Below are positions 1-34,832 of a DNA stretch of 34,832 nucleotides, one piece after another. The stretch's first letter is position 1. Each line of letters starts with the position of its first letter. The notes beneath the pieces are model-generated. The model was given only the letters and a program-made list of their open reading frames with translations, was not told where the DNA came from and did no database searches. This DNA is from a virus. The stretch covers positions 1-34,832 of the IMG/VR virus record IMGVR_UViG_3300046170_000152. One strand, given 5' to 3'. A program made the translations under genes and the position numbers.

Positions 1-1005
1 CCACCAAATTTCATTAAAGTTTGAGTTATGTCCACCACATGAAACCCTGCGGAAGTTATATTGTAAGTTGTCATACACAAAGTCATGGGTTTCGCATGGG
101 ATCTCTCTAACATTACCATCGTAAATAAAGAAAGCGTTTTCACCCATCCATGCTAAGAAGTTACCAGCCGAGACAACTGTTCTTGGGCCTGTTACTCGAC
201 AGTTTGTCCCAGCATCTTGAATACCATAAATAAAAGGTGATCCAGCATAATAGACTCTAGCAATACCTGTATCGGTAAAGATTACGATGTCTGTTTGCCA
301 TTTAATACCACTAAGGATTTTACCGCCTGTTGGTATTTGTAAATCACCAGCAGTATTAGTAGATGCTGCTGTCCATGTTGTTGTAGTTTCTCTTGATGAC
401 CAAGCAATCTTTCTTGGATCGCCACCTGCTCCTAATGCGATAACGTGTCGTTCATTACTAACCAATACACCAGCACAATTAGTTGGAGCATTCGTTAGAA
501 CAATACCTGTTGCATCGGGTGAGCCTGAACCTGAGTCTGGTCTCCATTTATAGATCTTGCCATCACTTGCACAACAAAAGAGCAAGTGTTCGCCAAAGTT
601 ATCAAAAGACCAAGACTGAGAATCAAAGAATAAACCTGATTGACTTCTTGCATCTCCGTAATCTTCTTTACCATATTGGTATGCACCAAATCCTAGTGCA
701 TCTTCTGATGCGTCAGTTACAAAACCTGATGGTGTAATGTCATACCAAGTACCATCAAATAAAACATAAATCTTTTGTCTAGTGCCAACAGCTAAAACAT
801 TTTTACCCGCATTTGTTTTATAGGCATACATTCCTGTTGGAGTGCCAGTAAGAGCTGTATCTTTTAGTTTTTCCCAACCACCGATAGGTTTGAGTGAACC
901 ATTTTGAAAACGAATAAGATCGCTGTCTACCCAACGCCCTTTGTTTGAGTAATCAGTTCCGTTGGTTACGATTCCTGGTGGTGGAGTTACGGGTAGTAAC
1001 GCCAT
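1..1005 (-). CDS. Tail hub / stabilisation-like virion protein, N-terminal part (runs off the window)
   Basis: This is an open frame of 335 codons from ATG at 1005 to the window edge, with no stop. It begins MALLPVTPPPGIV and has the repeated Trp/Gly-rich pattern (KGRWVDSDLIRF, PIGGWEKL, VLFDGTWYDITP, KIYKWRPD) of a beta-propeller-like protein found in many marine podoviruses next to the tail fibres. I believe this is related to the P22 gp10 hub/stabilisation group, which closes the portal-tail channel; that link is family knowledge, not proved here. The last residues are NEIWW. The natural continuation is the frame entering at the other window end (34832-34362), which is in phase with this one. 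It lies 3 bases after the 191-residue chaperone-like gene. The exact function is uncertain, but a virion structural role is likely. Confidence 0.7.
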   Translation of the reverse strand, partial: MALLPVTPPPGIVTNGTDYSNKGRWVDSDLIRFQNGSLKPIGGWEKLKDTALTGTPTGMYAYKTNAGKNVLAVGTRQKIYVLFDGTWYDITPSGFVTDASEDALGFGAYQYGKEDYGDARSQSGLFFDSQSWSFDNFGEHLLFCCASDGKIYKWRPDSGSGSPDATGIVLTNAPTNCAGVLVSNERHVIALGAGGDPRKIAWSSRETTTTWTAASTNTAGDLQIPTGGKILSGIKWQTDIVIFTDTGIARVYYAGSPFIYGIQDAGTNCRVTGPRTVVSAGNFLAWMGENAFFIYDGNVREIPCETHDFVYDNLQYNFRRVSCGGHNSNFNEIWW

Positions 1006-1008
1006 GTT

Positions 1009-1584
1009 TTACTCCTCGGGTGGAGTTGGCCATTCACCTAATGGTCGAACTGGTGGTTCAGCATCGTTGTAAACATACAAGGCTGCTAACTCATCAACTG
1101 TGGTACAAGCATCAATTTTGCTTTGCATATCTGCTGCTGTGCTTCTGACATCAGTTCTAAAAGTAGACCAATCAGCAGGAATAGCTGTACCAGCTTCCTG
1201 TTCTCTGACCACATACCAATCGTTAGGCTGTAATAAACCATAGGCTTGATTGATAATTACTTGATTGTGATTCCATTTAAGACCATGAGTTACCTCACCA
1301 GTATCAGGATCAGTTGTATCGTCTAAGTTTTTATCTGTAGCTGTACCATAAGATGCAGTTACCACATCGTTATCAAAATCAAAAGTTTGATTGGTGTTAA
1401 TGTAATAAGCTGGATCTTTATAGTTGCTGTTATCGACAACTACTTCATAAATGCCTATTGCTTCAAGTTCTTCGCTAGACCAAAGCATAAAGATATTTTG
1501 CGGATAATTTACATCCTCAATGGTTATTGATTTAGGTCTGTTATAAACTTTACTTACTTCGTTGTTTTCTACTAATGCCCACAT
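1009..1584 (-). CDS. Putative tail fibre assembly / chaperone-like protein (191 aa)
   Basis: The start ATG (MWALVENNEV) has GGAG about 9 bases upstream. The N-terminal ~100 residues form a small beta-rich domain (YEVVVDNSNYKDPAYYI). The C-terminal part is helical (WSTFRTDVRSTAADMQSKI, then TTVDELAAL) and ends in a proline-rich tail, RPLGEWPTPPEE. This build, with a late Trp-X-X-Phe-Arg...Val-Arg helix directly downstream of fibre genes, is common among phage tail-fibre assembly proteins and tail chaperones of marine phages. No catalytic motif is visible. It sits between a fibre gene (ending at 1600) and the hub gene (starting at 1005), which fits a tail-assembly role. The call rests on pattern and position only. 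Confidence 0.5.
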   Translation of the reverse strand: MWALVENNEVSKVYNRPKSITIEDVNYPQNIFMLWSSEELEAIGIYEVVVDNSNYKDPAYYINTNQTFDFDNDVVTASYGTATDKNLDDTTDPDTGEVTHGLKWNHNQVIINQAYGLLQPNDWYVVREQEAGTAIPADWSTFRTDVRSTAADMQSKIDACTTVDELAALYVYNDAEPPVRPLGEWPTPPEE

Positions 1585-1599
1585 ATTAAAATTATACTC

Positions 1600-2679
1600 C
1601 TATCTTGCTGTTGTTGGTATGCCTGTTGATGTTACAAATGGATTTTCTGCAAATGCCATGTAGATATGAACATCTCCATTATCATTTGTCTCATTATCAC
1701 TACCCCTTAATTTAAAACCATTAGAAAGAAAATCTATAGATTTACCACCAACAGCACCCTCAGCAATACTCGAATTTGCCAAGAGAACATCATCTGCCGT
1801 GTTAAATGTGCTTCTTTTATTATCGTATATATTCCAGTTAGTTGTATCAGCTGTATTTTTTTGCATTATCCAAGCAGGTTTAAAGCCTGTATAAACAAAC
1901 GGACCATCTGCATTTCCATTACCGACATAAGAACCAAACTTGCTGTAGCCTTGAACACTATGAAAAGCATACATCACATAGTCATAAGTGTTTCCTGCTG
2001 TTTGTGATGCTGTTCCTAAACCTACAGTTGTAGATGTTGGGTCTTGATTGCCCCACCAGCCTGAATTAGTAACTTCTGCATTGTCAGTATCTAGTCTTAA
2101 ATATTTAGTCCAACCTACAGCAGTTGAGCCTACTGCCCAGTTTCTTGCTAAATCTCTATTTTTAACAATAACTAATTCAGGAGCTTGATTTAAGCCATGT
2201 CCTACAGTTGGATTAGTTTGTGAAGTTCCTGTGTAAGTAATGATGCTAAAACCTGCATCAGTATTGGCTTGAACAGTAGCACCACCTGTTAGTGTTCCAT
2301 CCGTATTGCTTGAGGTTGTACCACCATTGGCTTTCCATTGCCATGCTACATAATTTTTACCTGTTGCGTTCCAGCTATTTGAGTTACCATAACCAAGAGA
2401 AAAGCCATCGCTATTTAAAGAAGTTATGCCATCTCCATCTGTCTGTACTGCTTCTGCTGCGGTATTATCAGGTTGCAGATAACGATAAACCCCACCAGTA
2501 GCACCTATTGTTGAATCTTGGGAAAGATGAACATTGGTAGTAGTTCTACTTTTGTTCCAAACCCAATCAGGTTGTAAATCACTGTTTCCATCGTTAGTAA
2601 TAGTTTGAGTAGAGCTATTACCTGCCCATAAAGCAGTCTGAAAATGTGCAGATGGGTCGTCTATATTTGTATAAGCCAT
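1600..2679 (-). CDS. Marine phage tail fibre / receptor-binding protein (359 aa)
   Basis: The N-terminus has the pattern FQTALWAG, then a block on DLQPDWVWNKSR. A middle block has SIITYTGTSQTNPTVGHGL followed by APELVIVKNRD, and a later block has YSKFGSYVGNGNADG, then GPFVYTGFKPAWIMQ and IDFLSNGFKLRG, ending IYMAFAENPF. These repeats are characteristic of a domain widespread in tail fibres of marine cyanophages and other marine phages (I recall a DUF7483-type domain). The protein is Thr/Asn/Gly-rich and probably all-beta. The start overlaps the stop of the upstream lectin-like gene as TAATG (2681-2677), suggesting coupled translation. It probably binds the host surface and is unlikely to be enzymatic. 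Confidence 0.75.
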   Translation of the reverse strand: MAYTNIDDPSAHFQTALWAGNSSTQTITNDGNSDLQPDWVWNKSRTTTNVHLSQDSTIGATGGVYRYLQPDNTAAEAVQTDGDGITSLNSDGFSLGYGNSNSWNATGKNYVAWQWKANGGTTSSNTDGTLTGGATVQANTDAGFSIITYTGTSQTNPTVGHGLNQAPELVIVKNRDLARNWAVGSTAVGWTKYLRLDTDNAEVTNSGWWGNQDPTSTTVGLGTASQTAGNTYDYVMYAFHSVQGYSKFGSYVGNGNADGPFVYTGFKPAWIMQKNTADTTNWNIYDNKRSTFNTADDVLLANSSIAEGAVGGKSIDFLSNGFKLRGSDNETNDNGDVHIYMAFAENPFVTSTGIPTTAR

Positions 2680-4031
2680 TATCCGTACTCCGCTAAGTTT
2701 TTAGTGCATAAGGCATAGTAGCCTGATGGGGGTGCGTATTCAAAAGTTCCGTAGCCATTGGCATCACTTGCTGCACTTGAGATTGATATGGTTGTGTAAC
2801 CTCCAAAGTTTGTTTCATTGGTTGAACTGTTAGTGCCTATATAGGGCAGCAAAAGTCTATCAGCCAACCCATCTAAACTTATAGCACTTCCTATAATACT
2901 TCCGTTTTGATAATAGCTAATTTCATTATCATCCATATTTAAAGCAACTGCATAAATATTAGAAGTTGAAAATGTGTAGCTTAAAACTGTATCGTCTCTA
3001 AGACTTCCTGTGTCATTTATTTCTACTGTGTTATCACCATTATATAAAAACAAAGTATATTGACCAGCTAATTCAGTTTGAGAAGCTGTATCATCTTGAA
3101 CACCCATCCAGCTTATAGAACCACCCATTTTGTATTCCCAATACCACTTGCCAGAAGTAACTCCCATAGTTGCTTTGGCTTGTGTCCATCCACCAGAAGA
3201 TTCTGCTGTTTTTGTTGCACCTTCTGTGATAGTTGGATTTCCGTTAGAATTTGTATAATTATAATTAACATTCCAAGTAGCAAAATTATTAGTAGGCGTG
3301 TCAGTTGCTTGGTCGGCTGCTGTGATGTTTTGTAATAAAAAATCGTTGTTTTCACCACTTGAATCATTGCCTAAATCGCTTGAATCAGAAAAGTCTAAAT
3401 GAAATCCCTGTGTGCTATACGAGCCACCTGTGTATTCTTTTGGTATCCAAATACCTGTATCTTCGTCAAACTCACCAAAGTCTGTAGGTGCTAATGCTTG
3501 ACCATCTATTTTATATACATCAGCTATATAACCTGCAAAATGTTTTACTTCACTTGACCTTCTACCTATATATATTCCTGAAGTGCTGTTTACATTACCT
3601 TCTTGATTTTGAGACATATAAGTTTCTGTAGAAAATGAAGTTTCTTGAACTCCATTAATATAAAGTTTTGAACGATTTGATGCAGTTGATTGAGTAGAGT
3701 CATTAACCCAAACAACATGATACCAAGCTGAAGTATCTCTAAAAACTCTATTAGTTATTAAATAAAGACCACCGTTTTCAATAACAATTTTATCGTCAGT
3801 AAAAAATCTTATATTTCCATAAGTGCCTTGACTATACATAAAAGCACTTTCATAACTTAATTCAGTTCTTTTAACCCACATAGAAATAGTCCATGTTCGT
3901 CTATTCCCTGCTGTTAAACTATTTGTATATAACATTTCACTATTATCAGGCTCAAACTTCAAAGAGTTATCAATCTCATACCCACCAGTAGATAGGCTTC
4001 CTCTATTTGCTGTACGCTGTAGCGTTTCCAT
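2679..4031 (-). CDS. Tail fibre with LamG-like and SPRY-like domains (450 aa)
   Basis: Two lectin-type folds are visible. Residues ~20-175 look like a LamG/concanavalin-A-like domain: SLKFEPDNSEML, RTWTISMWVKR, WYHVVWVNDST, LYINGVQ, and then the closing YIADVYKIDGQAL. Residues ~260-420 look like a SPRY/B30.2 domain: ESSGGWTQAKATMGVTSGKW, YWEYKM, MGVQDD, YAVALNMDDNEISYYQNG and LLPYIGTNSS. Both folds bind carbohydrate or protein surfaces, so this is probably a receptor-binding subunit or adhesin. It begins two bases after the stop of the fibre gene at 4033, and its own stop forms TAATG with the next fibre gene. Combined LamG plus SPRY fibres are known in marine phages. The domain calls are by pattern and were not searched. 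Confidence 0.7.
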   Translation of the reverse strand: METLQRTANRGSLSTGGYEIDNSLKFEPDNSEMLYTNSLTAGNRRTWTISMWVKRTELSYESAFMYSQGTYGNIRFFTDDKIVIENGGLYLITNRVFRDTSAWYHVVWVNDSTQSTASNRSKLYINGVQETSFSTETYMSQNQEGNVNSTSGIYIGRRSSEVKHFAGYIADVYKIDGQALAPTDFGEFDEDTGIWIPKEYTGGSYSTQGFHLDFSDSSDLGNDSSGENNDFLLQNITAADQATDTPTNNFATWNVNYNYTNSNGNPTITEGATKTAESSGGWTQAKATMGVTSGKWYWEYKMGGSISWMGVQDDTASQTELAGQYTLFLYNGDNTVEINDTGSLRDDTVLSYTFSTSNIYAVALNMDDNEISYYQNGSIIGSAISLDGLADRLLLPYIGTNSSTNETNFGGYTTISISSAASDANGYGTFEYAPPSGYYALCTKNLAEYG

Positions 4032-4032
4032 A

Positions 4033-4827
4033 TTAGGTTTGTGCTAGGTTTTGAACTCTACCGATTTCTTGCCATACAGAGCCATTATATCTAAATGCAA
4101 ATATATCTGTTTTATTTGCTGTTGCTGTAACAGTAGGTGCAGTTGAGGCTGCAAATTCAAACACAGTATTCCAAGCAATTGTTCTTGCTGTACCACCTTG
4201 TGCTATCTCGACAGAAATAATTGCACCCTCTACTGCGTTAGTTGGTGCTGAGAAAGTCGTGTTCTCTGTGGTGACGTGATAGGCGTTGGCTGCTGCTGCT
4301 GCATCCCAAGCTACTGCGTTAGAACTTGAAGTAATTGCAACTTGGGAAATATTTGCTGAAGTTGAAGCGGTAACTATTCCTGTTACTCCTAAAGTTCCAG
4401 CAACAGTTCCATTTACATCAACATCTAAAGTATCAACATGAGCAGTACCATCTAAAAATAAATCTTTAAATTCTAAAGAAGAAGTACCTAGATCAACATC
4501 ATTGTCAGTAATAGGAGCAATAACTCCGTCTGCAAAAGTAAATTGACCTGTACCACCTGCTGTAAAAGCCAAGGTATCGGCAGCACTAAAATATAAACCG
4601 CAATTAGTATCGCCTGTATTAGTAAGTGCTGGTGCTGAAGCTGATCCATCGGTGATAGAAACCACTCCACCAAAAGTTACTGCCCCCATTGATACAGCAG
4701 TTCCAGATGAACTGAAAATTGCATCAACTGTATCTAAGTCAGTATTAATTTTACCACCCCAAGTATCAGTAGATGCACCAACCTCGGGTTTGGTTAAGTT
4801 TAAATTCGTTGTAAATGTATCTGCCAT
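4033..4827 (-). CDS. Tail fibre / virion protein with conserved N-terminal attachment motif (264 aa)
   Basis: The N-terminus [17 protein letters not shown], with [16 protein letters not shown] following, is a very common start of tail fibre proteins in marine podoviruses and siphoviruses, and probably docks the fibre to the tail. The middle (residues ~50-150) is a repetitive beta stretch typical of trimeric fibre shafts ([35 protein letters not shown]). The C-terminus is a small beta domain ([29 protein letters not shown]). No enzymatic motif is seen. It lies in the fibre cluster between the repeat protein (starting at 5616) and the LamG/SPRY fibre. Confidence 0.7.
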
Positions 4828-4842
4828 AAAAAATTACCTGTT

Positions 4843-5616
4843 TTAAGCTGCTATATCAGTCCAATTCGTTGTTGATGGTGTCTGATTTGTCCAAGTTGTT
4901 GTAGCTGGAGTTTGCGTTGTATAAGTCGTAGTCGCTACAGTCTGGTTCTCCCATTTTAAACTACCTATCGCAGAAAAACTACTTGTTTCTGCTATGGTTG
5001 ATGCTCCGCCATGTGTTTTATTTGCATTGGCACTAAATGCACTTTCTTGTGCAATGGTCGCAAAACCAGCCAATGAGAATACTGGAACACCGCTCATACT
5101 AGAAGTTTGCGCTAGTGTTGCTGATCCTAAATGGATTAAAACACAATCAGCACTAAAGCCACTTGTCTGAGCTAGGGTTGCTGATCCGTCTTTTACTATT
5201 TCTCCAGCACTTGTCATACCAGAGGTTTGAGCAATCGTTGATGCTCCTAAATGTAAGATACCACCCGTTGCACTAAACCCAGAAGTTTGTTCTATGGTAG
5301 CTGATGCCAGGTCAATTAATTGTGCTGTAGCACTAAAGCCTGATGTTTGCGCTGATGTGGCTGAACCAAGAGAAACAACCTGGCCCGTAGCAGTAAATCC
5401 ACTTGTTTGTGCAAGTGTTGATTGACCTATTAATACTAAAGTACCAGCAGAAGTAAATGCGCTGGTTTGTGCTGATGTTGCAGACGCACTAAGAAGAACG
5501 CTAGATGAAGCAGTTACACCTGATGTTTGTGCGATTGTTGCGGATGCAACTTCATACTGCGGAGTGCCATAAGCAGCTACTCCGTAGTTATATGAGCCAT
5601 AGCCTACTGAGGCCAT
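4843..5616 (-). CDS. Virion-associated protein built of ~20-residue tandem repeats (257 aa)
   Basis: After an N-terminal MASVGYGSYNYGVAAYGTPQ, the protein carries about ten tandem repeats of 19-21 residues around the core S-A-T-x-A-Q-T-S-G-F-S-A-T (for example SATSAQTSGFSAT and SATLAQTSGFSAD). It ends in three Thr/Trp repeats (TVATTTYTTQTP, ATTTWTNQTP, STTNWTDIAA). The regular alternation predicts a beta-solenoid or fibre-like stack. The TTTWTNQ-type tail is a recurring C-terminal motif of marine phage structural proteins. It lies between the 131-residue structural protein and the fibre genes. A decoration or fibre-shaft role is likely, but I know no biochemical function. Confidence 0.6.
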   Translation of the reverse strand: MASVGYGSYNYGVAAYGTPQYEVASATIAQTSGVTASSSVLLSASATSAQTSAFTSAGTLVLIGQSTLAQTSGFTATGQVVSLGSATSAQTSGFSATAQLIDLASATIEQTSGFSATGGILHLGASTIAQTSGMTSAGEIVKDGSATLAQTSGFSADCVLIHLGSATLAQTSSMSGVPVFSLAGFATIAQESAFSANANKTHGGASTIAETSSFSAIGSLKWENQTVATTTYTTQTPATTTWTNQTPSTTNWTDIAA

Positions 5617-5620
5617 GATA

Positions 5621-6016
5621 TTAAGCTAATGTTACGTCTAATTCGCCAGCATTAAATCTGAAAACATCACCACTTGTTACTGCTTTTGATGTTGTCAAAG
5701 CTGCCCAAGCCATTAAGTTTCCACTAGAAGCTGCGTCAAAAATTCCAACATGAGTTACAGTTCCCCATGATCCAGTAGCAGTTACAAATTCTACTGCTGC
5801 ACCATTGGTTGCTGTTGTTGGAGAAGTTCCTGATACAGTCATTGCTGCCATGCTTTTACGAGCATAAGAACCACCAGAACATTCTGTTCCGCCACCTGTG
5901 TCAGATGGTGCTGCGGTAAATAAGCCTACATATAAAGTAGATGGTGCTGAATACGCAGAACCACCAAATACATGATCTAAAACTTTATCTTCTAAATAAT
6001 CACTAAATCCAGCCAT
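5621..6016 (-). CDS. Conserved phage structural protein of the LYVGLFTAAP type (131 aa)
   Basis: The protein begins MAGFSDYLEDKVLDHVFGG, followed by TLYVGLFTAAPSDTGGGTE, YARKSMAAM, TVTHVGIFDAASSGNLMAW, and ends in a beta stretch FNAGELDVTLA. This small all-beta family is frequent in phage structural clusters, between head-completion proteins and fibres, and I recall it as Gp80-like. A virion role (tail or capsid surface) is probable, but the molecular job is unknown. It is 11 bases downstream of the adaptor gene and 4 bases upstream of the repeat protein, so it is surely co-transcribed with them. Confidence 0.65.
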   Translation of the reverse strand: MAGFSDYLEDKVLDHVFGGSAYSAPSTLYVGLFTAAPSDTGGGTECSGGSYARKSMAAMTVSGTSPTTATNGAAVEFVTATGSWGTVTHVGIFDAASSGNLMAWAALTTSKAVTSGDVFRFNAGELDVTLA

Positions 6017-6027
6017 AGTTTCTCCTG

Positions 6028-6678
6028 TTAATTATTAGACCAGTAATAAGTTCTTTTACCAGCCTTGCCGTAAGTTTTTCTTCTCTGCATTAAAGATCCT
6101 TTTCCAAATGCAGCCTTTTCTTGTTCCAATCTTATTTCTTCTAATGCCTTCTCAAATTGAGTTGTAAATAATGGAATTCTTTCATCTTCCATTAAAAATA
6201 TTGAAGCGTGTTTTAGAGATCCATACAAATAAACATCAGGATGATCATTTGAAACAAAATTAGAAGTATTTGAATCACTTAATGGATCTATCTTACCATA
6301 ATAAGTTAACTGTAAGGTATAAGAACCATCAGGAGTTGGTGCTAATTCAATTGAATCATCTACCATTGCATAATAAACGGGTTGACCAACAACATTATTA
6401 TTTGCTTTTCTATATACATCTAAACTTTCGATAGATTGTTGAAACAATGGTGAAAAGTTATTAGATGTAATTTCTACATTAATAGCTTCTTGCCAGTCAG
6501 TTGGTACAGTTAAATATTGGCTATCTGCTACTGCAGTAGCTCTTTTAATCATTTCTTTTGTTCTTAATCTTCTATTGAGTTCAGCTTCGGTGCTGTCAAT
6601 AAAGGTGTCAATGTATGACGTTAAATCTGAGCGATTTAAGTAATTTGCGATATTAGTTTTTAATTCTGCGTATGTCAT
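6028..6678 (-). CDS. Head-tail adaptor protein (SU10-type, 216 aa)
   Basis: The protein begins MTYAELKTNIANYLNRSDL, a short helical opening typical of phage head-tail adaptors of the gp6/SU10 group. It continues with FIDSTEAELNRRLR, a beta section containing YLTVPTDWQEAINVEI, PVYYAMVDDSIELAPTPDGS and YTLQLTYYGKIDPLSD, and ends in an arginine-rich tail (MQRRKTYGKAGKRTYYW). In this family the protein binds under the portal and starts tail assembly. Position fits: it follows the capsid by one small gene and precedes tail genes. The start overlaps the stop of the 99-residue gene by 4 bases (ATGA). The family assignment is by pattern. Confidence 0.75.
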   Translation of the reverse strand: MTYAELKTNIANYLNRSDLTSYIDTFIDSTEAELNRRLRTKEMIKRATAVADSQYLTVPTDWQEAINVEITSNNFSPLFQQSIESLDVYRKANNNVVGQPVYYAMVDDSIELAPTPDGSYTLQLTYYGKIDPLSDSNTSNFVSNDHPDVYLYGSLKHASIFLMEDERIPLFTTQFEKALEEIRLEQEKAAFGKGSLMQRRKTYGKAGKRTYYWSNN

Positions 6679-6974
6679 ACTTTACCTTGCCATGTTCTGA
6701 AAACATTGTTGTCCGGGTTATTTAACCACTTTTTCCATGCCGCTCTGTCTCTATCCCAACCCTCTCGGACTGCTTTTTGATAAATTACCATTGGAACTTC
6801 AGCGATGTGTCGCAAGTCTTTTCCCGGCTTAGGTGTATTGTCCCTTAGTTTTTTAACGTGGTCAATGACGGGGTTAACGTCTTGAGTCGTGTGATAAATA
6901 AACTTGTCATCTTCGGTAATAAACTCTGACTTGAAGCCAGCTTTATCGTCAGTAACAGTTTTTTTTAATGTCAT
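6675..6974 (-). CDS. Conserved hypothetical virion-module protein (99 aa)
   Basis: The sequence features FIYHTTQDVNPVIDHVKKL, KDLRHIAEVPMVIYQKAVRE and a C-terminal WKKWLNNPDNNVFRTWQGKV. I recognise this as a recurrent small protein of marine podoviruses located between the major capsid and adaptor genes, without a known role. The N-terminal ~25 residues (TLKKTVTDDKAGFKSEFITE) are charged and less conserved in style. It starts just after the capsid terminator, so it would need read-through or another promoter for expression. It overlaps the adaptor gene by 4 bases. Confidence 0.6.
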   Translation of the reverse strand: MTLKKTVTDDKAGFKSEFITEDDKFIYHTTQDVNPVIDHVKKLRDNTPKPGKDLRHIAEVPMVIYQKAVREGWDRDRAAWKKWLNNPDNNVFRTWQGKV

Positions 6975-6978
6975 AAAT

Positions 6979-7006
6979 AAAAAGGCGGGTGGCTTTTACA
7001 CCACCC
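6979..7006 (-). terminator. Rho-independent terminator after the major capsid gene
   Basis: Read on the minus strand, GGGTGG (7006-7001) pairs with CCACCC (6992-6987) around the 8-base loop TGTAAAAG. Three bases later comes a run of five T (6983-6979). It lies 15 bases after the capsid stop. This probably reduces transcription into the adaptor and tail genes and so keeps capsid expression highest, as seen in T7-like phages. Confidence 0.8.
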
Positions 7007-7020
7007 TAAATCAAACTAAC

Positions 7021-7956
7021 TTATGAAGTTGTTAAGTCAGCAACGACACCATGAGCAGCTTCATTGGAAACTTCCAATCCATACTCACAAATAATCATTT
7101 TTGTTACTGCATCGCCTATTGTTGCGATGTCAACTACTTCAAAGTCTCTTAAATAAGAAACTTTTGCAAAGTCAGGATCAACCAATAATAGTGATCTTTC
7201 TCTGCTGAAGTTAGATGGTACGATTTTTAACTCACCAAAGTCTGATGCGTAAATAGAAACAGAAGCCTCTACTGTGTTTGCATCAACCATTTGACGAGCT
7301 GAACTTCTACCTGTGAAGCCTGAGATTTTCTGTTTGTTAACAGGGCCACAGATTGCCATTGAAGGCTCTCCACCATTTGTGAAGCAAAGCTCCAATACAT
7401 CTTTAAGTAGAGTTTCAGTTAAAGCTCTTTGAGTTCCGTCTGTTGGAGCAGCACCGCCACCTGTTGATGCACCATTAGTTCCTCTTGAATCGTTGGATGT
7501 AATCCAAGACTCGAAACCACCAGTTACACGAGCAGTTGTTGCGTTACCAGTTGTTTTAGCGCCTTTTTGACAGAGAGCTGTTTCCATATCTCTTTTAAGT
7601 GCTTTAGACATAATAGCAAGTTGATGAGCCATTTCTGACTTTTTACCTGCTGGATCACTAGCTTGTTGAGAGCCAGTTACAGTTGCATCTCTTTTAGAGA
7701 TCATTGCTACATTGCTGTTTCTAACAGTAGCAGTTGAGGCTGCTCTTGATAGTTCAAAACCCTCAAGATTACCAGCTCCACTTGCTGTTGGTAGAGATTC
7801 ACTTTGCCAATCAAAAACTACATTCTTGATTGAATTTTTTCCGATTGATGACATGAACGGAGTTGTCTGAGGAGATATGTTATAGATAACATCACTTAAC
7901 TGTTCTCTATCAGAAGTAGCCGAATATGTATCAAAAGCATTTGTTACTTTTGCCAT
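7021..7956 (-). CDS. Major capsid protein, SU10/DUF5309-like HK97 fold (311 aa)
   Basis: The protein starts MAKVTNAFDTYSATSDREQL, then SDVIYNISPQTTPFMSSIGK, VVFDWQSESLP and EGFELSRAASTATVRNSN, and later AMSKALKRDMETALCQKGAK-like text (residues ~117-135) and MAICGPVNKQKISGF. This is the pattern of the SU10-type major capsid proteins with HK97 fold. Length (311) is normal for the family. It is preceded by a scaffold gene (7982-8983) with an AGGAAA ribosome site between them, and followed directly by a terminator. There is no sign of an N-terminal delta domain, consistent with a separate scaffold protein. Confidence 0.88.
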   Translation of the reverse strand: MAKVTNAFDTYSATSDREQLSDVIYNISPQTTPFMSSIGKNSIKNVVFDWQSESLPTASGAGNLEGFELSRAASTATVRNSNVAMISKRDATVTGSQQASDPAGKKSEMAHQLAIMSKALKRDMETALCQKGAKTTGNATTARVTGGFESWITSNDSRGTNGASTGGGAAPTDGTQRALTETLLKDVLELCFTNGGEPSMAICGPVNKQKISGFTGRSSARQMVDANTVEASVSIYASDFGELKIVPSNFSRERSLLLVDPDFAKVSYLRDFEVVDIATIGDAVTKMIICEYGLEVSNEAAHGVVADLTTS

Positions 7957-7981
7957 GATATTTTTCCTATATTAAAAAAGT

Positions 7982-8983
7982 TTAAATAATTTGTTCAAAT
8001 AGTTTAGCCGCATCTTGGACTTTTCCAGTTTTGGCTAAATTCTGACGCGCTTTTTTCAGAGGTGCTGAAGTTTTTGGTGCATTTGAAGTACCGGGTTTAG
8101 CAACTCGAGCCGCAGCTTTCTTTTCAGTCGGCTTTTTCTTGGTAGCTAGTTGTGTTTTATGATTTAACCAAGCGTCTCTTAATATTAAAAGTTGCCTGTA
8201 ATCCACAACACTATTTATATCTTGCTGAGTATATCCTCTTACATTAACGGCATAATCAACTATTGCTGCTTTTTCTGTTGCTGCAACTTCTGCATTTTGC
8301 CATTCAGGAATTTCATGAAGTAATTGCTGGTTTCCGTACTCAACAAACTCTGCGAGTTTCTTCTTCTGATCAGCTTCTTGCTCTTGTTGAGTTCTCTGCT
8401 GTTCAGCTTGTACAGAAGCTAACTGTTGCTTCTTGTCATTCCAAACATCCTTTTCCCGGATGTATGCAATTGGATCTGCTTGATATAAAGCATCCCAATC
8501 AGGTTCATTTGCTAACTCACTCTTCAATCTTCCCTCTAACTTGGGTAGCAACTGAGAATAAATTGCGTCTTTTTGCGCTAACTCTCGTTGTTGAGCTTCA
8601 ATAGTTTTTCTCTGTTGAGCCAATTCTTGAGTTTTACGCGTATAGTCTTTCTGTCGACTGTATCCACTTTGGAGTTCTTCGAGGGTAACCTGAGTATCTA
8701 CACCATCAACTTTGATTGTGTACATCTGAGGTTCTTCGGTCTCCAAGTCTTCTACTTGATCTTCCTCTGACTGTTCTTCTTCTTCGTAGCTATCATCCTC
8801 AGATGCATCTTCCTCAATCAGTTCTCCGATCTCTTGGTCGATTGCTTCTTCAGTAACTTCTACTGCGGGTTCTTCTTGTGGTTCTACTGGTGCTTCTTCT
8901 TGAGGAGTCAGTAGAGCCTCCATTGAGACTGCCGCTTTTTCCATGTCGGATTGTAAAGCAGTCGGTTTTTCCGTTATTGCCAT
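7982..8983 (-). CDS. Capsid scaffolding protein (333 aa)
   Basis: The N-terminal ~85 residues are extremely acidic (EEDASEDDSYEEEEQSEED). A short beta motif follows, MYTIKVDGVDTQVTLEELQ. Residues ~105-200 then form a long Gln/Glu/Lys coiled coil (RKTQELAQQRKTIEAQQREL, QAEQQRTQQEQEADQKKKLA), and the C-terminus is strongly basic (KKKPTEKKAAARVAK, PLKKARQNLAK). An acidic head, coiled-coil body and basic capsid-binding tail directly upstream of the capsid gene is the usual picture of a podovirus scaffold. The YTIKVDGVDTQVTLEELQSGY element is typical of scaffold proteins in marine podoviruses. Confidence 0.82.
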   Translation of the reverse strand: MAITEKPTALQSDMEKAAVSMEALLTPQEEAPVEPQEEPAVEVTEEAIDQEIGELIEEDASEDDSYEEEEQSEEDQVEDLETEEPQMYTIKVDGVDTQVTLEELQSGYSRQKDYTRKTQELAQQRKTIEAQQRELAQKDAIYSQLLPKLEGRLKSELANEPDWDALYQADPIAYIREKDVWNDKKQQLASVQAEQQRTQQEQEADQKKKLAEFVEYGNQQLLHEIPEWQNAEVAATEKAAIVDYAVNVRGYTQQDINSVVDYRQLLILRDAWLNHKTQLATKKKPTEKKAAARVAKPGTSNAPKTSAPLKKARQNLAKTGKVQDAAKLFEQII

Positions 8984-9045
8984 TTAAATACCTAAAATGT
9001 TAAAAATTTGATTTTATCAGCTTTTACACATTATTGACACATTTT

Positions 9046-9306
9046 TTACACAACTTTGTGTAATCTGCCAAGCTGAGATTTTGTGATTTTTCCTTTCTCT
9101 ACAATGATGCGTAGATGTTTTTCTACTTCGGGGAGTAATTTAATTGCTTTGTGAAGTGCTTCTCTATTAGTCACTTCTTCCGGTTTACTTAATAACCAAA
9201 GATTGACGTATTCGTCTTTGAGGTGTTTTATAGCTTCTTTAAATGTTTCGCTGTTTAAAATTAATTCAGCTTCGTTAGATTTTAAAATTTCTTCTTGTGA
9301 TGCCAT
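9046..9306 (-). CDS. Small helical conserved phage protein (86 aa)
   Basis: A short, charged, all-helical protein (residues 20-45 FKEAIKHLKDEYVNLWLLSK, then NREALHKAIKLLPEVEKHLR). Similar small proteins are common in phage late clusters next to scaffold or lysis genes, without an assigned function. The start codon overlaps the stop of the proline-rich gene as TAATG (9308-9304), so translation is probably coupled. After it, 62 bases without a gene precede the scaffold gene. Confidence 0.6.
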   Translation of the reverse strand: MASQEEILKSNEAELILNSETFKEAIKHLKDEYVNLWLLSKPEEVTNREALHKAIKLLPEVEKHLRIIVEKGKITKSQLGRLHKVV

Positions 9307-10424
9307 TATCTACCAAACTTATAAATGTTGCTGTAATCAATACCGGGTGAGGGAATATTAAACGATGGTGATGGTGATGGTGATGGAGCTGAGAAGTTAT
9401 TGTTGTTGTTAAATGACTGAGCTGCTTCTTTTACAATACCAAGTCCGGGTATTACTGCCGGTGCTATTACATTTTCAAACAAAGATGGTATTCCTAAATT
9501 AATTGCGCTACCAACAGGAAAGGTTTCTTTATAAACTTCTTTTTTGTTTTCGCTTTGATTTATAAAATTATCTAACTCAACCTGATACTGATTTCTAACA
9601 CCATCTTCTGCGGGCAGAGTAGTTAAAAAATCTTTGTTTCTTACAATGTCTTGTAACTCTTCATAATCATTAACATCTTGAACAATATCTTCAAAAACTG
9701 GCTCAGGCATACCAACTGGTGTCGTTGGATTATCTTGTAAAAATTTAACTGGAGTTTCAGGAATAGTATAAGTTGGCATTGGATCAACTGGTACATCTAC
9801 TGGTTGAGGCATTGGATCAATCTCTACTGGTGCATAAGGCAAATTATCAATGAATGGATTAAATGAAAAATCTATTGGTGATGAGCTTGAACTTGGCAAA
9901 TCTTCTACAACTGGTTCTACAACTGGTTCAACAGTTGGAGTAAATGGAATATCAAATAAAGTTGGTTGTAAATTATCTATTGCTATAGGTTCACCGGGAA
10001 TAAATGGATCAAAAGAAACCTGCGTATTGTTTGGTAAATTTGCATTAAATAAATCTGCTAAGTTTTTAAGAGACTCTTGATCTTTAACAATTGGTATATA
10101 TTTTTCAGGCATTGCAACACCTTGGGGTGCGCTTGGCATCTGAACAAAACCTTGGTTTGGTGCAGATGGTGTACCTTGAGTTGGTGCGCTTGGCATAACT
10201 GGTACTGGCCCGGGATTGTAAAAAGCAGGCGTTAAATCTGCTTGAGTATAACCATCAGGACTTGCTGCTGAATAACTCACACCCGGCGCAATCATACCCG
10301 GTACATTTTCGCCGCCAGCAATAGACTGAGCATATCGCTGACCACTAGAAAAAGTAGAGTCTTGGTTAGCATTGCCACCAACCATGTTCAAAATTTCTTT
10401 TAGGTCTGGATTCAAATTAATCAT
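9306..10424 (-). CDS. Proline-rich low-complexity protein of the late cluster (372 aa)
   Basis: I do not recognise the family. The N-terminus INLNPDLKEILNMVGGNANQ may be helical. From residue ~65 on, the protein is dominated by Pro, Asp, Phe, Asn and Val (PVPVMPSAPTQGTPSAPNQG, TPTVEPVVEPVVEDLPSSSS, PIDFSFNPFI). Near the end are poly-Asn (NNNNNF) and a Ser-Pro repeat (PSPSPSPSF). This looks disordered, like a linker, structural or internal virion protein. The start is in ATGA overlap with the preceding membrane protein (10424-10421) and the end is TAATG-coupled to the 86-residue gene. Confidence 0.6.
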   Translation of the reverse strand: MINLNPDLKEILNMVGGNANQDSTFSSGQRYAQSIAGGENVPGMIAPGVSYSAASPDGYTQADLTPAFYNPGPVPVMPSAPTQGTPSAPNQGFVQMPSAPQGVAMPEKYIPIVKDQESLKNLADLFNANLPNNTQVSFDPFIPGEPIAIDNLQPTLFDIPFTPTVEPVVEPVVEDLPSSSSSPIDFSFNPFIDNLPYAPVEIDPMPQPVDVPVDPMPTYTIPETPVKFLQDNPTTPVGMPEPVFEDIVQDVNDYEELQDIVRNKDFLTTLPAEDGVRNQYQVELDNFINQSENKKEVYKETFPVGSAINLGIPSLFENVIAPAVIPGLGIVKEAAQSFNNNNNFSAPSPSPSPSFNIPSPGIDYSNIYKFGR

Positions 10425-10660
10425 AAGTTTAATAGTTTATCAATTTTTTCGTCTATTTTGTCGAATCTATCAAAGATTCTATCCATGTCTTTGTGTAGCT
10501 CATGTTTAGTTACATACTTGGTTGGCAACTCTTCTCTTGTTTTATTAAGAAGAATATCAACTCTTTTTATCTCACCTGAGGCTGATCGTATGCTATGAAT
10601 GATTGGTACATAGACCAATGTAATAAGAGCATTCCACAATATCCATGGGGAAAGTTCCAT
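10421..10660 (-). CDS. Small membrane protein with coiled-coil tail, lysis region (79 aa)
   Basis: I place the start at 10660, not at the longer ATG at 10693, because this ATG overlaps the stop of the 35-residue gene as TAATG. The protein then begins MELSPWILWNALITLVYVPI, giving a membrane segment at residues ~6-24. A long charged helix follows (EIKRVDILLNKTREELP, then HELHKDMDRIFDRFDKIDEK). One N-terminal membrane helix with a cytoplasmic or periplasmic coiled coil fits holin-accessory, antiholin or spanin-like proteins, and it lies among holin and endolysin genes. No lipobox is seen, so a classical outer-membrane spanin is not indicated. The exact function is unknown. Confidence 0.6.
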   Translation of the reverse strand: MELSPWILWNALITLVYVPIIHSIRSASGEIKRVDILLNKTREELPTKYVTKHELHKDMDRIFDRFDKIDEKIDKLLNL

Positions 10661-10767
10661 TATTTTTTTATTAGCTTTTTTAGAGCTTCCCATCTATCAG
10701 GTTGAAAATGCCTAATACATAGACCTGTTCCTATTACTATAATTGCTGTCCAAAATAAAAATTCCAT
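10660..10767 (-). CDS. Tiny single-pass membrane peptide in the lysis cassette (35 aa)
   Basis: This 35-codon frame begins MEFLFWTAIIVIGTGLCIR, a membrane segment at residues ~2-18, and ends with a basic tail, WEALKKLIKK. It has a strong ribosome site (AAGGAG, 6 bases before ATG) and ends in a TAATG overlap with the next membrane gene. It starts 11 bases after the M15 endolysin. Size, topology and place suggest a pinholin, antiholin or other lysis-timing peptide. The good translation signals make it more than a chance frame, but nothing further can be shown. Confidence 0.6.
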   Translation of the reverse strand: MEFLFWTAIIVIGTGLCIRHFQPDRWEALKKLIKK

Positions 10768-10777
10768 AATTGTCTCC

Positions 10778-11188
10778 TTAATAACTCCATATCCAAGGTC
10801 TAGGTCTCGTGTTTTTCTGTGGCGATACATCTAAATGAATAAATCTACTATCGCCTTTTTGTGCAACACCTATACCGGTAAAACCAAACTTTTCTGCATG
10901 AGTAATAATTTCGTATGCTTTATAACCCCTAACTCCGATGTCAGCGGCTAAACCATCTCTATGCGCACCCGGATTAACTTTTTTCTTTTCTAGCGGGTGA
11001 TCTTTACATCTATATCCCGAAGTAATCTTAAACGGGAAATTTAGTTCAGTTCTTAGTAATTGTAACTTATCTAATAATAATTCACTAATACCATTTTCAC
11101 CACAATGTTGACAAGCAAACTCTTCAGGAGAAAAGTTAGGATAATTATCCCAGTTTATAGATTCTTTTTTTTTTAAAAAGTTAAGCAT
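10778..11188 (-). CDS. M15-family peptidase, probable endolysin (136 aa)
   Basis: This is a zinc D-Ala-D-Ala-type carboxypeptidase/endopeptidase of the M15 group, which cuts peptidoglycan cross-bridges at lysis. The typical order is visible: a conserved entry (FSPEEFACQHCG, residues 19-30, with an extra CxxC), ITSGYRCKDHPLE (55-67), GAHRDGLAADIG (75-86; zinc ligands His76 and Asp83), and FIHLDVSP (116-123; His118 as third ligand). The length is that of the short single-domain phage M15 enzymes, with no cell-wall-binding domain. The start overlaps the stop of the holin gene as TAATG (11190-11186). Confidence 0.88.
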   Translation of the reverse strand: MLNFLKKKESINWDNYPNFSPEEFACQHCGENGISELLLDKLQLLRTELNFPFKITSGYRCKDHPLEKKKVNPGAHRDGLAADIGVRGYKAYEIITHAEKFGFTGIGVAQKGDSRFIHLDVSPQKNTRPRPWIWSY

Positions 11189-11667
11189 TACTTCTCAGGT
11201 GTTTTGTTTGATGCACCAAAATAAAAACTTATTACTGCTGATGCTATACCTGATAAATAACCAAGTATAAGCATGACTATATCATCAGAAGAATCATCGA
11301 TAGGATAAGCTGTAATCATAAATATATAACCAATAAAACCAACAACAGTTAATGAACCTAAAAACTTAGGAGTCCAATCACCGCTAAATGTTTTTCTTGC
11401 GTCTTGTATGTCTTTGGTTTGTAAAGCATAGACATCTACATCTAATTCTTTCATTTGAACTTCAAAAGTTTTCTCAGCTTTTTTAAGTTCTAATAATTGT
11501 TGCGGTGTAGCGTTGTGGATTGCTTGTTCAATACTCTGTGGATCTGCTTTTACACCTAATGCCTCTGATAAAACATTAGCCGCCATACCACCTATTGGGC
11601 CACCTAAAGCAGTTCCAATAGTTGGTGCTAAAGAACCAACTAAATTTTTTATTTTGTTAAACTTCAC
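11188..11667 (-). CDS. Holin of the GTA/3TM type (159 aa)
   Basis: The GTG start (11667) overlaps the preceding gene's stop as GTGA. The N-terminus has a Gly/Ala-rich hydrophobic segment (VGSLAPTIGTALGGPIGGM, ~10-30). A charged helix follows, ELKKAEKTFEVQMKELDVD, with the family signature DARKTFSGDWTPKFLG and then two membrane helices (LTVVGFIGYIFMITAY, ~105-120; IVMLILGYLSGIASAVISFY, ~129-148). This matches the 'holin of 3TMs' family first described in gene-transfer agents and common in alphaproteobacterial phages. It would form the membrane lesions that release or activate the M15 endolysin encoded directly after it. Confidence 0.8.
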   Translation of the reverse strand: MKFNKIKNLVGSLAPTIGTALGGPIGGMAANVLSEALGVKADPQSIEQAIHNATPQQLLELKKAEKTFEVQMKELDVDVYALQTKDIQDARKTFSGDWTPKFLGSLTVVGFIGYIFMITAYPIDDSSDDIVMLILGYLSGIASAVISFYFGASNKTPEK

Positions 11668-11775
11668 TTTTTCTTTTTATACGAAACTTTTTTGCCAGTT
11701 CGTTTTGCAGCTTTTTTTGCGGCTTTCATTCCAGCTTTATGTATAACTGAATGTTCTTTTTCCTACTTTTGGCAT
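11664..11775 (-). pseudogene. Tiny basic protein gene broken by a +1 shift (36 aa if repaired)
   Basis: From ATG 11775 (with AGGAG upstream) the frame reads MPKVGKRTFSYT and stops at 11737. The other frame continues with KAGMKAAKKAAKRTGKKVSY and then a Lys run, ending at 11664 in GTGA overlap with the holin start. Joined at about 11739-11742 after removing one base, they give one 36-residue basic protein. Small proteins of the type MPKVGKKxFxYTKAGMKAAK are common in marine phage late clusters. The single extra base is probably a sequencing or assembly error, or a recent mutation. The protein may bind nucleic acid, but its function is unknown. Confidence 0.6.
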
Positions 11776-11777
11776 AA

Positions 11778-11922
11778 TTATCTCCTTTTCTTTGCAGTTT
11801 TTTTAGCTTGTCTAAACGCCTTTGTTTGTTGGCGCACCTTTAGATCCCGGCTTTCTCATTTTTTCACCAGAACCAGCTTTTATTCTAGCGCGTTTTTTAT
11901 GAATGTTTTTATATAGAGACAT
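11778..11922 (-). pseudogene. Tiny basic protein gene broken by a +1 shift (47 aa if repaired)
   Basis: From ATG 11922 the frame reads MSLYKNIHKKRARIKAGSGE, KMRKPGSKGAPTNK, and stops at 11812. One base too many in the A-run at 11821-11823 hides the natural continuation KAFRQAKKTAKKRR, which ends at 11778, just before the next ribosome site and start at 11775. The repaired frame is exactly 48 codons including stop. The MSLYxNIHxKRxRIxxGSGE, KMRKPGxKGAP pattern is a known short basic phage protein of unknown role. Its position between two other basic genes supports one coding region. Confidence 0.62.
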
Positions 11923-11932
11923 AATTTTATCC

Positions 11933-12190
11933 TTATTTTCTTCTTGATTTAGCTCCTGAACACTTCCATCTTTTTCTTGAGAGATTATTTGGAGTGTTTG
12001 GATCGTTTTGTTTTTTCTTTGATAATCTTTTCTTTATACCAAGACTTCTAGCGCAGTATGAATCGCCTTTTGCTGTTCCGGGTTTAACTCTCGGCCCGCC
12101 ACCCTTGGCTCTTCCTGCCTGTCCATAGCTAACTTTTTTTCCTGATGCAGTTACTTTTACTTTTGCCTTACCCTTTCTTGGTGTTGCCAT
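11933..12190 (-). CDS. Small basic conserved phage protein with YCARS motif (85 aa)
   Basis: The sequence reads MATPRKGKAKVKVTASGKKV, SYGQAGRAKGGGPRVKPGT, GDSYCARSLGIKKRLSKKK, NNLSRKRWKCSGAKSRRK. It is very rich in Lys, Arg and Gly, with two cysteines spaced far apart (SYCARS, KCSG). I recognise this as a recurring protein in marine phage structural clusters near the portal gene. No function is known to me. The composition suggests nucleic-acid binding, perhaps packaged with DNA. It is three bases downstream of the 57-residue gene. Confidence 0.6.
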   Translation of the reverse strand: MATPRKGKAKVKVTASGKKVSYGQAGRAKGGGPRVKPGTAKGDSYCARSLGIKKRLSKKKQNDPNTPNNLSRKRWKCSGAKSRRK

Positions 12191-12192
12191 AA

Positions 12193-12366
12193 TTAATGTA
12201 AAGTTTTTTCTTCAAATTTAAGTATTTCTGAATCTTCGTTCACCATACCATTAGAAATAATAATCATAATTGCTAGTGCGTGGCTTTCGTCTCTAGCTTG
12301 TATTCCCGAGCCAACATAAACCATATCGTCTTCTAATATTTCTATATCAAATATTTTAGCCGCCAT
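12193..12366 (-). CDS. Small acidic hypothetical protein after the portal (57 aa)
   Basis: The start at 12366 (MAAKIFDIEILEDDMVYVG) is preferred over an upstream ATG at 12402, which would lie deep inside the portal gene. With this start the overlap with the portal end is 11 bases. It is a short beta/alpha protein with many acidic residues (EILEDDMVYVGSGIQARDES, HALAIMIIISNGMVNEDSE). I do not recognise the family. Similar 50-60-residue genes directly after the portal occur in related podoviruses. Confidence 0.55.
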   Translation of the reverse strand: MAAKIFDIEILEDDMVYVGSGIQARDESHALAIMIIISNGMVNEDSEILKFEEKTLH

Positions 12367-14467
12367 TATTTGTGAACAATCCTTGTGCGTTGGTCTTTGC
12401 AATTTGTCTTATGGTTTCTCTATCTCTTTCCATAAGTGCGTTGATCTCTGCTACATTGATCTGTGCGCCATACTTGGCGTTTAGTTCTGCGGCTTTAAGT
12501 CTAATGTTTGCTTCTGCTTCGTCTCGGTTTCTATCATCATCCATAATGATCTTCATGCGATCTGTTTCAGAATCTATCATGGCTTTTTGAGCCGATACTT
12601 TTGCTTTTTCCATTTCAGCTTGTGCCAACATATCTTGCGGTGTTGGTTGTGGTGGTACTGGTGGAATAGGCGCTACCTCTGAATTAATAAATGACTTAGT
12701 ATCTTTAAACCCGGCTTGTTCTATTAGTTTAGAAAGCGTGTTGGAGTACTGTTGTAATGATACCAATGGATTATTTACGCCTAACTGTTGAAGTATTTGT
12801 TCTTGCTTTTGTGCAACCTGTAATAAAACAGATTGTTTTTCTGCATCGCTGGTTTTAGAAATAGCAACATTAACTACTAAGTCTTTATCACTATCCCAGT
12901 AACGAGGATCTATAGGCACAAACTCATTGTTTAACCTAATCATGTCCGGCTGGTCTTGGTGTTTAACTACCAAGCTATTAACCAGTTTAAATAAATCTTT
13001 CATGCCGTCTGCAAAATGTCGGCAGATAAGTTCGACTCGACCTTGTGCGCCTGACATAGTTGCTGAAACTGCCGATGCGGTTGAACTTTGTAAAGCGTCC
13101 GCGTTTAGTCCTGCCGATGCTTTAGATACTCCTGTTCTATTTTCTTTCGCTTCGTCTAAGTAAGAAAGAACCGGGAATGCTTCTTTGCCAACAAAAGGCA
13201 CACTAAATGGTTGCACCATTCCGGGCGCTCTCATTCTAATTGGTTGTCCTATATCGGTGTTAAGAACATCGTCTATATTAACTTGTCCCTCAACAACACC
13301 CATGCGCGGGAAGATGGCGTGACCTAGACTATCAAGTGTGTCTCGCATAATTTGAGACTTAGCCGCTTGAATAGGTTTCAAGTAGTCTGCCGGACAAGAA
13401 CCGATGGAGGTGTGCGGTTCGGGATCAGGACAGAAGAGAGTTATCGGAAGGTCATCCCACTGAGCCATATTTACTATGTTCAACCCGTTGCCCACAGTAC
13501 ATACTCTAATCCTTTCGTCTATTCCATCGCCATCTAAATCATAAAATAAATAGTGTTCTATGTATAAAACATTTTTTTGATTACCATCATTTCTACCATC
13601 AAAAATTCCATCTGAATATGGGTTTCTAGCTTCTTCTTCTTCAAAAGTTTCTGCATCGATTAAGTTACCTGAGCCGGCATACTGTTCCATTTCTTCTTTG
13701 TCGTAACCCATAGCAACTAAGTCGCTAACAGTTTTAATCATGCGGTGTGCAACATAAGGCGCACTTTCTAGATCTCTTGCGTATCTAGATATTAAAACTT
13801 CTTCGGGTGGAATGCTTTCTATACATACTTGGTCTTTTCTTTTAACTCGTCTAATCGTTAAGTCATAACTAACAGGAGACTCTTGTGTAATCTCTTCACC
13901 TGTTTCCGGATTTATAATTGTCATAGATTGCATTTGCGCAGACTCTTTAACAATCTCAACATCAGGATCCATGATTAAAACTTGGTATCCCTCCGGGGTA
14001 ATATCTGTATATTCATGGGTAGATGCACTAATGCTATCGTCCCAATAGGCTTTTACAAAACCAGTTTTTCTAATAAGCGCGTCTTTAAAAACATCATACA
14101 TAACTTTAAAACCGGGGTTTTTTTGTTGGATGATGTAATTAATATAATCTGTTTGCTGGGTTGCTAAAGGTATGTCTTCTGCATTGCGCGGTACAAACTC
14201 AACTATTTTATTAGTACCAAAAAAAGTGCGCATGATAGACGGCAACATAAATAAAACGCTGTCTCTAACATCGGTTGATACATATTCAGATTGCATGGAA
14301 CTTTGTCCACTTGGTGATTCACCTAAATAATAATTGGTTGCTTCGGCTCTATCTTCGCCGACTTGTTCGATGTAATCTCTAGCATCGTCTAGTTCTGATT
14401 TTAATATGCCTTGAAGTTTTTCTTGATTGATTTCTTCATTGACATCTTGGTCATTGTCTTTTTTCAT
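12356..14467 (-). CDS. Portal protein, large podovirus type (703 aa)
   Basis: The protein begins with an acidic helical head (DDARDYIEQVGEDRAEATNY, YYLGESPSGQSSMQSE), then VSTDVRDSVLFMLPSIMRTF, FGTNKIVEFVPRN, the stem and clip regions (DLTIRRVKRKDQVCIESIPP, PEEVLISRYARDLESAPYVA) and GVSKASAGLNADALQSSTAS. The C-terminal ~100 residues are a long coiled coil (MLAQAEMEKAKVSAQKAMID, RNRDEAEANIRLKAAELNAK). This ~700-residue family forms the dodecameric portal ring through which TerL pumps DNA. It lies 3 bases after terL, in the standard order terS-terL-portal. Confidence 0.9.
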   Translation of the reverse strand: MKKDNDQDVNEEINQEKLQGILKSELDDARDYIEQVGEDRAEATNYYLGESPSGQSSMQSEYVSTDVRDSVLFMLPSIMRTFFGTNKIVEFVPRNAEDIPLATQQTDYINYIIQQKNPGFKVMYDVFKDALIRKTGFVKAYWDDSISASTHEYTDITPEGYQVLIMDPDVEIVKESAQMQSMTIINPETGEEITQESPVSYDLTIRRVKRKDQVCIESIPPEEVLISRYARDLESAPYVAHRMIKTVSDLVAMGYDKEEMEQYAGSGNLIDAETFEEEEARNPYSDGIFDGRNDGNQKNVLYIEHYLFYDLDGDGIDERIRVCTVGNGLNIVNMAQWDDLPITLFCPDPEPHTSIGSCPADYLKPIQAAKSQIMRDTLDSLGHAIFPRMGVVEGQVNIDDVLNTDIGQPIRMRAPGMVQPFSVPFVGKEAFPVLSYLDEAKENRTGVSKASAGLNADALQSSTASAVSATMSGAQGRVELICRHFADGMKDLFKLVNSLVVKHQDQPDMIRLNNEFVPIDPRYWDSDKDLVVNVAISKTSDAEKQSVLLQVAQKQEQILQQLGVNNPLVSLQQYSNTLSKLIEQAGFKDTKSFINSEVAPIPPVPPQPTPQDMLAQAEMEKAKVSAQKAMIDSETDRMKIIMDDDRNRDEAEANIRLKAAELNAKYGAQINVAEINALMERDRETIRQIAKTNAQGLFTNNGG

Positions 14468-14470
14468 GTA

Positions 14471-16003
14471 TTAACCTACTCGTAGAATTTTAGATTTTAA
14501 AGGTTTCTTGAAATTATAACCCAAAAAAGATGTGCCACCACTAAAAGTTGCGGCAGAACTTGCCATCGTCAATGCAAGTGCGTCTGCTTTGTCGGGTGAT
14601 TTGATTCCTCTTTTTTTCATATCTTCTTTAGACTCTATCTTTATCTTTCCAGTAGATGTATATTTGTAGGACGGCGCAACTAATTCCGACACAAGCTCAT
14701 CATCATAAGGAAGACGGCAATCACGTTGCGCCAGCCAATCTTTTATCGCGAACCACAGCTCCGCTCTTAAATTAAGATAGTTTTTTCCGGTTGCCGGAGA
14801 CTCAGCAACATTAATACCTCTTACAGGTAAATTAAGTTCTGAAAGTCTATCGACCACACCACTACCTAAGCCAATTACGTCTACAAGGATTTCCTGTGGT
14901 TTTTCTATAGCGGTTGCATCATCGTATAAATTTTTAACCGCACCGCATAATTGCATTAAATCCATTGATTTGAAAGTCCTAATTTCAAAAACTGTATTAC
15001 CCTGTCTTATGCATAGTGCTGAGTTATCACCGCCAAACCTAGCAACATCTAAACCCCAAATTATTGGTTCACTTGCACTAAGTGAAACATCTCTATCAAC
15101 GGCTGCTCTTGCAAGTTCGATTGGTATAACCGCATCATCATCTGCCCGGGGAAATTCGCCTAAGACTTCTACCCTAGCAACAGTAGAATCTTCGCCGTAT
15201 TGTTCTAGCATAGATTGAAAAAGGTTCTGATCTGTTCCCTCGACTGTTCGTGAATCAATCTGCTCTAAATTCCAAAACTTACGCTTAGAATGAAAACTGT
15301 CATGAAATGGGCCAGTGTTTCTTCTTGGGTTAGAAAAGGTAAACCAAAATCTGTTTTCCGTTGGTTCGGAAAAGAACCCCTCGGATACGCTATATATCTG
15401 CTGGGGAATACCTGATGCCTCGTCCATAATTAAACAGACTCCGTAGTTAGAGTGAATACCAGCAAAAGCGTCGGGGTTTTCTTCACTCCATAACTGCGCT
15501 TGTGCGTAGTAATACCCGGTATCTATTTTTAAGTCGCGTTTTAAGGCTTCTTCAAACCAGTTTTCAGGTTTTATTGTGGTAGCGGTTTTACTAAACCAAT
15601 GGTTGTTTATAGCTAAAGTTAGCCATTTACCTAGTTCCGCCCAAGTTCTACTTCTAAGCTGCTGCTCGGTGTTAGCGGTAACTATAATTGTAGATCCTAC
15701 TCTCGTAGATAACATCCATAATATTAACCAAGCAACTAGAGCAGATTTACCTATACCCCGTCCACTAGCTACTGCGAGCCTAAACATTTCGGGCGTAGGC
15801 TTTCCGTTGTTTCTTTGTATATGTGTAGAAATATCTCGTAAAATTTTTTCTTGCCACTTACGAGGGCCTGTAAATTCTTCGAGGGGTGTACCCTCTTCAC
15901 CCCAAGGGAAAATAAATTTAACAAAATTATAAGGATCGTTTTTTATAGGAAGAGACCATATCTCTGCCATTAGTTCTTGTTCCTGTTTAACTCCGTACTT
16001 CAT
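14471..16003 (-). CDS. terL: Terminase large subunit: packaging ATPase and nuclease (510 aa)
   Basis: The ATPase motor is shown by Walker A SGRGIGKS (residues 80-87) and Walker B VCLIMDEASG (189-198, Asp194-Glu195), with TFSNPRRNTGPFHDSF (222-237) as coupling region. The RNase H-like nuclease follows: IWGLDVARFGGDNSAL (315-330, Asp319), EILVDVIGLGSG (371-382, Asp375) and KSPDKADALALTM (468-480, Asp474). All catalytic acids are present. The family cuts concatemeric DNA and drives it into the prohead. No clear Shine-Dalgarno precedes the ATG; instead there is a run of 8 T, A and 9 T directly upstream. terS lies 163 bases upstream, with a G/C-rich palindrome between. Confidence 0.92.
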   Translation of the reverse strand: MKYGVKQEQELMAEIWSLPIKNDPYNFVKFIFPWGEEGTPLEEFTGPRKWQEKILRDISTHIQRNNGKPTPEMFRLAVASGRGIGKSALVAWLILWMLSTRVGSTIIVTANTEQQLRSRTWAELGKWLTLAINNHWFSKTATTIKPENWFEEALKRDLKIDTGYYYAQAQLWSEENPDAFAGIHSNYGVCLIMDEASGIPQQIYSVSEGFFSEPTENRFWFTFSNPRRNTGPFHDSFHSKRKFWNLEQIDSRTVEGTDQNLFQSMLEQYGEDSTVARVEVLGEFPRADDDAVIPIELARAAVDRDVSLSASEPIIWGLDVARFGGDNSALCIRQGNTVFEIRTFKSMDLMQLCGAVKNLYDDATAIEKPQEILVDVIGLGSGVVDRLSELNLPVRGINVAESPATGKNYLNLRAELWFAIKDWLAQRDCRLPYDDELVSELVAPSYKYTSTGKIKIESKEDMKKRGIKSPDKADALALTMASSAATFSGGTSFLGYNFKKPLKSKILRVG

Positions 16004-16166
16004 AAAAAAAAATAAAAAAAATTAGTTGATCAGTTCCGTAAATATTACCCCCGCCACTAAGTGTAAGGGGGGGTATATCTGCATTTCAACTGAGGAGCAT
16101 GTTGCAGGGGTTTTCCCGACCTTACTAGCTGGCTTTACTTTTGGGGAGATAGATTTTGCCAACTAC
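16004..16166 (-). promoter_or_regulatory. terS-terL gap with G/C-run hairpin and T-tract
   Basis: This 163-base gap interrupts an otherwise packed late block. On the minus strand TACCCCC (16075-16069 region) can pair with GGGGGTA near 16045 across ~16 bases. The RNA is not followed by a U-run there, so I do not call it a terminator. Next to terL is a tract of 17 T broken by one A (16021-16004). Possible roles are a packaging (pac/cos) signal, RNA processing, or control of TerL translation. Confidence 0.35.
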
Positions 16167-16643
16167 TTAACCCTTTTCATCTGTAGCTTTATGGTTAATA
16201 ACCATGGGAGCTGTACGCTTAGACGCTTTATCTATAAGGTTCTTTGCTTTTAACTCAATGTTACTCGCCACCTGTTCGCCGATCCTAGTTTTTGCGCTGG
16301 TTAAAACTTGGTTTAGATCAATCGTTGCGTTTACTGTCTCCACCCGGTCACGCCAAGAGTCTGCGTCTCGGTTTTTGAGGTAAAAGATCTGCGCAGTTAC
16401 ATTACCCTCGTTAGCCGATTTGAATAAACTGTTCGAAACTCGCGCCAACCCACGCGCCTCGCCCCTTTTTATAGCCTCCGATAAATCCGAACTACGCTTT
16501 TTATTTTTATTAAAAGTATCCCAAGAAATGCCTAAAGCACGCGATATTTGAGTCGGCCCGAGACCTTGCGCGGCAAGTTGCTCAACCTTGTCTATATCTA
16601 TAACAATAGGTTTTCTTCCGGGTTTTTTCTTAGGTTTATCCAT
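16167..16643 (-). CDS. terS: Terminase small subunit (158 aa)
   Basis: The N-terminal ~55 residues hold a helix-turn-helix (KVEQLAAQGLGPTQISRALG, ISWDTFNKNKKRSSDLSEAI), followed by a helical oligomerisation segment (RVSNSLFKSANEGNVTAQIF) and YLKNRDADSWRDRVETVN. This LKNRxxxxWRD motif is typical of phage small terminases. The protein recognises the packaging start and presents DNA to TerL. The start overlaps the stop of the methyltransferase gene by 8 bases. The gene order with terL and portal supports the call. Confidence 0.85.
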   Translation of the reverse strand: MDKPKKKPGRKPIVIDIDKVEQLAAQGLGPTQISRALGISWDTFNKNKKRSSDLSEAIKRGEARGLARVSNSLFKSANEGNVTAQIFYLKNRDADSWRDRVETVNATIDLNQVLTSAKTRIGEQVASNIELKAKNLIDKASKRTAPMVINHKATDEKG

Positions 16644-17844
16644 CTTTTATATCATTAATTAACTCATTATAAGTCTTATCTAGTTCAAAATGCACTGCTT
16701 CCTTACCAGTAAAGTCTTGCCAGCGTTTAATGATCGTATCGCAATACTTAGGATCTAACTCCATAATCATGCAGTCTCTATTATGTTTTTCACAAGCGAT
16801 AAGAGTAGAACCACTACCAGCAAAACAATCGTGGATTATGTCGCCGCTTTTACTACTATTTAAAATAGCTTTCTCAATTAACTCTACAGGTTTTTGTGTA
16901 GGGTGAACATAAGAAGTAGATGCATCTCTGCCCATCTTCCAAACATCAGACTGACCTTTATCGCCGTACCATTGACCACCACAGTAAAATATAAACTCGT
17001 GTTGTGGTCTGTAATTACTATTACCTAAACCAATACTTTTTTTATCCCAAACAATACAGGCTTTAGGAGTTACTTCTATAGAATCTAAAGCGTTATAAAA
17101 CTCAGTATAAGTTCGCCAAGTAAAGCAGACATAAACAGCAGCACCCTCTTTAGCACTAATAACAGAGTTACTAATACTATCGGAAACCATAGTCATTAAA
17201 TTATCGCCCTGTAAATCGTCGTTAATAATCATGCCATGCGCTTTAACTTTAGCACCTTTAGGACTACTTCCAGCCGCACGACCTCCTCCATAACTCATAC
17301 CATAAGGCGGATCAGTAAAAACCATGTCAGACTTATTGCCGTCCATAAGTTTATTAACTGCATCAATACTAGTGCTATCACCACATAAGAGCCGGTGATT
17401 ACCTAAGATCCAAAGATCACCCTCTTTAGTTATAGGATCTTCAATTAAATCAGGGACTTTATCTTCATCAACTAAACCCTCAGTAGGATCAGCGAGTATG
17501 TCGTTTATTTCTTTATCATCAAAACCAAGTAACGAAACATCAAACTCTAAGTCATTTAAATCTTCTAACTCAACTTTTAACATATCAAAGTCCCACCCGG
17601 CATTTAGAGCCAAGCGATTATCAGCTATTACATAGGCTTTCTTTTGTGCATCTGTTAAGTAGTCTAAACATATAGTCGGCACAGTATCTAAGTTTAATTT
17701 TTGAGCAGCTTGTACCCGACCATGACCAGCAATAATTGTCCCGGACTCATCTATTAAAACCGGATTAGTAAAGCCCGAACTCTTTAATACTAGCCATGAT
17801 TTGACTAACCTGTTCTTTATCATGCGTCCTGCTATTACGCGCAT
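16636..17844 (-). CDS. ParB-like / DNA methyltransferase, main frame (frameshifted N-terminus)
   Basis: A two-domain DNA-modifying protein. ParB/sulfiredoxin-like part: GFTNPVLIDESGTIIAGHGR with VQAAQKLNLDTVPTI. A linker follows, then a beta-class N6-adenine or N4-cytosine methyltransferase: WILGNHRLLCGDST, the catalytic DPPY (residues 178-181 of this frame), HPTQKPVELIEK and the AdoMet-binding FAGSGST (341-347). DPPY before FxGxG gives beta order. The real N-terminus lies in another frame at 17777-17926. The first ~23 residues of this frame before GFTNP are therefore not native. Repaired length is 429 residues. It may protect phage DNA from host restriction; the ParB part suggests DNA binding. 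It ends 8 bases inside terS. Confidence 0.85.
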   Translation of the reverse strand: MRVIAGRMIKNRLVKSWLVLKSSGFTNPVLIDESGTIIAGHGRVQAAQKLNLDTVPTICLDYLTDAQKKAYVIADNRLALNAGWDFDMLKVELEDLNDLEFDVSLLGFDDKEINDILADPTEGLVDEDKVPDLIEDPITKEGDLWILGNHRLLCGDSTSIDAVNKLMDGNKSDMVFTDPPYGMSYGGGRAAGSSPKGAKVKAHGMIINDDLQGDNLMTMVSDSISNSVISAKEGAAVYVCFTWRTYTEFYNALDSIEVTPKACIVWDKKSIGLGNSNYRPQHEFIFYCGGQWYGDKGQSDVWKMGRDASTSYVHPTQKPVELIEKAILNSSKSGDIIHDCFAGSGSTLIACEKHNRDCMIMELDPKYCDTIIKRWQDFTGKEAVHFELDKTYNELINDIKDG

Positions 17845-17926
17845 AAGGTATAAGTTCGTCTACTGATTTATATTCAATACTAGGTTTAGTGTTTAAATTT
17901 CCCACAGAATGCTCCCGTTTTCTCAT
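17765..17926 (-). pseudogene. N-terminal fragment of the ParB-methyltransferase, cut off by a +1 shift
   Basis: The frame from ATG 17926 reads MRKREHSVGNLNTKPSIEYK, SVDELIPYARNSRTHDKEQV, SQIMASIKEFG and stops at 17765. SVDELIPYARNSRTH, with KEFGFTNPVLIDE after it, is the well-known ParB-like start of phage DNA methyltransferases. The break is one extra base in the GGG at 17776-17774. Deleting it joins this fragment to the main frame in phase. A GTG at 17905, preceded by GGGAG, is an alternative start. This strongly suggests an assembly or base-calling error, or a recent inactivating mutation. Confidence 0.8.
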
Positions 17927-17985
17927 AATTCTATACTAAATCTGCCAAAAATCACTAAAAACCCCTGTTTTCTGCGTTAGTTTGC

Positions 17986-18015
17986 TTGAAGAATGACTAA
18001 GAGTGATACTATAAT
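17986..18015 (+). promoter_or_regulatory. Sigma70-like promoter of the plus-strand small-gene operon
   Basis: TTGAAG (17986-17991), 18 bases, then a perfect TATAAT (18010-18015). Transcription would begin near 18022. A leader follows with a hairpin and the ribosome site TAGGAG before the ATG at 18059. This is the best promoter-like sequence I see in the window, and it starts the only plus-strand run of small genes. Confidence 0.65.
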
Positions 18016-18021
18016 GTCTTT

Positions 18022-18046
18022 GTAGCCAATAAAGGCTACGCTTTTT
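18022..18046 (+). other. Leader hairpin at the predicted transcript 5' end
   Basis: GTAGCC (18022-18027) and GGCTAC (18034-18039) form a 6-bp stem with loop AATAAA, followed by GC and five T (18042-18046). It lies exactly where the transcript would begin and just before the ribosome site. It could be a weak attenuator, or a 5' stem-loop that protects the mRNA. Confidence 0.5.
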
Positions 18047-18058
18047 AGGAGAGATAGA

Positions 18059-18262
18059 ATGGATAACCCAAGAAACTTAACTACAGGCTGGTGTGAAATC
18101 ACTACAAGACATCCAAACGGAAAAATGGGCGTTTTAATAGGAAACATTAGAGAAGTTGGTAAAAACACTTGTGAAGTAGAAATACCTAAATGGAATGGTA
18201 AGGCGGAAGAAATTGTTACAAGAACAATTCCTATTTGTTTTTTAACTAATACGGAAGTTTAA
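18059..18262 (+). CDS. Small hypothetical protein, first gene of the plus-strand operon (67 aa)
   Basis: The ATG has TAGGAG 8 bases upstream and a good promoter 45-75 bases upstream. The protein is a compact beta-type domain (GWCEITTRHPNGKMGVLIGN, NIREVGKNTCEVEIPKWNG, EEIVTRTIPICFLTNTEV) resembling a small SH3/OB-like barrel by pattern. I do not recognise the family. Being first behind the promoter and opposite the late genes, it is likely an early or lysogeny-stage protein. Confidence 0.65.
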   Translation: MDNPRNLTTGWCEITTRHPNGKMGVLIGNIREVGKNTCEVEIPKWNGKAEEIVTRTIPICFLTNTEV

Positions 18263-18275
18263 ATATAATTTTATT

Positions 18276-18338
18276 TAACTAACCCCGCGAACCCCCTTAG
18301 CCGAGTCTTATACTCGGCTTTCGCGGTATAACTAACCC
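18276..18338 (+). ncRNA. Nested stem-loop framed by a 10-base direct repeat
   Basis: TAACTAACCC occurs at 18276-18285 and again at 18329-18338. Between them CCGCGAA (18285-18291) pairs with TTCGCGG (18320-18326), and inside this AGCCGAG (18299-18305) pairs with CTCGGCT (18313-18319) around the loop TCTTATA. The only unpaired part is the one-sided bulge CCCCCTT (18292-18298). Fourteen perfect base pairs make a stable RNA element. No T-run follows directly, so it is not a standard terminator; it may be a processing site, mRNA stabiliser or regulatory RNA. Confidence 0.5.
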
Positions 18339-18358
18339 ATTTTTATAGGAGATAGAAA

Positions 18359-18499
18359 ATGAAAGACTTCGCACATAAATTACATAGGCCCAAACAACCT
18401 AAACCATGGAGTGATGTAGCTAGGGAAATGACAGAGAACTTAATCTTCATAACCTTAGTAGTTTTTAGTTTAATTATAATTACCGGGGCAGTAATTTAA
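18359..18499 (+). CDS. Small single-pass membrane protein (46 aa)
   Basis: The ribosome site ATAGGAG stands 8 bases before the ATG, within TTTTATAGGAGATAGAAAATG-type leader similar to that of the first gene. The protein has a basic N-terminus (MKDFAHKLHRPKQPKPW) and a membrane segment at residues ~28-46 (LIFITLVVFSLIIITGAVI). Its stop overlaps the next start as TAATG. I know no family. Small membrane proteins in early phage operons often act in superinfection exclusion or membrane takeover, but that is only a possibility here. Confidence 0.6.
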   Translation: MKDFAHKLHRPKQPKPWSDVAREMTENLIFITLVVFSLIIITGAVI

Positions 18500-18663
18500 T
18501 GGCACTTATTAAATTACAAGTTACCGATAAAGATAAAGATATTTTAATTAAGGCTTTAGCCGACTTAGGAAAACCATTAGTTAAAAAACCAACCCCAACG
18601 ACTGAGGATAAAAAAACCTTAGTAGCAGTAGAAAACTTAATAAAGCAAATAGCATTTCAATAG
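18499..18663 (+). CDS. Small hypothetical protein (54 aa)
   Basis: The start is TAATG-coupled to the membrane protein gene. The sequence is MALIKLQVTDKDKDILIKAL, ADLGKPLVKKPTPTTEDKKT, LVAVENLIKQIAFQ. It looks like a short beta strand plus two helices and a Lys/Pro/Thr linker. There is no recognisable family and no cysteine or catalytic motif. Its stop lies 9 bases before the next start, and the sequence TAGGAG after and overlapping the stop serves as ribosome site for that gene. Confidence 0.55.
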   Translation: MALIKLQVTDKDKDILIKALADLGKPLVKKPTPTTEDKKTLVAVENLIKQIAFQ

Positions 18664-18672
18664 GAGTAAATT

Positions 18673-18864
18673 ATGCAATACGCAGATAAAGTAGAAGAGC
18701 AGCGTCAACGCTTAGATAAAGAAAAGCTAGACGGACAAATAACCATGTTAGACATTAGACCGGGACGAATAGAAACTCGTTTTGCAAGCGGTCGTGTCGT
18801 TATTGAATACCCAAGGGATAAACGCAAAAAAACCAAGGTATTTAATGTGGGGGTTTTTAAGTGA
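18673..18864 (+). CDS. Small charged hypothetical protein (63 aa)
   Basis: TAGGAG lies 6-7 bases upstream of ATG. The protein has a charged helix (YADKVEEQRQRLDKEKLDGQ) followed by a beta hairpin with basic end (TMLDIRPGRIETRFASGRVV, IEYPRDKRKKTKVFNVGVFK). I do not recognise it. The stop overlaps the next gene's GTG start (GTGA). Its many Arg and Lys residues would allow nucleic-acid contact, but no known DNA-binding motif is visible. Confidence 0.6.
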   Translation: MQYADKVEEQRQRLDKEKLDGQITMLDIRPGRIETRFASGRVVIEYPRDKRKKTKVFNVGVFK

Positions 18865-19073
18865 AAATACATATAGTTAAAGATTATAACGAGCCATCAC
18901 ATACAAGATTTTTTGGCAGTAAGAAAAACGCTATAGAATATTACAATTTAATCAAAGATAAATCCTTTGTTGAATTTGAAACTATAGATGTGCAACCAAC
19001 TAAAAAAGGTATTTTACGAGCCATGAGTAGAGCAACTGATATTTGTGGTGGTTCTTGTGGAGATTTAGAATGA
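18861..19073 (+). CDS. Small hypothetical protein, GTG start (70 aa)
   Basis: The GTG at 18861 is in GTGA overlap with the preceding stop. The sequence begins MKIHIVKDYNEPSHTRFFGS and continues with KKNAIEYYNLIKDKSF, resembling small phage proteins that pair a beta strand with a Tyr-rich helix. The C-terminus has two cysteines (DICGGSCGDLE). The function is unknown. The stop overlaps the following membrane-peptide gene as ATGA. Confidence 0.6.
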   Translation: MKIHIVKDYNEPSHTRFFGSKKNAIEYYNLIKDKSFVEFETIDVQPTKKGILRAMSRATDICGGSCGDLE

Positions 19074-19183
19074 GTCAACCTATGATTGAGATAATCGGTT
19101 TTATTTTCGGTATAGGTTTTTCAATTTGGCTTTTAGTAGTGGCGGCGGTTTATATCGCCGTCCGCTATTTCGAAGACCTTTAA
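19070..19183 (+). CDS. Tiny single-pass membrane protein ending the plus-strand operon (37 aa)
   Basis: The ATG at 19070 is in ATGA overlap with the previous stop. The peptide MSQPMIEIIGFIFGIGFSIW, then LLVVAAVYIAVRYFEDL, is almost entirely one hydrophobic membrane helix (residues ~7-31). Its TAA stop (19181-19183) overlaps the stop of the convergent winged-helix gene on the other strand (19182-19180). No terminator separates the two units, so transcripts must run into each other. The function is unknown. Confidence 0.55.
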   Translation: MSQPMIEIIGFIFGIGFSIWLLVVAAVYIAVRYFEDL

Positions 19184-19599
19184 TCTTCCTCGGCTACTAG
19201 GTCGACTCCTAACCCTATAAGGAGAATATGTTTACGCCCTTTTTTATTCGCCTTACGCAACAACACCCGCTCATCTTCGAGTGCTAACCATATAACTTTC
19301 TTCTCTATCAACGAGGTAATGCTTTTACCAACTGTCTTATGGTGCAAGTTAGTCATTTTAGCTAAATAACTAAAGCTATCTCTACAAGACATAGATTCCG
19401 CCCGGTGGCGCTCACAGACCGCCCACAAAACCAAAGACTCTGCCGCTGTAAGGTTATATAGCTTGTTTGTTCCGATCCTGCGCCTAAACCACTTCCAAAC
19501 TACGCCCTTTAGCTTGGAATAATTCTTATACTTCTTCGCAACGCCGTAACCGATAAAGCCAGCTATCCTTTTTCCGCTACTTCGGTTGTTATCCACCAA
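19180..19599 (-). CDS. Winged-helix-type DNA-binding protein (139 aa)
   Basis: A basic N-terminus (KRIAGFIGYGVAKKYKNYSK, then WKWFRRRIGTNK) is followed by a helix-turn-helix-like domain at residues ~50-110: LTAAESLVLWAVCERHRA, SFSYLAKMTNLHHKTVGKSI, SLIEKKVIWLAL. This is the usual pattern of small phage replication-initiation or transcription regulators with a winged helix. It follows another winged-helix-like gene by 14 bases. As no CI-type repressor is visible in this integrase-bearing genome, one of these two genes could carry that role. That is inference only. Confidence 0.6.
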   Translation of the reverse strand: MVDNNRSSGKRIAGFIGYGVAKKYKNYSKLKGVVWKWFRRRIGTNKLYNLTAAESLVLWAVCERHRAESMSCRDSFSYLAKMTNLHHKTVGKSITSLIEKKVIWLALEDERVLLRKANKKGRKHILLIGLGVDLVAEED

Positions 19600-19613
19600 A
19601 ACTTGGCATCCAA

Positions 19614-19979
19614 CTAAGCAACCCCCTTGAGACTTACCTTTTGCTCTTCAAACCAAACATTAATCAACTGCAATGAACCAGGACAAATACCATAAACTTT
19701 TTTTCTTTTATCTCCGTCAGTTCCCTTACAAAAAAACTTCCTTGCCACATAATCATTTAAGATACTTCCAACTGTCGACCGAGAACCTAAACTGCTCGGC
19801 AATCGCTTAATCAATATCTCAAAATTAATCTTCTTTTCCTCTAAATGTCCTATTCCAACCTCTAACATAATCGCATAATGCAATGGACTTAATTGCATAA
19901 ACGAGATAATGCCTTTTTCTCTCTTCCCTCTATAAAAATATTCTCTAGCGGAAATCATTCTATCTTTTAATTGTTTCAT
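19614..19979 (-). CDS. Winged-helix / MarR-like regulator candidate (121 aa)
   Basis: I choose ATG 19979 (MKQLKDRMISAREYFYRG) because AGGGGA stands 5-6 bases before it. The GTG at 20015 has no good ribosome site. The core has the MarR-like layout: QLSPLHYAIMLEVGIGHLEE, INFEILIKRLPSSLGSRSTV, GSILNDYVARKFFCKGTDGD (recognition helix and wing), KRKKVYGICPGSLQL. Its upstream region carries the dense inverted-repeat cluster 20061-20171, which could be its operators. It is probably a transcription regulator or replication-control protein, and its regulatory role is inferred from context. Confidence 0.58.
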   Translation of the reverse strand: MKQLKDRMISAREYFYRGKREKGIISFMQLSPLHYAIMLEVGIGHLEEKKINFEILIKRLPSSLGSRSTVGSILNDYVARKFFCKGTDGDKRKKVYGICPGSLQLINVWFEEQKVSLKGVA

Positions 19980-20060
19980 ATTTTCCCCTAACTTTTTTTG
20001 CGAAATCTTATACACATTTACCCATTAAATTTATCCTTAAACTTTACCTGTATTTATTTA

Positions 20061-20171
20061 GGGAAAATGGGCCATGCCCATTTCTCCCTATATGGTATGT
20101 TATGGATATAGGGAACTTCTAGGGTAGTGTTGATACCCTAAAAACTCCCATCTACTACCCTAAATGTTCCC
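20061..20171. promoter_or_regulatory. Cluster of four overlapping inverted repeats (operator or origin candidate)
   Basis: Four palindromes lie in 111 bases: GGGAAAATGGGC / GCCCATTTCTCCC (20061-20088, spacer CAT); CCCTATAT / ATATAGGG (20086-20113); TAGGGTA / TACCCTA (20120-20140, 7-base spacer); and a large one with arms at 20111-20127 and 20155-20171 (14 of 17 matching). The repeated unit is TAGGG or its complement, six times in both orientations. CCCATCTACT also occurs twice (20148 and 20170 regions). The site lies between the replication genes and the winged-helix genes, as expected of an operator array or replication origin. Confidence 0.55.
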
Positions 20172-20339
20172 ATCTACTTTATTATTACGATCATATTTAG
20201 TCTTATCTTTATGCATTTTAGACTTAGCATGACCGGGTGTTTTCTTTCTTGCTTTTGCCTTATCGCCAAAAATACGCTCCCAGTTATCTTTATATTCTTG
20301 TGAGTAAGATCCCGGACGCGGCATGTCCCCTTTACCCAT
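20160..20339 (-). CDS. Small conserved phage protein, MGKGD type (59 aa)
   Basis: I place the start at ATG 20339 (MGKGDMPRPGSYSQEYKDNW) with GGAGG 9 bases upstream, not at the GTG at 20348. The rest is ERIFGDKAKARKKTPGHAKS, KMHKDKTKYDRNNKVDGNI. The MGKGDxxRPxxx...NWxxIFG pattern is familiar from many phages as a short basic protein of unknown function. Its 3' end carries the right arm of the inverted-repeat cluster. It overlaps the upstream zinc-ribbon gene by 8 bases. Confidence 0.62.
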   Translation of the reverse strand: MGKGDMPRPGSYSQEYKDNWERIFGDKAKARKKTPGHAKSKMHKDKTKYDRNNKVDGNI

Positions 20340-20520
20340 GATGTTCACCTCCGCGTCTTATTGGTTCGTCTAATGGATCATCTTTTGGTGGATAAGCATT
20401 AACAACAGCTCCACAATTAAGACACTTAAAAGTTAATTTAAGATCAAAACAATCGTTATATCGACTGATATCTTTCTCTCTTTCCAACTTCATGTTGGCA
20501 TTACAATTAAAACATTTCAT
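20332..20520 (-). CDS. Small zinc-ribbon protein (62 aa)
   Basis: Two CxxC knuckles are visible: CFNC (residues 3-6) and CLNC (33-36), with a beta hairpin between (RYNDCFDLKLTFKCLNCGAV), typical of a zinc ribbon that binds nucleic acid or protein partners. The C-terminus is PPKDDPLDEPIRRGGEHHG. The start is in ATGA overlap with the 21-residue frame before it. No specific function is known. Its place behind the primase suggests a helper in replication or early gene control. Confidence 0.6.
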   Translation of the reverse strand: MKCFNCNANMKLEREKDISRYNDCFDLKLTFKCLNCGAVVNAYPPKDDPLDEPIRRGGEHHG

Positions 20521-20582
20521 TTTGCTCTTGATCCTCCCGGTAACTGTTGAACATCAAACCAACCACATGGATAATTAATCAT
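20517..20582 (-). CDS. Possible mini-gene linking two coupled genes (21 aa)
   Basis: The short frame MINYPCGWFDVQQLPGGSRA-K has AGAGGT 8 bases before ATG. It starts inside the last codons of the 50-residue gene (ATGATTAA) and ends in ATGA overlap with the zinc-ribbon gene. Such exact fitting at both ends suggests it is really translated, perhaps mainly to couple its neighbours. The peptide itself has no recognisable motif. Confidence 0.4.
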   Translation of the reverse strand: MINYPCGWFDVQQLPGGSRAK

Positions 20583-20727
20583 TTTTTTTACCTCTAGTTT
20601 TTATTTCAAAATGGTTGATTTTATTATTATCAACCGCCTCTTTAAACTTTTTCTTTAACTCATCATGGTTAAGGTTTATCGCATCCTCTATAAATATAAC
20701 TGCCTTAACTGTGTCTTTATCTAACAT
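20575..20727 (-). CDS. Small helical hypothetical protein after the primase (50 aa)
   Basis: The ATG at 20727 overlaps the stop of the primase-helicase gene as TAATG. The protein is MLDKDTVKAVIFIEDAINLN, HDELKKKFKEAVDNNKINHF, EIKTRGKKND: charged, helical and without known motif. It is the first link in a chain of coupled tiny genes (50, 21, 62 and 59 residues). I know no family; a role in replication is suggested only by position. Confidence 0.55.
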   Translation of the reverse strand: MLDKDTVKAVIFIEDAINLNHDELKKKFKEAVDNNKINHFEIKTRGKKND

Positions 20728-21158
20728 TAATTCCACTCAAATGTTTTTGCAGCATCTAATACTTCTAATGCCGCTTGTTCCGGTCTCCTGATTAAAGTTT
20801 TAGTACTGTAATCTACGCCACCGCTGTTACTTTTAACCAGTGCTGCTTTAACAACACTCATCCTATCGTAATCCATACCCTGTTCAGCGCAAATGCGCTC
20901 GCAGGTTTCCTCATCGCTAACCCACATTACCGCACACCACCTAGCGCTGTCGATTATTGCGCTGGCCCCTCTTACTTCGGCTCTATGGCTCATAGCATCA
21001 TCAGAGTCGTTGGTTAGTGCGCCTTTATTAAGGTGATGTATCGTAATAGTCGCTACGCCTAATCGTGCGCTTATATTAGCGCAGTAACTACCCCATAGCT
21101 GGGAAACCTCGTTACTCGACGATACAGCTGCCTGTGGTAAACGCTTGCAGGGGATCAA
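20727..21158 (-). CDS. Primase-helicase, C-terminal fragment after the third shift
   Basis: This frame holds the C-terminal part of a RepA/AAA-type helicase: AAVSSSNEVSQLWGSYCANI, RLGVATITIHHLNKG (sensor-like region), AEVRGASAIIDSARWCAVMW. The first ~9 residues (MIPCKRLPQ) are not native; the real protein enters from another frame at 21131-21132. The stretch from 21197 to 21133 in the middle frame reads DELKSIPNLVMVAFDPLQAF and then TT, which supplies the Walker B aspartate. See the neighbouring fragments: the repaired gene spans 20727-22601 and encodes 623 residues. The stop is TAATG-coupled to the 50-residue gene. Confidence 0.8.
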   Translation of the reverse strand: MIPCKRLPQAAVSSSNEVSQLWGSYCANISARLGVATITIHHLNKGALTNDSDDAMSHRAEVRGASAIIDSARWCAVMWVSDEETCERICAEQGMDYDRMSVVKAALVKSNSGGVDYSTKTLIRRPEQAALEVLDAAKTFEWN

Positions 21159-21175
21159 AAGCTACCATAACCAAG

Positions 21176-21928
21176 TTAGGAATGCTTTTTAGTTCGTCCG
21201 GTTATTTCTATAGCTTCCGGTGTTAGTCCCTCTTCTCTCAATAATATTAATGGTTCTTTCATCTCCGGTACGGGTATGACATAAACATCATAAGGCGAAT
21301 CAAATCTCTTGCCGTCCGGATCTAAAGAATCTATGCGCCTGTGTACTTCAGATAAATCATCTTCTGCGCAAAATATTGCGCTAGAACCCCTTTTAAGTAT
21401 TTTCTTGCCCCACCAAGTGCCGCCTGTGGCGATAGCTAGACTAAGCTGTAGTAAACTCATAGACTTGCCACAACCACCGGGAGCGGCTAGGACACCATTT
21501 TTAGCGAGGGGAATGAACTGGTCTACCAACCACTCGATTTCGAGAGGAGAGTTTACGAGGTTACGAATGGCATAGCTTTTAATATTAAATTTACTGTCTA
21601 ATATCTCCGCCTTGACCTGCTCATTCCCTAATTCATTAGCTAAATCGTTATAGTCACCCGTTATAGAGGGTAAACGCACAACACAGTTAGCTATACTGTT
21701 ACAAACTTCATTCGCTTTAGTGTTACCGACCTTATTCGTATCGTTATCTAAAGCTAAAATAAACCTACACTTATCGCCTAGAGCCTCTCTAAGCCTGTTT
21801 AAGGCGATATTACAAAAATTAGCACTAAAGACTACTAGGCAAGGAACATTCGTTGCCTGCCAAACTGACGCTCCCGTTGCATAACCCTCTACCACTATTA
21901 AGCTATCTAAGTTAGCAAGATCCTGCAC
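21176..21928 (-). CDS. Primase-helicase, central fragment: Toprim and ATPase Walker A
   Basis: The frame is open from about 21997; the native sequence upstream of the marked start is KRFVGGGEIKGNVFLIGCEV. It contains a Toprim domain (LDSLIVVEGYATGASVWQAT, with VVEG as metal site, and FILALDNDTNKVGNTKANEV with the DxD-like acids), then a RepA/AAA_25 ATPase with Walker A APGGCGKSMS (residues ~151-160) and FCAEDDLSEVHRRID. It breaks off after LTPEAIEIT because of one extra G at 21198-21199. A Toprim plus hexameric-type ATPase is the standard phage primase-helicase that synthesises primers and unwinds the fork. Confidence 0.85.
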   Translation of the reverse strand: MQDLANLDSLIVVEGYATGASVWQATNVPCLVVFSANFCNIALNRLREALGDKCRFILALDNDTNKVGNTKANEVCNSIANCVVRLPSITGDYNDLANELGNEQVKAEILDSKFNIKSYAIRNLVNSPLEIEWLVDQFIPLAKNGVLAAPGGCGKSMSLLQLSLAIATGGTWWGKKILKRGSSAIFCAEDDLSEVHRRIDSLDPDGKRFDSPYDVYVIPVPEMKEPLILLREEGLTPEAIEITGRTKKHS

Positions 21929-21983
21929 CTCGCAACCTATTAAAAAAACATTTCCTTTTATTTCTCCGCCACCAACAAAGCGT

Positions 21984-22601
21984 TTAGTGTTTTCCTTTGT
22001 CCGGGAAGATATATTGAAGCGACTTTATTCGTTTAGCTAATGTTCCATTATCATTTTTGGTGATAGAATACACCGGCACTAACAGGTTGCCGTTAGCTTG
22101 CTTTAAACCATAACTTTTAACTTTTTTATCCGTAAGGTATTTATGTTCTGTAACCTCTTGAGCCGTATTAAATTTTTCTTCAGCATATACGCTAACCTCT
22201 TGTTGCTTTATTCTCTTGCTCTCTTGAATCCTCTCTTGTGCTTGATTAAGTTGAGTCTGTAGTTTTACCTTGTCGGCTTGACTTAGTTCTTTCTCGCTGT
22301 AACTAGTCATTTTGCCCTCGAACCCGGAGCGCCAGTTACCGAATACACATACCCAAGCATCATCTAGCTGGTTAAATACATACCAACCTGACTGCTCGTT
22401 ACTTTTGTCCGGTCTAACGCCTGCCGCCGCTGAGACTTTTGTTCGTATTAGTTCCCCGGTGGTTTCTATAAACTCAACTTGTAAACCATGAGTTTGCATT
22501 TCAGCGACTAACTCGCTTATGGACTTACTCTTATCTACAAAAGCAAAGTTTTGATCTATAACTAATCCGTCTTTACCAAAATATTGCGTTAGATCAGTCA
22601 C
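21984..22601 (-). CDS. Primase-helicase, N-terminal fragment before the first shift
   Basis: I prefer the GTG start at 22601 (read as MTDLTQYFGKDGLVID), with AGGTGAG upstream; an ATG at 22637 would extend it by 12 residues into the previous gene. The fragment holds the N-terminal primase region, with a Trp/Phe-rich domain (GWYVFNQLDDAWVCVFGNWR), a Gln-rich helix (QTQLNQAQERIQESKRIKQQ), and the lead into Toprim: GLKQANGNLLVPVYSITKND, SLQYIFPD. It stops at 21984 because of one extra base around 21984-21999. Phage primases continue SLQxIxPDGxKRFxxGG, which is exactly what the next frame supplies. Confidence 0.8.
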   Translation of the reverse strand: MTDLTQYFGKDGLVIDQNFAFVDKSKSISELVAEMQTHGLQVEFIETTGELIRTKVSAAAGVRPDKSNEQSGWYVFNQLDDAWVCVFGNWRSGFEGKMTSYSEKELSQADKVKLQTQLNQAQERIQESKRIKQQEVSVYAEEKFNTAQEVTEHKYLTDKKVKSYGLKQANGNLLVPVYSITKNDNGTLAKRIKSLQYIFPDKGKH

Positions 22602-23001
22602 TTTTACTCTCACCTGTCTTTGCTTGATGATGAGCATGGTTTAAATAAGAGCGCACTATTCTATGAACAAAAGTTATTCTTTGTTCTCTAGTCCAGTTAT
22701 GAAATGGTGTTGTTTTCCAAGAACCCGTCTTTTGTTGTTCTTCTAAGTAAACTTCCTTGGCTTGATCTAAAGCGTAATCTAATCCCTCGTCGTTTATCTG
22801 TGCAAAATTTTTTATCTCTTGCATTTTTTCTCCTCGTTGTATTTTATCTAGGTGATCTAATGAACACCCCCCATAAGTCTTTCCTTGAAATTTGGTGTAC
22901 ATAGGAGCAGCCAACCTGTGGCAGTAACCACATAGAGTTGGCCTCCTATAAGCCAAGTCAAAATTAAAAAGGGATAGCGTCGGAGATTTCCGAGTCATCA
23001 T
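22594..23001 (-). CDS. Small protein with zinc-ribbon-like N-terminus (135 aa; possible shorter start)
   Basis: The long frame has a cysteine cluster (PTLCGYCHRLAAPMYTKF, then GGCSLDHLDK: Cys24, Cys27, Cys46 and His50) that looks like a small zinc-binding fold. A helical part follows (EIKNFAQINDEGLDYALDQA, FHNWTREQRITFVHRIVRSY). The long start (23001 or 22998) has only a weak AAGGA and overlaps the SSB-like gene by 38 bases. The ATG at 22824 has an excellent GAGGAG and would give a 76-residue protein without the cysteines. The coding-like cysteine pattern favours the long form, perhaps with both made. The end overlaps the primase start. Confidence 0.55.
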   Translation of the reverse strand: MMTRKSPTLSLFNFDLAYRRPTLCGYCHRLAAPMYTKFQGKTYGGCSLDHLDKIQRGEKMQEIKNFAQINDEGLDYALDQAKEVYLEEQQKTGSWKTTPFHNWTREQRITFVHRIVRSYLNHAHHQAKTGESKSD

Positions 23002-23446
23002 CCTTAACTTCTTTTTTTACCTCTTCTTTAGCTTCCTCTTTTGAAAGAGGTGCGCCCCAAGTACGACCATATTGTTCATCTATTTCTAGATAACCTTTTT
23101 CACCTCTAATTAAGTCAGCAGAAACAGTTTTACCTAAAAACTGGTCTGCGCTTTTGATAGAGTTTACCCCGGCGGCATTACCAAATAGTTTTAAAGAAGT
23201 TCTACCTCTTTCAACTACATCCTCTTTAGGGTGTTTAAGAGTAAATAGTGAATTAACATTGATAGTAGTTCCGTCTACTTCAAATATAATTTTCATACCC
23301 TCCCACCCTTTATCGTTAGCCATCATCTCGTGACCAGCGTAATGAAGATTGTATCTTCCCGGCTCTAAAGAACCGCCGCCGCCACTTGATTCGACATCGT
23401 TAGTATCAAGGGGTTTCCCCCCGTTATATTGCGTTAAATCTGTCAT
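22964..23446 (-). CDS. SSB-like protein of the DUF669 type (160 aa)
   Basis: The ATG at 23458 lies inside the ribosome site itself (ATGGAGGAATAC), so I place the start at 23446 (MTDLTQYNGGKPLDTNDVES). The body is an OB-like beta domain (LEPGRYNLHYAGHEMMANDK, GMKIIFEVDGTTINVNSLF, FLGKTVSADLIRGEKGYLEI). The C-terminus is acidic and ends SEISDAIPF, like the protein-interaction tail of bacterial SSB. DUF669 proteins are phage single-strand binding proteins that accompany Sak4-type ATPases, as here. Its N-terminal MTDLTQY is identical to that of the primase. Confidence 0.75.
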   Translation of the reverse strand: MTDLTQYNGGKPLDTNDVESSGGGGSLEPGRYNLHYAGHEMMANDKGWEGMKIIFEVDGTTINVNSLFTLKHPKEDVVERGRTSLKLFGNAAGVNSIKSADQFLGKTVSADLIRGEKGYLEIDEQYGRTWGAPLSKEEAKEEVKKEVKDDDSEISDAIPF

Positions 23447-23481
23447 GTATTCCTCCATATAAATTTAACTTTAAAAAAAAC

Positions 23482-23682
23482 TTATCCGAGGTCGTACTCT
23501 TCAAAGTCACCTGTGCGATCAATAAGCAGTTTAAGATCCTTAATAATTTCTACTAATTCCTTATTACCGCCTTGGGGCAAAATGTGATCGTCTTCCCCGT
23601 TTTGTTCCTCGACATGGCTCAATAAATCTTTAGATTTTTTAAGATAATAAAGAGCCGTATCGTGACTAATGATTAAAGCCAT
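23482..23682 (-). CDS. Small acidic hypothetical protein (66 aa)
   Basis: The sequence is MALIISHDTALYYLKKSKDL, LSHVEEQNGEDDHILPQGGN, KELVEIIKDLKLLIDRTGDF and a short acidic end. It is helical and acidic and not recognised. It sits between the Sak4-like ATPase (whose stop it overlaps by one base, TAATG style at 23682) and the SSB-like gene, so it is probably made together with the recombination proteins. Confidence 0.55.
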   Translation of the reverse strand: MALIISHDTALYYLKKSKDLLSHVEEQNGEDDHILPQGGNKELVEIIKDLKLLIDRTGDFEEYDLG

Positions 23683-24467
23683 TAAGATTTATTAATGAGT
23701 TTGCCGATTTCTTGCCAAGTTTTCTCGGCGCGTTCAACAAAGTCATCACCCTCTTCTACTACTTCTATAATTTCAGGAAGTGCGTAGCGATTTTTTGCAA
23801 CTGCTGCAGGAGACTCTGTCGTTAGTAGTACTCTCCCGGATTGAACAGTTTTATTGGTTAAACCTTTATTGCCTTGAACCTTAACAGTACCTTTACGATA
23901 GTTAAGAAATAAACACATATCCGATGCTTCTAAACATAAAGCGCTGGCGTGTTTATTTAGTTTAAGTTCGTGGCGGTCATAGACCTCAGTTAAAGGATCG
24001 TGAAAGGGTTTAATTTGGTTATGAGCAATTAATACAATCCTCATACCCCTTTCATTTCTTAACTTATTAATAAGATCAAGAAACTCTCTCCAATACTTTT
24101 GTGCTTCGGTATAACCACGACCATAACCAAAACTTTCTATCGATTTCTGATTATGAGCTTCGCAAGTTTTAGCATGTATTAAAGGCTCTAACCAATCTAG
24201 ACTATCAACCACCAAAGTTCCGTAAGGTAACTTATCTAATTCAACTAAGTATTTTAGATAACCTGTAAAAGTATCGTAATCTTTAGCTAAATCAAAATGA
24301 GGTATGTCTCTGTGTTTAGTTAGTATTCCTAAACCCTCCTCAGTTTGTAAAACTATAGGATCTTTAGAGCCAACCGCCAGTGTAGTTTTACCTAACCCGG
24401 AAGGGCCATAGATAATTACTATTGGTTGTTTTGCTTTTGCCTTGGTTTTTATAGCGGCTAAACTCAT
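23682..24467 (-). CDS. Sak4-like RecA-fold ATPase (AAA_24), recombination (261 aa)
   Basis: Walker A IYGPSGLGKTT (residues 19-29) and Walker B YGTLVVDSLDWLE (~82-94) are clear, with IVLIAHNQIKPFHDP (~145-160) as the sensor-like strand. Length and motif order match phage AAA_24 proteins of the Sak4 group, which are RecA-core single-strand annealing recombinases. The neighbours support this: an SSB-like DUF669 protein downstream and a DUF2800 nuclease upstream form the usual phage annealing/recombination set. The start is in ATGA overlap with the 99-residue gene. Confidence 0.82.
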   Translation of the reverse strand: MSLAAIKTKAKAKQPIVIIYGPSGLGKTTLAVGSKDPIVLQTEEGLGILTKHRDIPHFDLAKDYDTFTGYLKYLVELDKLPYGTLVVDSLDWLEPLIHAKTCEAHNQKSIESFGYGRGYTEAQKYWREFLDLINKLRNERGMRIVLIAHNQIKPFHDPLTEVYDRHELKLNKHASALCLEASDMCLFLNYRKGTVKVQGNKGLTNKTVQSGRVLLTTESPAAVAKNRYALPEIIEVVEEGDDFVERAEKTWQEIGKLINKS

Positions 24468-24763
24468 TTCTTCACCCCCTTACTAGGTTCAACAATTTTA
24501 GGTTTAGATGAATACATCTGCCTTAAATTAGCCGTCGCATCATCCATAAGCAGTTTAAATGCTTCTTCCGTAGCAACTACAAATCTAGACACTTCAACTG
24601 TGTCCGCCATATTCAAAGACTTTAATGCAGATATTTGTTTATTAAAATAAACAGCTCTTTCTGCATAAGGTCTCGTTCTGTCCGTCAGGTCTTTTTCGTA
24701 AATCTCATGCTCTTTTCCTGACTCATCTGTCCAAGCATAGATAGGTTTCAACTTTTCATTCAT
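24464..24763 (-). CDS. Hypothetical protein of the recombination module (99 aa)
   Basis: I place the start at 24763 (MNEKLKPIYAWTDESGKEHE), with GGAGG 5 bases upstream. The longer ATG at 24877 would lie fully inside the DUF2800 gene. The protein continues YEKDLTDRTRPYAERAVYFN, KQISALKSLNMADTVEVSRF, VVATEEAFKLLMDDATANLR: a short beta start and then helices. I do not recognise the family. Its position between a Cas4/RecB-like nuclease and the Sak4-like ATPase suggests a partner in recombination. Confidence 0.6.
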   Translation of the reverse strand: MNEKLKPIYAWTDESGKEHEIYEKDLTDRTRPYAERAVYFNKQISALKSLNMADTVEVSRFVVATEEAFKLLMDDATANLRQMYSSKPKIVEPSKGVKK

Positions 24764-25505
24764 CATTTCCTCCAATGAAAGTTTTATAAGTTTCGCAAGT
24801 TTTGTTCTGTTTAAGAACACAAAACTTGCACCAGTCCCCGGCATGAGCGTTAGGCTCTTCTCCCATTGCTTCATCACACGCAGGTTTTAGAATATTTTCC
24901 GCCCAATCGATAAGATCGATAGCTTGAATATCCCAAGTTCGTATAAAGCCGTCCTTATGGAATGCTCTTTTGTTTGGTTGAACTACAGTTAGTTCTAAAA
25001 CTGTATTCTCGTTTCCGTATCTAGAAAGACAGGCTATGGCATAAGACATAAGCTGCTCATTAAAAATAACATCAACGGGCCAAGCGCCTGACTTTAAGTC
25101 GGCTACTACCATTCTATTATTTTCGCCCAGTATTACTGCGTCAGCCGTACCCCATAAATCGTCATGTATTTCGTTAGCGTAAACTTTTTCTTCTATTAAT
25201 AATTTTCCGTTTAGTTCTTCGGCGCGGTTTTTTATGTAATCTACATAAGTTTCAACTGTAAAAATATCGTCTTTAGTTATCTCAAAACTGTAACCCTCTA
25301 CTTCAATAGTTTTGCCTAAATAATAATCTTTAAGATCTATTCCCTCTAACCTATCTTTCAAAAGTGTTTCGCACATTTCATGTATTGCTGTACCCCTAGC
25401 TGCTGGGAGTGATGGATTGCTACCAGCTTCTGCATTAGGTTTTGCAGAATAAGGACACCTTATAATTCTATTTATACTACTCGGTGATAATATCGCGTGT
25501 GCCAA
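24756..25505 (-). CDS. DUF2800 nuclease, RecB/Cas4-like with four cysteines (249 aa)
   Basis: The start is a TTG (MAHAILSPSSINRIIRCPYS) preceded by the strong ribosome site GAGAGGAG, 7 bases away. The PD-(D/E)XK core is at residues ~95-145 (LLIEEKVYANEIHDDLWGTA, DAVILGENNRMVVADLKSGA; acids and Lys of DxK in VADLKSG). Cys17 together with Cys226, Cys229 and Cys237 (GDWCKFCVLKQNKTC) forms the Cas4/AddB-type set that binds an iron-sulfur cluster. DUF2800 proteins are phage exonucleases that pair with annealing proteins, here the Sak4-like ATPase. It overlaps the previous nuclease gene by 29 bases. Confidence 0.82.
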   Translation of the reverse strand: MAHAILSPSSINRIIRCPYSAKPNAEAGSNPSLPAARGTAIHEMCETLLKDRLEGIDLKDYYLGKTIEVEGYSFEITKDDIFTVETYVDYIKNRAEELNGKLLIEEKVYANEIHDDLWGTADAVILGENNRMVVADLKSGAWPVDVIFNEQLMSYAIACLSRYGNENTVLELTVVQPNKRAFHKDGFIRTWDIQAIDLIDWAENILKPACDEAMGEEPNAHAGDWCKFCVLKQNKTCETYKTFIGGNDE

Positions 25506-25902
25506 TGTTGTACTCCTCTCTCATAATTGCCGCCCATAGTTCGGTTGACATAGTCGATGCTATGTTGAAATCTTCTAGGGGAAATAATTTATTTTTATGT
25601 GCGTAGACATCCGGGATGGCTACTTTCCAATCTGACCTATCTGCTCTAAACCATAGGCAGGGTAACAAATTTACTTTTAATGCTTGTCTTACTGATTGAT
25701 CCCACCAGTTTTTTAAATCAGCTTGTGATACTGCTTTGCGTCTTTTGACTTCTATGGCATATGCTGGACAACCCAGTAAATCATGCCCGCCACCAAATGT
25801 TTGACTGTAATTAACCTCAAGTTTTATACCTAGCAGGCTATCTATGACATCTATCACTTCTCGTTCTCCTCTTCTCCCCTTGTTCCGGGAATTAATACTC
25901 AC
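25477..25902 (-). CDS. PD-(D/E)XK nuclease, Holliday-junction-resolvase-like (141 aa)
   Basis: The GTG start at 25902 overlaps the preceding TAG (TAGTG). Residues 5-20 (SRNKGRRGEREVIDVIDSLL) and the core FGGGHDLLGCPAYAIEVKRR (Asp, Glu and Lys of the metal site) are typical of Hjc- or RusA-substitute nucleases in phages. The C-terminal half (LKNWWDQSVRQALKVNLLPC, LWFRADRSDWKVAIP) is also familiar from that group. The enzyme probably resolves branched DNA before packaging or acts in recombination. No key residue appears to be missing. Confidence 0.75.
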   Translation of the reverse strand: MSINSRNKGRRGEREVIDVIDSLLGIKLEVNYSQTFGGGHDLLGCPAYAIEVKRRKAVSQADLKNWWDQSVRQALKVNLLPCLWFRADRSDWKVAIPDVYAHKNKLFPLEDFNIASTMSTELWAAIMREEYNIGTRDIITE

Positions 25903-26111
25903 TAAGCGTGTATTGGTTTTTTATACGACGCGTTTTCTATGGACTCTATTTCGTCTAACGAATACCAAACCTTTTGACCTATTTTAAAATAGCCGGGTGC
26001 GTGACCATGCGCTCTTTTGTTTGCTAAAGTACGAACAGAAACACCCCACCTTTCACTAAGTTCTTTAGGCGTGATTTTTTTAGTGTCCTCTAAAATATAA
26101 TTGTTATTCAT
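25902..26111 (-). CDS. Excisionase-like / MerR-type HTH protein (69 aa)
   Basis: I place the start at ATG 26111 (MNNNYILEDTKKITPKELSE), with CAGGAG 9 bases upstream; the longer ATG at 26150 is less likely. The core KELSERWGVSVRTLANKRAH, APGYFKIGQKVWYSLDEIES is the HTH_17 pattern of excisionases and small MerR-like regulators (helix-turn-helix, then a wing ending in the W/YSLDEI strand). It is the first gene of the minus-strand replication block and lies opposite the DUF3310 gene. It may act as excisionase for the integrase or as regulator of the early block. Confidence 0.65.
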   Translation of the reverse strand: MNNNYILEDTKKITPKELSERWGVSVRTLANKRAHGHAPGYFKIGQKVWYSLDEIESIENASYKKPIHA

Positions 26112-26187
26112 TGTGCTTAACTCCTGTGGTAAGATTTTACCTCTAAACATTTTAATAATGCAAGTGAGTGAAAGAAACTAATTCAAA

Positions 26188-26193
26188 TATAAT
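26188..26193 (+). promoter_or_regulatory. Possible -10 element before the DUF3310 gene
   Basis: A perfect TATAAT lies 72 bases before the ATG, in the 153-base divergent gap. The -35 region is poor (TGAGTG at 17 bases). On the other strand TTGCAT, 18 bases, TAAAAT could serve the excisionase-like gene. Both are weak guesses. Confidence 0.3.
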
Positions 26194-26264
26194 AAAGAAA
26201 TTTTCTACTTAAAAAGATTCACGAAAAATTATTAATAAAATTTACAGATAATTAAGGAGCAGAA

Positions 26265-26678
26265 ATGTCTATAGATGAAGCAACAGTAAAAGAATGGGAT
26301 GCAGCAGTGAGAGCAACTAGAAAACAAGTCGGGGGGATGCATTACAAAAAAGTTTCTAAAGGAATGCAACCAGTAGAATTTAGTTACGCTCATGGCCTCT
26401 CGCCTAATTTAACCAATGTAGTTAAATACATAGTAAGAGAGAAAGATGATCGTATAGGCGATTTATTAAAAGCTATTCATTACATAGAGTTAGAACTAGA
26501 GTTAGTTCATAAGGTAGATCCCACCGGGAATAAATTAGCAGAAGAAGATTCAGATGAGTTTATACAATTTTGCAAAGAACAATTCTTTTTATACAAAAGA
26601 GATCAAGAGGGTAATTTAAACTGGTATCAATTTGTCGGTGAGAATTACAATTTATTACAAAAACAATTTAATAAATGA
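26265..26678 (+). CDS. DUF3310 protein (137 aa)
   Basis: AAGGAG stands 6 bases before ATG. The DUF3310 core is at residues ~20-80: GGMHYKKVSKGMQPVEFSYA, GLSPNLTNVVKYIVREKD, DLLKAIHYIELELE. This helical domain is common in phages, often near nucleotide-metabolism genes, and has been linked by annotation to nucleotide kinases. Its biochemical role is not settled. The C-terminal ~50 residues (EFIQFCKEQFFLYKRDQEGN) are extra. The stop overlaps the next start as ATGA, so it is translated together with the PP-loop gene. Confidence 0.75.
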   Translation: MSIDEATVKEWDAAVRATRKQVGGMHYKKVSKGMQPVEFSYAHGLSPNLTNVVKYIVREKDDRIGDLLKAIHYIELELELVHKVDPTGNKLAEEDSDEFIQFCKEQFFLYKRDQEGNLNWYQFVGENYNLLQKQFNK

Positions 26679-27508
26679 ATCCTTACAAAATCGATGGGCC
26701 AGCGTTAATTAGTTTTAGCGGTGGAAGAACATCCGGTTTTATGTTGTGGAATATTATTCAAGCACATGGCGGATCTCTTCCTGAAGATATTCATGTGGTA
26801 TTTGCTAACACCGGGAAAGAAGCACCTGAAACTTTAGATTTTGTAAATGATATTTCTAAAAAATGGGGCATAAAAATTAACTGGCTTGAAATGTATTTAG
26901 GAGATGAAAGACCGATTTATAGAACCAAAGAGGTTACTTACGAAACAGCGGCTAGAAATGGAGAACCTTTTGAGGCTTTATTAGACCATAGAAAATATTT
27001 ACCTAATCCTGTTACAAGATTCTGCACATCTGAGTTAAAAATAAAAGTTATGTATAGATTTATGAGAAAAATTAAAGGTTACAAAGATTGGTACAATGTA
27101 ATTGGTCTTAGATATGATGAGCCTAGAAGAGTCTCAAGTGCTATGAAACAGTATAATACTTGGACTAATCTTACACCCATGCATGACGCTAAACATACTG
27201 TTGAAGATGTTTCAAATTTTTGGAACAGTCAAAATTTTGATCTTAACTTAACCAACGCAAATGGAAAAACACCAGCCGGAAATTGTGACTTATGTTTTTT
27301 AAAAGGCATGGATACAACTATTTCAATTTTAAAAGAAAGACCTGAAATGGCTGATTGGTGGATTAAACAAGAACAAAAATTTGGAAAACATTCAGGTGCA
27401 ACTTTTAGAAAGGATCGTCCAAATTACATAAGATTATTAGATATAAGTAAAACTCATCAAACATTGTTTAATGACGATGACCAAATGACTTGTTTTTGCC
27501 ACGATTAA
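26675..27508 (+). CDS. PP-loop ATPase of the PAPS reductase / DndC-like superfamily (277 aa)
   Basis: The PP-loop is SFSGGRTSGFML (residues 13-24), followed by VVFANTGKEAPETLDFV (41-57) and the Arg-rich NVIGLRYDEPRR (141-152). Five cysteines stand out: Cys117 (TRFCTSELKIK), Cys204 and Cys207 (GNCDLCFLKG), and Cys273 and Cys275 (CFCHD end), enough for a [4Fe-4S] cluster. The superfamily activates substrates with ATP or reduces sulfated nucleotides. Stand-alone phage members have no proven function; nucleic-acid sulfur modification is one suggestion. No other Dnd-like gene is visible. It probably forms a two-gene operon with DUF3310. Confidence 0.75.
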   Translation: MNPYKIDGPALISFSGGRTSGFMLWNIIQAHGGSLPEDIHVVFANTGKEAPETLDFVNDISKKWGIKINWLEMYLGDERPIYRTKEVTYETAARNGEPFEALLDHRKYLPNPVTRFCTSELKIKVMYRFMRKIKGYKDWYNVIGLRYDEPRRVSSAMKQYNTWTNLTPMHDAKHTVEDVSNFWNSQNFDLNLTNANGKTPAGNCDLCFLKGMDTTISILKERPEMADWWIKQEQKFGKHSGATFRKDRPNYIRLLDISKTHQTLFNDDDQMTCFCHD

Positions 27509-27520
27509 TAAAAAAATAAT

Positions 27521-27595
27521 ATGAAACACGAAGAAATAATGAGATTTGCTTTAGTTGGCTTAATTTGTAGCATTATTGTGCTTATAAGCCTTTAG
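27521..27595 (+). CDS. Possible tiny membrane peptide (24 aa)
   Basis: The frame MKHEEIMRFALVGLICSIIV-LISL is a short charged start followed by one membrane helix. It lies 12 bases after the PP-loop gene and ends before the terminator, which suits a last gene in the operon. There is no visible ribosome site, so it may be chance. Confidence 0.3.
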   Translation: MKHEEIMRFALVGLICSIIVLISL

Positions 27596-27616
27596 ATCGT
27601 TTCTAAGCGTTTTATT

Positions 27617-27634
27617 GTTTAGTTAATACTAAAC
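27617..27634. repeat. Perfect inverted repeat GTTTAGT / ACTAAAC
   Basis: Seven-base arms surround TAAT. On the minus strand the sequence after the repeat is AATAAAA and on the plus strand CTTAGA, so it is not a good terminator by itself. It lies between the convergent PP-loop unit and the integrase, and may be a protein-binding site. Confidence 0.4.
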
Positions 27635-27663
27635 CTTAGACCAAGCCAACAAAACGCCACTAC

Positions 27664-27686
27664 CGGCTTCCTGTAAAGCCGTTTTT
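27664..27686 (+). terminator. Rho-independent terminator between convergent units
   Basis: CGGCTT (27664-27669) pairs with AAGCCG (27676-27681) around the loop CCTGTA, followed by five T. It would end the DUF3310/PP-loop transcript before it enters the integrase from the wrong side. Confidence 0.7.
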
Positions 27687-27703
27687 CTCTAAAATTAGTA
27701 AAA

Positions 27704-28765
27704 TTAGCCATTCATGTATTTTTTCTGAATATAATTACCAACTATCTGCGCGTTCTCCATAGAGTCCTCTTCAAATATGTGCGCGTATCTTTGCGTCGAC
27801 TGTAAATCAGCATGACCTAATAAATCGCCAGTCTCTTCTAACTTACTTAACGACTTACGCGCCCAACTGCCGAAGCTATGTCTGAGGTCGTGCATTCTTA
27901 CATCTTCTATCCCGGCGGCTTTTCTTATACTCTTCCACATTCTAGCTGGCTCTTTAATACCAAAAATAGTTTCTGTATCTCTAGGTATAGAGTTAATAAT
28001 ATTTAACGCTTGGTTAGATAAATAAATAACTCTTGGCTTTCCGTCTTTATCGGTTTTATGTTCTTTAAGAATAATTTTATTTATATGTAAATTGCTCCAC
28101 TTAGCTTTACCTAGTTCGCCTTTTCTTGCACCGGTTAAAATACATAACCAAATAAACTTAATAGAGTTTGGATAGTCTGTACTTTTTGCTCTAGCGTTTA
28201 ACTCAGTTACCAAGTTATTTAATTCTAACTGTGTTAAATATCTTTCTCGTTTTTCCTCTTTATTTTTTTTAACAAAAGTAGCTGGATTAACTTCTGTTAA
28301 AGATAAAGCTATAGCATTATTAAAGGTGGCCCGAACAAGATCCACAACTCTATTAGCAGCATATTTATAATTAACAGATATATCATCATGCATTCTTTTA
28401 ATATCACCCCTGTTAATATCTTTTATTTTTTTACTGCCGATCGGTTTGTTAATGTACTTGTCATACATTCTCTGCATATCATCAATACGCTTAACACCTC
28501 TTTTGCGACAGTCTGTTAAGTAAGATTGAAATATGTCTTTAAAAGTTTCGCCTAACTTAGCCTCTCTGCGATCCTGCATGGGATCTTTGCCCCTAGCTAT
28601 ATCGCCCAAAAGCATATAAGCCATATCCCTAACAGCGTTTATTGGTAAATCCAAAGACGCTATTTTCATTTCGGTTTTTTTACCAGCTATCCTGTAGTAA
28701 AGATAATAACCAGTTTTAGTTTTTCTTAATTGTCGTATGTCCCGGTCGACTTGGTATCTTGCCAT
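27704..28765 (-). CDS. int: Tyrosine integrase (353 aa)
   Basis: I place the start at ATG 28765 (MARYQVDRDIRQLRKTKTGY), where GGAG lies upstream; the ATG at 28777 contains that site. The N-terminal arm-binding part is YYLYYRIAGKKTEMKIASL; a core-binding domain spans ~75-160. The catalytic domain is complete: Arg214 (LTGARKGELGKAKW), Lys237 (KEHKTDKDGK), His292-x-x-Arg295 (MHDLRHSFGSWA), His318 (LLGHADLQST) and the nucleophile Tyr327 (TQRYAHIF). The enzyme inserts the phage at the host site by recombination at attP, which I find at 29190-29228 upstream. It shows that the phage can be temperate. Confidence 0.92.
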   Translation of the reverse strand: MARYQVDRDIRQLRKTKTGYYLYYRIAGKKTEMKIASLDLPINAVRDMAYMLLGDIARGKDPMQDRREAKLGETFKDIFQSYLTDCRKRGVKRIDDMQRMYDKYINKPIGSKKIKDINRGDIKRMHDDISVNYKYAANRVVDLVRATFNNAIALSLTEVNPATFVKKNKEEKRERYLTQLELNNLVTELNARAKSTDYPNSIKFIWLCILTGARKGELGKAKWSNLHINKIILKEHKTDKDGKPRVIYLSNQALNIINSIPRDTETIFGIKEPARMWKSIRKAAGIEDVRMHDLRHSFGSWARKSLSKLEETGDLLGHADLQSTQRYAHIFEEDSMENAQIVGNYIQKKYMNG

Positions 28766-29016
28766 TTTTTGCTCCATTTTAAATGTCTTATTCCAAAATT
28801 TTCACTCGCATTGCGCAAGTTAATTATTTTCTTTTCGAGGTCTGTATAGGTCTCCCAATCTATAACCTCGGTTCTTGTTCTCCCGCATCCCTTACAACGA
28901 TCATCGTCAGGCATAACGCTAGTAGAACAAACTCCAATACAAGGGTTATCTGCAACGCTCACACACTTACCTAAAGTTTTAGATAAAGATGTAAATGTTC
29001 CAGTTTCCGCTTTCAT
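28726..29016 (-). CDS. DUF1289 domain protein (96 aa)
   Basis: I place the start at ATG 29016 (MKAETGTFTSLSKTLGKCVS) rather than 29064, since the longer form would run over the left integrase arm repeats. The DUF1289 signature is complete: NPCIGVCSTSVMPDDDRCKG, CGRTRTEVIDWETYTDLEKK, with four cysteines in CxxxC and CxxC pairs, probably metal-binding. DUF1289 proteins are small proteobacterial proteins of unknown function. The C-terminal ~20 residues overlap the integrase start by 40 bases. In a phage this may be a passenger gene picked up from a host. Confidence 0.68.
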   Translation of the reverse strand: MKAETGTFTSLSKTLGKCVSVADNPCIGVCSTSVMPDDDRCKGCGRTRTEVIDWETYTDLEKKIINLRNASENFGIRHLKWSKKWQDTKSTGTYDN

Positions 29017-29029
29017 AATAGTTGTAATC

Positions 29030-29049
29030 CATCCGCCACTCATCCGCCA
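29030..29049. repeat. Left pair of arm-type repeats CATCCGCCA
   Basis: CATCCGCCA at 29030-29038 and again at 29041-29049, eleven bases apart, so on the same face of the DNA helix. The same paired arrangement occurs on the other side of the tRNA-like core. Most likely these are integrase arm-binding sites. Confidence 0.6.
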
Positions 29050-29189
29050 AAATAACAGTAACAAGTGTGAATGATTATTACCTCTGTCATAGATTATATT
29101 TCCAAAAGAGTCAAAAAAGCAAGGAATTATGCGGGTAAAATGATTGAGTGTGATGTGTAGTTATTTGTTAAGATGTGCCATTTAGAAAA

Positions 29190-29228
29190 TCCCAAACCAG
29201 GTGCGCTACCAGACTGCGCTACTCCCCG
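29190..29228 (-). other. attP core: 5' half of a tRNA-Pro(TGG) gene
   Basis: On the minus strand, 29228-29190 reads CGGGGAGTAGCGCAGTCTGG and TAGCGCACCTGGTTTGGGA, which from memory is the start of a proteobacterial tRNA-Pro with anticodon TGG: acceptor strand, D arm (AGCGCAGTCTGGTAGCGC) and 5' anticodon stem and loop. The match ends right after the anticodon (next TTTTCTAAA). A tRNA piece beside an integrase gene is the classical sign of a phage attachment site. No complete tRNA can be folded from it. Confidence 0.8.
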
Positions 29229-29290
29229 AACCGCAGTTTTAAGCCAAAAATAAGCCTAAAACCAGTTATGAAAAATTACTTATATATACT

Positions 29291-29329
29291 CATCCGCCAG
29301 CTATCCGCCAAGCTAATTTAACTCCGCCA
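29291..29329. repeat. Right arm-type repeats ATCCGCCA (pair plus one variant)
   Basis: CATCCGCCA at 29291-29299, TATCCGCCA at 29302-29310 and the variant ACTCCGCCA at 29321-29329. The first two are 11 bases apart, as in the left pair. Together they frame the tRNA-Pro core asymmetrically (141 bases on the left, 63 on the right), as in lambda-type attP sites. Confidence 0.58.
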
Positions 29330-29714
29330 TAGCCAAGTCTAAGCTATCTAATGAGTTAGTATTTTTCATAGTTTCGTCCGATATAGTAGTTTGAGTTTTA
29401 GCGCAAGAAAAAGGATAAAAACATATGGTCTGATGTTTAAGAGAAACTAAAGCATAAATGTCTATATTGCCTTTATTATAGTTTCTATTTTTTGTATGAG
29501 ATCCCCGTCGAAAATCAAAACGCCAACCCCTATCATGAGTACCTATTTTACTCTTGGTTTTGACTTGGCATTTATAAATCTTATCTTCCCACTCAAATAA
29601 TATGTCTGCATGAGAACCATGCGGGATAACTGAAACTGTATCGGATACTAAAGAAAGAACCGAAGCCGTCAAGAATTCGCCACTACGACCAATCCTCTCG
29701 GTTGTTCTAGACAT
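29313..29714 (-). CDS. PD-(D/E)XK endonuclease-like protein (133 aa)
   Basis: The protein begins MSRTTERIGRSGEFLTASVL, with the conserved Glu in GEFLTASVLS. The metal-site core follows: GSHADILFEWEDKIYKCQVK (Asp and Gln-Val-Lys), then TKSKIGTHDRGWRFDF, DIYALVSLKHQTICFYPF. This is the pattern of PDDEXK_5-type endonucleases. It is the last gene of the late block, 4 bases after a virion protein and next to attP. It might be a packaging-linked or restriction-like nuclease, or a lysogenic accessory gene. All key residues seem present. Confidence 0.68.
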   Translation of the reverse strand: MSRTTERIGRSGEFLTASVLSLVSDTVSVIPHGSHADILFEWEDKIYKCQVKTKSKIGTHDRGWRFDFRRGSHTKNRNYNKGNIDIYALVSLKHQTICFYPFSCAKTQTTISDETMKNTNSLDSLDLAMAELN

Positions 29715-29717
29715 AAC

Positions 29718-31673
29718 TTATTCGTTTAGTAAGCCTTTTTGAGTGTAATCTTCTTCTATGATTTCTTGTATTTGATCTGATGTAAAACCAATACCAAGTA
29801 ATACTGATGTAGATGCTTGCAATGGTTGTCCTGAGTTCATAGCAAAATCTCTAACAATTTGTTTTGTTGCTTTACTAGACATAATGCTTGAAATTGTTTT
29901 AGGTAGCAAGTAAGCACCTGCGAATAAACTAGCACCAGTTGAAACATCCCCGGTAACAAAACCACCACCTGCACCTAAACCTAAAGCCGTAAAAAGTTCT
30001 CTTACTGCATTAGCAGAAGCAGTATTTGAAAAGTTTACTGTTTTATTTGCTTCTTTAAATCCTTTTGCAACTTGATCAATATCATCTACTTTAGTTCCTA
30101 AAGATTGTATTGTTACAGGAAGTTCTCCTGTTGGCCCTTTTAATTTATTTAAGTTAGTAACAGTTTTACTAATACTTAGATCGCCTGCTGTATCTCTAGT
30201 TAAATCATAAAATTGTTTTTCACCAATAATTTTTAATTGATCTACATTTCCAAACTTTGGAAGAAAAATTTCGTCTAAAGTTCTGTTATAAACAGACGGC
30301 TCAGTTGTTAAACCATTAACAACTTTATCGTAAATTTTTTCGCTAGGAAGAAGGTCTTTACCACTATTTCTAGAAATAATTGGTTTAATTTGTGTATCTA
30401 AAACATTTATTCCTTTTTTATAAAAGTCGTTGGATAGTTTTGCATATTTAAGCGCATCACCACCAATGCTTTCAGCGGCTTTAAACATATCATCAGTTAA
30501 AGCACCATAAAGTTCTTTTAAACCAGCTTGTGACGGAGAAGTACCAACTACAAAAGTGCCTTTTAATTGCTTGCCTATTTCGGTTCTTAAAGATGCTATA
30601 TCTTTGTAAGATAGTTGTACTGGCCCATCACCAAATACTACTTTTAATTTATCAGCAAAATCTTTACCAAATACATCACCTAGTTCCTTGTTATTAAACT
30701 TAAATTCACTTTTTCTTAGAGCTTTTTGTAAACCGGGTAACTTAAATACATCGTTGGGGTTAATATATTGACCTAGCTTATTATATAAAGCATCTGATCT
30801 TTGCATAAAATCTGTTTCAAATTTTCTTGCAGCATTTAGAATAATATCTCCTGCGGCTTCTTTGCTGTATTGACTACCTAAAGAAGTTAAATCATCTATT
30901 GCAGTATTAAGCTGGTTAATTCCATCTGTATAAGACTTAGTAATTGAAGATCCACCAGTAGTAGCAGATAAGCCACTTTCTATTTTGGCAGTATTTTTTC
31001 CACCAGTAACACCTAAAGGTAAATTATCAATACCAAGGTTATCAGCTGATGTTTGTATAGCTTTAGAGGTAGCGTTATTAAAAACTTTATCAAAACCTGT
31101 TCGTAATATTTGTCCTCCTTTAGCTATTGGGAAAGGTGTAACGGCTTCTATAGAACTTTGAAAAGCTAAGTCTCCTGCATACTCGCCTGCGGTTCTTGTA
31201 TCTTCTGTATCTTCACCAAAAAACTGTCTTAAAGCTGCATCGTAAAGTTCGCCGGCTATAACAGATCCTGCCGCACCACCAGCCGCAACTCCAATAGGAA
31301 CACCTGCAACAGTTGGAGAAGTAGCTAAACCACCTGCAACCATCCCGGGAACAGATCCTATTATTTCAGATGCTACTCTTCCATATTCTAAAACATCGCC
31401 AAAATCAAAACCCTCGGGGTTAAACAAAGTTTTCTGACCAGTGCTAGGGTTTTTAAAAATATAATTACCTTCGCCAAAAGGAAGAGCTTCGGGATAATAT
31501 TTTCTAAGTAATTTTAATTTATCTTCGGGTTTTTTATATGCGCTAATAGTTGCTCTAATTTTTTTAGGTGCGCCTGTCTCGGTATCTATTTCACCGGGAT
31601 CAAAAGTTAAAGTGCCTTGTGGTAAAGGTGGTGTAGAAACAGCGCCTGTAGGTAGAGGTGGTATAGTTGCCAT
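29718..31673 (-). CDS. Large internal virion / DNA ejection protein (651 aa)
   Basis: I place the start at ATG 31673 (MATIPPLPTGAVSTPPLPQG), one base after the stop of the preceding gene; the ATG at 31697 lies inside that gene. Residues ~95-145 hold a Gly/Ala-rich hydrophobic hairpin (SVPGMVAGGLATSPTVAGVP, GVAAGGAAGSVIAGELYDAA), as in podovirus ejection proteins that cross the host envelope. The rest is mostly helical (NAARKFETDFMQRSDALYNK, DIASLRTEIGKQLKGTF) with another hydrophobic stretch near residue 580 (FTALGLGAGGGFVTGDV). It has no lytic transglycosylase motif that I can see. It probably forms part of the inner core ejected with DNA. Confidence 0.7.
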   Translation of the reverse strand: MATIPPLPTGAVSTPPLPQGTLTFDPGEIDTETGAPKKIRATISAYKKPEDKLKLLRKYYPEALPFGEGNYIFKNPSTGQKTLFNPEGFDFGDVLEYGRVASEIIGSVPGMVAGGLATSPTVAGVPIGVAAGGAAGSVIAGELYDAALRQFFGEDTEDTRTAGEYAGDLAFQSSIEAVTPFPIAKGGQILRTGFDKVFNNATSKAIQTSADNLGIDNLPLGVTGGKNTAKIESGLSATTGGSSITKSYTDGINQLNTAIDDLTSLGSQYSKEAAGDIILNAARKFETDFMQRSDALYNKLGQYINPNDVFKLPGLQKALRKSEFKFNNKELGDVFGKDFADKLKVVFGDGPVQLSYKDIASLRTEIGKQLKGTFVVGTSPSQAGLKELYGALTDDMFKAAESIGGDALKYAKLSNDFYKKGINVLDTQIKPIISRNSGKDLLPSEKIYDKVVNGLTTEPSVYNRTLDEIFLPKFGNVDQLKIIGEKQFYDLTRDTAGDLSISKTVTNLNKLKGPTGELPVTIQSLGTKVDDIDQVAKGFKEANKTVNFSNTASANAVRELFTALGLGAGGGFVTGDVSTGASLFAGAYLLPKTISSIMSSKATKQIVRDFAMNSGQPLQASTSVLLGIGFTSDQIQEIIEEDYTQKGLLNE

Positions 31674-31674
31674 A

Positions 31675-32853
31675 TTACTGCGCTGGAGTTCCGTCATCTT
31701 TGTAAACCCACTGACTTCCGTCTTGGCTTACAGTTATTTCTCTGCCGTTTTTATAATATTTTTTTGGTTGATTTTGTGTTTTTATCTCCACTGGATCTTG
31801 TCCTAATTCTTTTAAACCTTTATTTTTAACTTTCATTGCAGCAGCTCTTAATTGTCTAAGTTGTAACAAAGTTCCCTCGTTACCACCTTTTAATGCCTGT
31901 TTTATTGATGTTGGATTTCCTATCCAATTTTCTAATAAGTCTAAATCAGGCCCAGCTAAAACGCCAAGCTCTGCATAGTTTTTTAACTCTAAAAGTACTG
32001 AATTATATAAACTGTCTATCTCTGCTAAATCTTTTCCAAAAGTTAAAACACCGGGATCTATTCTTAAAATTCCATCTTCTAGGTCGTTTAGTTTATCTAC
32101 AACACCATCTACAACATCAATATCTTTTTCTACAAGTTTTCTTCTTTCAGCAGTTATACCAACTGTTTCAGTTATACCTCCATCTTTTGTGGTTGTATCT
32201 GTTGATGCAGAAGTTGTATCTGTTGATGCAGAAGTTGTATCTGTTGATGCATCTGTAGAGGTTAGAGGCGGTTCAACTATTTCTGTAGAAGTTGGCGCAG
32301 GATAAATGCTTGGATCTAAACCGGGTACTGTTCTTGTTACAGGTTGACCTGACTCGTTAATATAAGTGCTAGTTTTAGGTTTAGTAAGTTGGTTGTATGC
32401 TACTTTGTATGTTGTAGAATTTCTAACCTCCGGACTATTTTTTCCCTGTTCTAAAATATTTAAGTACTGTGCGTCTAAGCTAGTTCCCTCAAAAGTTCCA
32501 CTTCCCATGTTTTTAGCAACCGCAGTTCTTGCAGTATCAACACCAAGCAAGTCAACCATGCCCTGATATTGTTGTCCTTGTGGTGATTTTAAAAATTGTT
32601 TAAATTTTTCGTCTTGTATTCTTTTATCTTTAACAGCTTGCTGAGTAACTAGTCTTTGTTGAACCTGTCCCATGCGAGACGGATCACCTGACATTTGTGC
32701 TGCTCTAATAGAAAGTCTTTGTGCTAAATCTTGTAAGCCTTGATTTTGTCTTTGCAATCTTTCCTGCTCAGTCATTGGTGCGTTAGGATCGTATCCTGCA
32801 AAACCAACTAAACCGGAAGATATATTGTTTTTAAAATTGTCAAATAAAGCCAT
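31675..32853 (-). CDS. Internal virion protein with Ser/Thr repeat linker (392 aa)
   Basis: The N-terminal part is helical and Gln-rich (TEQERLQRQNQGLQDLAQRL, QVQQRLVTQQAVKDKRIQDE). A middle linker at residues ~195-220 has three ASTDTTS units, encoded by a 21-base tandem repeat. The C-terminal part is helical again (AEIDSLYNSVLLELKNYAEL, LLQLRQLRAAAMKVKNKGL) and ends in a small beta unit (YKNGREITVSQDGSQWVYKD). Such Gln-rich helical proteins next to the ejection protein are typical internal virion proteins of marine podoviruses. It lies 2 bases after the next structural gene. Confidence 0.68.
   Translation of the reverse strand: MALFDNFKNNISSGLVGFAGYDPNAPMTEQERLQRQNQGLQDLAQRLSIRAAQMSGDPSRMGQVQQRLVTQQAVKDKRIQDEKFKQFLKSPQGQQYQGMVDLLGVDTARTAVAKNMGSGTFEGTSLDAQYLNILEQGKNSPEVRNSTTYKVAYNQLTKPKTSTYINESGQPVTRTVPGLDPSIYPAPTSTEIVEPPLTSTDASTDTTSASTDTTSASTDTTTKDGGITETVGITAERRKLVEKDIDVVDGVVDKLNDLEDGILRIDPGVLTFGKDLAEIDSLYNSVLLELKNYAELGVLAGPDLDLLENWIGNPTSIKQALKGGNEGTLLQLRQLRAAAMKVKNKGLKELGQDPVEIKTQNQPKKYYKNGREITVSQDGSQWVYKDDGTPAQ
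32192..32250. repeat. 21-base tandem repeat inside the virion protein gene
   Basis: The unit beginning GTTGTATCTGTTGATGCAGA occurs at 32192 and 32213, with most of a third copy from 32234. Each unit codes for one seven-residue ASTDTTS block on the minus strand. The copies are identical, which suggests recent slippage and a length that may vary between isolates. Confidence 0.75.
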
Positions 32854-32855
32854 AT

Positions 32856-33764
32856 TTATGAACCGAATATGCTAGGAAAAGCTGTTTTTAAGTCTGAGTA
32901 AGTACCCAAAGTTGCTGCAGCTTTATCTAGTCCGCTAGGCGAATATGATTGTGTTGTAGTAGATTGATTAGGCATACCGAACACCGCGCCTGATAATAAA
33001 CCAAGTTGCTGAGGCCCATAATTAAGAGCGCGTATAAATTCATTGTAACCTGCATCCATACCTGCTTGCTGTAGTCCTTGCTGTTGAGCGCCAATACCTG
33101 ATAATAAACCAAGGTTTCTATATTGATCACCAAGTTGGTTATTAAGTAAGTTTGCTCTAAAACCTCTGTTTTGAAAATCTCTTGCCATGTCATTCTGTGC
33201 AAGTTGTGTCGCTTGATTGAATCCTGACTGTCTAAGGTTGCTAGATGTTCTAGCGGCAGCATCTGCAAAATTTCTATTTGTTTCAGCTTCTAATAAAGCA
33301 GACCTAGATCCACCAAAAGCGCCAGCACCGATTGCCCGGTCTTGATCACTTTGTAATCTAATTTGTCTTGCTCTATCTAAGTCATTTAAAGACTGGTTAA
33401 TTACCTGCTCATTAAATGGGTTTTGATAAGCGCTAATATCGGTATTAAGTAAACTTGGTGCTTGTTGATTAGCTAGGTCATTTAACCCGGTCATTGGGTT
33501 ATATTCCATTGATCTATCAAACAGGCTTCTTGTTTGATCAAAGCCTCTTAACTGATCAGGATTAAACCCGGCAACTCTTGCGCCTGTATAGGGTACAAAA
33601 GGCTGACCGGCTATGCCTTTAGACCTATTATATAAGTCCTCGTACATTGCCATCTGTCTTGGATCTGTTGCAACGGATGTTGAAGATCCGCCTTTATCAC
33701 CACTAAACGCAGATTTTGCTGCAGCGCCTGCTGTGATACCTGCTATAACTGTTTCTATTCCCAT
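32856..33764 (-). CDS. Internal virion / tail protein, Gln/Asn-rich (302 aa)
   Basis: The N-terminus is a hydrophobic Ala/Gly segment (VIAGITAGAAAKSAFSG). The central part has the familiar YQNPFNEQVINQSLNDLDRA, DQDRAIGAGAFGGSRSALLE, AETNRNFADAAARTSS pattern, common in marine podovirus structural clusters. The C-terminal half is Gln/Leu/Asn-rich (LLNNQLGDQYRNLGLLSGIG). It is likely one of three proteins (with the 392- and 651-residue ones) making up the internal core, similar in place to T7 gp14-gp16. The assignment is by pattern and gene order. Confidence 0.68.
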   Translation of the reverse strand: MGIETVIAGITAGAAAKSAFSGDKGGSSTSVATDPRQMAMYEDLYNRSKGIAGQPFVPYTGARVAGFNPDQLRGFDQTRSLFDRSMEYNPMTGLNDLANQQAPSLLNTDISAYQNPFNEQVINQSLNDLDRARQIRLQSDQDRAIGAGAFGGSRSALLEAETNRNFADAAARTSSNLRQSGFNQATQLAQNDMARDFQNRGFRANLLNNQLGDQYRNLGLLSGIGAQQQGLQQAGMDAGYNEFIRALNYGPQQLGLLSGAVFGMPNQSTTTQSYSPSGLDKAAATLGTYSDLKTAFPSIFGS

Positions 33765-33773
33765 TATATTTAC

Positions 33774-34199
33774 CTATAAGTCTTTTTTTATTAAGTAAGC
33801 ATCTTCAAAACCTAAGTGCTTAATTTTTCTTAGCCAAGATTTACGACCACCGCCATAAAGTCTTTTGCATCCATTATTTCTTGCAAAATGTTCGATGCTA
33901 GGCAACATTTCTTCTAGCTCTGAATAATCACCACCGCAGAAAATTAAATTTAATGCTTTAAACTGTGGGTATTCAGCAAAACCTGTGACCATAGCAGACT
34001 TTTTACCTGACCACAGATGGAATAATCCATGTCTTATTTTATCCTCTACATCACTAATTGTATAGGAATCTTGAGTGTCAATAGCTTTATCAATTAAATG
34101 TTTACACTTTTCCCACTCTATTTCCCAGTCTTCCTTACGCGACTTCGGTGGTAGAGAGGTTTCCGCTATTGTCGACTTCGATTCTATACTTAGTTCCAT
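33774..34199 (-). CDS. GNAT-like conserved virion-module protein (141 aa)
   Basis: The core reads WEKCKHLIDKAIDTQDSYTI, DVEDKIRHGLFHLWSGKKSA, VTGFAEYPQFKALNLIFCGG, MLPSIEHFARNNGCKRLYGG, GRKSWLRKIKHLGFEDAY. This has the beta-alpha order of an N-acetyltransferase fold and is a frequent protein in the head-tail clusters of podoviruses. An enzymatic role is unproven. No start codon exists after 34199 before the conserved core, so the gene must overlap its upstream neighbour by 65 bases, unless an unusual start is used. Confidence 0.65.
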   Translation of the reverse strand: MELSIESKSTIAETSLPPKSRKEDWEIEWEKCKHLIDKAIDTQDSYTISDVEDKIRHGLFHLWSGKKSAMVTGFAEYPQFKALNLIFCGGDYSELEEMLPSIEHFARNNGCKRLYGGGRKSWLRKIKHLGFEDAYLIKKDL

Positions 34200-34362
34200 T
34201 TGGACTCACTAAAACAACTTCTGTTTGATCGCCACCATTGGCTTCAACTCTTTCGCCTTTTTTAAAACTTAAACCATCTCGATATTCTATTTCTGTTACT
34301 AAGTAACTCTGATACTGAGGACTATAAGTTTCACCGGGTTTAGTTAAGGCTCTTCTTGCCAT
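34135..34362 (-). CDS. Small beta-type hypothetical structural-module protein (75 aa)
   Basis: The sequence MARRALTKPGETYSPQYQSY, LVTEIEYRDGLSFKKGERVE, ANGGDQTEVVLVSPNGTKYR, IEVDNSGNLSTTEVA suggests a small beta barrel. I do not recognise the family. The start overlaps the stop of the tail hub gene as TAATG (34364-34360), and its 3' end overlaps the GNAT-like gene by 65 bases. It is probably a small virion or assembly protein. Confidence 0.58.
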   Translation of the reverse strand: MARRALTKPGETYSPQYQSYLVTEIEYRDGLSFKKGERVEANGGDQTEVVLVSPNGTKYRIEVDNSGNLSTTEVA

Positions 34363-34832
34363 TATCTTTTGCCTCGGTTTCTTAAATTTAATCTTATTCT
34401 ACCAACTTTAAAATCTTGTGTAGTAGTTCCTGTAACTTTCATAGATACTTGTCTTGCTGTAAACCGGGCATCTGTATATCCGTCAGAATCAAAACTAAAA
34501 CTTCCAAAGTCTTGTTCTGCGCCTAAAGGTGTAAATCTACCTTTAAAACTAATTGTTACACCCGGAAGAGTATTAGCTTCTTCGTCCGGAAGTATTTGAT
34601 TACACTGCACATAGTTATCACCATTACCTATTTCAATCGGGCCACTTGTTGCAAAAGGTACGGCAGAACCAATGTTTGTTGAGTTACTTAATGTTGTGCT
34701 TTCATGCTGATACACAAAACCATCGGCATCACAAGCAATCGGATAATCAAACACGCCTTGGTCAATCCAACAACCTCTGTCCATAGTTCCTATAGACCAA
34801 GTATTCTCTGCGTAGTTCCATATAACATATTT
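34362..34832 (-). CDS. Tail hub protein, C-terminal part (enters from the window end)
   Basis: The frame is open from the last base of the window: KYVIWNYAENTWSIGTMDRG, CWIDQGVFDYPIACDADGFV, YQHESTTLSN, down to LNLRNRGKR, 156 residues. The ATG at 34784 is internal, since KYVIWNYAENTWSIG upstream is clearly coding. It is the C-terminal half of the beta-propeller-like hub protein whose N-terminal half ends at position 1 with NEIWW. The two edges are in phase. In relatives I recall about a dozen residues (FYPS-type loop) between WW and the KYV-type strand, so a short stretch may be missing at the contig junction. Confidence 0.75.
   Translation of the reverse strand, partial: KYVIWNYAENTWSIGTMDRGCWIDQGVFDYPIACDADGFVYQHESTTLSNSTNIGSAVPFATSGPIEIGNGDNYVQCNQILPDEEANTLPGVTISFKGRFTPLGAEQDFGSFSFDSDGYTDARFTARQVSMKVTGTTTQDFKVGRIRLNLRNRGKR

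Follow-up and report, generated by a model that had tools for sequence, protein, structure and literature searches.

A half tRNA gene upstream of an integrase gene

The DNA analysed here (the window) is the whole 34,832-nt stretch of the virus record IMGVR_UViG_3300046170_000152 in IMG/VR. Its minus strand carries a tyrosine integrase gene and, separated from it by 412 bp on the same strand with the integrase downstream, a 39-base segment that resembles the first half of a tRNA-Pro gene. The features of this region, with reference to the nearest relative (L003) and to one contig of a more distant sister pair (L004), are as follows.

25902..26150, minus strand: HTH_17 protein (below the Pfam cut-off) that may be an excisionase or regulator
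27704..28777, minus strand: tyrosine integrase, 357 aa (PF00589, E 3e-17; R218, K241, H296, R299, H322, and Y331 in the alignment)
28726..29064, minus strand: DUF1289-domain ORF lying between the core and int; its start is likely the ATG near 29016
29031..29049, minus strand: pair of TGGCGGAT copies (11 bp apart) on the integrase side of the core, candidate P' arm sites kept in L003
29093..29098, minus strand: perfect TATAAT, candidate -10 element of the phage's own DUF1289-int promoter (sequence only)
29190..29228, minus strand: putative attP core, a tRNA-Pro(TGG) 5' half that begins with the acceptor 5' strand and closes with the anticodon loop (by tRNA-Pro comparison)
29190..29196, minus strand: anticodon loop TTTGGGA, presumed 7-bp strand-exchange (overlap) region (tRNA-Pro identity ends here; 5-7-5 stem-loop symmetry of attB)
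29229..29291, minus strand: phage DNA predicted to form the 5' flank of the rebuilt tRNA
29292..29310, minus strand: pair of TGGCGGAT copies (11 bp apart) on the upstream side of the core, candidate P arm sites kept in L003
29313..29714, minus strand: 133-aa gene on the other flank of the att site, with a homologue at the same position in L004 (45% identity)

The reverse complement of 29190-29228 is CGGGGAGTAGCGCAGTCTGGTAGCGCACCTGGTTTGGGA, which consists of an acceptor 5' strand (CGGGGAG), a D-arm, an anticodon 5' stem (CCTGG), and a loop (TTTGGGA) with the anticodon TGG. The tRNA resemblance broke off right after the loop, the following bases, TTTTCTAAATGG, being non-tRNA. The tRNA-Pro genes of phage and plasmid records matched the 39-mer at 90-95% identity with E values down to 1e-8, and complete tRNA-Pro genes in the retrieved contigs were identical to it at 33 of 33 bases (bases 7-39) or at 37 of 39. 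Because of these matches, a chance resemblance to tRNA-Pro is excluded by the comparison. No complete tRNA gene identical to the 39-mer at all 39 bases was found among the sequences searched. ARAGORN called no complete tRNA in the window, and the tRNA 3' half was absent from it, only the 5' half being carried. With the missing 3' half supplied from a complete phage-borne tRNA-Pro, the fusion to the 39-mer was called as tRNA-Pro(tgg); the native stretch around the 39-mer, taken without the fusion, gave no tRNA call. An Rfam covariance scan of the att regions returned no tRNA match, since its models miss isolated halves. The earlier note, made from the sequence alone, had placed the 5' half of tRNA-Pro(TGG) at these positions of the minus strand, and both its coordinates and its strand were confirmed exactly by the sequence comparison.

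The integrase aligned with the R-K-H-R-H-Y residues of the tyrosine family, and its N-terminus was arm-binding-like at a score below the Pfam cut-off. Candidate arm-type repeats flank the core: the window has five TGGCGGAT copies (0.38 expected in its whole length), of which four lie within 280 bp around the core as two tandem pairs, one on each side. These pairs look like integrase arm sites, to which the integrase would presumably bind. The exact 39-mer was found in only one other IMG/VR contig (L002/L003), in which the whole arrangement, including the TGGCGGAT repeats, is kept and whose integrase is 97% identical to that of the window. Between the window and L003, the core was 100% conserved and the non-coding att region (29065-29312) was 97-100% identical, compared with 95.4% for int. 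Because both flanks of the 39-mer are phage DNA that is conserved in this second contig, its origin as a contig-end or integrated-prophage artefact is ruled out by the alignment of the two contigs. The setting of 29190-29228, with an integrase, paired arm-like repeats, and conservation, appears to be that of an attP and is well supported as such; like the 5'-fragment islands described below, it has the 5' end of the tRNA and lacks the 3' end.

Several further observations were made on the neighbouring genes. The DUF1289 ORF, which is probably co-transcribed with int, is conserved in L003, and at this place L004 lacks an ORF of at least 80 aa. At the DNA level, the 133-aa genes of the window and of L003 were 71% identical, against 94-98% for the neighbouring genes, and an allele swap at this att-adjacent gene is possible. 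A phosphoadenosine phosphosulfate reductase-like gene (PHROG 424) lies on the plus strand at 26675-27508, against the direction of most genes, and a DNA methyltransferase fused to a ParB-like nuclease domain (PHROG 498) is encoded at 16636-17844.

Predicted integration into tRNA-Pro(TGG)

Because the half-tRNA setting is that of an attP, the best prediction is that the phage would, very probably, integrate into the host tRNA-Pro(TGG) gene. We consider it highly likely that 29190-29228 is the attP core and that integration into this gene proceeds by an anticodon-loop crossover with paired arm sites. The tyrosine integrase would bind the paired TGGCGGAT arm sites, two on each side of the core, and the core would recombine with the host tRNA-Pro(TGG) gene, the crossover presumably falling within the anticodon loop. 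One junction would then consist of the phage 5' flank, the phage 5' half, and the host 3' half, forming an intact tRNA-Pro, and the other would consist of the host promoter, an orphan 5' half, and the phage DUF1289-int operon on the same strand. The rebuilt tRNA would presumably be expressed from phage DNA, and the host tRNA promoter may read into int.

The intact tRNA at one junction would have a phage front because it is the 5' half that the phage carries. As the earlier note had proposed, the rebuilt host gene would thus keep its own 3' half, while its 5' half and upstream DNA would come from the phage; this part follows from the geometry, and expression from the phage side would be presumed. 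The same note had also assigned a promoter to the phage, which was not borne out. The best promoter-like site in 29229..29291, TTTTCA-N16-TATTTT ending 18 bp before the tRNA, was equalled by 17.5-21.5% of shuffles, that is, it was no better than chance, and a stricter sigma-70 scan of the 5' flank of the core gave no promoter.

The portal protein was nearest to those of spring-water metavirome phages and Sinorhizobium phage phiM5 (41%), with pelagiphage HTVC106P at 34%. The phage is probably temperate and marine with an alphaproteobacterial host, as judged for habitat and host from its relatives and from the tRNA halves. A likely integration target is identified here for an uncultured marine phage.

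Integrated copies were searched for in two collections. Alignment of the integrase against GTDB contigs (~85,000 genomes), among which close hosts may be absent, gave only 24-37% identity in unrelated MAGs. In IMG/VR, no second copy of the 39-mer was found beside host DNA, and one Desulfobacteraceae genome held no match with up to three mismatches allowed. Neither attL/attR junctions nor a host genome for the window phage were found by the IMG/VR 39-mer search and the GTDB integrase scan. The exact match in a genome with attL/attR, to which the earlier note had looked for support, was accordingly not obtained, and its claim of integration into the host tRNA-Pro(TGG) gene stands as the best prediction from the integrase, the repeats, and the conservation. 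A segment matching no bacterial tRNA-Pro, or related prophages integrated elsewhere, had been named as observations that would speak against the claim; neither was seen, the tRNA-Pro matches being close over 33 or 39 bases but none of them 39 of 39.

Known 5'-half systems and alternative explanations

Attachment sites formed by a tRNA 5' half have been described previously. In the cyanophages P-SSP7 and S-TIP37, the 39-bp attP is the first half of tRNA-Leu, and integration was experimentally shown; for S-TIP37, it was detected by PCR and was abolished in int and attP deletions (PMC8776855). These phages are like the window phage in being marine and in having a 39-bp tRNA first half with an adjoining tyrosine integrase, whereas they differ in the tRNA (tRNA-Leu), the cyanobacterial hosts, the phage group, and the position of attP, which lies downstream of int in P-SSP7 and S-TIP37 and upstream of int, on the same strand, in the window. 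In the Islander data, 159 of 3919 tRNA islands carry a 5' fragment, and an anticodon-centred crossover is common (2083 of 3919) (PMC4383910); the anticodon loop is a recognised crossover sublocation (PMC4383910, PMC8371274). The 5'-fragment islands share with the window an attP with a 5' tDNA fragment, the window being a virus contig without mapped integration. In archaeal pTN3-like elements, the att site lies in the tRNA 5' half and the integrase promoter drives expression of the rebuilt tRNA (PMC8371274); the authors of that review remarked that such a 5'-half situation is seldom seen in bacteria. Unlike the window phage, these elements are archaeal and have a suicidal integrase that is split upon integration. 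The window site joins a known, uncommon class, and its 5'-half design is not new. The earlier note had described 5'-half carriage as unusual, which holds for its frequency in Islander, but the cyanophages, the islands, and the pTN3-like elements were already known.

A variant compatible with the attP reading is that, as in T7-like cyanophages, the site serves only rarely or transiently, in a minor share of infections, and stable lysogens do not form. For S-TIP37, integration was seen in 0.3-1% of infected cells and lysogeny was not stable (PMC8776855), and no related prophage was found in the ~85,000 genomes, though close hosts may be missing there. The window, however, holds nothing directly bearing on integration frequency, and we regard rare use as a possibility on the unlikely side.

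The segment might otherwise be what remains of a phage-borne tRNA-Pro gene after loss of the 3' half, with no part in integration. A degenerate tRNA-Pro(TGG) 5'-half pattern gave at least 120 matches in IMG/VR; among the matches listed, at least 112 were complete tRNAs and at least eight were halves without the 3' half, so that a complete tRNA-Pro with such a 5' half, from which a relic could derive, is frequent in phages. However, the segment lies beside the integrase and between paired repeats, and it ends exactly at the anticodon loop, the classic crossover sublocation. Its full conservation in L003, within a region more conserved than int, is also unlike decay, and we hold a relic to be very improbable. 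A tRNA-dependent lysogeny of the mycobacteriophage type, in which the host tRNA is destroyed and a phage-encoded tRNA complements it, is a known scheme that agrees with a tRNA-targeting tyrosine integrase, but it needs a short core (~10 bp) and a complete phage tRNA of the same isotype (PMC10865867), whereas the core here is 39 bp and ARAGORN found no tRNA in the possibly incomplete record; with the required phage tRNA absent from the window, this scheme was rejected as extremely improbable.

Opposite halves in a sister pair and further tRNA-Pro halves

With 29190-29228 taken as an attP core, the most interesting lead came from a sister pair of IMG/VR contigs (L004/L005) that carry the opposite half of a tRNA. 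Their integrase is 60% identical to that of the window, the closest after L003, and they are like the window in having a homologous flanking gene (45%), arm-like repeats, and an anticodon-loop boundary. In contrast, their half belongs to tRNA-Val(TAC) and is its 3' half, opposite to the half of the window with respect to the crossover. It lies upstream of int at L004:4824-4868, and at the same place in L005, runs from the anticodon loop to CCA, and is bracketed by AAGGTACG repeats. In the window and in L004/L005 alike, the tRNA and int share a strand; relative to the crossover, the half of L004 is on the side of int and that of the window on the far side. The best plasmid matches of the tRNA-Val 3' half were mostly rhizobial, which hints at an alphaproteobacterial host. 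Shared gene order with L004 was unconfirmed beyond the 133-aa gene, as the next genes did not align by BLASTP, and in a group of 37%-identical integrases (L006-L019) no tRNA half was found near int.

We are evenly divided on whether, within one integrase lineage, the tRNA core can reverse its orientation with respect to the arm sites. If it can, such a reversal would decide whether host or phage supplies the promoter of the rebuilt tRNA. The sister pair makes it testable how integrases change which tRNA half they carry, and what becomes of a host tRNA once its upstream sequence is phage DNA.

Several phage lineages have a tRNA 5' half as their attachment site, and tRNA-Pro(TGG) is used repeatedly. 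About nine further phages with a tRNA-Pro 5' half were found beyond the window, among the matches listed and with a Microcystis phage included, and a tyrosine integrase convergent with the half adjoins at least five of the eight IMG/VR halves listed. Six of these phages (L044, L046, L070, L087, L130, and L020) are like the window in having a tRNA-Pro(TGG) 5' half beside a tyrosine integrase. Their integrases are 27-48% identical to that of the window (P0001) in partial alignments and are convergent with the half, and their flanks are GC-rich. A -35-like element, TTG[AC][CG], is present upstream in all six and absent in the window. This motif lay 37-49 bp upstream in 7 of 10 half-tRNA phages, compared with 24 of 99 complete phage tRNA-Pro genes, a weak comparison because the motif was picked post hoc.

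In one of the six, a 55.9-kb IMG/VR record (L070, also G005), the 39-base half is found at 1-39 and 55854-55892, exactly at both ends of a record without host flanks, as would be seen if a prophage had been trimmed at its att repeats, which the two copies probably are. Two copies of the half in another record (G008) were considered as attL/attR and rejected, as they belong to the 99-bp terminal repeat of a circular genome. In Microcystis phage Mvi-Yong1342-1 (L020; PP496355.1, 20118-20156), the tRNA-Pro(TGG) 5' half adjoins a XerD-like gene and is flanked by AATGTGCCG repeats; as in L004/L005, this matches the window in having direct repeats around a tRNA half beside an integrase, which speaks for the attP reading. 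This phage looks proteobacterial, and its true host may not be Microcystis. Its tRNA half sits within an annotated hypothetical CDS.
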